In this document: piece by piece, positions 1-64,000 of the stretch | How positions within the stretch are numbered: the stretch's first letter is position 1 | Layout: every line of letters begins with the position of its first letter | Assembly (NCBI RefSeq): GCF_018499875.1 | Contig: NZ_JAHBAY010000003.1 | Location: 1 to 64,000 of the forward strand | Reading direction: 5' to 3' | Source: Kineosporia corallincola | GTDB lineage: Bacteria; Actinomycetota; Actinomycetes; Actinomycetales; Kineosporiaceae | Length of the DNA: 64,000 nucleotides | Made by a program: the position numbers and the translations under genes | Notes under the pieces: model-generated | What the model saw: only the letters and a program-made list of their open reading frames with translations | Database searches by the model: none | Told to the model about the DNA's origin: nothing

Positions 1-135
1 GCCGCCCCCTTGGGCCGGGCCTCCCCCCCGCCGCCCCCCCCCCGCGCCGCCCCCCCCCCCCCCGGGGGGGGGCCCCCCCGCCCCCCGCCGGGCCGCCCCC
101 CCCCGCCCGGGGGGGCGGGGCCCCCCCCCGCCGCA
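1..135. other. Low-complexity C/G homopolymer edge
   Basis: Almost pure runs of C and G with no codon-like structure, joined abruptly to normal coding sequence at about position 136. The minus-strand rhamnosidase reading frame cannot be trusted inside it. It is best read as poor-quality sequence at a contig end rather than a biological repeat. Confidence 0.75.
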
Positions 136-1102
136 CCGGCTCGCCGGCGAACGGCACGAGCACCTCCGACGCGGCGTCCTCGGTGGCCACCGGCGTCCAT
201 GCGCTGTCGTCGAAACCGGCCGTGCTCCAGGCCGGATCGTGCCGGCGGGCGTCGAAGCGCTCGCCGATGAAGAGGTCGGACCAGACCCACGGCCCGTCGG
301 CGCTGACCACGTCGCCGCCCGAGGTGAGCACCTGACGACGGCCGTCGGCGGTGGTCAGGTGCAGCTGCCAGATCGCGCTGGTGCTGTCGCCGAACTGGGC
401 GCTCGACCCGGTGAGCCCGATCCGCCCGGCCCACCAGCCGTCGGCCAGGGCCACACCGAGCACGTTCTCGCCCACTGCGATCAGCCCGGTCACGTCGTAG
501 CACTGCACCGAGACGCGCGAGCCGTAGCTGTCCGAGCCCGGCGCCAGCACCTCGTCACCGGCCACCGTGCCGTTCACCCGCGCGGAGTAGACGCCACGGG
601 CGGTCATGAACAGCCGGGCCCGCACCACCGGGGCCGCCACGGTGAACCGCTGCCGCAGCAACCGGACCGGCCGCAGACGGTCGGCCACCGGGCCGGCCGG
701 ACGGCGGCCGGTGATCCAGTCCAGCATCGTCCAGCGCTCGGTGGTGGTGGCCCGGTCCTTCGGGGTGACCCACTGCGCGCGCCAGTCCTCCGGGCGCAGC
801 AACGCGGTGCCGAACCCGGCCGTGGCCCAGGAACTCACGGTGCCGGCCTGGTCGGTGATCCGCACCCGCCACTCGTAGTCGGTGTCGGATTCCAGCTCGG
901 CACCGGGCATCTCGACCAGATGACTCTCCCGGGAGACGACCCGGCCGCTGCTCGCGACCGGCCGGCCGGCCCGCAGCACCTCGATCTCGTAACCGGCCTG
1001 GGAACGGCCCGGAAGCCAGGACAGACGGGGACGGGAAGTGGCGACCGCCAGGGGGGTTCGCTGGTACTCGACCGACAGACCGGTGACCGGGGAATCGCTC
1101 AC
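1..1102 (-). CDS. Alpha-L-rhamnosidase, N-terminal part (partial)
   Basis: The GTG start at 1102 opens a minus-strand frame without stops to the damaged window edge; an upstream ATG at 1107 is followed at once by a stop. Residues near the start read EYQRTPLAVATSRPRLSWL, followed by GYEIEV and YEWRVRI, the usual N-terminal beta-domain of GH78 rhamnosidases. Further in are MTARGVYSARVNG and an ALADGWWAGRIG segment, typical of the rhamnosidase N-terminal lectin-like domain. The catalytic (alpha/alpha)6 domain would lie beyond the left edge and is not seen. The enzyme would release L-rhamnose from glycosides and so feed the catabolic genes at 2048-8075. No signal peptide is evident, so it is probably cytoplasmic. 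Family call is strong; completeness is unknown. Confidence 0.85.
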   Translation of the reverse strand, partial: MSDSPVTGLSVEYQRTPLAVATSRPRLSWLPGRSQAGYEIEVLRAGRPVASSGRVVSRESHLVEMPGAELESDTDYEWRVRITDQAGTVSSWATAGFGTALLRPEDWRAQWVTPKDRATTTERWTMLDWITGRRPAGPVADRLRPVRLLRQRFTVAAPVVRARLFMTARGVYSARVNGTVAGDEVLAPGSDSYGSRVSVQCYDVTGLIAVGENVLGVALADGWWAGRIGLTGSSAQFGDSTSAIWQLHLTTADGRRQVLTSGGDVVSADGPWVWSDLFIGERFDARRHDPAWSTAGFDDSAWTPVATEDAASEVLVPFAGEPVRRGGAPPPRAGGGGPAGGGGAPPRGGGGRRGGGAAGGRPGPRGR

Positions 1103-1165
1103 GACATGCTCCTTCGCATCCGTCCTCACTGGTGCCCGGCAACCGAAAGTACCTGGCTTCCCGCG

Positions 1166-1187
1166 AAAAGGGAACGCGTTCGGTTTT
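1166..1187. promoter_or_regulatory. Imperfect palindrome in divergent rhamnosidase/TetR intergenic region
   Basis: A 22-bp inverted repeat centred between 1176 and 1177: AAAA, two mismatched positions, then GAACG/CGTTC, mirrored to TTTT. It sits 64 bp before the rhamnosidase start and 34 bp before the TetR start, where an autoregulatory TetR operator would be expected. Binding is inferred only. Confidence 0.45.
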
Positions 1188-1220
1188 CACAGGAACCCGC
1201 TGGTCACCTACCCTGAGCGG

Positions 1221-1844
1221 ATGAGTGAGCCACGCCGACGTGGGAGCTACGCCGTGGGCCGGGAGCGCCGGGAAAGGATTCTCGACGCCGCCACCGAGCG
1301 ATTCGCCACCTCCGGGTACACCAGCACCTCGATGGCGCGAATAGCGAAGGATGTCGGGATCTCCACCACCGGCCTGGTGCACCACTTCCCGACCAAGCAG
1401 CACCTGCTGCTGGCCGTCGCGGACCGGCGTTTCGACAGTGCGGGGGTGGTGGCCGGGCCGGCGACGAGCGCGGACGGCGAGCAGCTGATCCGCTCGCTCC
1501 AGTCGATCACCCGGCATTTCCTCGACCAGCCGGGCTTGATCGAACTGTTCGTGGCACTCAGCGCCGAGGCGGCGGACCCCTCCAGCGCCGCGCACGAGCT
1601 GTTCGCGGCGCGCTACGAGCGCATCATCGACGACATCGCCGGGCGCTTCCGGGCGTGCGCCCGCGGCGGTTCGTTCCGCGCCGACGTGGACTACGACGCG
1701 ATCGCCCGGGAGGTGGTCGCGGTGTCGGACGGCATGCAGCTCCAGTGGGTGCTCTCCGGCCGCCGCACCGACCTGGCGGGCGACAGCGAGAGGTACCTGA
1801 GCCGCCTGGCCCAGGCCCTTCGTCCTTCCCCGCCTCCTGCGTGA
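1221..1844 (+). CDS. TetR-family transcriptional regulator
   Basis: A 207-residue protein starting at the ATG at 1221. The N-terminal helix-turn-helix is clear: RERILDAATERFATSGY, then SMARIAKDVGISTTGLVHHF, the standard TetR DNA-binding region at residues about 15-65. The C-terminal ligand domain resembles the TetR_C_6 type and contains the usual ALSAEA segment. It is transcribed divergently from the rhamnosidase, so it probably controls uptake or hydrolysis of rhamnosides and itself. The palindrome at 1166-1187 is the likely site. Its stop codon is the first three bases of a second, different operator (1842-1853). Ligand unknown. Confidence 0.85.
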   Translation: MSEPRRRGSYAVGRERRERILDAATERFATSGYTSTSMARIAKDVGISTTGLVHHFPTKQHLLLAVADRRFDSAGVVAGPATSADGEQLIRSLQSITRHFLDQPGLIELFVALSAEAADPSSAAHELFAARYERIIDDIAGRFRACARGGSFRADVDYDAIAREVVAVSDGMQLQWVLSGRRTDLAGDSERYLSRLAQALRPSPPPA

Positions 1845-1853
1845 GACGTTTCA
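1842..1853. promoter_or_regulatory. LacI-type operator, site 1 (TGAGACGTTTCA)
   Basis: A 12-bp near-palindrome differing by one base from the perfect site at 2014-2025. It overlaps the TetR stop codon. Two matching sites about 172 bp apart before rhaI suggest a looping LacI-family repressor; no LacI gene lies in this window. Confidence 0.5.
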
Positions 1854-1868
1854 GCAGGCACCACGAAC

Positions 1869-1905
1869 GGACGACGGGGAGCTGCGCCGCACGCCCCCGT
1901 CGTCC
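1869..1905 (+). terminator. Terminator after TetR gene (GGACGACG family)
   Basis: Stem GGACGACGGGG (1869-1879) pairs perfectly with CCCCGTCGTCC (1895-1905) around a 15-nt loop, 25 bp after the TetR stop. It belongs to the shared-stem terminator family found at many gene ends in this window. Confidence 0.65.
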
Positions 1906-2013
1906 CCCGTTCTGCAGCTTGCCGGGACAGGTTCACCCGACCGCCCACCGATAGCCCGGGAATCCTCGGCCGAGGACACTGGATGGTCCCGGCCCGGCCG
2001 TGCTACGTTCTGA

Positions 2014-2025
2014 TGAAACGTTTCA
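2014..2025. promoter_or_regulatory. LacI-type operator, site 2 (TGAAACGTTTCA)
   Basis: A perfect 12-bp palindrome ending 22 bp before the rhaI start, placed to block the promoter or early elongation. The sequence is of the type bound by LacI-family sugar repressors in actinomycetes. Substrate control by rhamnose is inferred from the adjacent operon. Confidence 0.6.
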
Positions 2026-2047
2026 ACGAGGAACGGACAACGCCGTC

Positions 2048-3211
2048 ATGACACAATTTCCGGACGTCGCGCCCCAGCTCGCGCAGCAGGCGATCGAGCT
2101 CCCCTCCTGGGCCTTCGGCAACTCCGGCACCCGCTTCAAGGTCTTCGGCTCCGCCGGCACCGCCCGCGACCCGTTCGAGAAGATCGCCGACGCCGCGCAG
2201 GTGCACCAGTACACCGGCCTGTCCCCCAGCGTCGCCCTCCACATCCCCTGGGACCGGGTGGAGTCGTTCGCCGACCTGCGAAAGCACGCTGAAGACCTGG
2301 GCGTTCAGCTCGGTACCATCAATTCCAACACCTTCCAGGACGACGAGTACAAGCTCGGCGCCCTGACCCACACCGACGCGAAGATCCGGCAGCGGGCCAT
2401 CGACCACCACTTCGAGTGCATCGACGTGATGAACGAGACCGGCAGCCGCGACCTGAAGATCTGGCTCGCCGAGGGCACCAACTACCCGGGCCAGGGCGAC
2501 CTGCGCGGCCGCCAGGACCGGCTGGCCGAGTCGCTGGCCACGATCTATCAGCGGATCGGCGAGAACCAGCGCCTGGTGCTCGAATACAAGTTCTTCGAGC
2601 CCGCCTTCTATCACACCGACGTGCCGGACTGGGGCACCAGCTACACCCAGGTGGCCGCGCTCGGCGAGCGCGCCGTGGTCTGCCTCGACACCGGTCACCA
2701 CGCCCCGGGCACGAACATCGAGTTCATCGTGATGCAGCTGCTGCGCCTGTCGAAACTCGGCTCGTTCGACTTCAACTCGCGGTTCTACGCGGACGACGAC
2801 CTGATCGTCGGCGCGGCCGACCCGTTCCAGCTGTTCCGCATCCTGTTCGAGGTGATCCGGGGCGGCGGCTACGGCAACCCGGACGTCGCCTTCATGCTCG
2901 ACCAGTGCCACAACATCGAGCAGAAGATCCCCGGCCAGATCCGCTCCGTACTCAACGTGCAGGAGATGACGGCCCGGGCCCTGCTGGTGGACACCCAGGC
3001 ACTGGCCGCGGCGCAGGAGGCCGGCGAGGTGCTCGCCGCCAACCAGATCTTCATGGACGCCTTCTACACCGACGTGCGTGGTGACCTGGCCGCCTGGCGG
3101 GAGACCCGGGGCCTGCCGGCCGACCCGATGAAGGCCTACCTGGAATCCGGTTACCAGCAGCAGATCGAGGGCGACCGCGTCGGCGGGGCCCAGGCCAGCT
3201 GGGGCGCCTGA
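2048..3211 (+). CDS. rhaI: L-rhamnose isomerase
   Basis: The 387-residue product starts at ATG 2048 behind GAGGAACGG. It converts L-rhamnose to L-rhamnulose, the first step of the phosphorylating pathway. The sequence has the xylose-isomerase-like TIM barrel of the Pseudomonas stutzeri type: HIPWD, VLEYKFFEPAFYHTDVPDW, VCLDTGHHAPGTN and FDFNSRFYADDDL, which carry the metal-binding Glu, Asp and His residues. Length agrees with the short bacterial RhaI class rather than the larger E. coli RhaA. It heads the operon with rhaD, rhaB and lldD, directly downstream of two operator palindromes. The pathway assignment is supported by all neighbours. Confidence 0.92.
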   Translation: MTQFPDVAPQLAQQAIELPSWAFGNSGTRFKVFGSAGTARDPFEKIADAAQVHQYTGLSPSVALHIPWDRVESFADLRKHAEDLGVQLGTINSNTFQDDEYKLGALTHTDAKIRQRAIDHHFECIDVMNETGSRDLKIWLAEGTNYPGQGDLRGRQDRLAESLATIYQRIGENQRLVLEYKFFEPAFYHTDVPDWGTSYTQVAALGERAVVCLDTGHHAPGTNIEFIVMQLLRLSKLGSFDFNSRFYADDDLIVGAADPFQLFRILFEVIRGGGYGNPDVAFMLDQCHNIEQKIPGQIRSVLNVQEMTARALLVDTQALAAAQEAGEVLAANQIFMDAFYTDVRGDLAAWRETRGLPADPMKAYLESGYQQQIEGDRVGGAQASWGA

Positions 3212-3292
3212 ACCCCGCCCCTCTCGTAACAGCATGTCTTCCAACGTCGTTCAGCCCGACAGCCCATCCGAACCACCGACGAAGGACCACGT

Positions 3293-5329
3293 ATGACGAA
3301 CGAGACCGTCGCCGCGCTCATCGCCCGCAGCAACCGCCTCGGCGCAGACCCGAAGAACACGAACTACGCCGGTGGCAACACCTCGGCCAAGGGCAGCGAG
3401 ACCGACCCCGTCACGGGGCAGCCGGTCGAGCTGCTCTGGGTCAAGGGCTCGGGCGGTGACCTCGGCACCCTCACCGAAAAGGGCCTGGCCGCCCTGCGTC
3501 TGGACCGGATGAAGGCTCTGGTCGATGTCTACCCCGGCATCGACCGCGAGGACGAGATGGTCGCGGCGTTCGACTTCTGCCTGCACGGCAAGGGCGGCGC
3601 CGCACCCTCGATCGACACCGCCATGCACGGCCTGGTCGACGCCGCGCACGTCGACCACCTGCACCCGGACAGCGGCATCGCGATCGCCACCGCCGCCGAC
3701 GGTGAGGAACTCACCCGGAAGATCTTCGGCGACAAGGTGGTCTGGGTTCCCTGGCGCCGTCCGGGTTTCCAGCTCGGCCTGGACATCGCCGCGATCAAGG
3801 CGGCCAACCCGCAGGCGATCGGCACCGTCCTGGGCGGCCACGGCATCACCGCGTGGGGCGACACCAGCGAGGAGTCCGAGCGCAACTCGCTGTGGATCAT
3901 CTCCACGGCCGCCGAGTACATCGAGAAGAACGGCTCGGCACAGCCTTTCGGTGGCGTGCGGGCGGGTTACGAGGCCCTGCCGGCCGACCAGCGCCGGGCC
4001 AGGGCGGCCGCGCTGGCCGCCACCGTGCGCGGCATCGCCAGCCGGGACAAGCGGCAGGTGGGTCACTTCACCGACTCCGACGTGGTGCTCGACTTCCTGG
4101 CCAGTGAGCGGGCGCCCGAGCTGGCCGCCCTGGGCACCAGCTGCCCGGACCACTTCCTGCGCACCAAGGTCAAGCCGCTGATCCTCGACCTGCCGGCCAC
4201 CGCGAGCGTCGAGGAGAGCATCACCCGGCTGAAGGAACTCCACGAGGAGTACCGCGCCGACTACACCGCCTACTACGAGAAGCACGCCGACGAGAACAGC
4301 CCCGCCATCCGCGGCGCGGACCCGCTGATCGTGCTGATCCCGGGTGTCGGCATGTTCAGCTACGGCGCCAACAAGCAGACCGCGCGGGTGGCGGGCGAGT
4401 TCTACGTCAACGCCATCAACGTGATGCGCGGCGCCGAGTCGCTGTCCACCTACACCCCGATCTCGGACGCGGAGAAGTTCCGCATCGAGTACTGGGCGCT
4501 GGAGGAGGCCAAGCTCCGGCGGATGCCGAGGCCGAAGTCGCACGCCGGGCGGATCGCGCTGGTCACCGGCGCTGCCTCCGGCATCGGCAAGGCGATCGCC
4601 GAGCGCCTGGCCGCCGAGGGCGCCTGCGTCGTGATCGCCGACCTCGACCTGGCCAAGGCGCAGGCCGCGGCGGCCGAGATCGGCAACAGCGACGTGGCGA
4701 TCGGGGTGGCCGCGAACGTCGCCTCCGGCGAGGCCGTCCAGGCCGCCGTGGACGAGGCCCTGCTCGCCTTCGGCGGTGTCGACCTGGTGGTCAACAACGC
4801 CGGCCTGTCGCTGTCCAAGCCGCTGCTGGAGACCACCGAGGCGGACTGGGACCTCCAGCACGACGTGATGGCCAAGGGCTCGTTCCTGGTGTCGAAGGCC
4901 GCGGCCAAGGTGCTGATCGAGCAGGGCCTGGGCGGCGACATCATCTACATCTCCTCCAAGAACAGCGTTTTCGCCGGCCCGAACAACATCGCCTACTCCG
5001 CCACCAAGGCCGACCAGGCCCACCAGGTGCGGCTGCTGGCGGTCGAGCTGGGCGCGTACGGCGTGCGCGTGAACGGCGTCAACCCGGACGGGGTGGTGCG
5101 CGGTTCCGGCATCTTCGCCTCCGGCTGGGGCGCCAACCGCGCGGCGACGTACGGGGTCAAGGAGGAGGACCTCGGCCAGTTCTACGCCAACCGCACCATT
5201 CTCAAGCGGGAGGTGCTCCCGGAGCACGTAGCCGACGCGGTGTACGTGCTGACCGGCTCCGAGCTGAGCCGCACCACCGGGCTGCACATCCCGGTGGACT
5301 CCGGCGTCGCCGCGGCGTTCCTGCGCTAG
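3293..5329 (+). CDS. rhaD: Bifunctional rhamnulose-1-phosphate aldolase / L-lactaldehyde dehydrogenase
   Basis: A 678-residue fusion. Residues 1-400 form a class II aldolase/adducin domain; a zinc-type histidine cluster AHVDHLHPDSG begins near residue 118. Residues 415-678 form a short-chain dehydrogenase with the cofactor motif TGAASGIG near 425, NNAG, ISSKNS and the catalytic pair Y568/K572 in YSATK. The aldolase half would split rhamnulose-1-phosphate to dihydroxyacetone phosphate and L-lactaldehyde; the dehydrogenase half would oxidise the aldehyde to L-lactate. The fusion is known in actinomycetes and Bacillus (RhaEW). Start is ATG 3293, 81 bp after rhaI. The next genes, rhaB and lldD, supply its substrate and consume its product. 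Confidence 0.92.
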   Translation: MTNETVAALIARSNRLGADPKNTNYAGGNTSAKGSETDPVTGQPVELLWVKGSGGDLGTLTEKGLAALRLDRMKALVDVYPGIDREDEMVAAFDFCLHGKGGAAPSIDTAMHGLVDAAHVDHLHPDSGIAIATAADGEELTRKIFGDKVVWVPWRRPGFQLGLDIAAIKAANPQAIGTVLGGHGITAWGDTSEESERNSLWIISTAAEYIEKNGSAQPFGGVRAGYEALPADQRRARAAALAATVRGIASRDKRQVGHFTDSDVVLDFLASERAPELAALGTSCPDHFLRTKVKPLILDLPATASVEESITRLKELHEEYRADYTAYYEKHADENSPAIRGADPLIVLIPGVGMFSYGANKQTARVAGEFYVNAINVMRGAESLSTYTPISDAEKFRIEYWALEEAKLRRMPRPKSHAGRIALVTGAASGIGKAIAERLAAEGACVVIADLDLAKAQAAAAEIGNSDVAIGVAANVASGEAVQAAVDEALLAFGGVDLVVNNAGLSLSKPLLETTEADWDLQHDVMAKGSFLVSKAAAKVLIEQGLGGDIIYISSKNSVFAGPNNIAYSATKADQAHQVRLLAVELGAYGVRVNGVNPDGVVRGSGIFASGWGANRAATYGVKEEDLGQFYANRTILKREVLPEHVADAVYVLTGSELSRTTGLHIPVDSGVAAAFLR

Positions 5330-5344
5330 AGCACGCCAACGACC

Positions 5345-5369
5345 GGCCGGGCCCAGCACGGGCCCGGCC
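5345..5369 (+). other. Intercistronic hairpin between rhaD and rhaB
   Basis: GGCCGGGCCC (5345-5354) pairs with GGGCCCGGCC (5360-5369) around a 5-nt loop, with no T tract. It could damp read-through or stabilise the upstream message. Not a strong terminator. Confidence 0.45.
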
Positions 5370-5388
5370 CCATGGAAGGGCAGTCAAG

Positions 5389-6816
5389 GTGAGCAACGCC
5401 GGTACAGTCGCCGCCGTCGATCTCGGTGCCACCAGTGGACGCGTGATCCTCGGGACCGTGGGGGACGGGACGCTGCGCATGCGGCACGTCGCCCGGTTCC
5501 CCAACGACCCCGTCCAGCTGGGTGATGGCCTGCACTGGAACATCCTGGAGCTGTACCGGCAGGTGGTGGGTGGCCTGGCCGCCGCCCGGGAGCAGGCCGA
5601 CGTGCTCAGCGTCGGGATCGACTCCTGGGCGGTGGACTACGGCCTGCTGCGCGGCGGTGAGCTCCTCGGCGTGCCGCACCACTACCGGGACGCCCGTACC
5701 GCCGCCGGCGTGGCCGCCGTCCACGCCCGGTTCGGGCCGGCCGAACTGTTCCGCCGCAACGGTCTTCAGCACCTGCCCTTCAACACCGTGTTCCAGCTGG
5801 CCTGCGAGGGCGGGACGGGGCGGCTCGGCCTGGCCGATCGTCTGCTGCTGATTCCCGACCTGCTCGGGTACTGGCTCACCGGCGCCGAGGTGGCCGAGCG
5901 CACCAACGCCTCCACCACCGGCCTGCTCGACCCGCGCACCGGAACCTGGGACGACGAACTGCTCGCGGCGCTGGGCATTCCGGCGCAGCTGCTGCCGGGT
6001 CTGGTCGATGCCGGAACCCCGGTGGGCAAGCTCACCGGCAGCGCCGCGAGCCTGGTCGGCTCGCCGCTGGAGGTGGTCACGGTCGGCTCGCACGACACCG
6101 CCTCGGCGGTGGTCGCGGTGCCGGACACCGGCCGCGACTTCGCCTACATCTCCTGCGGCACCTGGGGTCTGGTCGGCCTGGAGCTGGACGCCCCGGTGCT
6201 GACCGACGCCGCCCGCGAGGCCAACTTCACCAACGAGGGCGGTGTCGACGGCCGGATCCGGTTCCTGCACAACGTGATGGGCCTGTGGCTGCTGTCGGAG
6301 TCGGTGCGCACGTGGGACCGCGGCGCGAACAGCAGCCAGCGTTCCAGCAACCTGGAGCAGTTGCTGGCCGAGGCCGAGCAGGCACCGGCTCCGGCCGCGG
6401 TGTTCGACGTCGACGACGAGCGGTTCATGGCCCCGGGCGACATCCCGGCCCGGATCGCCGCCTGGTACGCCGAGCACCACCTGCCGGCGCCGGCCACTCC
6501 CCCGCAGTTCGCCCGGGCCATCATCGAGAGCCTGGCCCAGGCCTTCGCCGACACCGTGCACAACGCCGCCCGGATCGCCGGCCACCCGGTGACCGTGATC
6601 CACCTGGTCGGGGGTGGCGCGCAGAACAAGCTGCTGTGCCAGGCCACCGCCGACCGCAGCGGGCTGCCCGTGCTGGCCGGCCCGGTCGAGGCCACCGCCA
6701 TCGGCAACATCCTGGTCCAGGCCCGCGCCGCCGGGCTGATCGACGGCGGGCTGACCCGGATGCGAGAGTTGGTCAGTCAGGCCTTCACACCCGTCCGCTA
6801 CGAACCCCGATTCTGA
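5389..6816 (+). CDS. rhaB: Rhamnulokinase (FGGY family)
   Basis: A 475-residue sugar kinase starting at GTG 5389, preceded by AAGG. It phosphorylates L-rhamnulose to L-rhamnulose-1-phosphate. The N-terminal phosphate-binding loop reads [13 protein letters not shown]. The catalytic acidic residue of the family lies in [14 protein letters not shown]. The C-terminal half has SCGTWGLVG and [17 protein letters not shown] followed by PVEATAIGN, the RhaB signature of the FGGY C-terminal domain. Length is normal for RhaB. It lies between the aldolase fusion and the lactate dehydrogenase in one transcription unit. Confidence 0.92.
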
Positions 6817-6836
6817 GTTTTCCCGAGGAGCACGTC

Positions 6837-8075
6837 GTGGTGCAACGCCAGTTCCCGAAGGCCGCCGAGGTCTTCGAGCTCATGCAGTTCAAGAAGCCCG
6901 AGTTCAACGGCCGCAAACGCCGCCTCGACAAGGCGCTGACCATCTACGACCTGCGCACGATCGCGAAACGGCGCACGCCCCGCGCCGCGTTCGACTACAC
7001 CGACGGCGCGGCCGAGGGCGAGCTGTCGCTCGACCGCGCCCGCAAGGCCTTCGAAGACGTCGAGTTCCACCCCGAGGTGCTGCGCGACGTGGCCCGGGTG
7101 GACACCTCCACCACGGTCTTCGGCGGCGCCTCGGCCCTGCCGTTCGGCATCGCCCCCACCGGTTTCACCCGGCTGATGCAGACCGAGGGCGAGGTGGCCG
7201 GGGCCGGTGCCGCCGGCGCCGCGGGCATCCCGTTCTGCCTGTCCACGCTCGGCACCACCTCGATCGAGGGCGTGCGGGACGCGAACCCCTCGGGCCGCAA
7301 CTGGTTCCAGCTGTACGTGATGAAGCAGCGGGATATCTCCTACGGCCTGGTCGAGCGGGCCGCGCAGAACGGCTTCGACACGCTGTTCTTCACCGTCGAC
7401 ACCCCGGTGGCCGGGGCCCGGCTGCGCGACAAGCGCAACGGCTTCTCCATCCCGCCGCAGATCACCCTCGGCACGGTCGTCAATGCCATCCCCCGGCCGT
7501 GGTGGTGGTACGACTTCCTGACCACCCCGAAGCTGGAGTTCGCGTCGTTGTCGTCCACCGGCGGCACGGTGGGCGAGCTGCTCGACTTCGCGATGGACCC
7601 CACCATCAGCTACGAGGACCTGCGCATCATCCGCGAGATGTGGCCCGGCAAGATCGCGATCAAGGGTGTCCAGACCGTCGAGGACGCGCGCAGACTGGCC
7701 GGTCTCGGCGTCGACGGCATCGTGCTGTCCAACCACGGCGGCCGTCAGCTCGACCGCGCGCCCATCCCCTTCCACCTGCTGCCCGACGTGGTGCGCGAGG
7801 TCGGCCAGGACGTCGAGGTGGTCGTCGACACCGGCATCATGAACGGCGCCGACATCGTCGCCTCCATCGCCCTGGGCGCGAAGTTCACCCTGGTCGGCCG
7901 GGCCTATCTGTACGGCCTGATGGCCGGCGGCCGGGAGGGCGTGGACAAGATGATCGAGATCCTCTCCGACCAGATCGTGCGCACCATGAAGCTTCTCGGC
8001 GCGCACTCGCTGGAAGAGCTCACCCCCCAGCACGTCACCCAGCTGGAGCGTCTGGGCCCGATCCGCCGCGGCTGA
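6837..8075 (+). CDS. lldD: FMN-dependent L-lactate dehydrogenase
   Basis: A 412-residue alpha-hydroxy-acid oxidase family flavoprotein that oxidises L-lactate to pyruvate. Two adjacent GTG codons (6837, 6840) follow GAGGAG at 6825-6830; either could start it. Characteristic segments are [34 protein letters not shown], the FMN-binding [12 protein letters not shown] and the active-site [12 protein letters not shown], whose His is the catalytic base and Arg binds the carboxylate. It ends the rhamnose operon and removes the L-lactate made by the RhaD dehydrogenase domain. Such coupling of lldD to rhamnose genes fits the pathway; a general respiratory role is also possible. Confidence 0.9.
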
Positions 8076-8082
8076 GTCCTCT

Positions 8083-8120
8083 GCCGTGGTTCCCCCGTCC
8101 GGAAACCGGGGAACCACGGC
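8083..8120 (+). terminator. Terminator after lldD
   Basis: GCCGTGGTTCCCC (8083-8095) pairs with GGGGAACCACGGC (8108-8120): a 13-bp perfect stem with a 12-nt loop, starting 8 bp after the lldD stop. It ends only 11 bp before the next start codon, so it may also shape that gene's 5' leader. Confidence 0.7.
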
Positions 8121-8131
8121 AGAATGGACGA

Positions 8132-8977
8132 ATGAGCGTCGTCATCGAAGACCGCCGCATCCCCGGGCCGCACGGTGAAATACCGCTGCGGCTCTACACT
8201 CCCGATTCCGCGCCGCCGACCGTGAACCTGGTCTGGGCGCACGGCGGCGCGTTCGCCGTCGGCGACCTTGACATGCCCGAGAGCGACTGGGTGGCCCGGC
8301 AACTGGCCGACCGCGGAATCCGGGTGGTGGCCGTGGACTACCGCCTCGCCCCTGTGCCCCGGAGCCTGGCCGTCCAGCTGGAGGGGCAGCACGGCGGTGA
8401 CACCGGCAGCCACTACCCCGTCGCCTCCGAAGAGGTCACCGCCGTCTTCTCCTGGGCTGTGCACGCTTTCGGCGGCACCTGGGCGCTCGGCGGGGCCAGC
8501 GCCGGGGCCGACCTGGCCGCCGGGGCCACCCTGCGCCTGCGCGACGCCGGGGGCCGGCTGCCGGCCGGCCTGCTGCTGGCCTACCCGATCGTGCACGCCG
8601 AGCTGCCACCGCTGACGGCCGAACTGGCGCACCAGGCCGCGAGTCTGCCCGGCCGGTCCGCGTTCCCGCCCGACACCGTGCTCGCGATGAACCTGAACTA
8701 TGTGCGGGATCCGGCCCTGCTGCGTGAACCCTACGCCTTCCCCGGAGGTCACGACTTGACCGGCCTGCCACCGGTGTTCATCGTCAATTCCGACGCCGAC
8801 ACGCTGCGCGCGTCCGGCCAGCAGTTCGCCGCGGAACTCGCCCTGGCCGGCACCGACGTCACGGTGGTGCGCGAGAAAGGCACCCAGCACGGGCATCTCA
8901 ATCTCCCGGACGATCCGGCGGCAACCCGCAGCATCGCCCGCATGGCCACCTGGCTGCTCTCCCCCACCCTGAACTGA
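8132..8977 (+). CDS. Alpha/beta hydrolase (HSL-type esterase)
   Basis: A 281-residue cytoplasmic esterase of the alpha/beta-hydrolase fold-3 (hormone-sensitive lipase) family. The oxyanion motif HGGAFAVGD is near residue 40, the nucleophile elbow is GGASAGADLA, the catalytic Asp is probably in FIVNSDADTLR, and the His is in GTQHGHLN. The ATG at 8132 is chosen because the nearer upstream ATG at 8124 runs into a stop after three codons. A terminator separates it from lldD. It might remove acyl groups from acetylated rhamnosides, but nothing in the sequence shows its substrate. Confidence 0.8.
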   Translation: MSVVIEDRRIPGPHGEIPLRLYTPDSAPPTVNLVWAHGGAFAVGDLDMPESDWVARQLADRGIRVVAVDYRLAPVPRSLAVQLEGQHGGDTGSHYPVASEEVTAVFSWAVHAFGGTWALGGASAGADLAAGATLRLRDAGGRLPAGLLLAYPIVHAELPPLTAELAHQAASLPGRSAFPPDTVLAMNLNYVRDPALLREPYAFPGGHDLTGLPPVFIVNSDADTLRASGQQFAAELALAGTDVTVVREKGTQHGHLNLPDDPAATRSIARMATWLLSPTLN

Positions 8978-8986
8978 CCTCAAACC

Positions 8987-9026
8987 GAGGACGACGCCGG
9001 GCCCGTCACGGCCCGGCGTCGTCCTC
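8987..9026 (+). terminator. Terminator after esterase gene (GGACGACG family)
   Basis: GAGGACGACGCCGGGC (8987-9002) pairs perfectly over 16 bp with GCCCGGCGTCGTCCTC (9011-9026), followed by AGTTTTGCC. Loop of 8 nt. A strong intrinsic terminator. Confidence 0.85.
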
Positions 9027-9029
9027 AGT

Positions 9030-9091
9030 TTTGCCAGTGGCAAAGCGTTGACACGCCCCGGTGGGACTTGCATGCTTCTTGAGCGCTTTCC
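9030..9091 (+). promoter_or_regulatory. Promoter and operators of the ABC transporter operon
   Basis: A perfect odd palindrome TTTGCCAGTGGCAAA lies at 9030-9044. TTGACA at 9048-9053 and CATGCT at 9071-9076, 17 bp apart, make a good sigma-70-like promoter. TTGAGCGCTTTCC at 9079-9091 resembles LacI-family sugar operators and overlaps the expected transcription start. Two different regulators could act here. Confidence 0.55.
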
Positions 9092-9141
9092 GGACAATCC
9101 GGACAATCACCCTTGTCGGCGCTGACGAAGGGAAAGTCACC

Positions 9142-10362
9142 ATGACCATGAGCCGCCGCCAGGTGCTCACCGCCACGGCCGGACTGGGCCTCCTGGTCAC
9201 CGCGTGCGGTTCACCCAGCTCCCCGGGATCGAAGTCGCCCGTCGCCGGAACGGCCGAGGCGGTGCCCGCCACCCCCTCCGAACCGGTGGTGCTGAACGTG
9301 CTCGACGTGGCGGGCAACCTCCAGCTGACCCAGCCGATGATCGACGACTTCGTCAAGAAGAACCCGAAAATCATCTCCAAGGTGACCTACACCAGCGCCA
9401 CCGCACCCGACCTGGTCGGAAAGATCAAGGCGCAGCAGGGAGCCGACCGGGTCAGCATCGGGCTGGTGCTCACCGGCACCGACGGCCTGGCCGCCGGCAT
9501 CGAGCAGAACCTGTGGCAGCAACTGCTTCCGGCCAACCAGCAGCGGCTGTCGAACATGGCCAACTACCAGGAACCGGCCGCGAACATGCAGAAGCTGGCG
9601 GGCGACGCCGGCGTGGTGGTCACCTACTACCCGTCCGGGCCGCTGCTGGAGTACATGCCCGACCGGGTGCCCGAACCGCCCACCACCGCGGAAGCCCTTC
9701 TGGCCTATGCCAAGGCGAATCCCGGCAAGGTGGAGTACGCCCGGCCGGCCAACTCCGGCCCGGGCCGCACCCTGCTGATGGGCCTGCCCTACGTGCTCGG
9801 CGACTCGGACCCGCACGACCCGGTGAACGGCTGGGACAAGACCTGGGCCTACCTGGCCGAACTGGCCGAGTACATCGACCGTTACCCCTCCGGCACCACG
9901 CAGACGATGAAGGACCTGGCCGGCGGAACGGTCGACATCATCGCCTCGACCACCGGCTGGGACATCAACGCCCGCGCCCTGGGCACGGTTCCGGCAGAGG
10001 CGAAGATCACCACGCTCGACGGCTTCCACTGGGTCACCGACGCGCACTACGCCGTGGTGCCGCGCGGGGTCAGCACCGACCAGGAGGCGGCCGTTCTCGC
10101 CCTGGTGCAGAACATGCTCACCCCGGAGCAACAGGCGCAGGCCTACGACACCGGCTACTTCTACCCGGGCCCGGCGATCCAGGGGGTGGACGTGTCGATG
10201 GCACCGGCGCAGAGCCAGGAGGTGCTGAAGACCTACGGCCGCCCGGAGTACGACGCGCTGATCGAGGACAACCCGAAAGAGGTTCCGCTGGAGGCGGAGG
10301 CGCTGGTCAAGGCCTTCGACACCTGGGACCGCGAGATCGGCGGATCCAAGGTGGAGAAGTGA
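9142..10362 (+). CDS. ABC transporter substrate-binding lipoprotein
   Basis: A 406-residue extracellular solute-binding protein. The N-terminus has an SRRQVL twin-arginine-like start, a hydrophobic stretch and the lipobox LVTAC, so it should be anchored to the outer face of the membrane through Cys. ATG 9142 is used; ATG 9148 is an alternative. The mature part resembles family 1 / YnjB-like binding proteins that pair with spermidine/putrescine/iron-type permeases. The substrate is not evident. It is first in a four-gene operon whose stop overlaps the ATPase start, and it follows a strong promoter. Confidence 0.82.
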   Translation: MTMSRRQVLTATAGLGLLVTACGSPSSPGSKSPVAGTAEAVPATPSEPVVLNVLDVAGNLQLTQPMIDDFVKKNPKIISKVTYTSATAPDLVGKIKAQQGADRVSIGLVLTGTDGLAAGIEQNLWQQLLPANQQRLSNMANYQEPAANMQKLAGDAGVVVTYYPSGPLLEYMPDRVPEPPTTAEALLAYAKANPGKVEYARPANSGPGRTLLMGLPYVLGDSDPHDPVNGWDKTWAYLAELAEYIDRYPSGTTQTMKDLAGGTVDIIASTTGWDINARALGTVPAEAKITTLDGFHWVTDAHYAVVPRGVSTDQEAAVLALVQNMLTPEQQAQAYDTGYFYPGPAIQGVDVSMAPAQSQEVLKTYGRPEYDALIEDNPKEVPLEAEALVKAFDTWDREIGGSKVEK

Positions 10363-11465
10363 GTTTCTCGCAGTTGCGTCTGGAGGGGGTCGGGCGGCGC
10401 TTCACCGGCACCCCGGCCCTCGAAGAACTCGACCTGACCATCTCCCGCGGCGAGTTCGTCGCCCTGCTGGGCCCTTCCGGCTGCGGCAAGTCCACGGCGC
10501 TGAACTGCGTGGCCGGCCTGATTCCGCTCAGCAGTGGCCGGATCTGGATGGACGACCGGCGGGTGGACGTGCTGCCGCCCGAGCGCCGGGGTTTCGGCAT
10601 GGTGTTTCAGAACTACGCGCTCTTCCCGCACCTCACCGTGCGGCGCAACGTCGAGTTCGGCCTGCGCATGCGCCGTCTGCCGAAGGCCGAGGTGACCGAA
10701 CGCACCACCCGGGCACTGGAACTCGTGCACCTGGAGGACCAGGCCGGCAAGCTGCCCGGCCAGCTGTCCGGCGGCCAGCAGCAGCGGGTGGCGATCGCCC
10801 GGGCGGTGGTGCTGGAGCCCTCGGTGGTGCTGATGGACGAGCCGCTGTCGAACCTGGACGCCAAGCTCCGGCTGGAGATGCGCACCGAGATCCGGCGCCT
10901 GCACCAGAGTCTCGGCCTGACCACGATCTACGTGACGCACGACCAGGAGGAGGCGCTGTCGATGGCCGACCGCCTGGTGGTGCTGCGCCAGGGGCGGGTG
11001 CAGCAGATCGGCACCCCGGAGCAGCTGCACTCACAGCCGGCCACCTGGCACGTGGCCGACTTCATGGGCTGCCGCAACCTCTTTCCCGCCACCGCGGTCG
11101 GGGTCTCCGGCCGTACGGTGACGGTGGACGTCGACGGGCTCCGGCTGCGCGGCAGCGCGGCAGCGGACCTGCCGCAGGGCGAGCGGGTGGCGATCGGTAT
11201 CCGGCCCGAAGACATCGAGGTGACCACGGATCCCGCGGGCGACGGCACGGTCGCGGCCACCGTCTCCGTGGTGGAGTACCAGGGCCGCGAGTTCGCCGTG
11301 GAGGCGCTGACCGGCAACGGCCTGCGGTTCCACGTGCGCACCAGCGCCCGGCTGGTGCCGGGCGACGCGGTGGCCCTGCGGCTGCCGGAGCAGCGGCTGC
11401 TGGTGTTCCCGGGCGGCGACGACCTGCCGCAGCCGATCGCGCCGCTGGCCGAGGTGACGTCGTGA
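10359..11465 (+). CDS. ABC transporter ATP-binding protein with TOBE domain
   Basis: A 368-residue ATPase starting at GTG 10359, overlapping the previous stop by 4 bp. Walker A is GPSGCGKST, the Q-loop is VFQNYALFPHLTV, the signature is LSGGQQQR, Walker B is VVLMDEPLSNLD and the switch His is in YVTHDQEEA. Residues about 240-368 form a TOBE-type C-terminal regulatory domain (VAIGIRPEDIEV). This is the spermidine/putrescine/ferric/sugar class that energises two-permease importers. A homodimer would power the permeases encoded next. Confidence 0.92.
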   Translation: MSFSQLRLEGVGRRFTGTPALEELDLTISRGEFVALLGPSGCGKSTALNCVAGLIPLSSGRIWMDDRRVDVLPPERRGFGMVFQNYALFPHLTVRRNVEFGLRMRRLPKAEVTERTTRALELVHLEDQAGKLPGQLSGGQQQRVAIARAVVLEPSVVLMDEPLSNLDAKLRLEMRTEIRRLHQSLGLTTIYVTHDQEEALSMADRLVVLRQGRVQQIGTPEQLHSQPATWHVADFMGCRNLFPATAVGVSGRTVTVDVDGLRLRGSAAADLPQGERVAIGIRPEDIEVTTDPAGDGTVAATVSVVEYQGREFAVEALTGNGLRFHVRTSARLVPGDAVALRLPEQRLLVFPGGDDLPQPIAPLAEVTS

Positions 11466-12388
11466 GCACAGCGACGGCCACACCACGCAGCACCGAGAAT
11501 CCGCAGCGGAAGCCGGATCTGCGCCACCGGCTGGCCGAGCGCGGGGTGGACGCCCGGCTGCTGCTGCTCCTGCCCGGCCTGATCCTGGTGCTGGTGCTGT
11601 TCGTGTACCCGTTCCTCTACGGGCTGGGGCTGTCGTTCCAGCCCACCGACGGCGGCGGGCCGCTCGAGAACTACCGCCGGTTCTTCAGCGACTCGTTCCA
11701 GCGCGACACCATCGGCACCACGCTCTGGCTGGCGCTGCCCGCCGCGCTGTTCAACGTGCTCGCCTCGGTGCCGATCGCCTACCGGCTGCGCGGCCGGTTC
11801 CGCGGAAAGCGCCTGCTGACGACCGTTCTCGTCATCCCGATCACGCTCGGCACGGTGCTGACCGCCGAGGGCCTGCTGAACTTCGCCGGCCCGGCCGGAT
11901 GGCTGAACCGGGCGCTGGCCGCCGTGGGCCTGATCGACGACCCGCTGCGGCTGGTGAACAACTACTGGGGCGTGTTCTTCTCGCTGGTGATCAGCGGGTT
12001 CCCGTTCGCCTTCCTGCTCGTTCTGTCGTACCTGTCCGGCATCGACCCGTCGCTGGAGCGCGCGGCCGCCTCGCTCGGCGCGGGCCGCTGGGACCGGTTC
12101 CGGCTGATCACCTTCCCGCTGCTGGTGCCCGGCCTGGCCACCACCTTCTGCCTGACCTTCGTGCTGGCGTTCAGTGTGTTCCCCTCGGCCATCCTGGTCG
12201 GCGACCCGACCGGCAGCACCCGGGTGATCTCGATCGCCGCCTACCAGGCGGCCTACGAGCAGTACGACTACCCGCTGGCCTCGACCATCGCCATCGTCAT
12301 GGGTTTCATCGAGCTGGCGGTGATCGGTCTGGTCCTGGCCGGGCGGTCGCGGTTCTACACCGGCACGACAGGAGGCAAGGGCGCGTGA
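11462..12388 (+). CDS. ABC transporter permease, first subunit
   Basis: A 308-residue inner-membrane permease starting at GTG 11462 with a 4-bp overlap with the ATPase. Six transmembrane helices are visible, the first near residues 35-60 (LLLLLPGLILVLVLFVYPFL). The cytoplasmic coupling loop has the EAA-type sequence ERAAASLGAGRWDRFRLITFPLL. It belongs to the binding-protein-dependent transport family found with polyamine/iron-type ATPases and would pair with the second permease as a heterodimer. Confidence 0.88.
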   Translation: MSTATATPRSTENPQRKPDLRHRLAERGVDARLLLLLPGLILVLVLFVYPFLYGLGLSFQPTDGGGPLENYRRFFSDSFQRDTIGTTLWLALPAALFNVLASVPIAYRLRGRFRGKRLLTTVLVIPITLGTVLTAEGLLNFAGPAGWLNRALAAVGLIDDPLRLVNNYWGVFFSLVISGFPFAFLLVLSYLSGIDPSLERAAASLGAGRWDRFRLITFPLLVPGLATTFCLTFVLAFSVFPSAILVGDPTGSTRVISIAAYQAAYEQYDYPLASTIAIVMGFIELAVIGLVLAGRSRFYTGTTGGKGA

Positions 12389-13224
12389 ACACACGCAGGG
12401 TCTCCGCCTCCCCGATGGCCTGGCTGGTCTGGGGCGCCGTCGCGCTCTTCCTGGTCTGGCTGCTCGGCGTGGTGGGTTCGGTACTGGTGAACTCGTTCGG
12501 CGAGCGCTGGTTCGACACCTGGCTGCCCGCGGGCTGGACCACGCAGTGGTACCGGCAGGCGTGGACCAGTTTCGGGTTGTTCGACGTCATCGTGACCACC
12601 CTGGAGGTGGCGCTGGCGGTGGTGGTGCTGTCGGTCGTGGCCGGGGTACCGGCCGCGTACGTGCTGGCGCGCAGGCCCTTTCCGGGCAAGCAGGTGCTCT
12701 GGTTCCTGTTCCTGCTGCCGATCATGATGCCGCCCATCACCTACGGCATCCCGCTGGCCACGGTGCTCTACAAGGTCGGGCTGGCGGGCAACCTGAGCGG
12801 CGTGATCCTGGCCAACCTGGTGCCGTGCGTGCCGTTCGTGGTGCTGACCATGACGCCGTTCATCGAGCAGATCGACCCGGCGATCGAGAACGCGGCGAGA
12901 ATGTCCGGCGCGGGCACCTTCTCGGTGTTCACCCGGATCCTGGCACCGCTGCTGCTGCCGGGCATCCTGGCCAGCTCGATCCTGGTGCTGGTGCGCACGG
13001 TCGGGATGTTCGAGCTGACCTTCCTGACCGCCGGGCCCACGTCGTCCACCCTGGTGGTCGCCCTGTTCAACTCGATGAACGCGGCCGGCATCCGGGCCCA
13101 GCAGTCGGTCGACGCGATGGCCGTGATCTACATGCTGGTGATGCTCGTGCTGCTGGTCACCGCACTGCGTTTCGTGAACCCGACGCAGCTGGTGTCGCAG
13201 GTGAAGGAGGAGCCGCCGGAGTAG
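12385..13224 (+). CDS. ABC transporter permease, second subunit
   Basis: A 279-residue permease starting at GTG 12385, again overlapping the previous stop by 4 bp. It has about six transmembrane segments and the EAA loop ENAARMSGAGTFSVFTRILAP. It closes the operon, which is followed at once by a convergent membrane-protein gene. The tight overlaps show that the four transporter proteins are made as one complex. The substrate remains open; the LacI-like operator upstream hints at a sugar or sugar-phosphate. Confidence 0.88.
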   Translation: MNTRRVSASPMAWLVWGAVALFLVWLLGVVGSVLVNSFGERWFDTWLPAGWTTQWYRQAWTSFGLFDVIVTTLEVALAVVVLSVVAGVPAAYVLARRPFPGKQVLWFLFLLPIMMPPITYGIPLATVLYKVGLAGNLSGVILANLVPCVPFVVLTMTPFIEQIDPAIENAARMSGAGTFSVFTRILAPLLLPGILASSILVLVRTVGMFELTFLTAGPTSSTLVVALFNSMNAAGIRAQQSVDAMAVIYMLVMLVLLVTALRFVNPTQLVSQVKEEPPE

Positions 13225-13227
13225 TTC

Positions 13228-13668
13228 TCAGGGCTTGGCGTACATCAGCACCAGCACCACGAACCAGAGCAGGTTGAACACCCCGGCGAAGGCCGCGGCC
13301 CGACCGCGCGCCTTCGCCGGGTCGGCCGGAACCTCGCGCAGCAGCTTCTCCTGCTGCGGGATGATCGCCAGAAGCAGCAGGGCCCAGGCGATCACGACCA
13401 GCACCAGCGAAAGCCACACCCAGGTGTGTCCGAGCGCGTGCCACCGGATCGCCAGGATCAGCCCGGCGACCGGGGAGATCACCGCGAGAAGCCCGTACAG
13501 CCTGGTGATCCGGTGCATCGCCACCGCCGCCGGGTGCCCGCCGGAGCCCACGAACCCGGCCGCGTCGTCGCCCGTGGCGTAGCGCGGGAACAGGCTGGTG
13601 GCCACGGCGACCGCGCCGATGAACAGGATCGCGGTGGCCACGTGGATGAAGAGGTAGACGTCGTTCAC
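13228..13668 (-). CDS. Small integral membrane protein
   Basis: A 146-residue protein with four likely membrane helices: residues about 5-25, 55-73, 80-105 and 122-143. The start is GTG at 13668. A short loop with GGHPAAVAMHRITRL precedes helix two. It resembles bacterial DUF2269-type membrane proteins in layout, but the match is not certain and no function can be given. It converges tail to tail with the transporter operon with 3 bp between stops, and lies downstream of the nucleoside hydrolase terminator. Confidence 0.7.
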   Translation of the reverse strand: MNDVYLFIHVATAILFIGAVAVATSLFPRYATGDDAAGFVGSGGHPAAVAMHRITRLYGLLAVISPVAGLILAIRWHALGHTWVWLSLVLVVIAWALLLLAIIPQQEKLLREVPADPAKARGRAAAFAGVFNLLWFVVLVLMYAKP

Positions 13669-13750
13669 GGAACGGACGATAACCCGGCACCATTCGGGAC
13701 GATGGTCCCGGGCCGTTCAGCCCTACCGGTGCGGCCCGAGCTGAAATGGT

Positions 13751-13787
13751 GGACGACGCGGAGCTTCTGAGAAGCTCCGCGTCGTCC
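13751..13787 (-). terminator. Terminator after nucleoside hydrolase (GGACGACG family)
   Basis: GGACGACGCGGAGCTTC (13751-13767) pairs perfectly over 17 bp with GAAGCTCCGCGTCGTCC (13771-13787), with a 3-nt loop. It lies 15 bp beyond the minus-strand nucleoside hydrolase stop. Confidence 0.85.
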
Positions 13788-13801
13788 TCACTCTTGCCGG
13801 A

Positions 13802-14761
13802 TCAGCGGAACTCGCGCGGCGGCGTGGTGGGGAGCGACAGCATGCCGAGCAGGAACTGCCGGAAGGCCGGGGCGTCGATCTCCTCGACCACGGTGGCGTT
13901 CGGCGTCAGGCCGTGCACGCCCCACGACATCGCCGCGTAGCCACGGGTCAGCTCGGAACCGGTCTCGATGTCCACGTTGTACCGCGCCGACCGGGTGATC
14001 AGCTCGGGGCGCAGCAGCACCGCGACCGACAGCGAGTCGGGATGCGTGGTGCCGGGGATGCCCACGCTCTCGTCGAACTCCAGCGTGGAGGAGCAGACCC
14101 GGGTGAAGAAGCGGGCCAGGGGCGTGTCGATGCCGGCGATCTCGTCCAGGGTGTCGCGGCCGAACACGGCCTGCCGCAGGGTGAGCGGCGCCCACGGCAC
14201 CACGGTGATCCGGAAACCCGCGTCGAAGACGATCTTCGCGGCCTCCGGGTCGACGTAGAAGTTGAACTCGGCGGCGGCGGTGATGTTGCCCCGGTCGTTG
14301 TTCGAGCCGCCCATGATCACCAGATGCTTGACCTGCTGGGCGAACTCGGGCTTCTTCGCGACAGCGAGCGCGATGTTGGTCAGCGGGCCGATGGCCACCA
14401 CACTGAGCTCGCCGTCGGCCTCCTCGGCCAGCCGGAGCAGGGCGTCCACGGCGTGCTCGGGCTGCGGCTCGCAGCCGTCGAAGTCCATGTCCAGGCCGCC
14501 CGCGCCGTCACCGTGCACGTTCTCCGCGGACACCCACGGGCGCACCAGCGGGCGCCGGCTGCCCAGGTACATCGGCACCTGGCCGAGCTTGTCGGCCACG
14601 TTCAGGGTCAGGAACGCGTTGCGCACCTGCCGGTCGAACCCGACGTTGCCCGCCACCATGGTGATCGCCCGCAGGTCGGCCTCGGCGGTCAGCAGACCGG
14701 CCAGGATCGCGATGCAGTCGTCCTGCGCCGTGTCGGTGTCGATCACCAGGGGGATGCTCAC
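13802..14761 (-). CDS. Nucleoside hydrolase (IUNH family)
   Basis: A 319-residue inosine-uridine preferring nucleoside hydrolase-type enzyme that would cleave the N-glycosidic bond of ribonucleosides to ribose and base. The N-terminal calcium-binding cluster reads IDTDTAQDDCIAI, a variant of the usual DTDxGxDD. VVAIGPLTNIALAV, VIMGGSNN, AEFNFYVDPEAA and TTHPDSLSVA follow in family order. The start is GTG at 14761 behind GGAAGGAACC. It is divergent from a membrane-protein gene and near an ABC importer, which might bring in nucleosides, but no sequence feature proves that link. Confidence 0.88.
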   Translation of the reverse strand: MSIPLVIDTDTAQDDCIAILAGLLTAEADLRAITMVAGNVGFDRQVRNAFLTLNVADKLGQVPMYLGSRRPLVRPWVSAENVHGDGAGGLDMDFDGCEPQPEHAVDALLRLAEEADGELSVVAIGPLTNIALAVAKKPEFAQQVKHLVIMGGSNNDRGNITAAAEFNFYVDPEAAKIVFDAGFRITVVPWAPLTLRQAVFGRDTLDEIAGIDTPLARFFTRVCSSTLEFDESVGIPGTTHPDSLSVAVLLRPELITRSARYNVDIETGSELTRGYAAMSWGVHGLTPNATVVEEIDAPAFRQFLLGMLSLPTTPPREFR

Positions 14762-14879
14762 GGAGGGTTCCTTCCTACTGTCAGTGCTAGCTCCCGGAAT
14801 CTATCGTCAGACCTGGGGAGGACCCGAATGGGACTCGAGGATGACGCGGGCACACAGCGTCATGGGCGAGGATCGGGGC

Positions 14880-15521
14880 ATGTCCTTCACCACCGACCAC
14901 CGACCCGTTCTGGAGGTGCGGGGCACCGACCGGGAGGCCGCCGCCGCGACCGGGGTGGCCCTGGCCGCCTTCCTGATCGGCGTCCTCACCGCCTTCGCAC
15001 AGGGTTTCCTGCCGGGCACGATCAACTCGCTGGCCAACTCCGCCAGCGGGTGGACGCTGTTCAGCGTGCTGCTGATCTGGTCGGTGCGGGTGCGTCCCGG
15101 GCTGTCGGCGCTGCTCGGCGCCGCCTCGTTCCTGCTGCTCACCATCGGCTACACGGCGGCCTCGGCGGTTCGTGGGCACACCTACGACCCGACGCTGTTC
15201 GGCGTCGTCGGGCTGGTCGTGGGGCCGTTCGTCGGGCTGGCCGCGGTCTGGGTGCGCGGGCGCGACGTGCGGGCCGCGCTGGCCACCGCCGCGCTGAGCG
15301 GGATCGCGGTCGGCGAGGCGGTGTACGGGCTCACCGTGGTGCGCGACAGCACCAGCCCGGTGTACTGGGTCCTGGCCGGTGCGGCCGGTCTCGCCCTGCT
15401 CGGCTACATGACGCTGCGCCGGCTGCGCGAGTCGGTGACCATCACCCTGGCCCTGGGATGCTCCGCGGTGGTGGCCGCCGGTTTCCTGATCGCCTTCCAG
15501 TCGCTGGGTAGCATCGGCTAG
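14880..15521 (+). CDS. Multi-pass membrane protein, DUF6518-like
   Basis: A 213-residue protein starting at ATG 14880 with about seven hydrophobic segments spread from residue 20 to the end. The arrangement and the WTLFSVLLIW and VVGLVVGPFVGLAAV segments resemble the uncharacterised DUF6518 membrane family of actinomycetes. No catalytic motif is visible. Its stop is directly abutted by the GTG of the aminotransferase gene, so the two are co-translated. The role of the pair is unknown. Confidence 0.7.
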   Translation: MSFTTDHRPVLEVRGTDREAAAATGVALAAFLIGVLTAFAQGFLPGTINSLANSASGWTLFSVLLIWSVRVRPGLSALLGAASFLLLTIGYTAASAVRGHTYDPTLFGVVGLVVGPFVGLAAVWVRGRDVRAALATAALSGIAVGEAVYGLTVVRDSTSPVYWVLAGAAGLALLGYMTLRRLRESVTITLALGCSAVVAAGFLIAFQSLGSIG

Positions 15522-16649
15522 GTGACGACCGCGGAACCCCTGTCCGTCCTGCGCACCCGCACCAGCGAGAAGTGGACCACCTACGGCCCGCGGGTGCTGC
15601 CGATGTTCGTGGCCGAGATGGACTACCCGCTCGCCCCGGCTGTCCGCGACGCCCTGGCCCTGGCGCTGGAACGGGGTGACACCGGTTATGTCAGCCCGAC
15701 CGGGACCGGTGCCGCCGAGGCGTTCGCGAGCTACGCGGAAGACGTCTGGGGCTGGTCGCCGTCCGTGCACCGGATGAGCCCGGGAACCGACGTGAGCGTC
15801 GTGATCGTGGAGTCGCTGCGCCGGCTCGTCACCGCCGGGCAGGGCGTGATCGTGACGCCGCCGGTCTACCCGCCGTTCTTCGACCTGGTGCCCGAGGCGG
15901 GCGGCACGGTGGTGCAGGTGCCGCTGACCGCCGCCGGGCTCGATCTGGCCGGTATCGACCGGGCCCTGGCCGCCGGTGCCCGCGGGGTGCTGCTGTGCAA
16001 TCCGCACAACCCGCTCGGGCTGGTGTTCGGCGCCGGGGAGCTGGCCGAGCTGTCGCGGATCGTCGCCCGGCACGACGGTTTCGTGGTGAGCGACGAGATC
16101 CACGCCCCGCTGACCCATCACGGGCAGCGGTTCACGCCCTACCTGACGGTGTCGGACGAGGCCCGCGCGCACGGCCTGGCCGCCGTCTCGGGCAGCAAGG
16201 CGTTCAACCTGGCCGGCCTGAAGTGCGCGTTCTTCGTGGCGGAGTCGGAACGAATGACGTCGGTGGTGCGGTCGCTGCCCGAGGAGACGCTGTTCCGCAC
16301 CGGTCTGCTCGGAATGATCGCCACCCAGGCGGGTTTCACCTCCGGGCGGGACTGGCTGCACGGCACGGTCACCGCGATCGAGCAGAACTTCACCCTGCTG
16401 GAGAACCAGCTGCGCAGCCGTCTGCCCGCCGTCACCTTCGCCCGCCCGGCCGCGAGTTACCTGGCCTGGCTGGACATGTCGGCCCTGGGCTGGGGCGACG
16501 ACCCGGCCCGCACCGCCCTGGAGCGCGGCGACCTGGCGCTCTCCCCCGGCCGGCTGTACGGCAGCCAGGGCCTGGGACACGCCCGGATGAACCTGGCCTG
16601 CGCCCCGGAGACGGTGATCGAGGCGGTGGACCGGCTCTGCCGGGTGTGA
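15522..16649 (+). CDS. MalY/PatB-type PLP-dependent C-S lyase
   Basis: A 375-residue fold-type I PLP enzyme starting at GTG 15522, with no gap from the previous stop. Early residues VLPMFVAEMDYPLAPAV are diagnostic of the MalY/PatB cystathionine beta-lyase branch. Family motifs GYVSPTG, LLCNPHNPLG, VVSDEIHAPL and SGSKAFNLAGLK follow; the Lys in the last binds PLP. The likely reaction is beta-elimination of cystathionine or cysteine conjugates to pyruvate, ammonia and a thiol. It is convergent with the AraC regulator and close to the sulfur-amino-acid-like operon at 19081-25315, but it is not part of that transcript. Confidence 0.86.
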   Translation: MTTAEPLSVLRTRTSEKWTTYGPRVLPMFVAEMDYPLAPAVRDALALALERGDTGYVSPTGTGAAEAFASYAEDVWGWSPSVHRMSPGTDVSVVIVESLRRLVTAGQGVIVTPPVYPPFFDLVPEAGGTVVQVPLTAAGLDLAGIDRALAAGARGVLLCNPHNPLGLVFGAGELAELSRIVARHDGFVVSDEIHAPLTHHGQRFTPYLTVSDEARAHGLAAVSGSKAFNLAGLKCAFFVAESERMTSVVRSLPEETLFRTGLLGMIATQAGFTSGRDWLHGTVTAIEQNFTLLENQLRSRLPAVTFARPAASYLAWLDMSALGWGDDPARTALERGDLALSPGRLYGSQGLGHARMNLACAPETVIEAVDRLCRV

Positions 16650-16652
16650 TCG

Positions 16653-17609
16653 TCACCCCGTGCCCTGGTAGGCCGCGCGGTAGGCGGAGGGGGTGAGGCC
16701 GGTGTCGCGGGCCAGATGGATCCGCAGGTTGGTGGCCGTGCCCAGGCCGCAGCGGGTGGCGATGCTGCCCACCGGCAGGTCACTGGCCTCCAGCAGGCGC
16801 CGGGCCTCGGCCACCCGGTGCCGGGTGAGCCACTGCTGCGGCGTCATCCCGTTCTCCTGGAGGAACCGGCGGGAGAACGTGCGCACCGCGTAGCCGGAGT
16901 GCCGGGCCAGGTCGGCCACCGTCAGCGGCTCGGAGAGCCGCTCGGCGGCCCAGACACAGGTGGCGCTCAGCCCCTTGCCCTGCGGCGGCACCTGCCGGGC
17001 GATGAACTGGGCTTGACCACCGGCCCGGTGCGGCGCCACCACCAGGCGCCGGGCCACCCGTCCGGCCGCCTCGGAGCCGTGGTCGGAGCGCACCACGTGC
17101 AGGCACAGGTCGATGCCCGCGCACACGCCCGCGCTGGTCAGGATCTGGCCGTCGTCGATGTAGAGCACGTCCGGGTCGACCAGCACCTGCGGATAGCGGG
17201 CGGCCAGCTCGGCGGCGTCCTCCCAGTGTGTGGTGGCCGGGCGGCCGTCGAGCAGCCCGGCGGCGGCCAGGGCGAACGCCCCGGTGCACACCGACATGAT
17301 GCGGGCGCCCCGCGCGGCGGCCCGGCGCAGCGCGGCCAGGGTGCGCGGCGACGGCTCGTCCATCGGCTCGTAGCCGGGAACCACCACGGTGTCGGCCCGG
17401 TCCAGGGCCGACAGCCCGGCCTCGGCGTACAGCGGGCCGCCGGTGGTGGTGGGCACCGGGCCGCGGCGCTCGGCGCAGACGGTCAGCCGGTACCGGTCGG
17501 CCTCGTCGCGGTGGCCGAAGATCTGCGCGGGGATGGCCAGGTCGAGCAGCACCACATCCGGGACGGCCAGCACCACGACCTGATGGATGGCCGGATTCTT
17601 TCGCACCAT
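16653..17609 (-). CDS. GlxA-type AraC regulator with DJ-1/PfpI domain
   Basis: A 318-residue regulator. Residues 10-190 form a class I glutamine-amidotransferase-like (DJ-1/PfpI) domain with VVVPGYEP, the elbow MSVCTGAFALAAAG and AGVCAGIDL. Residues about 215-318 hold two helix-turn-helix motifs of the AraC type (LTVADLARHSGYAVRTFSRRF and VGSIATRCGLGTATNLRIH). It is divergent from the MFS exporter gene, with 84 bp between, and so is the most plausible local controller of that exporter. The ligand-sensing domain is not expected to be an active amidotransferase. Confidence 0.88.
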   Translation of the reverse strand: MVRKNPAIHQVVVLAVPDVVLLDLAIPAQIFGHRDEADRYRLTVCAERRGPVPTTTGGPLYAEAGLSALDRADTVVVPGYEPMDEPSPRTLAALRRAAARGARIMSVCTGAFALAAAGLLDGRPATTHWEDAAELAARYPQVLVDPDVLYIDDGQILTSAGVCAGIDLCLHVVRSDHGSEAAGRVARRLVVAPHRAGGQAQFIARQVPPQGKGLSATCVWAAERLSEPLTVADLARHSGYAVRTFSRRFLQENGMTPQQWLTRHRVAEARRLLEASDLPVGSIATRCGLGTATNLRIHLARDTGLTPSAYRAAYQGTG

Positions 17610-17693
17610 GGCAGTCCAGCCTATCCATTCGGGCCGTTCGCCGCCGCAAGACTGGGCCGGTAGAGCACCGGACGCGGGAAAAGAGGCGATGGC

Positions 17694-19073
17694 ATGGCGG
17701 GCGAATCAGCCGGACCGGCCGGGCAGATCGGGCAGGTCGGGACGGGCGACGCGGACGGCGGAAGGCGCTGGGCCGCGCTGCTCTTCGCGGCCACCCTGGC
17801 GTTCGTCCTGTCGCTGGCCGGGTCGGCGCTGAAGAGCACGGTCACCGTGTATCTGCCCGACATCGCCCGCGACATCCACACCACGGTCGAGGGGTTCGCC
17901 TGGTCCACCACGATCTTCGCGGTCGGCATCGCGGTGGCCAGCCCGCTGGTCGGGCTGCTGGCCGACCGCTGGGGCGGCTCCACCGCCCTGACCGTGGGCA
18001 CCGTGCTGGCCGGAGTGGCCTTCCTGCTCTGCGCGGCGGCCCCGGGGGTGCTCCAGTTCGCCCCGGTGTACGGCGTTCTCGGCTCGGTCGCGTTCACCAT
18101 GCTGTCCTACGTGCCACTGGGCAAACTCGCCGACGAGCTGTTCGCCGGGCGGGGTGAGGGCCTGGCCTACGCCGCCATGACCAACGGCCCGGCCGTGGGT
18201 TTCATCGTGCTGGTTCCGCTGTGGGTGTGGGTCGGCTCGCTGCTGTCGTGGCGCACGGTGTTCCTGCTGGTCGGGGTGGTCATGCTGGTGGCCCTGGCCC
18301 CGCTGGCCGTGCTGCTGGGCCGGTTGTCGGCCGGTGACGAGCCGGCCGCCCCCAGCACGCCGCAGTCCCGGCAGGGCACCGGCAGCCGGTTGCGCACGCT
18401 GCTCACCGACCGCGACTACGTGATGGTCACCCTGGCCTTCGGCGGGTGCGGCATCACCATGGCCTTCGTCGACGTGCACCTGGTGAACCACCTGAACCAC
18501 GAGGGCATGTCCGGCGGCGTGGTCAGCGGAACCCTCTCTCTGCTGGGCCTGTTCGAGCTGATGGGCGGCCTGGTGGCCGGGCGGCTGTGCGACCGCGGCC
18601 TGATCCGTTCCACCCTGGTCACCGGCTACGCGTTGCGGGCGCTGGCCATGCTGGTGCTGCTGGTGGTTCCCGGCGCCAGTTCGGCCTTCGGTTTCGGCGT
18701 GGTGTTCGGCGCCAGTTACATGGTCACCGTGGTGGCCACCACGCTGTGGATCGGCCGCCTGCTGCCCACCGGCGTCAAGGCCACCGGGCTGGGCGTGCTG
18801 TGGCTGGTGCACCAGATCGGCGCGGCGCTGAGCAGCCAGGTCGGCGCCTACATCGAGCAGCGGGCCGACTCGTACGGACCGGTGGTGCTCACCGAGTCCG
18901 CCCTCGTGGTGCTCTCTGCGCTGCTCGTGCTCCAGTTGCCGGCCCCCGGACCTCCCGGGTCACGCAACGGCACCCCCGAAACGGCCTCGCCGGAACCCTC
19001 CCGGCCGGTTCCCCCCGAGCCGGCCTCCGAGGCTTCCGGCACTTCCGACGACGACGCCGTGCAGCGCTCGTGA
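17694..19073 (+). CDS. MFS transporter, probable exporter of the adjacent pathway
   Basis: A 459-residue major facilitator protein starting at ATG 17694 behind AAGAGG. About twelve membrane segments lie between residues 25 and 415. The MFS signature appears after helix two as VGLLADRWGGSTALTVG, and DVHLVNHLNHEGMS lies in the middle. The last 50 residues are a hydrophilic Pro/Glu/Ser tail. It is convergent with the M20 gene, stops 7 bp apart, so it faces the operon 25315-19081. Families of this size export small molecules; export of that operon's product is inferred from position. Confidence 0.82.
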   Translation: MAGESAGPAGQIGQVGTGDADGGRRWAALLFAATLAFVLSLAGSALKSTVTVYLPDIARDIHTTVEGFAWSTTIFAVGIAVASPLVGLLADRWGGSTALTVGTVLAGVAFLLCAAAPGVLQFAPVYGVLGSVAFTMLSYVPLGKLADELFAGRGEGLAYAAMTNGPAVGFIVLVPLWVWVGSLLSWRTVFLLVGVVMLVALAPLAVLLGRLSAGDEPAAPSTPQSRQGTGSRLRTLLTDRDYVMVTLAFGGCGITMAFVDVHLVNHLNHEGMSGGVVSGTLSLLGLFELMGGLVAGRLCDRGLIRSTLVTGYALRALAMLVLLVVPGASSAFGFGVVFGASYMVTVVATTLWIGRLLPTGVKATGLGVLWLVHQIGAALSSQVGAYIEQRADSYGPVVLTESALVVLSALLVLQLPAPGPPGSRNGTPETASPEPSRPVPPEPASEASGTSDDDAVQRS

Positions 19074-19080
19074 GGAGGTG

Positions 19081-20649
19081 TCAGCTGGAGCGCAGGAACC
19101 GGTCCAGCACCCGCACCCCGAACTCCAGGGCGTCCACCGGCACCCGCTCGTTCACGCCGTGGAACATCGCGACGAAGTCCAGGCCCGCGGGCAGGCGCAA
19201 CGGCGAGAACCCGTAGCAGCGAAGCTCTCCCAGCCGGTAGAACGACTTGGCGTCGGTGCCGCCGCTGAGCGTGAACGGCACCGGATGGCCGGCCGGGTCC
19301 TCGGCCAGCAGGGCAGCCGCCATCGCACCCGGCAGCGCGGCGTCGTAGGGCGAGTCCAGGGTGACGTGGTCGAGCAGCATCTCGCGCACCACGTCGTCGC
19401 CGAGGATCTCGTCCACGGCCGCCAGGGCGCTCTCCCGCTCGCCGGGCAGGTAGCGCACGTCGATCGTGCCCTGCGCGCTGGGCGGCACGGTGTTGGCGCC
19501 GCTGCCCGCGCGCAGCGAGGTGGGGGTGAGCGTGGTGCGCAGCGTGGCCTCCAGCAGCCGGCCGAAGCCGCCGAGACCGGCCAGGTCGCGCTCCGGCTGC
19601 CGGGGGTCGAACGACTCACCGCGTCGCAGCCGGGCCAGGGTCTCCAGCAGCACCCGGGTCTGCGGACGCAGCGCCGCCGGAAACCGCCTCTCCCCCAGCC
19701 GGTTCATCACCCCGGACAGGCGGGTGACGGCGTTGTCGGGATTCACCAGCGACCCGTGCCCGGGAGTGCCGTCGGCGACGAGCCGTAGCCAGAGGGCACC
19801 CTTCTCGGCGGTCTGGATCGGGTACAGCCGCCCGCCCTCGGGCAGCGTCACACTGAAACCGCCCACCTCGCCGACCGCTTCGGTGCAGTCGGCCAGCAGG
19901 TCGCGGTGGTGGTCGACCAGGTACCGCGCCCCCAGATCACCCCCGGCCTCCTCGTCGGCGGTGAAAGCGAGGACGACGTCACGAGGCGGGACGTACCCCT
20001 CCCGGTGCCAGATCGCCACCACGGTCAGGAGCATGGCGATGGCGTTCTTCATGTCCACGGCGCCGCGCCCCCACACGCACCCGTCGCGGATCTCCCCGGC
20101 GAACGGGTGCACCTGCCACTCGGCCGGGTCGGCGGGCACCACGTCGAGGTGGCCGTGCATGAGCAGGGCGCCCCGCAGCGGGTCCGCCCCCGGGATCCGG
20201 GCCACCAGCGACGCCCGCCCCGGCTCGGACTCGAAGATCTCGGCACGCACCCCGACCTCGGCCAGTCGCGCGGCCACCCACTCGGCGGCGGGACGCTCGT
20301 CGCCCCCGGGAGTGGAGGTGTCGAACCGGATCAGAGTGCTGAGCACGTCGGCCACCGTGGGGACGCCTGCGGCACCAGTGCTTTCGGCCCCAGTTGCTTC
20401 GGCCCCAGTTGCTTCGGCACGGTCCGGCTCATCGCGGGTGACTGCGGCACGGCCTGGCTCGGCACGGCCCGGTTCGGCACGGCCCGGCTCGGCACGGCCC
20501 GGTTCGGCAAGGCCCGGCTCGGCGCGACCCGACACAGCGCGACCCGGTTCGCCACTACCTGGTTCGCCACGGCCCGGTTCGATGCGGGTCGATTCGGCGC
20601 GCCCCGGTTCGGATCCCCTGGGCGCGAGGGTGTCTTCGGTGGACGTCAT
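19081..20649 (-). CDS. M20-family metallopeptidase/deacylase with repeat-expanded N-terminus
   Basis: A 522-residue protein. Residues about 96-522 are a complete M20 (ArgE/DapE/aminoacylase) enzyme: HGHLDVVPAD (H167, D169), the bridging Asp in GAVDMKN (D199), the base pair E233/E234 in ADEEAGG, a dimerisation domain starting GTPGHGSL, and a last metal His in FHGVNERV. Residues 10-92 are an unusual hydrophilic extension made of the pentapeptide EPGRA and variants. ATG 20649 overlaps the stop of the MetZ-like gene as ATGA. It is the last gene of the six-gene operon. In that setting it may remove an N-acyl protecting group; general peptide or acyl-amino-acid hydrolysis is also possible. Confidence 0.85.
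   Translation of the reverse strand: MTSTEDTLAPRGSEPGRAESTRIEPGRGEPGSGEPGRAVSGRAEPGLAEPGRAEPGRAEPGRAEPGRAAVTRDEPDRAEATGAEATGAESTGAAGVPTVADVLSTLIRFDTSTPGGDERPAAEWVAARLAEVGVRAEIFESEPGRASLVARIPGADPLRGALLMHGHLDVVPADPAEWQVHPFAGEIRDGCVWGRGAVDMKNAIAMLLTVVAIWHREGYVPPRDVVLAFTADEEAGGDLGARYLVDHHRDLLADCTEAVGEVGGFSVTLPEGGRLYPIQTAEKGALWLRLVADGTPGHGSLVNPDNAVTRLSGVMNRLGERRFPAALRPQTRVLLETLARLRRGESFDPRQPERDLAGLGGFGRLLEATLRTTLTPTSLRAGSGANTVPPSAQGTIDVRYLPGERESALAAVDEILGDDVVREMLLDHVTLDSPYDAALPGAMAAALLAEDPAGHPVPFTLSGGTDAKSFYRLGELRCYGFSPLRLPAGLDFVAMFHGVNERVPVDALEFGVRVLDRFLRSS
20446..20610 (-). repeat. 15-bp tandem repeat, 11 units, in M20 5' end
   Basis: Eleven consecutive 15-bp units of the type GGCACGGCCCGGTTC on the plus strand, encoding EPGRA in the minus-strand gene. 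A second short run based on GGCCCCAGTTGCTTC follows at 20386-20415 (ATGAE). Third-position changes between units show that the array is not recent in all parts. Confidence 0.9.
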
Positions 20650-22106
20650 CGGGCGGCCCCGGTCCTGTCGACGGCACGGTCACCGGCACGGTCACCGGCA
20701 CGCTCACCGTCTCGATCGTCAGCCCGGTCGTCAGCCCGGTCGTCAGCCCGCCCGCCGGCCCGAACGTCGACCAAGTCGTCAGCCACGTCGTCAGCCACGT
20801 CGCCAGCCACGTCGCCAGCCACGTCGCCAGCCACGTCGCCAGCCACGTTGTCAGCCACGTCGTCAGCCCGCCCGCCGGCCAGATCGTCGGCTCGGTCACC
20901 GAAGCCGGCCCCGGCGCGCTCGCTGCCCCCGACGTCCCGACGTGCCGCGCCGAGGGCCTGGGCCAGGTCTTCGATCAGGTCGGCCGGATCCTCGATGCCG
21001 ATCGACAACCGCACCAGGTCGGGCCGGATGCCCGCGGAGCGGCGCTGCTCGTCGGTCAGCCGGCCGTGGGTGGTGCTGGCCGGGTGTGTGGCCATGGTCT
21101 TGGTGTCGCCGATGTTGGTGGTGTTCGAGATCAGTTTCAGGTGATCGATGAACGACCAGGCCCCGGCCCGGCCACCGGGAACGGTGAAGCTCAGCAACCC
21201 GCCCGGCCCGCTCTGCTGGCGGGCGATCAGCGCGGCCTGCGGATGGTCGTCACGGCCGGGGAAGTGCACGGCCTCCACGTCGTCCTGAGTTGTGAGCCAG
21301 TCACTGACCGCACCCGCCACCTCGCCGTGCGCCCGCATCCGCAGGGGAAGGGTCTCCAGGCTCTTCGTCAGCAGCCAGGCGTTGAACGGGCTCAGGCTGG
21401 GGCCGGCGGTGCGCAGCACTCCGCGCACCGCCTCGACCAGCGGCGCGGCACCGACCACCGCGCCGCCGCCGCATCGGCCCTGGCCGTCGAGGTACTTGCC
21501 GGCCGAGTGGAGTACCAGGTCGGCGCCGAGCGCGAGCGGCTGTTGCAGAACCGGTGTGCAGAGCGTGTTGTCGACCAGGAACAGGGCTCCGTGGGCGTGG
21601 CTGAGCCCGGCCAGGAACCGCAGGTCGGCCACCCGCATCACCGGATTGGTCGGGCTCTCGACCACCACCATCCGGGTGGCCGGGCCGATGGCGGCGGCCC
21701 AGCGATCGTTGTCGTCGACCGGCAGGATCGTGGTGGTGACGCCGAACTTGCTCAGGTAGTGCTGGTACAGCCGGGTGGTGGTGCCGAACACCCCCTCGGC
21801 CAGCAGCACATGGTCGCCCGCCTCCAGCAGCGCCATCGAGACCGCCGTGTAGGCGGCCATCCCGGAGCCGGTGGCGACCGCGTCGTCGCCACCCTCCAGG
21901 GCCGCGAGCCGCTCCTCGAACCCGCGCACGGTGGGGTTGGTGAACCGCACGTACACGTTGCCCGCACGCCGCCCGGCGAACTTCTCGGCCGCGTCGTGGG
22001 CGTCGTCGAAGAGATAGCTGGAGGTGAGGACGAGAGCCTCGCTGTGCTGGTCCGCCGTGGGCTGTCGCTGCCCGGCCCGGACGGCGGCCGTCGCGAGCCC
22101 GGTCAT
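20646..22106 (-). CDS. MetZ-like (O-acylhomoserine sulfhydrylase/CGS family) PLP enzyme
   Basis: A 486-residue trans-sulfuration-family enzyme. Core residues 1-395 show SSYLFDDAHDAAEKFAG, TNPTVRGFEERLAALEGG, ATGSGMAA, VESPTNPVMRVADL and the PLP-binding HSAGKYLDGQGR with K204. The DGQGR ending is the MetZ (O-succinylhomoserine sulfhydrylase) type, while Gly replaces the usual Thr just before the lysine. Such enzymes carry out gamma-replacement or gamma-elimination on O-acylated homoserine. Residues 396-486 are a repetitive Asp/Ala/Arg tail absent from normal MetZ. It overlaps its neighbours on both sides by 4 bp. With the MetA-like gene upstream it could make methionine precursors, but the rest of the operon argues for a dedicated non-protein amino acid. 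Confidence 0.85.
   Translation of the reverse strand: MTGLATAAVRAGQRQPTADQHSEALVLTSSYLFDDAHDAAEKFAGRRAGNVYVRFTNPTVRGFEERLAALEGGDDAVATGSGMAAYTAVSMALLEAGDHVLLAEGVFGTTTRLYQHYLSKFGVTTTILPVDDNDRWAAAIGPATRMVVVESPTNPVMRVADLRFLAGLSHAHGALFLVDNTLCTPVLQQPLALGADLVLHSAGKYLDGQGRCGGGAVVGAAPLVEAVRGVLRTAGPSLSPFNAWLLTKSLETLPLRMRAHGEVAGAVSDWLTTQDDVEAVHFPGRDDHPQAALIARQQSGPGGLLSFTVPGGRAGAWSFIDHLKLISNTTNIGDTKTMATHPASTTHGRLTDEQRRSAGIRPDLVRLSIGIEDPADLIEDLAQALGAARRDVGGSERAGAGFGDRADDLAGGRADDVADNVAGDVAGDVAGDVAGDVADDVADDLVDVRAGGRADDRADDRADDRDGERAGDRAGDRAVDRTGAAR
20785..20868 (-). repeat. 12-bp tandem repeat, 7 units, in metZ-like 3' end
   Basis: Seven units of ACGTCGCCAGCC or one-base variants in perfect register, encoding GDVA/DDVA in the minus-strand gene. 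Related 12-bp units (CGGTCGTCAGCC) continue at 20722-20756. Confidence 0.9.
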
Positions 22107-22825
22107 CGCGGCAGCAGCCGCCCGGCCAGGTACTCCTGGTGGATGCCCTCGTACATGGCGTAGAACAGCTCACAGGTGTGCGAGACCGCGTAAAGGGCCT
22201 CCTGCTGCGTCTTCTCGGTGGTGCACAGGTCGGTGACCAGGTCGAGGCCCTGCTGGGTGTGCCCGACGTCCTCCTTCTGGTGCACCGAGAAGAACAGCAG
22301 GTCTTTCGGGGTCAGCCCGTAGACCCGCTCGAACAGCACGTCGCGCGACTCCGAGCCCAGCGTCTCCAGGTTCTGCCCCTCGCTGGCGATGGTGACGGCC
22401 GCGGCACCCACGTGGTAGCGCGCCGGGTCCTTCACCGCCTGCATGCGGTAGTCGATGAGCTCCTGGGTGGCGGGCAGGGCGACCGCGGCGTCACGCTGCT
22501 CGTCGTCGATGCCCAGGGCCAGCAGGAAGTCCTGCATCAGTTTGACGTGGTTCTTGGTCTTGGAGATGAACCCGGTCTCTTCCTCGTACATGTTGTGCAG
22601 GAGGCGGCGACGGTGCCGGGGCAGCGGGCAGAAGAACCAGAGGTTCTCGATGTACTCCAGAAAGTTCTTGGTGAGCTGGTACCCCTGGAGCGCGACCTGC
22701 TGGAGGAACTCGGGTTTCGGGTCGTCCTGGTCGAGCAGCAGGGCGAACACCGGGTGCGAGATGGTCAGGTGCGAGTGCAGGGTGCGTTCCAGCTCGTCAC
22801 GGAAGTCGGGCTTGCTGAGCAACAT
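22103..22825 (-). CDS. Haem-oxygenase-like di-iron oxidase (HDO family)
   Basis: A 240-residue all-helical protein of the TenA/PqqC/HDO superfamily. The complete HDO metal-ligand pattern is visible: E83 with H93 ten residues on (EEETGF...KNH), E149 in ASEGQN, and H182-x3-D186-x2-H189 in HQKEDVGH. Known HDOs use O2 for N-oxygenation (SznF), or oxidative C-C cleavage or desaturation (BesC, UndA); BesC cleaves lysine derivatives to allylglycines. The gene overlaps the MetZ-like gene by 4 bp and follows the GNAT gene by 15 bp. Its substrate is unknown, but the context points to an amino acid. An adventitious thiaminase-like TenA is unlikely because TenA lacks this ligand set. Confidence 0.82.
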   Translation of the reverse strand: MLLSKPDFRDELERTLHSHLTISHPVFALLLDQDDPKPEFLQQVALQGYQLTKNFLEYIENLWFFCPLPRHRRRLLHNMYEEETGFISKTKNHVKLMQDFLLALGIDDEQRDAAVALPATQELIDYRMQAVKDPARYHVGAAAVTIASEGQNLETLGSESRDVLFERVYGLTPKDLLFFSVHQKEDVGHTQQGLDLVTDLCTTEKTQQEALYAVSHTCELFYAMYEGIHQEYLAGRLLPR

Positions 22826-22840
22826 TTCGTCATCCTCCGG

Positions 22841-23437
22841 TCATGGGGTGTCTGCGGTCTGACGCCTGCGCCCGATCCGGGTGCGGGTGTTTCGGAGCAG
22901 GTCGGGCACGGTGACGGTCATGAAGTGGCCGCGGTGCCGGGCGCCGCCGTAGCGGCTGTAGTCGTCGAGCACGCCGAACGTCTCGAAACCCAGCCCGCGC
23001 CAGACCCGGTGGGCGTGGGAGTGCTCGCGCACGTCGATCTGGATCCGCTCGACGCCGATCCAGGTGAGTCGCTCGGCCACCGCGAGCGCCAGTTCCAGCA
23101 CCGCGCCCGAGCCCCGGGCCCGGGGCGCCAGATAGGCTTTGCTGACCTCGGCCAGGTGACGGCAGTTGGCCATGGCCGGGCGCCGCATCACGCACATCGC
23201 GAACACGCCCGAGTCGTCCTCCCCGAGCAGCACGTGGGTGGACCCGTCGCGCAGCCCGCGGGCCAGCTCGTCGGCGAACGCGTCGCCGTCCGCGTCGGTG
23301 ATCTCGTCGCCGTAGCCGAGGATGCCCTCGTCCTCGATGCTGGCGATCAGCATGGCCCGCAGCGAGACCCGGTGGGCGGTGAGGTCTTCCGGCCAGAACC
23401 AGCGGCGGGTGCCGATCGTCTCGGATGCCTCAGACAT
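22841..23437 (-). CDS. GNAT-family N-acetyltransferase
   Basis: A 198-residue acetyltransferase. The acetyl-CoA pyrophosphate loop is RARGSGAV, after the SKAYLAP beta-strand, and HAHRVWRGLGFETFGV is the usual C-terminal GNAT segment. It overlaps the upstream MetA-like gene by 8 bp and so is translationally coupled. In amino-acid antimetabolite clusters such enzymes N-acetylate the toxic product or an intermediate as self-protection, and a deacylase later removes the group. The M20 gene in the same operon fits that model. Substrate not determinable from sequence. Confidence 0.82.
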   Translation of the reverse strand: MSEASETIGTRRWFWPEDLTAHRVSLRAMLIASIEDEGILGYGDEITDADGDAFADELARGLRDGSTHVLLGEDDSGVFAMCVMRRPAMANCRHLAEVSKAYLAPRARGSGAVLELALAVAERLTWIGVERIQIDVREHSHAHRVWRGLGFETFGVLDDYSRYGGARHRGHFMTVTVPDLLRNTRTRIGRRRQTADTP

Positions 23438-24335
23438 GTGCCGTCTCCATCTTCCGGCCGGCCCAGCCCGCCAGCAGCCGGCGGCCCGGCCCCTGCCAGG
23501 CCAGGGCGAGCGAGGGGTCCATGGTCAGTTCCGGCAGCCGGACCGGTTCGCCGGCCCGGGCGAGCAGGGCGAGTTCACGCAGGCGCTGCTCCTGCTCGCC
23601 GGGCAGGTAGTTGACCGGGAGCGTGGGGTGGGCCACGATCTCACCCCGGACGAAACGCCCCACGTCGCGTACGTATTCGCGCAGCAGCGTGCCGGCGCCG
23701 TACTCCGGGTGGCCCTGCACGAACAGGTGCCCCTCGTCGTCGTGGGCCGCGCCCCAGTCGTCGGCGCCGGTGGCCAGCAGGGTGTGCACGCCGGCGGCGT
23801 CGAGGTCGTGCCGCCGCACAGTGTGCCAGCGCGAGTGCGGCATCATCACCGGCCCCGGGAACAGGGCCCGGCCCAGCGGTGACGCCCCCACCACGAGATG
23901 ACTGAGCACGCCCATGCGTTTCTCCGCCAGCCGCACCCGTGGAACCGCGTGCAGGTGGGCCAGCGCCGAGTGCGCGGACAGGCAGGAGAAGAGCACGGGC
24001 AGGTCGCCCGTCCGGTCGAGGATGCGGCCGATCAGCGAGTGCACCGGATCCCGGGTCAGGTCGGGCCCCCGGGGCTCGGCCCCGCTCACGATGAGCCCCC
24101 GTAGCGTGCCGATCCACGCCGCCACCGCGGGCGGCAGCGTGCCGGGCCGGGGCCCGGCGTGCGGGTCGAGGTTGACCACGCGCTCGTGGGCCTCGTGCAC
24201 CAGGCACGGGGCGTGCGCCGGTTCGCCGAGCAGGCGCGTCCAGTGGCTGCGTGGTCGGCCGGCCACCGGTTTCGTCATCAGATCGAGGACGCCGACGGCG
24301 GGCTCGCACCCGCCGCCGGGCCACGGGTTGACCAT
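23430..24335 (-). CDS. MetA-like homoserine O-acyltransferase homologue
   Basis: A 301-residue protein of the homoserine O-succinyltransferase (MetA/HTS) family, a class I glutamine-amidotransferase-like fold. The N-terminal VGVLDLMTKP corresponds to the MetA LNLMPxK motif, and GLIVSGAEPRG and FSCLSAHSAL with nucleophile C118 follow. MPHSRWHT and VQGHPEYG carry H209 and E211; their spacing from C118 is close to that in E. coli MetA. The sequence is quite divergent (the usual ICWGAQA elbow is replaced), so the acceptor may be a modified homoserine. It would put an acyl leaving group on a gamma-hydroxyl for the MetZ-like enzyme. ATG 24335 follows a purine-rich GGGGGGAG site. Confidence 0.78.
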   Translation of the reverse strand: MVNPWPGGGCEPAVGVLDLMTKPVAGRPRSHWTRLLGEPAHAPCLVHEAHERVVNLDPHAGPRPGTLPPAVAAWIGTLRGLIVSGAEPRGPDLTRDPVHSLIGRILDRTGDLPVLFSCLSAHSALAHLHAVPRVRLAEKRMGVLSHLVVGASPLGRALFPGPVMMPHSRWHTVRRHDLDAAGVHTLLATGADDWGAAHDDEGHLFVQGHPEYGAGTLLREYVRDVGRFVRGEIVAHPTLPVNYLPGEQEQRLRELALLARAGEPVRLPELTMDPSLALAWQGPGRRLLAGWAGRKMETAHV

Positions 24336-24355
24336 TTTCTCCCCCCGGGCCTTTT

Positions 24356-25315
24356 TCAGTTCAGATATTTATTCTTCCCGTACCGGTCCTGGCCACTGAG
24401 CATCACATTCGCGTGCTTCGTGATGTCGTGGTCATTGCCGTCGATCATTTCTCCCCAGGCCTGGTGAGGATAGACCTCGACCTGCGGAACCGTGATCCGG
24501 AAATTGATGGCCAGACGGCGATCGCCCTCGGTGGTGTTGGCCAGCGAGGAATGCATCACCCGGTCGGTGAAGATGATGAACTGGCCGGCCTTCAGCTCGA
24601 TGGTGCGTACCTCGACGCCCTCTTCTTCCGGGTCGAAGATGGTGACGCAGGCGAAGCGCTGGTCGAGCTCGGCCAGCCGCTGCGTGTCACCGGCCCGGCC
24701 CAGGTTGTCTTTGAAGACGTTGCCGAAGATCGAGTCGCTCAGCGGCACCCGGCGCACCGGGTACTGCTTGTTGTGGGTGCCGACGGCGATCTGCATGGCC
24801 CCGTTCGCCTCGGTCACGTCGTCGAGCGCGATCCACGCGGAGAGGTTGAACAGGTCGGTGTACACCTCGTACTCCGGCGGCGGGGCCAGGGCCGGCCGGA
24901 AGATGCCGTACTCCTCACCGGCGAAAAGGCTTGACTGGTGCCAGGCGAGCGCACCGTCGCCGGGTGCCTTGTGGAAGATCGACGACCGCCAGACCAGGAG
25001 GTTCTCACCCAGCAGCGACTGCACCCGGTTCAGCAACTGGGGCCGGTAGGCCATGGTGAGCAGGTTCTTGTAGTGCAGGTGCCAGTCGCGGTGCGTGGTG
25101 CGGTCGTAGATCGGGGACGTCAGCCCACCACCGACGATGTTCTGGAAGGTGGGCCTGATCGCCGCCAGGGCCTCGGCGTCGAGCAGGTCGAAGGGACCGA
25201 GATATCCCTCCGCATGAAATCGATCAATTTCTTCCGGCGAAAGCCGAAAACCCGTGCCAGGGTTTTTTGTCGCGCCTTCACTGGGTGATTCGGTATCCGT
25301 GTCGAATGACGTCAT
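24356..25315 (-). CDS. SyrB2-like Fe(II)/2-oxoglutarate enzyme with HQS metal motif
   Basis: A 319-residue PhyH-superfamily enzyme starting at ATG 25315. It tracks the carrier-dependent chlorinase SyrB2 along its length: EGYLGPFD (36-43), IYDR (69), LVWRSSIFHKAPGDG, AWHQSSLFA (124-132), EANGAMQIAVGTH (169-181), KAGQFIIF (242) and MHSSLANT with the second His, H255. R273 is the likely 2-oxoglutarate anchor. SyrB2 has HQA, leaving an iron site for chloride, whereas hydroxylases have HxD/E. Here the sequence is H126-Q127-S128, so the carboxylate is absent. That predicts halogenation or another non-hydroxylating outcome, though Ser is not a standard halogenase residue. No carrier protein or NRPS is nearby, so a free or acylated amino acid is the likely substrate. 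First gene of the operon; G+C is lower than its neighbours. Confidence 0.83.
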   Translation of the reverse strand: MTSFDTDTESPSEGATKNPGTGFRLSPEEIDRFHAEGYLGPFDLLDAEALAAIRPTFQNIVGGGLTSPIYDRTTHRDWHLHYKNLLTMAYRPQLLNRVQSLLGENLLVWRSSIFHKAPGDGALAWHQSSLFAGEEYGIFRPALAPPPEYEVYTDLFNLSAWIALDDVTEANGAMQIAVGTHNKQYPVRRVPLSDSIFGNVFKDNLGRAGDTQRLAELDQRFACVTIFDPEEEGVEVRTIELKAGQFIIFTDRVMHSSLANTTEGDRRLAINFRITVPQVEVYPHQAWGEMIDGNDHDITKHANVMLSGQDRYGKNKYLN

Positions 25316-25422
25316 TGCCCTACCCCCGGAATGTGTAGGCCCTGTACCGACCACCAGGAGAACATGATCCACGAGCCAGGGGCAACCCCCACCGGAGAAG
25401 CACTTCGGGCAATTCGCTCGCC

Positions 25423-25492
25423 ATTTACTGACACCATTTGACGGTGCCATGAATAGGCGTCAGTAAATTTTTTTACCGTACTTTCACGTCAA
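25423..25492 (-). promoter_or_regulatory. Putative promoter/operator region of the biosynthetic operon
   Basis: A perfect 10-bp inverted repeat, ATTTACTGAC (25423-25432) and GTCAGTAAAT (25459-25468), is separated by 26 bp. On the minus strand TTGACG at 25492-25487 could be a -35 box ahead of an A/T-rich run. The 180-bp gap 25316-25495 is distinctly AT-rich for this genome. Exact promoter boxes are uncertain. Confidence 0.45.
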
Positions 25493-25495
25493 TTC

Positions 25496-25999
25496 TCAGC
25501 GTCCCGCGAGATCCCGCGGGCTGATGAAGATTCCGCGTTCGGACAGCCACTCCGGGGCGGTGCTGCGCACCTGCTGGTCGCTCATCAGCGACGTGGACAT
25601 GACCCACTCGTTCTTCATCCGCAGCTTCTTCGTCCAGGCCGGGGCCTCCCGGCCGGCCTCCTCGTACTCGTGCCCGATCAGCACCCCGAGCAGCACGTGC
25701 CAGGGCTGGTACATGCCGCCCGGGCCCTCCGGCCCGCCGGGCACGTCACGCGGGGACCGCCGGGGCCGGGCCTGCCCCTCCAGCCGCTTCGGGGCCGTGG
25801 TGCCGGGGTCGCGCGCCCAGGCCTTCGGGTCGACGGAGCCGAGGACGCCCACGTGCTCGGCCCCGTCGAGCGCGCCGCGCAGGTGGTCGCGGCACTGGAC
25901 CGTCAGCTTGAACGCCCACCTGGTGTCCGTCGGGTCCTCGTCGAGGGCGGCGACGATGGCGGACCAGGTGGGCACGGGGGTGGCGAAGGCGGCAGTCAC
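25496..25999 (-). CDS. Hypothetical protein
   Basis: A 167-residue soluble protein starting at GTG 25999. The N-terminal 55 residues look helical (WSAIVAALDEDPTDTRWAFKLTVQCRDHLRG). The middle is Pro/Arg/Gly-rich, and the C-terminal part has WHVLLGVLIGHEYEEAGREAPAWTKKL-like helices ending in ISPRDLAGR. I do not recognise a family. Codon use is normal for the window. It lies upstream of the biosynthetic operon in the same direction but is separated by 180 bp containing a probable promoter, so it may not belong to it. Confidence 0.65.
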   Translation of the reverse strand: MTAAFATPVPTWSAIVAALDEDPTDTRWAFKLTVQCRDHLRGALDGAEHVGVLGSVDPKAWARDPGTTAPKRLEGQARPRRSPRDVPGGPEGPGGMYQPWHVLLGVLIGHEYEEAGREAPAWTKKLRMKNEWVMSTSLMSDQQVRSTAPEWLSERGIFISPRDLAGR

Positions 26000-26135
26000 A
26001 ATCAGTAGTGTCGTTGGTTGCCTGGGGCGACAGATAGGGCCGGTCCAGCGAAATGCATGTCACGTCAGGTCATTCCGCCGACCCGTTCGGAGTAACCGGC
26101 AGCCGCACCGGCCGTGCCGATCGAGGTGGTCCGGC

Positions 26136-26618
26136 TCACCCGACCAGCGACGCGCCCCACTTCTCCGCGCGCTCCAGCTCGCCGTCGGCCGGCGGCCCCT
26201 CGGCCGCGCCGACCAGGAAGTTCTCCGTCCCCACCACGTCGATGGTGTAGCGCTGGAGCTTCTTGACGATCTTGCGGGCGGCCGAGCCGTTGATGAAGCC
26301 GGTACCGCTGACGCTACAGAACGCGGCGGCCCGGCCCCTCCACTCGTCCATCCCGTCGAGCCACTCGGCCACGCCGGTGACGTCCGGCCTCGCCCCCTGG
26401 GCCGCCGCCGTCCGCCGCGAGGCCGGACCGGGCAGGCCCCGGTTGTGTGTGGGGGCGCCGACCAGCAGCAGGTCGACGCCGTTCATCATCTCCGGCGTCG
26501 CGTCCGAGGCCGCGGTGACGGTGACGACGGCACCCCGCGAGGTCAGGCCGCCGACGACGGCATCGGCGAACCGCCGGGTGTTGCCGAAGCAGGACTCGGT
26601 GACGATCAGGACGTTCAC
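26136..26618 (-). CDS. Flavodoxin-family protein
   Basis: A 160-residue protein starting at GTG 26618. The first strand and phosphate-binding loop, VLIVTESCFGNTRRFADAV, are the flavodoxin FMN-binding pattern (S/TxxGNT). The second FMN contact is LLLVGAPTHNRGLPG. C-terminal FCSVSGTGFINGSAARK is also typical of stand-alone flavodoxins. It may shuttle electrons to oxygenases such as the P450 or the Fe enzymes in this window, but no partner is shown. It is isolated, with about 130 bp of non-coding DNA on its 3' side. Confidence 0.82.
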   Translation of the reverse strand: MNVLIVTESCFGNTRRFADAVVGGLTSRGAVVTVTAASDATPEMMNGVDLLLVGAPTHNRGLPGPASRRTAAAQGARPDVTGVAEWLDGMDEWRGRAAAFCSVSGTGFINGSAARKIVKKLQRYTIDVVGTENFLVGAAEGPPADGELERAEKWGASLVG

Positions 26619-26708
26619 GGTGCGCTCCCCGTGTGGCGGACGGTTTCGTCCACCATCGCGAAAGGGGCCGCGGGGCAGCAGGACCGGAGGTCCCGGGCCG
26701 GACCGGAA

Positions 26709-27338
26709 TCAGGCCCTGAAAGCGTAACCGGCCGCCATCATCCGCACCGCGTCGGCCACCACCCGCTCCAGGTCGGGGGCGGCCGGGTCCCAGCCGACCA
26801 GCAGCAACCGCGGCCAGAACACGTAGTTCGAGATCATCCCGAGAAACTGTGTGGCGGCCTGCTCCGGGTCGTCCAGGGTGATCGTGCCGGCGTCGCGCTC
26901 GGCCTCCAGATAGCGCCGGACCGAGTCGAAGTACGGCATCTTGCCCCGGCTGAACTGCGCCTCGCCCAGCTCCGGGAACCGCGGCAGCTCGGCGATCACG
27001 ATCCGGAACAGGTCGGCCATGCCGGGCCGGGTCAGCAGGGCCACGTACCGTCGGCCGATCTCGGCGAGCCCGGCCCTCAGGTCGCCCACCGGCGGTTCCT
27101 CCTCGCCGTCCCCCACCTGCCAGGACGCCGTGACGATCGCGTCGAACAGCGCCGCCTTGGTCGGGAACTGCTTGAACAGCGTCGCTTTCGACACGCCGGC
27201 CGCCTCGGCGATCTTCGCCAGCGAGGTGCGGTCGTAGCCGGAGTCCAGGAACAGCCGGGTGGCGGCCGCCAGGATCGCTGCGCGCTTCTCCTCCGCCACT
27301 CGCTGGTGGTAGCCGGGCGCCTCGCTCGTCGTCACCAC
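26709..27338 (-). CDS. TetR-family repressor of the divergent SDR gene
   Basis: A 209-residue regulator with a classic TetR N-terminal domain: RAAILAAATRLFLDSGYDRTSLAKIAEAAGVSKATLFKQF at residues about 19-58. The C-terminal domain fits the TetR_C_7/AefR-like ligand-binding type. It starts at GTG 27338, 104 bp from the divergent SDR start. Two matching operators lie in that gap, one near each promoter, so it probably represses both itself and the dehydrogenase. Inducer unknown. Confidence 0.87.
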   Translation of the reverse strand: MVTTSEAPGYHQRVAEEKRAAILAAATRLFLDSGYDRTSLAKIAEAAGVSKATLFKQFPTKAALFDAIVTASWQVGDGEEEPPVGDLRAGLAEIGRRYVALLTRPGMADLFRIVIAELPRFPELGEAQFSRGKMPYFDSVRRYLEAERDAGTITLDDPEQAATQFLGMISNYVFWPRLLLVGWDPAAPDLERVVADAVRMMAAGYAFRA

Positions 27339-27352
27339 CCCAGCCTAAGCGA

Positions 27353-27372
27353 GGTGAGTCACTTGACTCACC
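27353..27372. promoter_or_regulatory. TetR operator 1
   Basis: GGTGAGTCA and TGACTCACC, 9-bp perfect arms around CT. It is 15 bp upstream of the TetR start. A second copy lies 47 bp away. Confidence 0.72.
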
Positions 27373-27399
27373 ACAGACCCGCCCCTAGCCTCACTCTGA

Positions 27400-27419
27400 G
27401 GCGAGTCACTCGACTCACC
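27400..27419. promoter_or_regulatory. TetR operator 2
   Basis: GGCGAGTCA CT CGACTCACC, the same pattern as operator 1 with two substitutions. It ends 24 bp before the SDR start and 9 bp before its AGGAGG ribosome-binding site. Confidence 0.72.
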
Positions 27420-27442
27420 ATCTGATCAGGAGGAACGACACC

Positions 27443-28213
27443 ATGGGACGCTTCGACCGGCACACCGTGCTGATCACCGGTGGCACCGGCGGCCAGGGCA
27501 CCAGTCACGTACGCGGCTACCACGCCGAGGGCGCGCGGGTGGTGATCGGCGACGTCTCGGGTCACCGCGGCCAGGCGCTCGCCGCCGAGCTGGGCGAACG
27601 GGCGCTCGCGGTCCCCCTCGACGTGACCGAGCCGGATTCCTGGGCCGAGGCGGTCGCCGCCACGGAGCAGCACTTCGGGTCACTGACGATCCTGGTGAAC
27701 AACGCCGGGGTGCAGAATCCGCCGGCCCCGGTCGAGGCCACCGACCCGAAGGTCTGGCAGCGCGTTCTCGACGTCAACCTGACCGGCGCGTTCCTCGGTG
27801 TCCGGGCGGCGGCACCGGCCCTGCGCCGAGCCGGCGGGGGCGTCATCGTCAACATCGCCTCCACCTCCGGCATCGGTGGCACGGCCCTCTACGCCCCCTA
27901 CGTCACCAGCAAGTGGGGCCTGCGCGGCCTGACGAAAACCGCCGCGCTGGAACTGGGAAGAGACGGGATCCGGGTGAACGCCGTCCACCCCGGCGTGGTG
28001 GCCACGCCGTTCATCACCGAACCCGCCGCCGGGGCAGACGCGCCGATCTCGGACTTCTACTCCCCCGAGCCGTTCGCCGTGCCGCGCCTCGGTCAGCCGG
28101 CCGACATCACCGGCGCCCTGCTGTATCTCAGCTCCGACGAGGCCGCCTTCGTCACCGGCTCGGAGTTCGTGATCGACGGCGGGCTGCTGCTCGGCCCGGC
28201 CCTCCGGCACTGA
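27443..28213 (+). CDS. Short-chain dehydrogenase/reductase
   Basis: A 256-residue classical SDR starting at ATG 27443 behind AGGAGG. The NAD(P) loop is TGGTGGQG (residues about 12-19), followed by VNNAGVQ, the catalytic Ser in ASTSG and the Tyr/Lys pair in YAPYVTSK. The C-terminal VTGSEFVIDGG is standard. The acidic residue after the second beta-strand (GDVSGH) suggests NAD preference. Similar enzymes act on steroid or secondary alcohols such as 3-alpha-hydroxysteroids; the real substrate is open. It is controlled by the adjacent TetR gene. Confidence 0.88.
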   Translation: MGRFDRHTVLITGGTGGQGTSHVRGYHAEGARVVIGDVSGHRGQALAAELGERALAVPLDVTEPDSWAEAVAATEQHFGSLTILVNNAGVQNPPAPVEATDPKVWQRVLDVNLTGAFLGVRAAAPALRRAGGGVIVNIASTSGIGGTALYAPYVTSKWGLRGLTKTAALELGRDGIRVNAVHPGVVATPFITEPAAGADAPISDFYSPEPFAVPRLGQPADITGALLYLSSDEAAFVTGSEFVIDGGLLLGPALRH

Positions 28214-28267
28214 CCTGTCGCCCGGCACGAATCACACTCCCCTGAAACGGTTCCGGGCATTCTTTCC

Positions 28268-28306
28268 TGGACGACGACGAGTCCGCGCGCAGCCCGTCGT
28301 CGTCCA
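28268..28306. terminator. Terminator between SDR and HxlR genes (GGACGACG family)
   Basis: TGGACGACGACG (28268-28279) pairs with CGTCGTCGTCCA (28295-28306), followed by TTGTTCT. It lies between two convergent genes, ends 5 bp from the HxlR stop and can serve both. Confidence 0.8.
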
Positions 28307-28311
28307 TTGTT

Positions 28312-28671
28312 CTACGAAACTGCCCGGTCCAGAGCACCTTCCGCCCATGTGCGCAGGGCCGCGAGCGGCTGCGCCGCCGAACGTCCCAGCCCCGACAGCG
28401 AGTACTCGACGCGGGGCGGCACCTCGGCGAACACCTCGCGGTCCACCAGGGCGGCCTCCTCCAGACGGCGCAGCGTGGCGGTGAGCACCTTGGAGCTCAC
28501 GCCGCCGAGCCGGGTGCGCAGTTCACCGAAGCGCAGCGGGCCGGGCTCCAGGGCACCGATGATCAGGGCCGACCACTTGTTCGCGATCAGGTCGAGCAGA
28601 TCGCGGCAGGGGCAGTCGGCGTTGTACACGTCATGCGGGCCGTGCAACCCCGTGGAGCAGGCGGTGGGCAT
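28312..28671 (-). CDS. HxlR-family winged-helix regulator
   Basis: A 119-residue protein with the HxlR signature: CPCRDLLDLIANKWSALII near residue 20, RFGELRTRLGGVSSKVLTATLRRLEEAALV and a wing ending VEYSLSGLGRS. Cys20 and Cys22 near the N-terminus could sense oxidants or electrophiles, as in other HxlR proteins. It is divergent from a quinone-oxidoreductase-like gene across a 101-bp region with an inverted repeat, a common arrangement for electrophile-responsive detoxification. Confidence 0.9.
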   Translation of the reverse strand: MPTACSTGLHGPHDVYNADCPCRDLLDLIANKWSALIIGALEPGPLRFGELRTRLGGVSSKVLTATLRRLEEAALVDREVFAEVPPRVEYSLSGLGRSAAQPLAALRTWAEGALDRAVS

Positions 28672-28713
28672 CTGACCTCCAATGGTTCCCCATGGTTACT
28701 TGTCTCCCTTGAT

Positions 28714-28737
28714 GGTAACTGGGACCCCGGAGTTACC
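28714..28737. promoter_or_regulatory. Putative HxlR operator
   Basis: GGTAACT (28714-28720) and AGTTACC (28731-28737) form a perfect 7-bp inverted repeat with a 10-bp spacer. A further GGTTACT half-site lies at 28694-28700. Placed between the divergent HxlR and oxidoreductase promoters. Confidence 0.6.
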
Positions 28738-28772
28738 GTCTGCGGCATCGGACCACGAGGGAGGACAGCACA

Positions 28773-29771
<999 letters not shown>

Positions 29772-29800
29772 CCGTCGTCGCGCCGGATCCGGGTGCATCA

Positions 29801-29835
29801 GCCCCGCCTTTGTATGACTCCTACAAAGGCGGGGC
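29801..29835. terminator. Hairpin after oxidoreductase gene
   Basis: GCCCCGCCTTTGTA (29801-29814) pairs perfectly with TACAAAGGCGGGGC (29822-29835); 14-bp stem, 7-nt loop, no clear T tract. Confidence 0.65.
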
Positions 29836-29895
29836 CGGGGTCCGCCCGGTGGCGCACATGGCGCGCACCCCCTCCCGCCCGCGACAGTAGGAGGC

Positions 29896-29928
29896 TGGAC
29901 GACCAGGCCGGTCCGCGGACGTCGTCCA
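29896..29928 (+). terminator. Second terminator before the carboxylase gene (GGACGACG family)
   Basis: TGGACGAC (29896-29903) pairs with GTCGTCCA (29921-29928), with an internal GTCCGCGGAC palindrome at 29911-29920, followed by TCGTTCTT. It ends 28 bp before the carboxylase start, so it could also act as a leader attenuator. Confidence 0.6.
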
Positions 29929-29956
29929 TCGTTCTTGGCTCTGGGAGGCTCAGCCG

Positions 29957-35431
<5,475 letters not shown>

Positions 35432-35448
35432 GAAGGCGCTGATTGATT

Positions 35449-35479
35449 GACGGCGGGAGCTCAAACAGCTCCCGCCGTC
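35449..35479. terminator. Bidirectional terminator after the carboxylase
   Basis: GACGGCGGGAGCT (35449-35461) pairs perfectly with AGCTCCCGCCGTC (35467-35479), loop CAAAC. It lies between the carboxylase stop and the convergent gene ending at 35484. Confidence 0.82.
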
Positions 35480-35483
35480 GGGA

Positions 35484-36236
35484 TCACCTATGTTCCCAGC
35501 AAGGACTTTTCTGATACTGGCACTGGCACCTCAGAATTCGGCCGATTTCTTCCTTCATGACCTCCTCGGCAAGTGTCCCAGGCCCCACTCCGAAGACGGC
35601 TACGTGCCCGAGGTGCTCCAGCAGGTCTCGAATCTTCGGGTTCGGAACAGTCGACGCGAAGATCCCCCGAGCCCTGAGCAATTCGGACATCAGACCGGAG
35701 AATCCGCGTCCGAGGGACAGCGAAATCTTGTCGCTGTAGTACTTCGCCTCGATCACGACGTAAGGATCGCACCAGTGCGGATCCTCCCGGTCCGTCCGAC
35801 GCTGCCGCGCGATGCGCGCTGGAAGGACCAGCACATCGGCTTCATGGAGCACGCCGCTGCGGCCTCTTACCCGCACTCCGACATGTACTTCCAATTCATC
35901 GGCCCCCAGGCACAGACCGGTCTCGGACTGCCGGGGAGGTAGCTTCAGTACGGCATGCGTGTACTGATGTACGACGGAGAGCCGTCCCGGGCCGCGTCGA
36001 AGCCTCACATCCTTCGGTGTCGCACCGTGCCGGTCCAATATCTCGATATCGGTGTACCCCCGCCGCCGGGCAGCCTGTAGAACAAGACACCACAGGTAGG
36101 CCTCGTACAGGTCGTCGTTCTTCGTCACCCCGGCCGTCGAGCCTGCCGGCGCACGCGGAAGTACCGTGGCGATCTCGCCCCGCAGAGTACTGATCAAATT
36201 CGCCCGCGCGGTTTCCTTCTCGTCCTGCACGGTCAC
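35484..36236 (-). CDS. Possible PD-(D/E)XK nuclease-like protein of a low-GC gene pair
   Basis: A 250-residue protein starting at GTG 36236, overlapping the upstream stop by 4 bp. The middle has HEADVLVLPARI, a short gap, then PYVVIEAKYY: the spacing and strand pattern of an Asp followed by ExK in the restriction-endonuclease-like fold. A helix, LGRGFSGLMSELLRARGI, follows as in that fold. The N-terminal 60 residues are helical (NDDLYEAYLWCLVLQAARRRG). The extreme C-terminus is Cys-rich (RCQCQYQKSPC). G+C is near 55-60 percent, well below the flanks, suggesting acquisition. Nuclease activity is inferred from motif only; a defence role is speculative. Confidence 0.55.
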   Translation of the reverse strand: MTVQDEKETARANLISTLRGEIATVLPRAPAGSTAGVTKNDDLYEAYLWCLVLQAARRRGYTDIEILDRHGATPKDVRLRRGPGRLSVVHQYTHAVLKLPPRQSETGLCLGADELEVHVGVRVRGRSGVLHEADVLVLPARIARQRRTDREDPHWCDPYVVIEAKYYSDKISLSLGRGFSGLMSELLRARGIFASTVPNPKIRDLLEHLGHVAVFGVGPGTLAEEVMKEEIGRILRCQCQYQKSPCWEHR

Positions 36237-36775
36237 GTGTACTCACCGCCGTCATCGCCCGTGGAAGGACGCGGAACCCAGGGTCCACGCGAGAGCGACG
36301 CCTGGGCCCGTAGCTGTTCCACCGTTCTCCTGACCCCCACCAGCGCGGCTTCCCTTTCCCGTCCCACCTCGTCGGCAACAGACCACTCCCGGGAAAATCT
36401 GGTACCGGAAGAGACATCGGGACCGGGGGCATCCTCGATGATCAGTTTTTCTTTCCCCAAGCGACGGAGCTCGGCACAGACCACTGCCTCCATCTCAAGC
36501 GAAGAAACCGCGTATCCCTCGATCAAATCGAGCAGAATGGCGGTCTGGGTCAGAGCCGGACTCACTGGACCGACGTCACCGGCCTGATCAGCACGAGGCA
36601 ACCGCCCAAGAAGAGGCCACAACGTGTCTGCGAACGGTGTCAGGTCATCCGGGCCATCACCCTCCACGCACTCATCACGGAGGGTACGCGCCTGCTCGGC
36701 CAGAAATCCCAGCCCTTCCTGATCAAGCATGCCCGTGAGATCCGCAAGCATGCTTCGCGCTTCTTCCTCGTTCAT
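36233..36775 (-). CDS. Hypothetical helical partner of the low-GC pair
   Basis: A 180-residue acidic, helix-rich protein. ATG 36775 is chosen because GGAAGG lies at the right distance; the frame is open to 36814. Segments ARSMLADLTGMLDQEGLGFL, ALTQTAILLDLIEGYAVSSLEMEAVV and a C-terminal coiled stretch, ADEVGREREAALVGVRRTVEQLRAQA, dominate. No family is recognised. It overlaps the possible nuclease gene by 4 bp and shares its lower G+C, so the two act together and probably arrived together. It could be an immunity, sensor or scaffold component. Confidence 0.6.
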   Translation of the reverse strand: MNEEEARSMLADLTGMLDQEGLGFLAEQARTLRDECVEGDGPDDLTPFADTLWPLLGRLPRADQAGDVGPVSPALTQTAILLDLIEGYAVSSLEMEAVVCAELRRLGKEKLIIEDAPGPDVSSGTRFSREWSVADEVGREREAALVGVRRTVEQLRAQASLSRGPWVPRPSTGDDGGEYT

Positions 36776-36881
36776 CCGCCGATGCCTTCCGGGCGATCTG
36801 GACGCTGGCACCAACCCTTCGGCTTACGTCATCTCAGCCTTGATCGGTGAACCGAAGACAACCACTGGTCCACCTGATCTT

Positions 36882-37883
36882 CTACGGCACCAGCACGATC
36901 CGGATCGGGTCGCCGATCTTCTGGTCCAGCCGCCGCACCGCCTCGGCCGCGCTGGCCAGCGGCAGCACCTCGCTGACCGACCGGGAGAGCTCCAGGCGCC
37001 CCGTCCCGATCAGCGCGAGCAGCTGCTGGACATGCTCCGGCCGCGATCCGTAGTGCCCGCGCACCTGCTGCTCCAGGTAGCTGAGCCGGGTGGCGTCGGC
37101 GATCGTCAGGGCCTCGTCACCGAGCCCGACCAGCACCAGCCGCCCGCCGTGGCCGAGCACCCTCACCGCCTGCTCGCGCACGGCGGCGACCCCGGCGAAG
37201 TCGAACGCGACCGCCAGGCCCGCGCCGCCGGTGAATTCCCGCACCGTGCGGGCAAAGTCGCCGGCCGCCGGGTCGAGGGCCAGGTCGGCACCGAACTCCA
37301 GGGCCCGGGCCCGGGCGGCCGGCAGCGGGTCGACGGCCACGATCGGCGCCGCGCCGACGGCGCGCAGCAGTTGCACGGCATGCACCCCCAGCCCGCCGAT
37401 CCCCCAGACTCCCACGGGCTGCGCGGGTTTCACTCCGGCCGTGGTGGTGATCGCCGCCCACGGGGTGGACACCGCGTCGGGAACGAAACACGCCTGCTCG
37501 AACGGCAGCCCGTCCGGGATCGGGACCACCGTGCCGGCCAGGGCCACGGCGTACTCGGCCCAGCCGCCGTCGTAGTCGACGCCCCGGGTGACGATCATCC
37601 CGTCCCGGAACTGCCCGGCCAGCAACAGCACCCGCTGACCGGCGGCGAGACCGGTCACCCCCTGACCGACCTCGTCGACCACCCCGGCGACCTCGTGCCC
37701 GAGAGTGACCGAACCCTCGCGCAGGAAAGCGGGTTTCAGCATGCCCTGGATCACGTGGACGTCGGAGAGGCACACCCCGGCGGCCTTCACCGCGATCCGC
37801 ACCTCCCCAGGGCCGACGTGCGGCTCGGGAACCTCCTCCACCCCGAAGGCGCCGGTGGTCACGTTCCAGCGGGCGGCCCTCAT
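36882..37883 (-). CDS. Zinc-dependent alcohol dehydrogenase
   Basis: A 333-residue MDR-family dehydrogenase with catalytic-zinc features: the first ligand is in AGVCLSDVHVIQG (Cys), then LGHEVAGVVDEVG (His-Glu). The NAD loop is GVWGIGGLGVHAVQLL near residue 165, followed by VAVDPLPAARARAL, where Asp suggests NAD. The structural-zinc cysteine cluster is not seen. It is translationally coupled (4-bp overlap) to the MarR gene upstream and so is probably MarR-regulated. Substrate unknown. Confidence 0.87.
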   Translation of the reverse strand: MRAARWNVTTGAFGVEEVPEPHVGPGEVRIAVKAAGVCLSDVHVIQGMLKPAFLREGSVTLGHEVAGVVDEVGQGVTGLAAGQRVLLLAGQFRDGMIVTRGVDYDGGWAEYAVALAGTVVPIPDGLPFEQACFVPDAVSTPWAAITTTAGVKPAQPVGVWGIGGLGVHAVQLLRAVGAAPIVAVDPLPAARARALEFGADLALDPAAGDFARTVREFTGGAGLAVAFDFAGVAAVREQAVRVLGHGGRLVLVGLGDEALTIADATRLSYLEQQVRGHYGSRPEHVQQLLALIGTGRLELSRSVSEVLPLASAAEAVRRLDQKIGDPIRIVLVP

Positions 37884-38383
37884 GGCTTCTCCCCTGTTCC
37901 GTCGAGGGCTTCGGCTCGGGCGGCGAGATCGTCGGCGAACCGCCCGAGCAGGTTCGCGAACGTCTGCCGGTCCTGAGCGGACCAGCCGTTCAGCACCTCG
38001 GCGAACCAGCCGAGCACGGTGTGCAGGTAGCGGGTCGCGGCCTCGGCGCCGGCCGGGGTCAGCTCGATCAGCCGGGCCCGCTGGTCGTGCGGATCGGGCA
38101 CCCGCCGGGCCAGGTCACGGCGTTCCAGCTCGTTCAGCTGCCGGGTGACGTGCGGGCCGACCACCTGCATGCGGGTGGCGATCTCACCGATCCGCAACGG
38201 CTCCCCGGCCATGTGCAGGGTGACCAGCACGGTGATCGCTGGCCGGTCGACGTTCAGCCCGGAGGCCGCCATCGCCCGCTCGATCAGTCTGCCGCGGTTC
38301 AGCACAGAACTCATCTGAGACATCCGGGAGAGCACGCCCAGCAGATCGAGGTCCGGGACGCCAGGCGTCGAGGTGTCCGCCAT
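37880..38383 (-). CDS. MarR-family regulator
   Basis: A 167-residue winged-helix regulator. ATG 38383 is preferred over an upstream in-frame ATG at 38434, which lies inside the operator. The DNA-binding region reads LRIGEIATRMQVVGPHVTRQLNELERRDLARRVPDPHDQRARLIELTPAG, the MarR recognition helix and beta-wing (DxRxR type). It is divergent from the FAD monooxygenase and in an operon with the alcohol dehydrogenase. The strong palindrome at 38397-38413 should be its site, giving control of both transcripts. Confidence 0.87.
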   Translation of the reverse strand: MADTSTPGVPDLDLLGVLSRMSQMSSVLNRGRLIERAMAASGLNVDRPAITVLVTLHMAGEPLRIGEIATRMQVVGPHVTRQLNELERRDLARRVPDPHDQRARLIELTPAGAEAATRYLHTVLGWFAEVLNGWSAQDRQTFANLLGRFADDLAARAEALDGTGEKP

Positions 38384-38396
38384 CACACTCCAATAG

Positions 38397-38413
38397 ATAC
38401 CTAACTTAGGTAT
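38397..38413. promoter_or_regulatory. MarR operator
   Basis: ATACCTAACTTAGGTAT: perfect 8-bp arms around a single C. It lies 14 bp from the MarR start. A degenerate second copy, ATCCCTAAGGTAGCTAT, follows at 38433-38449 near the monooxygenase ribosome-binding site. Confidence 0.75.
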
Positions 38414-38466
38414 ATGTTTGAACTCGGTCAGCATCCCTAAGGTAGCTATTCATTCGGAGGAGACAG

Positions 38467-39681
38467 ATGACCAGCCCCCGCAGGAAGAAGGTCCTGATCT
38501 CCGGCGCGAGCATCGCCGGGCCCACCCTCGCCCACTGGCTGAGCCGTGGCGGCTTCGAGGTCACCGTGGTGGAGAAGGCCGCCGCCGTGCGCGGCGGCGG
38601 CTACCCGATCGACATCCGGGGCAGCGCGCTCGGGGTGGTCGAGCGCATGGGCCTGCTGCCGGCGCTGCGCGAGGCGCACATCGACACCCGCCGCATCACC
38701 TTCCTGCACCCGGACGGCAGCCCGGTGGTCACGCTGCGACCGGAGAAGGTGGCGGGCGGCGTGCACAGCCGCGACCTCGAGGTGCCGCGCGGCGACCTCA
38801 CCGCGCTGCTCCACGGCACGGTCCGCGACGACGTCGAGTTCCTCTTCGGCGAGAGCATTCTCGAGCTGCACGAACAGGTGGACGCCGTCACGGTCACCTT
38901 CCGGGGCGGCGCGGTGCGCGAGTTCGATCTGGTGGTGGGGGCCGACGGCCTGCACTCCAGCACCCGCGGCCTGGTGTTCGGCCCGGAACCGCAGTTCCAC
39001 TGCTATCTGGGGCACTGCTTCGCCGGTTTCACCCTGGAGAACACCTGGGGCCTCGACCACGAGGCGGTGCTCTGGAACACCGCGGGCCGCGGCGCCGCCC
39101 TCTACGCCGCCGGTGACACCACCACCCTGCACGGATTCCTCATGTTCAGCCGGCCCGAGCCGCCGTTCGAGGCGTTCCGCGACCCGCAGGCCCAGCGCGA
39201 CCTGCTCACCACCACCTTCGCCGACGACGGCTGGGAGGTGCCCACCCTGGTCCGGGCCATGCGCGACGCCGACGACCTGTTCTTCGACGTGGTCAGCCAG
39301 ATCCGCGCGCCGCGCTGGTCGCGGGGCCGGGTCGCCCTGGCCGGCGACGCCGCCCACGCCCCGTCGTTCCTCACCGGGCAGGGCACCAGCCTGGCCCTGG
39401 CCGGGGCGTACCTGCTGGCCCGCGAACTGGTCTCGACCCCGGACCACGCCCTCGCCCTGTCCGCCTACGAACGGCGGGCGCGCCCCTACGTCGAGGCGAA
39501 CCAGGCCCTGGTCGGGCCCGGTGACGTCACGATGCACCCACGCACCCCCGAGGCGCTGACCGCCCGCAACGCCATGCTGCGCTCCCTGGACTCGCTGCCC
39601 GGCGACACCGACCGCCCCGCCTACTCGGCCCTCACCCTGCCCGACTTCCCCTCCGGGGCGGGCCCTCTCGGGCGGCCCTGA
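38467..39681 (+). CDS. FAD-dependent aromatic/antibiotic monooxygenase
   Basis: A 404-residue class A flavin monooxygenase. The dinucleotide fold starts VLISGASIAGPTLAHWL near residue 9 (GxGxxG-like with Ser), the middle has VVGADGLHSSTR, and the FAD ribityl motif is GRVALAGDAAHAPSFLTGQGTSLA near residue 290. The overall type is PHBH/TetX/rifampicin monooxygenase. It would hydroxylate an aromatic or polyketide substrate with NAD(P)H and O2. It is divergent from MarR, whose operator pair lies just upstream; ATG 38467 follows GGAGGA. Confidence 0.88.
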   Translation: MTSPRRKKVLISGASIAGPTLAHWLSRGGFEVTVVEKAAAVRGGGYPIDIRGSALGVVERMGLLPALREAHIDTRRITFLHPDGSPVVTLRPEKVAGGVHSRDLEVPRGDLTALLHGTVRDDVEFLFGESILELHEQVDAVTVTFRGGAVREFDLVVGADGLHSSTRGLVFGPEPQFHCYLGHCFAGFTLENTWGLDHEAVLWNTAGRGAALYAAGDTTTLHGFLMFSRPEPPFEAFRDPQAQRDLLTTTFADDGWEVPTLVRAMRDADDLFFDVVSQIRAPRWSRGRVALAGDAAHAPSFLTGQGTSLALAGAYLLARELVSTPDHALALSAYERRARPYVEANQALVGPGDVTMHPRTPEALTARNAMLRSLDSLPGDTDRPAYSALTLPDFPSGAGPLGRP

Positions 39682-39705
39682 CCAGACCCGAAGGCCACAG
39701 CGAAG

Positions 39706-39745
39706 GCGGTGCGGGCGTCGCCGGAGGCCACCACGCCCGCACCGC
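39706..39745 (+). terminator. Terminator after the monooxygenase
   Basis: GCGGTGCGGGCGT (39706-39718) pairs perfectly with ACGCCCGCACCGC (39733-39745) around a 14-nt loop, ending in TTGTGA. Confidence 0.7.
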
Positions 39746-39797
39746 TTGTGACAGGCTGACCGGAACGTCCCACCGCCCGAACGGAAAGCAGGTGGCC

Positions 39798-40622
39798 ATG
39801 TCCGAGCACGCCCCCGTCGGCACCCTGGAGGGCTGGACCCGATCGCCGTTCACCGGCGGCGGCCTGACCTACGACGTGTACCGCCGCGGCAGCGGGCCGG
39901 GGGTGGTGCTGATCCCGGAGATCCCCGGCATCACGCCCGAGGTGCTGGGACTGGCGGAACACCTGGTGCTGAGCGGGTTCACCGTCGCCGTCCCCTCCCC
40001 TTTCGGCACCCCCGGGCGCCCGGCCTCGGCGGGATACACCGTCGGCACCGTGGCCCGGCTGTGCGTGGCGAGCGAGTTCCGGGCCTTCGCGGTGGGCGCG
40101 AGCCGGCCGATCACCGGTTTCCTGCGAGCGCTCGCGGCCGACCTGGCCGACCGTACCCCCGGCAACGGGGCCGGCGTGATCGGCATGTGCTTCACCGGCG
40201 GCTTCGCCCTGGCCACCGCCGTGGACGGCTCGGTCACCGCCGCGGTCGCCAGTCAGCCCGCGGCGCCGTTCCCGGTCAGCCGGCGGCACCGGGCCGACCC
40301 GACCATGAGCCCGGCGGAGTTCGACCAGGTGGCCGAGCGCGCCGCCCGGGGTGACGTGTGCGCGCTCGGCCTGCGGTTCTCGCACGACGGATCGGTGCCG
40401 GCCGAGCGCTTCCGCACTCTGTCGGACCGGCTGGGCGATGCCTTCCGGGTGATCGAGATCGATTCCGGCCCGGGCAATCCCGGCGGCTTCTCGCGGGCCG
40501 CGCACTCGGTGCTGACCAGCGAGGTGCGCGAGCGGCCCGGCCATCCGGCCCGGCAGGCCCGCGACGAGGTGGTCGCCTTCCTGCGGGAGCGGCTGGATCC
40601 CGACGGGGTTGCCGACCGTTAA
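39798..40622 (+). CDS. Dienelactone hydrolase family protein
   Basis: A 274-residue alpha/beta hydrolase. ATG 39798 is used with AGCAGG just upstream; an in-frame GTG at 39792 is possible. The nucleophile elbow is IGMCFTGGFAL with Cys, as in dienelactone hydrolases, and VVLIPEIPGIT marks the first strand and oxyanion region. The typical C-terminal catalytic His region, AHSVLTSE, is present. It may hydrolyse lactone or ester products of the neighbouring oxygenases. Its stop codon lies within the palindrome before the P450. Confidence 0.8.
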   Translation: MSEHAPVGTLEGWTRSPFTGGGLTYDVYRRGSGPGVVLIPEIPGITPEVLGLAEHLVLSGFTVAVPSPFGTPGRPASAGYTVGTVARLCVASEFRAFAVGASRPITGFLRALAADLADRTPGNGAGVIGMCFTGGFALATAVDGSVTAAVASQPAAPFPVSRRHRADPTMSPAEFDQVAERAARGDVCALGLRFSHDGSVPAERFRTLSDRLGDAFRVIEIDSGPGNPGGFSRAAHSVLTSEVRERPGHPARQARDEVVAFLRERLDPDGVADR

Positions 40623-40636
40623 ATCACGTGCTTTAA
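40619..40636. promoter_or_regulatory. Palindromic operator before the P450
   Basis: TTAAATCACGTGCTTTAA, 18 bp with one mismatched pair, centred on CACGTG and 53 bp before the P450 start. The AT-rich stretch that follows is likely promoter. The TetR gene at 42131 is a plausible binder. Confidence 0.55.
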
Positions 40637-40689
40637 ATAGTTACGCAACGAATCTGCATGATTTCCGAGAGTTGCGAAAGAGGTGTCCC

Positions 40690-41898
40690 TTGACGAACCT
40701 CACCGAACCCGGAACCCCGTCCTACCCGATGGCACGTGATGCTCGCTGCCCGTTCGACCCTCCGCCCCCGCTGCACGATCTCCAGCAGCAGGCCCCGCTG
40801 ACCAGGGTGCGCATCTGGGACGGCACCGAACACTGGCTGGTCACCCGCTACGAGGAGCAGCGCGAGCTGCTCGCCGACCCCCGGCTCAGCTCCGACGTCC
40901 ACCGGGCCGGATATCCGCGCACCGCAGCGGCTTCCGGCACCACCCGGGTCGGCTTCATCCTGATGGACGACCCGGAGCACGCCCGGCTGCGGCGCCTGGT
41001 CACCGCGCCGTTCATGATCAGGAGGATCCGGGCGATGCGGCCCGCCGTGCAGCGCATCGTCGACGAGCTGATCGACGCCCTCCTGGCCGGGCCGAAACCC
41101 GTCGACCTGGTCGAGGCGTTCGCGCTGCCGGTGCCGTCGCTGGTGATCTGCGACCTGCTCGGGGTGCCCTACGCCGACCACGACTTCTTCCAGGCCAACA
41201 GCAAGAACCTGATCCGGGTCTCGATCCCCGCGCAGCAGCGCGGCGAGGCCGTCCGCAACCTGCACGACTACCTGGCCGCGCTGTTGCTGAAAAAGGCCGG
41301 GCAGCCTGGGGACGACGTCCTCACCCGGCTGGCGCGTGACGTGGAGAACGGCGAGCTGACCGCCGACGACGCGGCGGGCATCGGGGTGCTGCTCCTGGTC
41401 GCCGGGCACGAGACCACCGCGAACATGATCGCCCTGGGCACCCTCGCGCTGCTCGAGAACCCGCACCAGCTGGATCTTCTCCGCAACAGCGACGACCCGG
41501 CCATGGTCTCCGCCGCGGTGGAGGAACTGCTGCGCTACCTGAACATCACGCACAACGGGCGACGCCGGGTGGCCCTGGAAGACATCCGGATCGGCGAGAC
41601 CCTGATCCGGGCCGGCGAGGGCGTCATCTGCCCCACCGACATCGGCAACCGCGACCCACGGGCCTTCGACCACCCGGACGACCTGGATCTGGGCCGGGAT
41701 GCCCGGCACCACACCGCTTTCGGGTTCGGTGTGCACCAGTGCCTGGGTCAGCCGCTGGCCCGGATGGAACTCCAGGTGGTCTACAGCACGCTGTACCGGC
41801 GCATCCCCACCCTGCGTCTGGCCACCGGCGTCGAAGACCTGCCGTTCAAGCACGACGGCGCCGTGTACGGCGTGTACGAACTTCCCGTCACCTGGTGA
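40690..41898 (+). CDS. Cytochrome P450 (CYP105-like)
   Basis: A 402-residue bacterial class I P450. The start is taken as TTG 40690, preceded by AAAGAGG; an ATG-like start farther upstream lacks such a site and overlaps the operator. The I-helix oxygen motif is LVAGHETTANM, the K-helix is EELLRYL, and the haem loop FGFGVHQCLGQPLA has the thiolate C351. The overall pattern (FILMDDPEHARLRRLVTAPF) is like CYP105/107 enzymes that oxidise xenobiotics or secondary metabolites. It is followed 13 bp later by its ferredoxin. Confidence 0.92.
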   Translation: MTNLTEPGTPSYPMARDARCPFDPPPPLHDLQQQAPLTRVRIWDGTEHWLVTRYEEQRELLADPRLSSDVHRAGYPRTAAASGTTRVGFILMDDPEHARLRRLVTAPFMIRRIRAMRPAVQRIVDELIDALLAGPKPVDLVEAFALPVPSLVICDLLGVPYADHDFFQANSKNLIRVSIPAQQRGEAVRNLHDYLAALLLKKAGQPGDDVLTRLARDVENGELTADDAAGIGVLLLVAGHETTANMIALGTLALLENPHQLDLLRNSDDPAMVSAAVEELLRYLNITHNGRRRVALEDIRIGETLIRAGEGVICPTDIGNRDPRAFDHPDDLDLGRDARHHTAFGFGVHQCLGQPLARMELQVVYSTLYRRIPTLRLATGVEDLPFKHDGAVYGVYELPVTW

Positions 41899-41911
41899 AA
41901 GGACGTGCATC

Positions 41912-42109
41912 ATGAAGGTTTTGCTGGACCAGGACAAGTGCGTGGCCTCCGGTCAGTGCGTGGTGGCCGCGGAGGCGGTGTTCGACCAGCGCGACGAGGA
42001 CGGCGTGGCCCTGCTGCTCACCGACGAGCCGCCGGACGACCAGGCCGGTGACGTGAAGCAGGCCGCCGCCGTGTGTCCCGCCCGCGCCATCCGCTACACG
42101 ACCGACTGA
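41912..42109 (+). CDS. [3Fe-4S] ferredoxin partner of the P450
   Basis: A 65-residue ferredoxin. Cluster ligands are Cys in DKCVASGQCVVAAEAVF and in AVCPARAIR. The second ligand position of a 4Fe cluster is Ala or Gly, as in actinomycete 3Fe-4S ferredoxins that feed P450s. It is co-transcribed with the P450; ATG 41912 follows AAAGGACG. A ferredoxin reductase is not encoded nearby. Confidence 0.92.
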   Translation: MKVLLDQDKCVASGQCVVAAEAVFDQRDEDGVALLLTDEPPDDQAGDVKQAAAVCPARAIRYTTD

Positions 42110-42130
42110 GATCCACGCCAGAATGGGCGG

Positions 42131-42781
42131 GTGGACGACCAGGGCCGAAGACCGTTCAGCGCCACACAGCTACGCCTGCTCGACACCGCCGAGCGGCTCT
42201 ACGCCGAGCACGGCCTCGCGCACGTGTCCAACCGCCAGATCGGCGAGGCCGCCGGACAGGGCAACACCGCCGCCGTCACCTACCACTTCGGCACGAGGAC
42301 CGGCCTGATCCTGGCGATCGTGCGGCGGCACGCGGCGCCGATCGAGCAGTTGCGGCACGAACTGCTCGCCGGCTGCTCCCCCGGCGCCGGGCCGCGCGAC
42401 CTGGTGGCCTGTCTGGTGCTGCCGCTGACCCGGCACCTCGACCAGCTCGGCAGCACCGGGCAGGCCACCTGGTACGCCCGGTTCAGCGCCCAGCTGCTCA
42501 CCGATCCGCAGCTGCACCGCACCGTAGTGGCCGAGAGCCTGACCTCACCCGCCACCACCGAACTGCTGGAGCGCCTCGGCCGCAGCCTGCCGGTGCTGCC
42601 CCCGGCCGTCCGCCTGGCCCGGGGCCGGATGGCGAGTTCGCTGCTCGTGCACACCACCGCCGATCAGGAGCGCGCTCTGGCCGACGGTTCCGCCGACCTG
42701 ACCTGGGCCCAGCTGTCGGACCACCTGGCCGACGCTCTCGTCGGGCTGCTGGAGGCCCCGGCCCATATCAACACTCCGTAG
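42131..42781 (+). CDS. TetR-family regulator of the P450 operon
   Basis: A 216-residue regulator starting at GTG 42131, 21 bp after the ferredoxin. The N-terminal domain LRLLDTAERLYAEHGLAHVSNRQIGEAAGQGNTAAVTYHF is TetR HTH (residues about 14-53). The C-terminal part has the TetR_C_33-like helical pattern with SLLVHTTADQ. It is cotranscribed with the P450 and ferredoxin, so autorepression through the palindrome at 40619-40636 is likely. Confidence 0.85.
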   Translation: MDDQGRRPFSATQLRLLDTAERLYAEHGLAHVSNRQIGEAAGQGNTAAVTYHFGTRTGLILAIVRRHAAPIEQLRHELLAGCSPGAGPRDLVACLVLPLTRHLDQLGSTGQATWYARFSAQLLTDPQLHRTVVAESLTSPATTELLERLGRSLPVLPPAVRLARGRMASSLLVHTTADQERALADGSADLTWAQLSDHLADALVGLLEAPAHINTP

Positions 42782-42868
42782 CCAGCCGGGCCCCTGAGTC
42801 ACGGCCGGTGCGACGAATGTACGTCCCTCGTTGACCCTCTGTGTCGTCGAGGCGCACCGTTGACAGCG

Positions 42869-43741
42869 ATGTACACCTTGTCCTCACCCAGCGTGCTCGC
42901 CACCGATGCCGCCGCCCACCCGGGCGCCGTGCAGGTCCTGCGAGCCATCAGCAGCGCCTTCCGGATCACCCAGGACGGCGCGTTCGCGCTGGCCCGGGCC
43001 TGGCAGGAGCGGGACGACACCGCCGCCGATGTCGCCTGGGGCCTGGTCGCGATCCTCGACCTCAACGCCCCCACCATGCCCAGCACCCTGCGCGCCGCCG
43101 CCACCGCCCTGCGCGACGGCACCGAGCCGAGCGCCGACCACCTGGCCTCCGGCCGGTTCGGCACCGCCACCGAGGTGGGCACGCTGATCGCGGCCGAGGC
43201 CGCGGTCTGGCCGGACGCCCCGAGCGTGCCGATCCCCGGCGCGCTCCAGGTCCCCGCCTCCGCCGCCGCGGCGGCCGCGTCCGTCGCGGCCCTGTGGGCC
43301 TGCCCGGAGCTGGAGCAGGAACACGTGCGGGCGCTGCGCGCACCGTTCACCGCCGTCGCCCTGAACGGTGAGAACGTGTTCGAGACCGGGGCCTCGCTCT
43401 ACGGCCCGCGGGGCGAGTCGGTGCGGGAGCTGATCGGCCAGGTGCGAGCCGGGGCGATCACGCCACAGCAGCTGTCGTCCGTGGTCTGGCCGTCCGGGGT
43501 CTGGTCGGGCGCCATGCACGAGGCCGCCTGGACCTGCCTGAAGGAGGGCCGGCTGCGCGCCCAGATGCGGGCCGTGATCGACGTGACGCTGGAGTTCGTG
43601 CTGGCCAACCCGCGGCTGACCGCGGTCGGGACCCGGGCCTGCCTGCCCACCCTGCACGCGATGACGGTGCGGCGTCTGGTGGCCGACACGGCCGGTGAGA
43701 AGGCGCTGGGCGAGCTGGCTCTGGCCGACCTCGCCTTCTGA
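42869..43741 (+). CDS. Hypothetical protein
   Basis: A 290-residue helix-rich, alanine-rich soluble protein starting at ATG 42869; TTG 42860 in frame is an alternative. Recognisable stretches are AWGLVAILDLNAPTMPSTLRAAATALRDG, VFETGASLYGPRGESVREL and LEFVLANPRLTAVGTRACLPTLHAM. They suggest repeated helical pairs, but no family is recognised. No membrane segment or signal peptide. It is followed by a very strong terminator and convergent with the flippase-like gene. Confidence 0.7.
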   Translation: MYTLSSPSVLATDAAAHPGAVQVLRAISSAFRITQDGAFALARAWQERDDTAADVAWGLVAILDLNAPTMPSTLRAAATALRDGTEPSADHLASGRFGTATEVGTLIAAEAAVWPDAPSVPIPGALQVPASAAAAAASVAALWACPELEQEHVRALRAPFTAVALNGENVFETGASLYGPRGESVRELIGQVRAGAITPQQLSSVVWPSGVWSGAMHEAAWTCLKEGRLRAQMRAVIDVTLEFVLANPRLTAVGTRACLPTLHAMTVRRLVADTAGEKALGELALADLAF

Positions 43742-43761
43742 CCAGCCTTCTTCTGAGAGGC

Positions 43762-43816
43762 TGAAATTGATGGACGACGCAAGACCCGGCCGGTCTTGCG
43801 TCGTCCATCAATTTCA
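43762..43816. terminator. 25-bp perfect bidirectional terminator (GGACGACG family)
   Basis: Arms 43762-43786 and 43792-43816 match perfectly over 25 bp, loop of 5 nt. The stem reads from the base TGAAATTGATGGACGACGC inward. It lies between convergent genes and the right arm includes the stop codon of the minus-strand gene. The A/T-rich base gives T tracts in both directions. Confidence 0.93.
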
Positions 43817-44908
43817 CTGTTGCCTGCGCCAGACCCACCAGGTCAGCAGCGCGCCGCCGACCGGCACGCCGAGGCCGACGGTGGCCAGGCGGTAGAGCAG
43901 GATGCCGGAGGCGACCGCCGCCCCCTCCACGCCGGGAGCGAGCATCAGCACCCCGGCCAGGCCGAGTTCCACCACCCCGAGACCGGCCGGCGTGATGCCG
44001 ACCAGGGTGAGCAGCCGCTCCCCGCAGAACGCGGCGAGCACCAGCCCGAACGGCACCGCCGCACCGGACACCCGTAGGCACGCCGTGAGCAGCGCCAGCA
44101 GCAGCACGGTGTAGGCGCACATCCCGGCGCCGAGCCGCGACCACGACCGCACCACGGTCTCGCGCGAGGCCGCCACCACCCGCTCGACCGCCAGCACGGC
44201 CCGGCACAAGCCGGACCCGGCGCGCAGTCCCGCGCCGAGCCGGCGCAGCAGCCCCTGACAGGCCAGCAGCCCGAGCGCGCCGAAACCGGCCGCGGCCAGG
44301 CCACCCACACCGGCCGCGAGGAACGGCGCCCGGGCCCCGAGCTGCTCGGGCAGCCGGCCGCCCAGCGCCAGCGGGATCAGGGCCAGCGGCAGCAGGAACT
44401 TCATGATCACGTCGCAGAGGTTCACCACGACCGTGTAGGTGGCGATCGCCGGGCCGGGAAACCCCCAGCCCCGGCTCATCCGGTAGTTCAGCGCCACCCC
44501 GGCGGCCCCGCCGAGCGGCAGCACGTTGGCCACGGCGGCGCCGGTCAGGCTCAGCATCAGGGCCCGGCGGCAGTCCAGGCCCGGCATCGCGGCGGACAGC
44601 GCCACCGAGTGCGCGAGCTTGCCCACCACCCACAGCGCGACCAGGCCGGCGAGCGAGAACGCCGACAGCGAGGTGAGGGCCGCGACGATGTCGGCCCAGC
44701 CGGTCTTCATCACGGCCGGGAAGATCCACGCCAGGCCCAGCCCGGCCGCGGTGACGGCGACCAGGTGGAGCAGGCCCTGCCGGATCCTGCGGGCCCGGGG
44801 CACCGGCAGGGCCAGGGACTCGGGCAGGGCCAGAGATTCGGGCAGGGCCAGAGATTCGGGCAGGGCCAGGGAATCGGGCTGGGGCAGCACGTTCGAGGAT
44901 GTCGTCAT
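43814..44908 (-). CDS. Lysylphosphatidylglycerol synthase/flippase-like membrane protein (UPF0104)
   Basis: A 364-residue integral membrane protein; ATG 44908 is preferred because the open frame upstream has atypical composition. About eight membrane helices follow residue 40. LSLTGAAVANVLPLGGAAGVALNYRMSRGWG and FCGERLLTLVGITPAGLGVVELGLAG are hallmarks of the LPG_synthase_TM/AglD2 family. Residues 14-37 contain four copies of the hexapeptide ESLALP. Its likely role is moving or modifying lipid-linked groups across the membrane. It is divergent from the GGDEF gene. Confidence 0.83.
   Translation of the reverse strand: MTTSSNVLPQPDSLALPESLALPESLALPESLALPVPRARRIRQGLLHLVAVTAAGLGLAWIFPAVMKTGWADIVAALTSLSAFSLAGLVALWVVGKLAHSVALSAAMPGLDCRRALMLSLTGAAVANVLPLGGAAGVALNYRMSRGWGFPGPAIATYTVVVNLCDVIMKFLLPLALIPLALGGRLPEQLGARAPFLAAGVGGLAAAGFGALGLLACQGLLRRLGAGLRAGSGLCRAVLAVERVVAASRETVVRSWSRLGAGMCAYTVLLLALLTACLRVSGAAVPFGLVLAAFCGERLLTLVGITPAGLGVVELGLAGVLMLAPGVEGAAVASGILLYRLATVGLGVPVGGALLTWWVWRRQQ
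44805..44876 (-). repeat. 18-bp tandem repeat, 4 units
   Basis: Four units of GGCAGGGCCAGAGATTCG or close variants, encoding ESLALP at the cytoplasmic N-terminus of the flippase-like protein. Confidence 0.88.
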
Positions 44909-45168
44909 GGCGTTGAATGCAGGCTGTCCAATGGCAGGCCGGGCGGTGTCGACGTCAGAACAGTTGTCCCGGCCGCACTGCCGATGGCCCATTTTTCTAT
45001 CACACGTAACGGATTGATCACCTCGCCCGAAAATCCCGTAGCGGCCGGGTATTGCCTTCATCCGACCAGGTGAAGTCCGGCGTCGTTGCGCCATCCGGGC
45101 CGCCCGTGTACCGATGCACCGAGCCGGAAGACAGGCAGATCAGGCACGACGCGGGGGGCGTACGGGTG

Positions 45169-47754
45169 GTGAGCTCGGCCGCGATGCGTTCCGCCAGGAT
45201 CGCCCTGCTCGCGGCGCTGGTCACGTTCGTCCTCGACCTGGCCGCGCTGACCGTGCTGACCCATCCGGCCACCGGCGAGCTGACGATCTGGCCGATGGCC
45301 GGCGTCGGGCCGGTCGCCCTGATGCTGTGCCCCCGGTGGCGCTGGCCGCCGCTCCTGGCCGGTTTCACCGTCGCCACCGTGGCCGTCGTGCCGCTGTTCG
45401 GCATCACCGTGGAGGGGGCCGGCAGCGCGCTGGCCGGGATCTGCGAGATCGTCCTCACCGCGCTGCTGCTCACCCGGTTCATGGCCGAGCAGAAGATCCG
45501 GCGCACCTTCCGAGACCTGGGCCGGGTGCTGCTGTGCGCCCTGGCCGCCGGGCTGACCGGGTCGGCCCTGTTCGTGCTGTTCACCGTGCCGGCCGCGCGT
45601 CCGCCGGCCGAGCTCCTGATCGACCACACGGCCAGTCACCTGCTCGGCCTGTTCGTGTTCGCCCCGGGTCTGCTGGCCCGGCCGGACCGGGACGGCCCAC
45701 TGCGCCGCCGGGTCAACCTCGAGTGGGCCGGGCAGCTGGCCCTCACCCTGGGCATCGCCGCCCTGCTGTTCCTCACCCCGCAGCGGCTCCAGTCGTCGTC
45801 GATCCTGGTGCTGCCGCTGTTCTGGGGCGCGATCCGGCTCGGGCCGTTCCGGGCGATGATCACCCAGGCCGCCACGGTGGCCATCGCCGTGGTCGGCACC
45901 AACCACGGTCTGGGGCGGCTCGCGGCGTTCAACGGCACACCGCACGAGGTGGTGTTCGCCATGCAGCTGGCGCTGCTGAACCTGGCCCTGGCCACCCTCG
46001 TCGTCACCATGGTGGCCCAGGTGCGCGACCGTGTGGCGGCGCTCATGCACGACCGCACCCGCGACCTGGCGATGGCCGAGCAGCTGGCCCGGATCGGCTC
46101 GACCCGGTGGGAACCGGGCGGGGGTGACGTGGTGTGGAGCGAGGGCATGCACACGCTGCTGGGCACCCCGGCCCGGGACGGGCCGTCGCTGGCCGCGATG
46201 CTGGCGGCCCTGCACCCGGACGACCGCGAGCGGGTGCACCGCGACCTGGCGACGATCGGGCGCGACGGCGGAAGCCGCACGTCCGAGTACCGGATCGTGC
46301 GCGACGGCGAGGTGCTCGACGTGATCTCGTACGCGACCGCCGAGACCGGCCCGGGCGGCCGGGTGCGGCGGGTGTTCGCGACGGTGCAGGACATCACCGA
46401 GGCCAAGGCCGCGGCCGAGGAGATCCGGCGCTCGCACGACCAGGTGTCGGCCGTGCTCGACGCGGTCACCGGCGCGGCCATCATCGGCGTGGACCCGCGG
46501 GCCAACCTGATCCAGTTCTTCAACCGGGGCGCGGAGAACCTGTTCGGCTACACCGCCGGGGAGGCGGTCGGCGTGTTCGGGGTGGACGCGCTGCACGACC
46601 CGGACGAGCTGGCCCGGCTGGCCGAGCAGGGGGTCACGGTCAAGGACGAGGTGCTGCGCAGCGTCGCCTCGCACGGCATGGTGGGCCGGCAGTGGGTGTT
46701 CCGGCGCAAGAACGGCACCACGTTCCCGGGCCAGCTCACGGTCAGCGCGCAGCCCGGCCCGGACGGCCGGCCCGCGGCGCTGATCGGCGTGGTCACCGAC
46801 CTGTCCACGGTGCTGCGGGCGCAGGCCGACCTGGCCGAGAGCCAGGACCGGTTCCGGCTGGCCTTCGACGGCGCCCCGGTCGGGATGGCCATGGTCTCCC
46901 TGGCGCCCGGTGCGGTCGGCCGGATCTCCCAGGTGAACGCCGCCTTCTGCCTGATCACCGGGCACGCCGAGGCGGACCTGCTGGACCGCCCGATCCAGGA
47001 CCTGCTGAACGACACCGAGGACGTCGAGTCGTCCCAGCGCAACGTCGCCGACCTGCTGGCGGGGCGGATCGAGGTGATCGTCACCGAGCGCCGCATCCGG
47101 CGCCCGGACGACCAGCTGCGCTGGGGCCGGGTGTCCACCTCGGCGGTGCGCCCGCCGAACCGCGACCCCTACCTGATCTGCCTGGTGGAGGACATCACCG
47201 CGCGGATCGAGCTGACCGACCGCCTGCACCACGACGCCACCCACGACTCGCTCACCGGCCTGCCCAACCGGCTGCTGCTGCACCGTCAGCTGGAGCAGGC
47301 GCTGGCCGACCCACGGACCGGCCGGATCGCCGCGCTCTACCTCGACCTGGACGGGTTCAAGGCGGTCAACGACACCCAGGGCCACGGCGCCGGTGACGAG
47401 CTGCTGATCCAGGTGGCCGACCGGATCGCCGCCTCGGTGCGGGCGACCGACGTGGTGGCGCGGCTGGGCGGGGACGAGTTCGCGATCCTCTGCCCGGGGG
47501 TGCCCGACGTGGAGACGGCGATGCGGATCGGGCACAGCATCCTGGCCGTGCTGTCGCAGGAGTTCGACCTGAGCCAGGCCCGGGCCCGGGTGGGGGCCAG
47601 CATCGGGGTGGCCATGGCCGTAGACGGCGACACCGGCGCCAACCTGCTGCACGCCGCCGACCAGGCGATGTACTCGGCCAAGCGGGCGGGCAAGGGCGCC
47701 GTCAGCCTGAGTCCCCGCAACCTGCCCGCGGGTGGTGCGCGGGCCCGCCGGTGA
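45169..47754 (+). CDS. MASE1-PAS-GGDEF diguanylate cyclase
   Basis: About 861 residues. The start is taken as GTG 45169 with a GGGGGG site upstream; ATG 45184 and ATG 45052 are in frame. Residues 1-290 hold about eight membrane helices of the MASE1 sensor type. Three PAS/PAC-like modules follow: around 295-410 (IVRDGEVLDVISYA), 420-545 (IQFFNRGAENLFGYTAGEAVG) and 555-680. The C-terminal DSLTGLPNRLLLH and LGGDEF, with GGDEF at 767-771, form an intact cyclase site. No EAL domain. It should make cyclic di-GMP in response to a membrane or intracellular cue. Confidence 0.9.
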   Translation: MSSAAMRSARIALLAALVTFVLDLAALTVLTHPATGELTIWPMAGVGPVALMLCPRWRWPPLLAGFTVATVAVVPLFGITVEGAGSALAGICEIVLTALLLTRFMAEQKIRRTFRDLGRVLLCALAAGLTGSALFVLFTVPAARPPAELLIDHTASHLLGLFVFAPGLLARPDRDGPLRRRVNLEWAGQLALTLGIAALLFLTPQRLQSSSILVLPLFWGAIRLGPFRAMITQAATVAIAVVGTNHGLGRLAAFNGTPHEVVFAMQLALLNLALATLVVTMVAQVRDRVAALMHDRTRDLAMAEQLARIGSTRWEPGGGDVVWSEGMHTLLGTPARDGPSLAAMLAALHPDDRERVHRDLATIGRDGGSRTSEYRIVRDGEVLDVISYATAETGPGGRVRRVFATVQDITEAKAAAEEIRRSHDQVSAVLDAVTGAAIIGVDPRANLIQFFNRGAENLFGYTAGEAVGVFGVDALHDPDELARLAEQGVTVKDEVLRSVASHGMVGRQWVFRRKNGTTFPGQLTVSAQPGPDGRPAALIGVVTDLSTVLRAQADLAESQDRFRLAFDGAPVGMAMVSLAPGAVGRISQVNAAFCLITGHAEADLLDRPIQDLLNDTEDVESSQRNVADLLAGRIEVIVTERRIRRPDDQLRWGRVSTSAVRPPNRDPYLICLVEDITARIELTDRLHHDATHDSLTGLPNRLLLHRQLEQALADPRTGRIAALYLDLDGFKAVNDTQGHGAGDELLIQVADRIAASVRATDVVARLGGDEFAILCPGVPDVETAMRIGHSILAVLSQEFDLSQARARVGASIGVAMAVDGDTGANLLHAADQAMYSAKRAGKGAVSLSPRNLPAGGARARR

Positions 47755-47764
47755 TCCACGGTCC

Positions 47765-48838
47765 ATGATTCAGTTCATGGACGACGAAAAGCCCCGCCCC
47801 TCCCGGTTCCGCCGGATTCTGCGGCGCGGCCTGGTCACGCTCTGCGGTCTGGTGGCCCTCCTGGTGACCCTCCCGGTGCTGACGATCGGCACCGGCATCG
47901 GCACGCTGGTGGCCTACGGGTCCGGTGGCACGGACCGGTCCGTGCGCAGCACCGGGCAGGACGCGTACTGGCTGGGGCACGCCTGGGTGGACGGCCGCAA
48001 GACGCAGGCCGACGTGACGGCGCTGGCCGCGCAGCTGTCCGGCACCGGCATCCGCGACCTGTTCGTGCACACCGGCCCGTACGCCGACGACGGCACCCTG
48101 GACCCGTCGCTGCGTCCCCGGGCGGTCTGGCTGACCGGGGCCCTGCACACCGCGCTGCCGGGGGTGCGGGTGCAGGCCTGGCTGGGCGACGTGCTGGCCC
48201 CCGACCGCATGGACCTGTCGTCGCCGAGCACCCGGGCCAACGTGCTGGCCGGGGTGGACGCCGTGCTGGCCGACGGATTCGACGGCGTGCACTTCGACTT
48301 CGAGCCGGTGCGCAACGACGACGAGGACCTGCCCGTGCTGCTGGCCGCCACCCGCGAGCGCACCCGGGCTGCCGGGGCGCTGCTGTCGGTGGCGGTGCCC
48401 CAGCTCCAGCCGCTTCCGGGCGTGCAGTTCGCGGTCGACCTGCTGCCGGTGCAGCCGAGCCGGTGGAGCACCGGGTACCTGGGCGAGGTGGCCGGCCTGG
48501 TCGACCAGGTCGCGATCATGGCCTACGACACCGCCCTGCCCAGCGAGCGTGCCTACCGCGGCTACATCCGGCGGCAGACCGAGCTGGCACTGGGCGCGGT
48601 CCCCAGCGATGTCACGCTGCTGATGGGCGCCCCGGCCTATCACGACCAGAAGATCAACCGGTACGACTTCGCCGAGACCATGCCGGCGTCGGTCGCCGGG
48701 GTGCAGCAGGCCCTGGCCGCGGGCTCCGAGGCCGACCGGTCCAGGCCGTTCGGGGTGGCGCTCTACGTCGACTTCGACGCGACGGCCCAGGACTGGGCCG
48801 ACTACCGGGACCGGTGGGGCACAACTGAGCTCAGCTGA
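47765..48838 (+). CDS. Membrane-anchored GH18-like protein
   Basis: About 357 residues; ATG 47765 and 47777 are both possible. Residues 15-55 hold a basic stretch and one membrane helix (LVTLCGLVALLVTLPVLTIGTGIG), so the rest is extracellular. The TIM-barrel-like part has AVLADGFDGVHFDFEPVRND, close to the GH18 DxxDxDxE strand (here DGVHFDFE), and VDQVAIMAYDT, a common GH18 strand-six motif. It may hydrolyse or bind a polysaccharide; catalytic competence is uncertain. It lies 10 bp after the diguanylate cyclase gene, so c-di-GMP-linked surface biology is possible. Confidence 0.68.
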   Translation: MIQFMDDEKPRPSRFRRILRRGLVTLCGLVALLVTLPVLTIGTGIGTLVAYGSGGTDRSVRSTGQDAYWLGHAWVDGRKTQADVTALAAQLSGTGIRDLFVHTGPYADDGTLDPSLRPRAVWLTGALHTALPGVRVQAWLGDVLAPDRMDLSSPSTRANVLAGVDAVLADGFDGVHFDFEPVRNDDEDLPVLLAATRERTRAAGALLSVAVPQLQPLPGVQFAVDLLPVQPSRWSTGYLGEVAGLVDQVAIMAYDTALPSERAYRGYIRRQTELALGAVPSDVTLLMGAPAYHDQKINRYDFAETMPASVAGVQQALAAGSEADRSRPFGVALYVDFDATAQDWADYRDRWGTTELS

Positions 48839-48840
48839 CG

Positions 48841-49545
48841 TCAGTCCACCGCACCGCGCTGGCCGGGCACCTGGAGTCCGGCGTCCACGGCCAGCCGGGC
48901 GCTGCGGTTCTGGTCGCGGCCGTGCATCCAGACCACCACGTCGACCGCCCGCAATGCCGTGACCTGCTGCTCCAGCCCGCATCCGGAGATCAGCCGGGTG
49001 ATCCGCCGCCACAGGTCACGGTCGTCGGCGCGCAGCTGCTCGCGCATGCCCCACCAGTACCCGCCGCTGTCGCGCAGACCGAACTCGCGGGCGATCACCG
49101 AGTCGTAGACCGGCACCAGCCGGGGACGCTTGCGGGCCATCAGCTTGCTGGTCACGGTGCGCCCGACGTCCGGGTACTCGCGCAGGCGCTGCCACAGGCG
49201 CACCAGCGGCGAGTTGTCGCCCTCCACCAGGTCGTCGTCGGCGTCCACCAGTGACAGGGTCCGGGGGATCCGCCGCAGCAGGTTGGCCAGCACGGCGGCG
49301 TCGGGCTCCAGGATCGCGATCATCGCGGGCGGCGGCACCGTCACCGACAGCAGGCCGACGGCCACCAGGTCGAGGGCGGTGAACCGGTCCGGGTCCGGGT
49401 CCGGCCCGCCGATCGTCTCGAACGAGGCGCCGGTCCACGGCGGGATCCCGGCCTCACCGATGCCGAAGTAGGTCTTCAGCAGCCCGGCCGCGACCGGCTC
49501 GTAGCCGGCGCGCAGGGGCCAGGGCATCGTCAGGGTCGTCGCCAT
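48841..49545 (-). CDS. DUF6308-like protein
   Basis: A 234-residue soluble protein; ATG 49545 is chosen over 49584. It shows LKTYFGIGEAGIPPWTGASFETIGG, DRFTALDLVAVGLLSVTVPP and a basic RTVTSKLMARKRPRLVPVYDSV segment, which I associate with the actinomycete DUF6308 family. No function is known. It is convergent with the GH18-like gene with 2 bp between stops. Confidence 0.68.
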   Translation of the reverse strand: MATTLTMPWPLRAGYEPVAAGLLKTYFGIGEAGIPPWTGASFETIGGPDPDPDRFTALDLVAVGLLSVTVPPPAMIAILEPDAAVLANLLRRIPRTLSLVDADDDLVEGDNSPLVRLWQRLREYPDVGRTVTSKLMARKRPRLVPVYDSVIAREFGLRDSGGYWWGMREQLRADDRDLWRRITRLISGCGLEQQVTALRAVDVVVWMHGRDQNRSARLAVDAGLQVPGQRGAVD

Positions 49546-49615
49546 GCCAGGGTTTCGGCGGGGTCGGCACGGCGCTGAAATCACAATCTGGGACGACGAG
49601 GAGCCCGCGCCGCGT

Positions 49616-50233
49616 TCAGCGTGGTTCGCGCAGCGCGTAGACGAAGTCGTTCTCCAGCACGCCGCCGACCAGGAACTGCCGCACGCCGACCTGCTCGAAG
49701 CCGGTGCGCTCGTAGAACCGCTGGGCGGAGGTGTTGAGCTGGTTGGTGCCCAGCCAGATCAGCCGTGAGCCGCGGTGGTGGGCCTGTTCCCGCACCCGGG
49801 CGAGCAGGGCCCGGCCGATGCCGCCGCCGTGGGCGCCGGGGCGGACGTAGAGCTTGCTGAGGTAGGTGACCCGCTCCGTGGTGCCGATCAGCCGGGCGAT
49901 CTCCGGCGGGGCGGGCTGGAAGAGGGTGAGGGCGTAGCCGTCCGGTGTGCCGGGCTGCGGTGTGCCGGGCTGCGGTGTTTCGGCCTGCGGGCTGCCGGGC
50001 CGGGCGATCGAGACGTCGCAGTTCGGATCGGCCAGATGCTTCCCGAACGCCGCCTCGGACAGCTGTTCGGCGATGAAACCGGACACCGCCTGGGATGTCA
50101 TGTGCGGCGGGCAGGCCAGGGGAAACGTCTCCGCGGCCAGCCGCGCGAGGTCCGGTATGTCGTGCGGGGAGGCCGCCGTGATCTCGGGACCACGTGCTGC
50201 GCCGTCTGCTGAGCCGGCGTTGTCGGGAGTCAC
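49616..50233 (-). CDS. GNAT-family acetyltransferase
   Basis: A 205-residue acetyltransferase starting at GTG 50233. Acetyl-CoA binding is shown by LYVRPGAHGGGIGRALLARV (motif A, near residue 140), with GTNQLNTSAQRFYERTGFEQVGVRQF as motif B. Residues about 80-96 contain three copies of a PQPGT-like pentapeptide encoded by a 15-bp DNA repeat. Acceptor unknown; the RimI-like layout is typical of protein or small-molecule acetyltransferases. Confidence 0.85.
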   Translation of the reverse strand: MTPDNAGSADGAARGPEITAASPHDIPDLARLAAETFPLACPPHMTSQAVSGFIAEQLSEAAFGKHLADPNCDVSIARPGSPQAETPQPGTPQPGTPDGYALTLFQPAPPEIARLIGTTERVTYLSKLYVRPGAHGGGIGRALLARVREQAHHRGSRLIWLGTNQLNTSAQRFYERTGFEQVGVRQFLVGGVLENDFVYALREPR

Positions 50234-50263
50234 AGCTCCACTCTAGGACGCCCGCAAAGCGGC

Positions 50264-50304
50264 GATGGGCGGTGGCTCCGGACTAACCGGAACCACCACC
50301 CATC
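50264..50304 (-). terminator. Long hairpin downstream of the cold-shock gene
   Basis: An 18-bp stem with two mismatches, 50264-50281 with 50287-50304 (inner GGCTCCGG against CCGGAACC), loop ACTAA. It lies 110 bp beyond the cold-shock stop and before the GNAT start. Confidence 0.5.
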
Positions 50305-50414
50305 CCATCAGCACCATGCCTGCACGATGGCCGTGCATGACGCCGGAAGCTCACTCGCGGGTCAGGACGCTCCGTCGTAGGACAGGACGCCGGACCCGAA
50401 GATCACTCCAGAAT

Positions 50415-50621
50415 TCAGTTGGCGAGCCGCACGGCCTCGGCCTGCGGGCCCTTCTGACCCTGGGTGACCTCGAACTCCACGTGCTGACCTTCGTCGAGGG
50501 CGCGGTAGCCGTCCATCTGGATGGCCGACCAGTGCACGAACACGTCGGCGCCGCCGCCGTCGACCGAGATGAAGCCGAAGCCCTTCTCAGCGTTGAACCA
50601 CTTGACAGTACCCTGCGCCAT
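50415..50621 (-). CDS. cspA: Cold-shock domain protein
   Basis: A 68-residue OB-fold RNA chaperone. RNP1 is KGFGFISV and RNP2 is DVFVHWSAI, with [14 protein letters not shown] at the start. ATG 50621 follows GGGAGAAAC. Its size and sequence are typical of actinomycete CspA-like proteins, which bind single-stranded RNA or DNA and melt secondary structure. The leader on its 5' side lies in a gene-free tract, as is common for cold-shock genes with long untranslated regions. Confidence 0.95.
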
Positions 50622-52214
50622 GTTTCTCCCAAGACAATGGTGCCCGCCCGAGCCTTGTTGCCCGGCGGACACGACCAGTGTAGGCCCCAGAGGTGTTCCA
50701 GCACTCATACGCCGAACGCCTGATTCTTCTCAAGGCCGTTCGGAGGCGCCCTGGAGACGCGAAACCTGTTCTGGCACAGCGGAATGACGACTTACCCAAA
50801 AGACTGAGGTTCCGTCGATCCGGCACGCCGGAAATGTCTCCGATCCCGCGTTTGCCTCATCTGGCCGCCAGGAAGAGCCCTCGAGCGGCCGTTCCGACGG
50901 TCCGGAGGCGGGCTTCCCGGAGGCCGGCGCGAACGTCCCGAATGCCGATTTCGTCACTCTCCGCCACAACCCCGCCCGTCTCCGCGCCGCCCCCTCCGCT
51001 CGGCCCCCAGCTTCGCCATCCCCTCGCCGTCTCTTAGCCGACTCTGCCGTCCTGTCTCCACCCGTGGGGGGGTGAGGCGGTCCACAGGCTGGCGGGTCAC
51101 CTCTCTTCCTGTTGCCGCTGTTGGACTGCGTCTGCCGGTCCACCCCCTGCCACGGTCTCTCTCGTTGTCACCATCTCCACCTCCTCCCCCGCCATCTCTG
51201 CCCCGCCATCTCTGCCCCCGCCATCTCCGCCCCCGCCATCTCTGCCCCCGACTCTCTGCCCCGCCCTCCTCCCGTCTGACTCCTCCCGTCTGCCTCCTCC
51301 CGTCTGCCTCCTCCCGTCTGCCTCCTCCCGTCTGCCTCCTCCCGTCTCTGCCCCTGGCCCATACCTCCGCCCCGGTCACGCTCCCTACCCCGTTCTCGGC
51401 CACGCCCCTGCGACCGGCCACGCCTCCAATCCCGACCCCGGTCCACCCCCCATCTCCGGCACCGCCCCGTCCCCGCCCGCCCATACCTCCGCCCGGCCAT
51501 ACCTCCGCCCGGCCCTGCCTCCGCCCGGCCATACCTCCGCCCGCTCTTGCCCTATCCGTCCCAGCCCCTGCACCCAGCCCGCATCCCAGCCCCGCACCCG
51601 CCCCGGCCCCATGTCCCGCTACGGCGCGGCTCCATCCCGAGCCAGGTCCTGACCGCCGACATGTCCCGGCTCCGGCTTCGATCCGGCCCCAGACCTTCAG
51701 CCACGACCGAAACCGCAGCCTCGGGCACCAAGGCCGTGGCCGACGTCCCCCAGCCGGTAGCGCGAACGGCTGGCCAGGAGGTGGCTACCGGCGCGCGATC
51801 GCCGGCAGGTCGAGCGGGTTGCCGGCCGAGGCGGCACAGCCCGGCAGGGCTGCTCCTCCGCGGCTTCGGCTCGGGTCGTCCGGACGGTCGCCGGCGTTGT
51901 CGGGCAGTTACTTGGCCTGCCCCGGCGGGCTGTCCTAGGCCGTGGGCCGGGGCCGGGCTGCCACGACACCGGCGAGGTTCCCCCTGACAGCCGGTGGTAC
52001 GCGTGCATGCGCTCCTCTTCCGGCTCGGGCGGCCCGGACGATGCGGGACGCCGGAGATCCCCGTCGAGGGATCCGGGCCAAGCGTTCGGCGGCCGGGCCG
52101 GTTCACGAGGAATGCGGCGGGCGGCGCCGACCGGCCGGACACATCCGGTCGGCTGCCCGGTTACCGGCGGGGAGAGCCCTATCCTCGGGCGCACTCGTGC
52201 CACAGTCATCGGGG
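50622..52214. other. 1.6-kb stretch without a convincing gene
   Basis: Open frames here have proline/arginine/serine-only compositions driven by base repeats, and none matches a family. 50622-51060 is mixed sequence and probably contains the cold-shock promoter and leader. 51100-51610 is C/T-rich on the plus strand with several tandem repeats. 51620-52214 is GC-rich without repeats and leads to the lipoprotein operon. Confidence 0.65.
51181..51545. repeat. Polypyrimidine tandem-repeat tract
   Basis: Consecutive short arrays: CCATCTCTGCCCC-like 12-14 bp units (51193-51250), CTGCCTCCTCCCGT 14-bp units, about five copies (51290-51350), and GCCCGGCCATACCTCC 16-bp units (51480-51540). The minus strand is purine-rich with G clusters. 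The tract could adopt triplex or quadruplex-type structures. Confidence 0.8.
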
Positions 52215-53537
52215 ATGATGAAATTGTCCGTCTCGCAGGTATTTTCTGCTCGCGGCTCGGGAGCGCTGGCCGCCGCCGCGGTGCTCCTCACCGCCGCGTG
52301 CAGCAGCAGTTCCAGCTCCGGCACGGGGTCCAGCTCGACGTCGTCCGTCACCCCCACCGTGGCGGGACACGACGTGGCGGCCGTGGTGGCGGCCGCGCAG
52401 GCCTTCTCCGCCTCGCTGGACGACGACCAGAAAGAGCTTGCCGTCCTCGACCTGACCGCGGACAACGCCGAGGCCTGGTCCAACCTGCCGTCCGGCCAGA
52501 GCTGCCGCGGCGGTGTGCCGTTCGAGGACCTCGACGACAACCAGCTGGCCCTGGCCAGGGTGCTGCTCCAGAGCGCGATCGGTACCGGCGACCCGGGATA
52601 CCCCCGGGTGGAGGACCTGTGGGCGGCGGACGACGAGCTCAGCTCCCTCCAGTCCAGCGGTGAGGGCGGCGAGCCCGGCAGCGGCAGCACGGCGGGCAGC
52701 ACGGCCGGCGGGGCGATGCCGAGCGGCAGCGGGGCACCCAGCGGCGGCTCCGCGCCCAGTGACAGCGGCATGCCCTCCGGCGACATGCCGACGGGCGACA
52801 TGCCGACGGGCGACATGCCGAGCGGCGGGTCGATGCCGTCGGGCAGCGGCGGCGGCGCGGGTGGCGGGGGCGGAGGTGGAGGTGGTTACGGCGCAGGCCT
52901 TTACGACCTCGCGCTGCTCGGCGACCCGGACACCGACGGCACCTGGATGCTGCACTTCGGCGGCCACCACCTGGCGGTCAACTTCACTTACGAGGCCGGC
53001 GAGGTGGCCGGGTCCAGCCCGTATTTCGTCGGCCTGGAGCCGACCACCTGGACCGCCGACGACGGCACCGAGTACGCACCGCTGGAGGCCATGAAGTCGG
53101 CCGTCACGGCACTGAGCACCAGCCTGACCACGGCGCAGAAGAAGCAGGCCGAGCTCAGCCAGACGTTCAGCGACGTGCTGCTCGGACCGGGCGAGGACGG
53201 CCAGTTCCCGGCGAAGAAGCAGGGCATCGCGGCGAGCAGGCTGACCGACGACCAGCAGAGCGCGGTGCTGGACGTGCTGAGGCAGTGGGTCGGGATCGCC
53301 GACGACACCACGGCCGAGAGCATGCTGAAGACCTACGAGGACGAGCTGTCCAAGACCTACGTCGGCTGGTCGGGCGGGGTCGAGATGACCGCGCACGCCA
53401 ACTATCTGCGCATCGACGGGCCGAGCGCATGGGTCGAGTTCGTCTGCCAGAACGGTGTGGTGCTCACCGACAAGATCCACTATCACACCGTGTGGCGCGA
53501 TCACACGCGTGACTACGGTGGCGAGTTCTCCTCCTGA
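52215..53537 (+). CDS. DUF3500-domain lipoprotein
   Basis: A 440-residue secreted lipoprotein; ATG 52215 or 52218. The signal peptide ends in the lipobox LTAAC, Cys being followed by a Ser-rich linker. Residues about 50-145 and 240-440 form a DUF3500 domain, visible in ARVLLQSAIGTG, WMLHFGGHHLAVNFTYEAGEV, YLRIDGPSAWVEFVCQNG and IHYHTVWRDHTRDYGG. A low-complexity Gly/Ser/Met/Pro insert (GDMPT repeats) lies at about 155-230. The His-rich C-terminus suggests metal binding. First gene of a three-gene coupled operon with a HupE-like protein, a pairing that could handle a transition metal. Confidence 0.82.
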   Translation: MMKLSVSQVFSARGSGALAAAAVLLTAACSSSSSSGTGSSSTSSVTPTVAGHDVAAVVAAAQAFSASLDDDQKELAVLDLTADNAEAWSNLPSGQSCRGGVPFEDLDDNQLALARVLLQSAIGTGDPGYPRVEDLWAADDELSSLQSSGEGGEPGSGSTAGSTAGGAMPSGSGAPSGGSAPSDSGMPSGDMPTGDMPTGDMPSGGSMPSGSGGGAGGGGGGGGGYGAGLYDLALLGDPDTDGTWMLHFGGHHLAVNFTYEAGEVAGSSPYFVGLEPTTWTADDGTEYAPLEAMKSAVTALSTSLTTAQKKQAELSQTFSDVLLGPGEDGQFPAKKQGIAASRLTDDQQSAVLDVLRQWVGIADDTTAESMLKTYEDELSKTYVGWSGGVEMTAHANYLRIDGPSAWVEFVCQNGVVLTDKIHYHTVWRDHTRDYGGEFSS

Positions 53538-54328
53538 TGAGGAGCTTTCGTTCATGGACGACGACGGGCCCGGCCGGGCTCGTCGTCGTCCTGTTGTTTC
53601 TGCCGGCCCGGCCCGCCGCCGCGCACCCGATGCCCCACTCGATCGTGGCTCTCGACGTGCGCACCTCCATGGTGACGGCCGACATCCAGATCCCGGTGAG
53701 GGACCTGACCTACGCCGCCGGCGTGGACCTGACCACCGACGACGCCCCGGCCGTGCTGGGTGCCCACCAGGAGGAGCTGCGCGAGTACCTGATCGAGCAC
53801 GTTCGGCCGATCACCGACGGCGTTGCCTGGAAGACCGCGCTGAGCACAGTCACTCTGAGCGAGTCGGAGCAGCGCGGCAGCGGGACCTATCGCGAAATCC
53901 TCGCCACGGCGGCGTTCTGGCCGCCCGCCGGTGCGAGCACACGCCGGTTCGACCTGCACGCCGACCCGGTGATCCACCAGGTGGTCACCCACACCGTTCT
54001 GGTGACGGCCGTCGAGGGCGGGCAGGGCCGCGCCCGCGAGATCGGCACCATCCGCACCGACACCGCCACGATGACCGTGCCGCCGCTGCACGTCGACCTC
54101 GGGAACACCTCGTGGTGGCCGACTTTCAATGGCTGGTGGCCGATGGCCGTAGCAGCTGTGGCAGCGCTGGTGGCGATGATCCCGGCCGTCCGCGCACGAC
54201 GCCGGCAGATCGTGCTGCCGGACCCGACGCCGAGCACCGTGCCGAATCCGGTGCCGAATCCCGTGCCGACGCAGACCTTGGCGCGGAGCCCGGAGCAGGT
54301 CCCCGGCCGGAGCGGGACGCCCGCGTGA
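53537..54328 (+). CDS. Secreted HupE/UreJ-like extracellular domain with one TM helix
   Basis: A 263-residue protein whose ATG shares one base with the upstream stop (TGATG). It has a signal peptide ending at AAAHP and then MPHSIVALDVRTSMVTADIQIPV, which matches the extracellular N-terminus of HupE/UreJ_2 membrane proteins. VTHTVLVTAVEGG and IRTDTATMTVPP follow. There is a single membrane helix near residues 205-225 (WWPMAVAAVAALVAMIPAV). The six-helix permease part of full-length HupE is absent, so this is a truncated or specialised form. The signal-peptide codons contain a complete terminator hairpin. Confidence 0.75.
   Translation: MRSFRSWTTTGPAGLVVVLLFLPARPAAAHPMPHSIVALDVRTSMVTADIQIPVRDLTYAAGVDLTTDDAPAVLGAHQEELREYLIEHVRPITDGVAWKTALSTVTLSESEQRGSGTYREILATAAFWPPAGASTRRFDLHADPVIHQVVTHTVLVTAVEGGQGRAREIGTIRTDTATMTVPPLHVDLGNTSWWPTFNGWWPMAVAAVAALVAMIPAVRARRRQIVLPDPTPSTVPNPVPNPVPTQTLARSPEQVPGRSGTPA
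53556..53591 (+). terminator. Terminator-like hairpin inside the signal-peptide codons (GGACGACG family)
   Basis: GGACGACGACG (53556-53566) pairs with CGTCGTCGTCC (53581-53591), extended inward by five more pairs around the loop GGCC, and followed by TGTTGTTTC. It is as strong as the intergenic members of this family, yet lies within the coding sequence that starts at 53537. Confidence 0.75.
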
Positions 54329-54900
54329 CCCCCGACGAGGTGCTCCTCATGCTCCGGCATCCCGACGAGGTGGAGGCACCGGCCGGTGGGCGATCCGGCG
54401 CCTCCGCGGGAGCCGGTGCCTGGCGCATCGAATTCCCCGGTACCGGTGAGGTTTTCATCGTCCGCGCGGAGCGCGTGCCGATCCTGCGCCCGCCGGGCGG
54501 TGAGCCGGTGACGGTCGGCACCACGGACGGGCTCACCGTACGGTTCACCGGGGTCACCGTCGACACCGAGATCATGGTGCGGACGGACATCGCCGACTCG
54601 CCCCGGCGGCAGGCCCTCGACACGGAGTACCGAGCGGCCTTCGAGGCGTGGGCCGAGCACGCGCACGAGAGCGACGACGACCCGCCGCCGCAGCCCGGCA
54701 CCCGGCTGTTCGCGCTCGCTGTCGAGGTGCACGACGATCTGGGCACCACGTACACCGGCAACGGCGCCCGCGCGGGCGGCACGAACACCGAGTGGGAGGG
54801 CAGCCACGTGTTCGTGCCGCCACCACCGTCCGGCACCCGCCGCCTCGACGTCACCCTGATGCTGACCGAACCGGTGCGGGTCAGCATTCCGCTGGCCTGA
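54325..54900 (+). CDS. Hypothetical third protein of the DUF3500 operon
   Basis: A 191-residue soluble protein starting at GTG 54325 with a 4-bp overlap with the previous stop. It is beta-rich (AWRIEFPGTGEVFIVRAERVPIL, GLTVRFTGVTVDTEI, FALAVEVHDDLGTTYTGNG, LDVTLMLTEPVRVSIPL). No signal peptide and no family recognised. Coupling implies that it acts with the DUF3500 lipoprotein and the HupE-like protein, perhaps as a cytosolic accessory. Confidence 0.7.
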   Translation: MTPDEVLLMLRHPDEVEAPAGGRSGASAGAGAWRIEFPGTGEVFIVRAERVPILRPPGGEPVTVGTTDGLTVRFTGVTVDTEIMVRTDIADSPRRQALDTEYRAAFEAWAEHAHESDDDPPPQPGTRLFALAVEVHDDLGTTYTGNGARAGGTNTEWEGSHVFVPPPPSGTRRLDVTLMLTEPVRVSIPLA

Positions 54901-54972
54901 CCGCCGGGCTCGACCAGATCAGGCCCGGCCAGGAGCCCGAGCGCAGCCTGACCGCAGGCCAGGCACCGGACC

Positions 54973-55410
54973 TCAGCCCGCGGTGAGGGCCTCGACCAGC
55001 GACTCCAGCTCCGGCACGGCCGAGGCCTCCGCCAGGGCGTGCTTCAGCACCCGGTCGTGCGCCGGATGGGCCTGCGTGAGCAGCTCACGGCCGGCCGGGG
55101 TGAGCTCGGTGTAGATGCCCCGGCGGTCGTCGGCGCACAGGATGCGGGTGAGCAGCCCCCGGTCTTCCAGCCGGTTCACCAGCCGGGTGGTGGCACTGCT
55201 CGACAGGGCCGCGGCCCGGGCCAGCTGCTGCATGCGCATGTGCCAGCCGTCCTGCCGGTTCAGCGCGTCGAGAACAGTGAATTCGACCACCGAGAGCCCG
55301 TGTTCGCGCTGGAGCTCACGTTCCAGCTGCGCCTCGATCAGCCCGTGCAGGGCCGCCAGCGTGCGCCAGCCGTGCGCCCTGATCTCCACCGCATCGTCGG
55401 CGATGCCCAT
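54973..55410 (-). CDS. MarR-family regulator
   Basis: A 145-residue regulator; ATG 55410 follows GGAGGT at ideal spacing, so the longer frame to 55536 is rejected. Core sequence: VVEFTVLDALNRQDGWHMRMQQLARAAALSSSATTRLVNRLEDRGLLTRILCADDRRGIYTELTPAGRELL, standard MarR with recognition helix and wing. It is divergent from an MFS efflux gene with an inverted repeat between them, so it probably represses that transporter. Confidence 0.88.
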   Translation of the reverse strand: MGIADDAVEIRAHGWRTLAALHGLIEAQLERELQREHGLSVVEFTVLDALNRQDGWHMRMQQLARAAALSSSATTRLVNRLEDRGLLTRILCADDRRGIYTELTPAGRELLTQAHPAHDRVLKHALAEASAVPELESLVEALTAG

Positions 55411-55459
55411 CGCCGCACCTCCCGACCTCGGACGACCCAGGGATTCTAGCAGCTTGCGC

Positions 55460-55484
55460 AGATAGAGAGCGCGTGCAACTATCT
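55460..55484. promoter_or_regulatory. Putative MarR operator
   Basis: AGATAG (55460-55465) and CTATCT (55479-55484) with a 13-bp spacer, nested with TTGCGC/GTGCAA, between the MarR start (55410) and the MFS start (55557). Confidence 0.5.
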
Positions 55485-55556
55485 CTGCCGTTGCGTCCGC
55501 CGGTATTTGCAGGCGCACATTACGACTCTTCGTCATCTGCCCTGAAAGGACCTCCC

Positions 55557-56795
55557 GTGCCCGTGGCCCTCTACGCCCTGGCCCTCGGCGGCTTCGGCAT
55601 CGGCCTGACCGAATTCGTGATCGCCGGGCTGCTGCCCGAGGTGGCTGCCGACTTCTCCGTCAGCGAGACCACCGCGGGCTACCTGATCTCGGGCTACGCG
55701 CTCTCCGTCGCGGTCGGCGGCATCGTGCTGACCGCCCTGCTCGGCCGGGTCGACCGCAAGAAGGCCCTGCTCGGCCTGCTGGTGCTGTTCGTGATCGGCA
55801 ACCTGATCTCGGCCGTGGCCGGCGGCTTCGGCCTGATGCTCGCCGGGCGGGTGGTGGCGGCCCTGTGCCACGGCGCCTTCTTCGGCATCGGGTCCGTCGT
55901 GGCCACCGGCCTGGTGCCCAGCAACCGCCGGGCCGGTGCCATCTCGATCATGTTCGCCGGTCTGACCAGTGCCAACGTGCTCGGCGTGCCCCTCGGCACG
56001 TTCCTCGGCCAGGCCGCCGGCTGGCGGGCCACGTTCTGGGCCATCACCGCCATCGGCGTCCTCGCCCTGTTCGGCGTGCTGGCCCTGGTGCCGGGCGGCC
56101 GCGGCCACGAGACCGGTGGCATGCTACGGGAATTCGGCATCTTCCGGCGTCCGCAGGTGCTGCTGTCGATGCTGGTCACGGTGCTCGGGTTCGGTGGCAT
56201 GTTCGGCGCCTTCACCTACATCGCCTTCACCCTGACCGGAGTCAGCGGCTTCGCCACCGGCACCGTGCCCTGGCTGCTCGTGCTGTTCGGCGCCGGGCTG
56301 TTCGCCGGCAACCTGGTCGGCGGCCGGGCAGCCGACCGCGACCTGTTCCGCACCCTGACCCTCACCCTGGCCGCGCTCACGGTCGTCCTGGTGCTGTTCG
56401 CCCTCACCGCCGGCTCGAAGACCGCCACGGTGGTCGCCCTGGTGCTGATGGGCGGCTTCGGCTTCGCCACCGTGCCCGGCCTCCAGATGCGGATCATGAA
56501 TCACGCGGCCGACTCCCCCACCCTGGCCTCGGGTGCCAACATCGCCGCGTTCAACCTGGGCAACGCGTTCGGTGCCTGGGCCGGCGGGCTCACCCTGGCC
56601 GCCGGTCTCGGCTACACCTCACCGCTGTGGGCCGGTGCCGCGATCACCCTGGCCGGGCTGATCGTCTGCGTCACGGCCGCCCGGGTGACCGGCGGCGAAC
56701 GGGCCGCCGTCCCCGCATCGGAACCCACCCCCGAACCGAAAGCCGCCCCCGGACCGGCAGTCACCCCCGGACCGGCAGTCACCCCCGCCCGGTAA
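55557..56795 (+). CDS. MFS efflux transporter (AraJ/DHA1-like)
   Basis: A 412-residue transporter starting at GTG 55557 behind GAAAGGA. Twelve helices fit residues 5-385. Early LGGFGIGLTEFVIAGLLPEVA and LLGRVDRKKALLG are typical of the AraJ/CmlA sugar-or-drug efflux branch. The C-terminus has a duplicated PGPAVT hexapeptide from an 18-bp repeat. It is controlled by the divergent MarR gene and followed by an aldo-keto reductase, which suggests a detoxification unit. Confidence 0.87.
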   Translation: MPVALYALALGGFGIGLTEFVIAGLLPEVAADFSVSETTAGYLISGYALSVAVGGIVLTALLGRVDRKKALLGLLVLFVIGNLISAVAGGFGLMLAGRVVAALCHGAFFGIGSVVATGLVPSNRRAGAISIMFAGLTSANVLGVPLGTFLGQAAGWRATFWAITAIGVLALFGVLALVPGGRGHETGGMLREFGIFRRPQVLLSMLVTVLGFGGMFGAFTYIAFTLTGVSGFATGTVPWLLVLFGAGLFAGNLVGGRAADRDLFRTLTLTLAALTVVLVLFALTAGSKTATVVALVLMGGFGFATVPGLQMRIMNHAADSPTLASGANIAAFNLGNAFGAWAGGLTLAAGLGYTSPLWAGAAITLAGLIVCVTAARVTGGERAAVPASEPTPEPKAAPGPAVTPGPAVTPAR

Positions 56796-56868
56796 CCACC
56801 GACATCCGGCGACCACCGATGTCCGCCGACGACCGACGTCCCAAAAATGCTCCACAGCAAGGAGAACC

Positions 56869-57690
56869 ATGATCCCCGACATCACCCTGAACAACGGCGT
56901 GCGGATGCCGCAGCTCGGCTTCGGCGTGTTCCAGGTGCCCGACGAGGCCACCCAGCGCGCCGTGGAGACCGCCCTGGAGGCCGGCTACCGCAGCATCGAC
57001 ACCGCCGCCGTCTACGGCAACGAGCGCGGCGTGGGCCGGGCGCTCGCCGTCGCGGGCCTGCCGCGCGAGGAGGTGTTCGTGACCACCAAGCTGTGGACGG
57101 CCGACCTCGGCCGCACCGCCCCGGCCCCGGCTCTGGACTCGAGCCTGGAGAAACTGGGCCTGGACGCCGTCGACCTCTACCTGATCCACTGGCCCGCGCC
57201 CGCCACCGACGCCTACCTGGACTCCTGGCAGGCACTCGAAGAACTGGTGGCGGCCGGGAAGACCCGTGCCGTGGGCGTGTCGAACTTCCTGCCCGGGCAC
57301 CTCGACCGGGTCGTCGCCCTGGGCGGCACCGTGCCCGCGGTGAACCAGATCGAGCTGCACCCGGCCCTCCAGAACCGGGAAACCGTGCGCCGCAACACCG
57401 ATCTCGGCATCGTCACCGAGGCCTGGAGCCCGCTCGCCCAGGGCGCGGTGCTCACCGACGCCCCGGTGGTCGAGGCGGCCCGGGCGCACGGCGTCACCCC
57501 GGCCCAGGTGGTGCTGCGCTGGCACCTGGGAAACGGGCACGTGGTGATCCCGAAGTCGGTCACCCCGGAACGGATCTCGGCCAACCTGGAGGTGTTCGGC
57601 TTCGAGCTGACCGCGGCCGAGGTGGCGGCGATCGACGCGCTGGAGCGCGACGGCCGTACCGGCCCGCACCCCAGTTCGTTCAACGGCTGA
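56869..57690 (+). CDS. Aldo/keto reductase
   Basis: A 273-residue NADPH-dependent (alpha/beta)8 reductase. The catalytic tetrad is complete: Asp and Tyr in YRSIDTAAVYGNERGVG, Lys in VTTKLW and His in LYLIHWPAP. The phosphate-binding IPKSVTPERISANLEVF lies near the C-terminus. It is closest in type to 2,5-diketo-D-gluconate reductases. ATG 56869 follows AAGGAG. It lies 73 bp after the MFS gene and is probably co-transcribed, then closed by a strong terminator. Confidence 0.92.
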   Translation: MIPDITLNNGVRMPQLGFGVFQVPDEATQRAVETALEAGYRSIDTAAVYGNERGVGRALAVAGLPREEVFVTTKLWTADLGRTAPAPALDSSLEKLGLDAVDLYLIHWPAPATDAYLDSWQALEELVAAGKTRAVGVSNFLPGHLDRVVALGGTVPAVNQIELHPALQNRETVRRNTDLGIVTEAWSPLAQGAVLTDAPVVEAARAHGVTPAQVVLRWHLGNGHVVIPKSVTPERISANLEVFGFELTAAEVAAIDALERDGRTGPHPSSFNG

Positions 57691-57695
57691 TCACC

Positions 57696-57733
57696 ATGGA
57701 CGACGCCGGCCGTCGAGAACCGGCGTCGTCCAT
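57696..57733. terminator. Bidirectional terminator (GGACGACG family)
   Basis: ATGGACGACGCCGG (57696-57709) pairs perfectly with CCGGCGTCGTCCAT (57720-57733), followed by CATTTTT. It lies between the convergent reductase and META-domain lipoprotein; its last base is part of the latter's stop codon. Confidence 0.92.
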
Positions 57734-58209
57734 CATTTTTCAGAGACCTCCACGGACGGGGACGGCGACGCCTGCGGAGTTGCCAGATAGCGGCCGGTGA
57801 CGCCGCCCTTCCCGCTGAACACCAGCTCCTCGCCCCGCTTCTCCACCTGCGTGGCCGTGGTCAGCACGGTCACGTTCGGCACGTTGGCGCAGCCGATCAT
57901 CGTGGTCGCCTCGGGCGGGGTGGCGGTGAAACCGCCCTCCACGGTGACCTCGTAGGTGCCGCCCAGGCCGTTGCACCCGTCACTACCCTTCCAGGTGCCG
58001 TCGTCGCTGAAGGTGATCGAGGCGTCCCGGAAGGTCTGCATCCCGAACTCGTCCGTGGTGTATCCCGGGATGTCCCACGGATACCAGGTTCCGAGCACGT
58101 CGTCCCGCACCCCCTGGTCCGGCTTCGCGCCGGACCCCGACGCCGCACCGCAACCGGCCGTCACCACCGTCAGCGCCACCAGCGACGCGCCCCACCAGTT
58201 CCGGATCAT
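57733..58209 (-). CDS. META/HslJ-like domain lipoprotein
   Basis: A 158-residue lipoprotein starting at ATG 58209. The signal peptide ends VVTAGC. The mature part has ITFSDDGTWKGSDGCNGLGGTYEV, then TTMIGCANVP, the paired-cysteine pattern of META/HslJ domains. A Ser/Pro tail ends the protein. It probably sits on the outer face of the membrane; the function of such domains is not established. It is divergent from a second small lipoprotein, which is frameshifted. Confidence 0.8.
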   Translation of the reverse strand: MIRNWWGASLVALTVVTAGCGAASGSGAKPDQGVRDDVLGTWYPWDIPGYTTDEFGMQTFRDASITFSDDGTWKGSDGCNGLGGTYEVTVEGGFTATPPEATTMIGCANVPNVTVLTTATQVEKRGEELVFSGKGGVTGRYLATPQASPSPSVEVSEK

Positions 58210-58353
58210 CCGGCCCCCTCTCGTCCACCGCTTCGACGCGGGCCGGAACCGGGAGGTTCCACCGAACTGCTTTCGAATGGGTGACCGCCGGAACCCCAGC
58301 CCGGCCCAGCGCGTCCGAGTCGCGTTGATCATGGTGGCGAAGGGAACGGGCTG

Positions 58354-58774
58354 ATGATGTCTGCGCGTACGGGCGTGACGAGGACGGGAACGACAGGGCT
58401 GCTGATCAGCCTGTTGCTGGCGGCCTGCTCGTCCGGTGGCACGAGTGCGGCGTCGTGCGCGGTGGCGGTCGAGTACCAGGGCCGGCTCTACACCGACCGG
58501 GGGGGAACCGACGGGTGAGCCCGGCGAGAAGCTGAACCACCAGCGCATGGCCGTCTGCAACGACACCGGCTTGGACGAGGACGATCTCGCCGAGGAGGCC
58601 GCCCTGGCCGGGTCGGTGAACCTGTACCGCGTCGAGGGTGTGGACCCGCGGTACGCCGTGATCGGGGTGCCCACCGACGACGCCGGAACCGAGAACGGCG
58701 ACCCGGAGCTGTTCAGCATCGAACAGGACCAGATGCCGGCCGAGGTCTGGACCCGGCTCCAGGAGGCCGGCTGA
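58354..58774 (+). pseudogene. Small lipoprotein gene, frameshifted at a G7 run
   Basis: ATG 58354 (or 58357) starts a clear lipoprotein signal with LLAACSS, continues AVAVEYQGRLYTDR, then stops at 58516-58518. The downstream frame carries GEPGEKLNHQRMAVCNDTG to EVWTRLQEAG, ending at 58774. Removing one G from the run at 58499-58505 joins the two parts into a 139-residue protein without a break. The intact form would be a secreted lipoprotein of unknown family. The change could be a true mutation, a slippery phase switch or a sequencing error. Confidence 0.75.
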
Positions 58775-58780
58775 GCCGGG

Positions 58781-60217
58781 TCAGAACTCGGTGTTCATGA
58801 TCGCCTCCACCAGCACCTCGCCCGGCGGGGTCAGCCGCACGGTGCCGGCGCGGCGATCGGTCGCCAGCAGCCCGCGGCGTTCCAGCCCGTCGAACCGCTC
58901 ACCCCACGGATCGTCGAAGAGCGATGCCCCGCCGAACCTTTCGCGATGCAGGTCGTCACGCAGGGGCTGGAGCGTGGACAGCGCCATCTTGATCGCCCGG
59001 GCCTGCGTGGCCTGATCACCGAAGCGGGTGGCCGAGGTCAGCGGCAGCACCGAGTTCTCCACCATCTCGATGTAGCGCAGGGCGTTGACCTCGGTCATCG
59101 CCTCGGACCGGCGGCAGCTGGAGCTGCCGCCCAGGCCGATGGCCACCTCGGCGTCCTGCCGGTCCTGGTCCACCATGATCGCCTTCCAGGTCTCCGGGGC
59201 CTTGTCGGCCCGGTGGAAGTACATGGTGGGATGCTCGCCGTACCCCTGCTCCCCCAGTCCCGACGCCAGCACCTCGCGCATCTGGTACTGCTCCCCCAGA
59301 GTCGGCCAGTGGTGCCCGTTCTCGGCCAGCCTGGCGCGGTATCCGGCGAACTGCCAGGCCGCCGGGCGGTCACCGGCCACGCCGGTACGGGTGTCGGCGT
59401 AGGAACGCAGATGCAGCTTGGTGCACACCACCCCCGGCACCCGGTGGCGCAGGATCTGCTCGCGGTCACGCACCACGCTGTCGACCGTCTGGTCCAGCAG
59501 GCCGTACATCAGGTCGACCGTGACCCAGTCGAAACCGAGACGCTCGGTGCTGTCGAGGAAGTCGTGGCACTCCGCCTCGGTGTGCTCGCGGCCGCTCAGG
59601 CCCAGCACGTGGTCGTCGAACGACTGCACCCCGCACGAGACCTTGTCACACCCCAGTTCCCTGAGCCGCGACAGCAGCGCGGGGGTCAGCGTGGTCGGGT
59701 CGCCCTCGAAGCGGATGGTGGTGTCCGGGCCGAAACCGAAGTTCTCCCGGTAGAATCCGAGCAGCCGCGACACCGCGTCCAGACCCATCAGCGACGGCGT
59801 ACCGCCGAACACGTTGAACTCCCCCACCGGCGCCTCGCGCAGGCCGGGCACCCGTTCCAGCCAGAGCCGCGCCTCGCGGATGTTCAGGTCCACCCAGCGG
59901 TCCACCTTGTCGCGGGTCACCTGCTCCGGGCCCTTCACGATCACCACCGGGTACTGGCAGAACCGGCACCGGTAGCTGCATGTCGGGATGTAGGCCCAGA
60001 GGTGGATGGGCCGGGTACCGGCCAGCTGCGTGGTGAGGTCGTCGAGGAACCGGTCCGGCCCGACGTCCGGGATGTCGCCGGGAAACACGTGGGAGCCGAA
60101 GGGATCATGGACGACGTACTCGAGCAGCCGGTGGTTCTCCGGCCTCTCCAGCACGCCGAGCACCGCCGGGCGGGGATGGTCCGGGTCGGTCCGGCGCAGC
60201 GATTCCAGGGCGTCCAT
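58781..60217 (-). CDS. HemN-like radical SAM enzyme
   Basis: A 478-residue member of the coproporphyrinogen-oxidase-like radical SAM group. The cluster motif is C80-x3-C84-x2-C87 in IPTCSYRCRFCQ. GGTPSLMG, RFEGDPTTL and VSCGVQSFDDHVLGLSGR follow, as in HemN. A winged-helix-like C-terminus is also HemN-like (LERRGLLATDRRAGTVRLTPPGE). It is unlikely to be the housekeeping haem enzyme, since it is coupled (TGATG) to a glycosyltransferase gene. HemN-like proteins also include radical methylases and cyclopropanases of natural-product pathways. Confidence 0.83.
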   Translation of the reverse strand: MDALESLRRTDPDHPRPAVLGVLERPENHRLLEYVVHDPFGSHVFPGDIPDVGPDRFLDDLTTQLAGTRPIHLWAYIPTCSYRCRFCQYPVVIVKGPEQVTRDKVDRWVDLNIREARLWLERVPGLREAPVGEFNVFGGTPSLMGLDAVSRLLGFYRENFGFGPDTTIRFEGDPTTLTPALLSRLRELGCDKVSCGVQSFDDHVLGLSGREHTEAECHDFLDSTERLGFDWVTVDLMYGLLDQTVDSVVRDREQILRHRVPGVVCTKLHLRSYADTRTGVAGDRPAAWQFAGYRARLAENGHHWPTLGEQYQMREVLASGLGEQGYGEHPTMYFHRADKAPETWKAIMVDQDRQDAEVAIGLGGSSSCRRSEAMTEVNALRYIEMVENSVLPLTSATRFGDQATQARAIKMALSTLQPLRDDLHRERFGGASLFDDPWGERFDGLERRGLLATDRRAGTVRLTPPGEVLVEAIMNTEF

Positions 60218-62865
60218 CAGAAAACCCCTCCGTTGCCGAAGTAGTCGTGGGCCGCACCGGACTCGCGGTCCTCGCAGTAGTGCCGGACGAACTCGCGGAA
60301 CCGTTCCTCGTCGCCGGTGTCACGTACCTCCTGGAGGCAGTCCGGCAGGGCCGGCGGGTAGCCGATGTCCGGCCCGACCCGGGCCCGCAGCCGGGCGAAC
60401 AGCTCCTCGGCGAACTCGAAGTACAGCCTGAAGCAGGGGGTTTTGTACGAGTGGATGGGAACGTAGTCGCGCAGACGGGTCTCGGCGGTGATCTGCGGGA
60501 TGCGGGTGGCCATCCGTCGGGCCAGGTCCGTCGAGAGCAGGTCGATCACCCCCTCGTCGTCCAGCAGGGAAGGGGTGAGCAGGGCCGCGAGGATCATGTT
60601 CTTCGGCATGAAGTCCTTGATCGAGAACTCCCAGGCCTGAACCGCTTCCGCCTCGCTCAGGTCGCGGCCGCCCGGGCCGTCGGGGCGGATGTCGCGCATC
60701 GTGATGATGCCGCCGGAACCGTAGGCCCGGCCGGCCACCACCTCGTCGATCGCGTGGTCCACCCGGCGCGGGTTGATCTCGACCCGCGAGGTGGGCACGT
60801 AGACGATGTCGTCGCCGGTGGCCCGCACCAGGATGCCGAAGTCCCAGTCGTCGCTGAGATGACTGACGAAACGGCCGTTCTCGACCTGGTACGACAGCTC
60901 GATGCCGCCGACCCGCTGATAGGCCCGGCGGTCCACGGCGAATCCCTTGCCGTCGGGGAAACCACCGAACCGCGACCAGGCCACCCGCCGGCAGCGGAGG
61001 GTGCGGTCGATCGCGTCCCACAGCAGTGGCCGTCCGGCGAAATGCGCTGCGTCGTAGTAGTAGTCGCAGACCCCGATCGCGGCCTTCTCACCGTCCATCG
61101 CGGTCAGCAGCTCGGCCAGCCAGTCCGGCGCCACCCGGCAGTCCGCGTCGGCCGACACCAGGTAGAAGCGCTCGGCCGCGTCGTCGCCGTCCCGCTCCTG
61201 GGCCCGCCGGGCGGCCAGATCCATGCCGGCCCTGCGGGCGCACGAAACCCCCTGCTCCGCCTCGGCAATCACGTTCAGCCGCAACCCCTCGTACCGGGCG
61301 GCCAGCCGCCGGGCCAGGGCCACGGTGTCGTCGCGCGAGTTGTTGTCGACCAGGAGAACGTCGAACCGCGAGCGGCCGAGGGTCTGGCCGGCCAGCGACT
61401 CCATCACCGCGGGCAGGTTGGCGGCCTCGTCGCGCACCGGCAGCACCACGGTCATCCGGACCCCCGGCGCGAGCGGCTCCACCGGCGGCAGGTCCGCGGC
61501 GACGGGGGCAGCCGGGGCGGTGGGCTCGCCCAGCAGCTCGCCCACCACCTCGTCGGCCCGGCTGCGGGCGAAGTAGCGCTCGCCGCGGGACCGGTTGTGC
61601 GCAGCGACGCGGGAGTGCAGACGGGGGTTGGTCAGGAGCTCGACCACGTCGTCCACAAATTCGCCGGTGAGCGGGGCGTCGTCGTCGGCGGAGATCTCGA
61701 GAACCGGCGCCTGGAAACCCTTCCGGCCGTACACCGTGTCGTAGAGGGCGTAGCGGGTGGTGAGGTAGGGCACGCCGGAGGCGATCGCCTCGCCGATCGG
61801 GTTGCCGTAGCTCTCGTAGTCGTACGAGGTCAGGAACGACATCAGATCGGCCTCGGCGAGCAGGTCGGCCACCGAGAAACCACCGGTGGACGACGCCAGG
61901 TCGCGCGGTGCGAGCCGACCGCCGAACACCACCCGGTCGGCCACGCCCAGCCGCCGCGCCTGCGAGCGCAGCGCCGTGACCGTGGGCGGGTGCTCGGCCG
62001 GGTCACCGGCCAGGAACAGGTACACGTCGCGGCCGGGCACCCGGTCACGCAGCCGGGCCAGCAGGTCGATGTCGCGGTCAGCCCGCTTCTGCGGGATCAG
62101 GCGGGTGCAGCGGGCGATCAGCGCGGCGCCGGCCGGGATGCCGTGGCGCTCGCGGAAGCCGATTCCGGTGGCGGTGCGGGAAAAATCGAAGGTGTTGTGC
62201 AGAACCCGCAGGTCACGCAGCTCCGGATGCCATTCCAGGGTGCGTCGGCGGGCCTCGTCGTGCAGGGCCAGGTAGCGGATGTACGGGGAATTCCGGGGGC
62301 GGGGCGTGAGCGGATAGGGCGGCCGGCCGTACTTGCCGGTGGACGGCTCGCTGGTCCACATCAGGTCGTGGTCGCGCCACAACACGAACGGCCGGGGCGG
62401 GCCCAGCTCCGGCCCGTAGCGCTCGACGGCGCGGTAGAGGGCCTGCGTGTAGGCGATGTTCTCGGGCAGCGTGCCGTTCTCGACCAGGACGGCGGTCACG
62501 CCGTGCCGCCGCCAGGTGGCCACGATGCGGCGGGTGAGCGCCTCGACGACCGCGTCGAAGGAGCTGTCGAGGGCGCCGCCGCGGCGCACGGCGTCGAGAG
62601 TGGAGCGCACGAAGCCCGTTGTGTACCAGGGAATCTCGTCGAGCCCGTCGATACGGGCGAGCTCGGCCCAGTCGGGCAGGCCGACGGCCTCGTCGGTGTA
62701 AGGCGCGAAGAACCGGCCCTTGTCCTGTTTGATGTCGTAACCGATGTCGAGCAGTACGCGGTGACCACGTTGCCGGAAGGCCCGGGCGAGCTTGAGCGAT
62801 TCGACGACGACACCGGACAGCGGCGCGCCGTCGAACGACACGCACCAGAGGACTGATCGGGACAT
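60217..62865 (-). CDS. Double glycosyltransferase (GT4-like plus GT2)
   Basis: An 882-residue protein; ATG 62865 follows GGGGGAG. Residues 1-420 are a GT-B fold with LSGVVVESLKLARAFRQRGHRV at the start, CTRLIPQKRADRDI and EADLMSFLTSYDYESYGNPIGEAIASGVPYL, the GT4 C-terminal donor-binding motif. Residues about 440-650 are a GT2 GT-A domain: VVLPVRDEAANLPAVMESL, LLVDNNSRDDT and the metal-binding VSADADCRVAPDWL. The last 230 residues are not assigned. Two sugar transfers by one chain are likely, on a cytoplasmic acceptor. Partner of the radical SAM gene, whose ATG overlaps its stop. Confidence 0.83.
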   Translation of the reverse strand: MSRSVLWCVSFDGAPLSGVVVESLKLARAFRQRGHRVLLDIGYDIKQDKGRFFAPYTDEAVGLPDWAELARIDGLDEIPWYTTGFVRSTLDAVRRGGALDSSFDAVVEALTRRIVATWRRHGVTAVLVENGTLPENIAYTQALYRAVERYGPELGPPRPFVLWRDHDLMWTSEPSTGKYGRPPYPLTPRPRNSPYIRYLALHDEARRRTLEWHPELRDLRVLHNTFDFSRTATGIGFRERHGIPAGAALIARCTRLIPQKRADRDIDLLARLRDRVPGRDVYLFLAGDPAEHPPTVTALRSQARRLGVADRVVFGGRLAPRDLASSTGGFSVADLLAEADLMSFLTSYDYESYGNPIGEAIASGVPYLTTRYALYDTVYGRKGFQAPVLEISADDDAPLTGEFVDDVVELLTNPRLHSRVAAHNRSRGERYFARSRADEVVGELLGEPTAPAAPVAADLPPVEPLAPGVRMTVVLPVRDEAANLPAVMESLAGQTLGRSRFDVLLVDNNSRDDTVALARRLAARYEGLRLNVIAEAEQGVSCARRAGMDLAARRAQERDGDDAAERFYLVSADADCRVAPDWLAELLTAMDGEKAAIGVCDYYYDAAHFAGRPLLWDAIDRTLRCRRVAWSRFGGFPDGKGFAVDRRAYQRVGGIELSYQVENGRFVSHLSDDWDFGILVRATGDDIVYVPTSRVEINPRRVDHAIDEVVAGRAYGSGGIITMRDIRPDGPGGRDLSEAEAVQAWEFSIKDFMPKNMILAALLTPSLLDDEGVIDLLSTDLARRMATRIPQITAETRLRDYVPIHSYKTPCFRLYFEFAEELFARLRARVGPDIGYPPALPDCLQEVRDTGDEERFREFVRHYCEDRESGAAHDYFGNGGVF

Positions 62866-63033
62866 GCGGATCTCCCCCAAGGTCACATCATTGTTACCTC
62901 GCAAGATCCTTTTTAACCCGGTTCGAGCGAAGATCGCATGTCGAGGAAACCTTTCCCGGGCCTTCCGGCCGTTTCACCATGGGCCGGACGCCTCGGCCAC
63001 AGCACCCGAAATCCGCACGTAGACTTGCCGAAT

Positions 63034-64000
63034 GTTGTTCGGGCGACAGGCCGAGCTGGGGACGATCGGCGGGATGCTCGGCCGGGCCCGCTTCGGTTTT
63101 TCCTCCGTCCTGGTGGTGCGGGGCGAGGCCGGGATCGGCAAGAGCACCCTGCTGCACCAGGCCAGGGCCGGTGCGGCCGGGATGACGGTGTTGTCGGCGC
63201 GGGGTGTGGAGTCCGGGCCGGCGATCCCGTTCACCGGGCTGGCCGAGCTGGTGCGGCCGGTGCTGCCCCTGGTGGAGCGGTTGCCGGCGCCGCAGGCGGC
63301 CGCGTTGCGCGAGGCGCTGTCTTCCGGCCCGGCGCTGTCTTCCGGGTCGGCGCCGCTTTCCGGGTCGGCGCCGCTTTCCGGGCCGGCCCCGCACCGTGAC
63401 CGGTTCTCGCTCTGTGCGGCCACGCTCTCCCTGCTCACCGCCGTCGCGGCGGGCGGTCCCACGCTGGTCCTGGTGGACGACCTGCCCTGGCTCGACGCGT
63501 CGTCCCGGGAGGCGCTGCTGTTCGCGGGCCGCCGGCTGGGACATCAGGGGGTGGTGCTGCTGATGACGTCGCGCACGGAACCGGACGACGACGCGACGCC
63601 GGACCCGTCGCTGGCCGGTCTGCCGCAGCGGACCCTGCGTGGCCTGGGCCCCGGCGACTCCCGGGCCCTGGCCCGTTCGCTGGCACCCGGCGTGCCGCCC
63701 GAGCGCCTGGCCCGGATCCACCCGGACACCGCCGGGAACCCGCTGGCCATCGAGGAACTCTGCGGCGCGCTGAGCCGGCCGGACCTGGGGCCGGGCGACG
63801 AGCCGGGCGACGAGCCGGGCGACGGGGCGCACCATCGACCCGGCCATGCGCTGAGCCAAGGGCCGGACCAGGCGCCCGCCGCCCGGCGGAACGACGGCCG
63901 CCGCCCGGCCCGGCTCACCCGGGCGCTGACCGCCCGGCTGGCGGCGATGCCGGCCCGCACCCGCACCGTCCTGCTCCTGGTGGCCGCGGCCGGGTGCGGG
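63034..64000 (+). CDS. LuxR/LAL-type ATPase regulator, N-terminal part (partial)
   Basis: ATG 63034 begins a protein that runs off the window after 322 residues. LFGRQAELGTIGGML and Walker A GEAGIGKSTLL (residues about 30-42), then Walker B LVLVDDLPWLD, are the AAA-type ATPase domain of MalT/LAL regulators. GNPLAIEELC is a typical following motif. A C-terminal LuxR helix-turn-helix would be expected beyond the edge but is not seen. Two in-frame repeats occur, an 18-bp unit at 63314-63385 and a 12-bp GDEP unit near 63793-63828. Confidence 0.82.
63314..63385 (+). repeat. 18-bp tandem repeat, 4 units, in the LAL gene
   Basis: Four consecutive 18-bp units (first GCGCTGTCTTCCGGCCCG) encoding ALSSGP/APLSGS-type hexapeptides in a linker after the Walker A region. 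Confidence 0.85.

Follow-up and report, generated by a model that had tools for sequence, protein, structure and literature searches.

A sporadic gene cluster of Kineosporia corallincola with a conserved acetyltransferase and di-iron oxidase pair, probably for a small exported non-protein amino acid

The probable role of a sporadically distributed gene cluster in Kineosporia corallincola is the synthesis and export of a small, free non-protein amino acid, likely an antimetabolite. The evidence, all of it read from sequence, is in the enzyme families, their tight packing, the linkage of an acetyltransferase (GNAT), a haem-oxygenase-like di-iron oxidase (HDO), an MFS transporter and a dedicated MetZ-type enzyme in two phyla, and the fusion of GNAT to HDO. 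A description of the cluster was not found in the open-access literature searched. The cluster occupies part of a 64,000-nucleotide stretch, here called the window, and includes an operon of six tightly packed minus-strand genes, defined by open reading frames and profile families, with gaps in transcription order (Fe/2OG to M20) of 20, −8, 15, −4 and −4 bases. The features are as follows:

16653..17609, minus strand: AraC/DJ-1 (FtrA/GlxA-type) regulator (HTH_18, DJ-1_PfpI), divergent from the MFS gene
17694..19073, plus strand: MFS transporter, an exporter by family resemblance only (MFS_1, 103 bits), convergent with the operon
19081..20649, minus strand: M20 metallo-deacylase (Peptidase_M20, 100.6 bits; PRK07906, 590 bits)
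20646..22106, minus strand: MetZ-type PLP gamma-replacement enzyme (Cys_Met_Meta_PP, 398.5; NF006003, 530.5 bits)
22103..22825, minus strand: HDO (Haem_oxygenas_2, PF14518, 80.9)
22841..23437, minus strand: predicted GNAT amino-acid N-acetyltransferase of the tabtoxin-resistance type (family alignment, model fold)
23430..24335, minus strand: MetA/HTS-family homoserine O-acyltransferase-like enzyme (HTS, PF04204, 89.9 bits)
24356..25315, minus strand: SyrB2/CytC3-like Fe/2OG enzyme with an HxS motif (PhyH, 81.8 bits; TIGR01762, 132.7)
25423..25468, no strand: imperfect 22-nt inverted repeat upstream of the operon, weakly a candidate operator or leader hairpin

An earlier sequence-only reading had proposed these six genes, their families and the MFS gene facing them, and open reading frames and profiles bore it out. 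The regulator, which goes with the MFS gene and the operon, had not been counted; it scored 340 bits against the FtrA model (cut-off 425), has a 68% identical relative in the same place in locus L022, and has relatives of at least 100 bits at 21 of the 35 HDO loci described below. Although a further ATG lies upstream of the Fe/2OG gene at 25450, the start at 25315 agrees with those of homologues and is immediately preceded by a GGGGG/AGGG stretch. The core of the inverted repeat, TTTACTGAC, was unpaired in the other clusters fetched, and a scan for promoters and terminators gave nothing exceeding chance.

When the HDO was used as the query in a scan of the genome collection, 35 loci were recovered. 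GNAT was present at 34 of them, across four phyla, and was fused to the HDO at eight, in MetZ and non-MetZ settings alike; a Photobacterium protein of 445 aa is such a fusion. MFS relatives were found at 26. GNAT, HDO and MetZ occurred together at 24 loci, the same number that carried MetZ, in Actinomycetota and Pseudomonadota. Because this core recurs in other phyla, the arrangement exceeds chance. HDOs from MetZ loci fall to the same side of one branch (94/97), and the MetZs of the clusters group in a single clade (98/93) separate from housekeeping MetZ, so the two enzymes were inherited together. Distant HDOs taken as a negative control (25-26%; L012, L013 and L028) had no GNAT or MetZ nearby at 1e-3, L012 and L013 spanning just 3.7 kb and L028 having a 25% M20 match. 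Plasmid searches with HDO and MetA gave no match at 1e-10. The expectation that all six families would co-occur elsewhere held only in part: the full set was found nowhere but in the window, but Kibdelosporangium persicum carries five of the six genes in the same order, in addition to the recurrence of GNAT, HDO and MetZ, and Pseudomonas indoloxydans carries a second complete GNAT-HDO-MFS-MetZ-AraC cluster. An M20 resembling that of the window was missing from 34 of the 35 loci; the one full relative (L040, 31% identical) lay about 4 kb beyond its cluster. In L022 the M20 is a 52-aa fragment, and in G606 both the Fe/2OG and the M20 genes are reduced to fragments. A different M20 subfamily adjoins the MFS gene in L054, with a 37% alike M20 in L048.

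The conserved, sometimes fused, GNAT-HDO core had been overlooked in the sequence-only reading, along with the HxS motif and the NAS-like and SbnA-like enzymes that stand in for MetZ, all described below. Taken alone, the GNAT falls under the Pfam cut-off (19.4 vs 20.7); all 27 members of its family alignment matched Acetyltransf_1 at E ≤ 1, and its structure model has the GNAT fold. By profile and by structure its closest solved relative is the tabtoxin resistance protein, placing it with the tabtoxin-resistance and phosphinothricin acetyltransferase (PAT) type. Those enzymes are among its closest relatives in fold and sequence, yet identity is about 20% and the cluster GNAT is paired or fused with an HDO in a pathway. 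Several members have a degenerate CoA-loop motif, which counts against the pathway favoured below. A Paraburkholderia GNAT relative (28-31%) adjoins ectB, which is only a hint.

The HDO scored above the PF14518 cut-off and has the haem-oxygenase fold, and all 37 sequences compared conserve H93, H182, H189, E149, D186 and E81/E82. These residues match the three His and three carboxylate ligands described for HDOs (PMC13108848), an EEE stretch contributing one candidate metal Glu. In the parts of that account consulted, only some dozen HDOs are given as functionally validated as of early 2026, and those named there include none from this cluster type. The closest relatives of the cluster HDO are the self-sacrificing p-aminobenzoate synthases CADD and NePabS (profile E of 2e-22 for NePabS vs 0.015 for BesC), yet the window protein scored 85.2 against the CADD model (cut-off 200), and the position of the sacrificed Tyr27 is F in 28, V in 7, L in 1 and I in 1 of the 37 proteins (F27 in the window). 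CADD Lys152 aligns approximately with E159 (E in 28, Q in 5, D in 3, I in 1; n = 37), a gapped region where the correspondence is less sure than at Tyr27. Against the BesC model (NF042919) the HDO reached 19.5 bits of a required 500. The earlier proposal that oxidation by the HDO and N-acylation are parts of the pathway is supported.

The MetZ-type enzyme passed the model for O-succinylhomoserine sulfhydrylase (NF006003, 530.5 vs a cut-off of 522) and fell below TIGR01325 (474.3 vs 510.05). Position 203, beside the PLP lysine, is G or A in 27 of 27 cluster MetZs, where the 15 other MetZ-type proteins compared all have T; the cluster signature is G203/T181/M338. The C-terminal tail is repeat-rich (tandem repeats, 20672-20868). 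The MetA-like enzyme, the sole HTS match of the genome, far exceeded its PF04204 cut-off of 27 and fell under those of the NCBIfam MetA equivalog models (153.5 of 358; 64.7 of 495; 62 of 460.5). Residues C118, H167, H209 and E211 are invariant in 5 of 5 proteins; C118, H209 and E211 are the catalytic residues of MetA. MetA accompanies MetZ at all five actinobacterial MetZ loci (the window, L022, L030, L031 and L032) and at none of 21 others. The MetA-like neighbourhoods L023-L026, from family f22 genomes, resemble other systems and were set aside. The earlier reading was to be refuted if these two proved to be the organism's only methionine enzymes and deletion gave simple methionine auxotrophy; a MetX match with an adjacent PF01053 gene lies elsewhere (C3:575-578 kb, on the contig of the window), and the cluster MetZ clade is a separate one.

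Eleven HDO loci lack MetZ: five have a nicotianamine-synthase-like (NAS) enzyme, two an SbnA-like enzyme and four neither. A NAS-GNAT-HDO set occurs in Colwellia. The NAS-like and SbnA-like enzymes were found exclusively where MetZ was absent (a probability of 4.9e-5 assuming independent loci), an exclusivity that rests on few evolutionary events, since the MetZ loci are one clade. NAS-like enzymes scored at most 34 of 350 against the CntL model, and the SbnA-like enzymes 320 and 290 of 350 against SbnA. The MetZ, NAS and SbnA families each transfer an aminocarboxyalkyl unit. A bolder reading, which we advance tentatively and hold to be less likely than not as a whole, is that GNAT and HDO form an "acetylate and oxidise" unit served by three interchangeable, unrelated donors, namely SAM (NAS-like), O-acylhomoserine (neofunctionalised MetZ) and activated serine (SbnA-like), which would yield new oxidised amino-acid antimetabolites, with halogenases of a so far unrecognised HxS type, able to act without a carrier protein, in three lineages.

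Among solved structures, CytC3 (1e-28) and SyrB2 (3e-24) come closest to the Fe/2OG enzyme, and its score against the "chlorinating enzyme" model TIGR01762 is below the curated cut-off of 226.3. Its motif is HQS in all three intact copies seen, HxS replacing HxA/HxD: Ser stands at the iron-binding carboxylate position, and the distal His and Arg are retained (VMHSS...RRLAINFR), as expected of Fe/2OG halogenases. The motif lies outside the HxG/A that replaces HxD/E in these halogenases (PMC12871659, PMC11186838, PMC12171316). By contrast, a second CytC3/SyrB2-like enzyme of the same genome (C17:124307-125191) has an HQA motif and adjoins a carrier-protein match (C17:125254-125439). Of the genome's carrier-protein matches (PF00550, E ≤ 0.001; 34 in all), none lies on the window's contig C3, in agreement with the earlier statement that no carrier protein is present; carrier-bound halogenation with a nearby carrier was rejected on this ground. 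The Fe/2OG gene is absent from 33 of the 35 HDO loci, which would make halogenation an accessory step and no part of the core. Its copies in Kibdelosporangium (73% identical) and in an Aliivibrio cluster (59%) link it to the cluster across phyla; Vibrio relatives have HQE and FQD motifs and belong to other clusters. At 1e-35, the gene itself was the sole match among 396 Actinomycetota genomes. Among 148 genomes, its own included, two matched at 1e-20; the operon gene aside, these were paralogues of 30-31% identity, so the five other genomes of the genus in that sample lack the gene. A pattern scan with this protein alone against all genome contigs of the collection gave 44 pattern matches and no relative; the K. 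persicum gene, 73% identical and present in that collection, went unnoticed by it, so the silence of any pattern scan used here is weak evidence of absence.

The pathway that we favour would run as follows. MetA would acylate homoserine, and MetZ would swap the acyl group for a nucleophile. The product would be a 4-substituted 2-aminobutanoate, the nucleophile most likely being an amine nitrogen. GNAT would N-acetylate this product, for chemistry and for self-protection, and HDO would use O2 to oxidise the amino acid, whether acetylated or free, at or beside the bond newly formed, by N-oxygenation, C-N or C-C cleavage, or desaturation. The Fe/2OG enzyme would add a C-H functionalisation, plausibly chlorination; M20 would deacylate, the likely target being the N-acyl group; MFS would export the product and AraC/DJ-1 would regulate. 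The original idea of a dedicated route to a small modified amino acid is supported, as are its steps of acyl activation, PLP chemistry, N-acyl removal and export. NRPS or AMP-ligase genes lie near seven HDO loci (domains checked in L030 and L056); an NRPS adjoins the K. persicum cluster, where the amino acid may accordingly be a peptide building block.

The best surviving rival, though an unlikely one, is a vinylglycine-type pathway after rhizobitoxine, AVG and FVG, in which MetZ joins an O or N nucleophile to a C4 unit and the HDO desaturates Cβ-Cγ. Rhizobitoxine logic is a MetZ-type gamma-replacement followed by desaturation, and the oxyvinylglycines would share with the operon the acyl-homoserine, the MetZ-type step, an oxidase and a toxic free amino acid. 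The HDO MboA desaturates a peptide residue at Cβ-Cγ (PMC13185094), and GvgC of the FVG pathway shares 27% identity with AzsE, a protein with a predicted C-terminal haem-oxygenase-like domain (PMC10445470). However, the oxidase and accessory genes differ, and the passages of PMC8064604 that list gvgA, B, C and F as the core of gvg-like clusters name neither GNAT nor MetZ; the gvg gene lists there lack a GNAT-HDO core. No hydroxylamine- or serinol-making gene was recognised among the operon genes. The SbnA-type reaction gives a C3 unit, and loci of that type would lack the gamma carbon.

Two further explanations are equally improbable, and more so than the vinylglycine route. A small metallophore of the staphylopine or nicotianamine kind, exported by MFS, would explain why CntL-like NAS and SbnA-like enzymes replace MetZ in sister clusters, as in staphylopine (CntL) and staphyloferrin B (SbnA) an aminocarboxyalkyl unit is moved to a nucleophile, and L057 has an Asp/Glu racemase-family gene; but the scores are below curated cut-offs, no opine dehydrogenase, conserved uptake gene or other metallophore gene was recognised among the matches listed for the neighbours, and such a route has no role for GNAT and HDO. 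Detoxifying or breaking down an amino acid from the environment, rather than making one, would suit a resistance-type GNAT and the regulator, AraC/DJ-1 regulators of this type often governing catabolism; it sits poorly with the NRPS and AMP-ligase genes and with MetA, an activating enzyme.

The bes cluster of Streptomyces cattleya makes beta-ethynylserine, and the sequence-only reading had drawn on it. With the bes gene set the operon shares a chlorinase-type Fe/2OG enzyme, an HDO, a Cys/Met-family PLP enzyme and an exporter; it has no ATP-grasp ligase among its genes, adds MetA, GNAT and M20, and has an HDO nearer CADD. A core route of chlorination, HDO cleavage and PLP elimination to an alkyne is very improbable and was rejected, and the comparison did not hold: the Fe/2OG gene is optional (2 of 35 loci) and HxS rather than HxG/A, the HDO scores far from BesC, MetZ scores as a sulfhydrylase, and MetA and GNAT go unexplained. 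Housekeeping synthesis of methionine or p-aminobenzoate, suggested by MetA, MetZ and a CADD-family HDO, is rejected as barely credible, given the separate MetZ clade, the methionine genes elsewhere, the low CADD score and a Tyr27 position that is F, V, L or I in 37 of 37 HDOs.

For the amino-acid pathway that we favour, the cluster family offers a small system with no carrier protein nearby in the window, gene fusions that show which enzymes act together, and a MetZ whose active site is altered. An Fe/2OG enzyme of the HxS type would escape motif filters set to HxG/A. The product may prove to be a new amino-acid antimetabolite, with the cluster's acetyltransferase serving as protection against it, and the core enzymes, recurring by homology in distantly related bacteria, mark an unexplored family of natural-product pathways.

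ORF calling recovered six minus-strand genes at 25315-19081, as the sequence-only reading had described them, with 20, -8, 15, -4, and -4 bases between successive genes. Because relatives of the neighbouring MFS and AraC/DJ-1 genes recur in related clusters, the most reasonable extent for this one is 16653-25315:

Operon gene 1, minus strand: Fe/2OG enzyme, PhyH-type (family profile)
Operon gene 2, minus strand: acyltransferase of the HTS/MetA family (family profile)
Operon gene 3, minus strand: GNAT
Operon gene 4, minus strand: haem-oxygenase-like di-iron oxidase, HDO (family profile)
Operon gene 5, minus strand: Cys/Met PLP enzyme of O-succinylhomoserine sulfhydrylase type, here MetZ (family profile)
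Operon gene 6, minus strand: M20 deacylase (family profile)
17694-19073, plus strand: MFS gene, converging on the operon
16653-17609, minus strand: AraC/DJ-1 regulator, divergent from the MFS gene

The 4-base MetZ/M20 overlap has tandem 12- and 15-bp repeats on both sides (20370-20868), which encode a low-complexity acidic C-terminal tail of MetZ and a repetitive N-terminus of the M20 enzyme. An imperfect 22-nt inverted repeat (25423-25468; ends ATTTACTGAC and GTCAGTAAAT) lies upstream of the operon, about 110 bases from the Fe/2OG start. Elsewhere in the window, 29957-35431 is one 1824-aa ORF, by eye a fusion of biotin carboxylase, biotin carrier, and carboxyltransferase.

The only HTS match in the genome is the operon gene. 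A MetX match scoring 426 bits lies outside the operon, beside a PF01053 gene (C3:575487-577925, same contig); the curated cut-off of 500 was reached by none of nine control genomes with a match. Full-length PF01053 genes number six, the operon's included. Judged by these matches, the MetA and MetZ homologues do not appear to be the sole methionine enzymes, the outcome that would have counted against the sequence-only reading, and an assignment of the cluster to methionine synthesis was set aside.

A pattern scan of 84,980 species genomes found no relatives of the Fe/2OG protein, yet a 73% identical relative is present in that same collection; pattern scans are therefore insensitive here. At 1e-35, nothing beyond the window's own Fe/2OG gene was found in a 396-genome Actinomycetota sample. 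The HDO, searched against a 394-genome sample, had an 81% identical relative in genome G606, at a locus syntenic with the window (AraC 68%, MFS 60%, MetZ 70%, HDO 81%, GNAT 56%, MetA 39%) where M20 (52 aa) and Fe/2OG (39 aa) persist as fragments only. This degraded operon copy has a transposase-like ORF (by eye) about 0.7 kb past the Fe/2OG fragment; on the opposite side are methylphosphonate-hydroxylase-like (below cut-off) and Phn-HD genes.

With the window and G606 HDOs as queries, the whole collection yielded 35 loci (53-82% identity), a lower bound, as a locus had to match exactly one of two short peptide patterns. Hosts were Actinomycetota, Pseudomonadota, Myxococcota, and Planctomycetota, with the MetZ type in Actinomycetota and Pseudomonadota. 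The suggested co-occurrence of all six families was upheld in part: no other locus searched holds the complete set, but Kibdelosporangium persicum has five of the six in the window's order, M20 being absent. Its MFS gene is at the opposite cluster end, adjoining the Fe/2OG gene. Aliivibrio sp. S4MY1 carries GNAT-HDO-MFS-MetZ together with an Fe/2OG enzyme that shares 59% identity with the window copy, and Pseudomonas indoloxydans has a second complete GNAT-HDO-MFS-MetZ-AraC cluster directly downstream of homoserine dehydrogenase and threonine synthase genes. Two Streptomyces clusters (L031, L032) include, at about 5.5-8.6 kb of the locus, a DIT1/PvcA-type gene of the isocyanide synthase family (63.7 bits in L031, 83% identical in L032), adjoined by a 482-509 aa protein whose L031 copy has no family match. 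A different cluster in two genomes (L024, L025; family f22) holds another MetA-like and Cys/Met PLP enzyme pair.

Across the 35 loci, GNAT was present in 34, MFS in 26, MetZ in 24, and AraC relatives of at least 100 bits in 21. MetA (3), intact Fe/2OG (2), and an M20 like the window's (1; locus L040, 31% identical, about 4 kb outside its cluster) were rarer. GNAT and HDO are fused in one ORF in 8 loci, overlap or lie <100 bases apart in 23, and are more distant in 3. Fusions occur in MetZ clusters of four Photobacterium and, where MetZ is absent, in Lysobacter, Rhodanobacter, Steroidobacter, and Tahibacter. Fusions alongside KAS III-like genes (L058, L059, L060, L064) mark a distinct, unexplored cluster type; some add AMP-ligase, carrier-protein-like, NAS-like, PLP decarboxylase, or amidohydrolase genes.

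A 46-row tree grouped the 26 cluster MetZs with that of the second P. indoloxydans cluster in one clade (98/93). Outside this clade fell all 15 other MetZ-type proteins, drawn from the window's genome and from 14 hosts, out of 24 whose genomes were searched (the L031 host not among them). The residue directly before the PLP lysine is G (25) or A (2) in the 27 cluster MetZs and T in 15/15 others; position 181 is T (26) or S (1) as against C (13) or V (2), and position 338 is M in 27/27 as against T (12), M (2), or a gap (1). A tree of the HDOs likewise places all 27 that come from MetZ clusters on one side of a single branch (94/97; 92% of bootstrap trees). Together, these trees indicate that MetZ was recruited once, or nearly so, and then travelled with the GNAT-HDO pair. 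All five MetZ clusters from Actinomycetota include MetA, and the scan's 21 other MetZ clusters lack it; six hosts among the latter have their own canonical-scoring MetA, and some of the rest may rely on MetX.

Of the 11 loci without MetZ, five have a nicotianamine-synthase-like (NAS-like) gene, two a PALP-family enzyme, and four neither (L054, L058, L061, L064; L058 starts at a contig end). PF03059 scored above cut-off in both NAS-like genes scored (L041, L046), and CntL, far under cut-off, was the best NCBIfam model for the three scored (L041, L059, L060); L053 was assigned by similarity to the others. For the PALP-family enzymes (L056, L057) the best model was SbnA (320 and 290 bits, cut-off 350). 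MetZ co-occurred with an NAS-like or SbnA-like enzyme in 0/35 loci, a result with a chance of 4.9e-5 assuming independent loci; as the MetZ loci form a single clade, however, few events are involved. CntL, the staphylopine enzyme, transfers an aminobutyrate unit from SAM to an amino-acid nitrogen; SbnA, of staphyloferrin B synthesis, uses activated serine to supply such a nitrogen with an aminocarboxyethyl unit. MetZ would move the same C4 unit as CntL, but from O-acylhomoserine rather than SAM. All three cluster types probably share a step that joins an aminocarboxyalkyl unit to a nucleophile, with MetZ a likely successor of the NAS-like enzyme.

The window Fe/2OG enzyme is 59-73% identical to two intact relatives and about 30% to two CytC3-type paralogues. 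The three intact cluster copies all show HQS at the metal-ligand position, and the two paralogues HQA; Vibrio relatives have HQE (V. europaeus) or FQD (V. tubiashii). Fe/2OG halogenases are defined by HxG/A in PMC12871659, PMC11186838, and PMC12171316. The window enzyme thus lacks the carboxylate, as halogenases do, but its motif is not the defined one, and we term it halogenase-like rather than a halogenase. One of the two HQA paralogues is the genome's second CytC3/SyrB2-like gene (G000:C17:124307-125191, on another contig), which adjoins carrier-protein matches. On V. europaeus plasmid pVEu, the HQE relative (34%) belongs to an NRPS cluster that also contains TauD-like, aminotransferase, and Ldh-type genes. 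The reported lack of a carrier protein near the operon held, with no carrier-protein matches on the window's contig; K. persicum differs in that an NRPS (two condensation domains and a thioesterase) adjoins its cluster. Also beside that cluster are an AMP ligase, a DUF6002 protein, and a protein nearest sulfopyruvate decarboxylase alpha (below cut-off).

From the observed enzyme families, linkage, and fusions we infer a route, both its individual reactions and their order. MetA would O-acylate homoserine, and the dedicated MetZ would exchange the acyl group for a nucleophile, probably nitrogen. The resulting amino acid would be acetylated by GNAT and then oxidised by the HDO; the Fe/2OG enzyme would functionalise a C-H bond, with chlorination a plausible outcome, M20 would remove the acetyl group, and the MFS protein would export the product. 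The best rival is desaturation by the HDO to form a vinylglycine. A metallophore, a detoxification route, and the bes-type alkyne route that the sequence-only reading had merged with rhizobitoxine logic are less likely. Our search of the open-access literature found no description of this cluster. Amino-acid pathways built on an HDO are a known kind; what would be new in the proposed route is the GNAT-HDO core pair and the donor logic.
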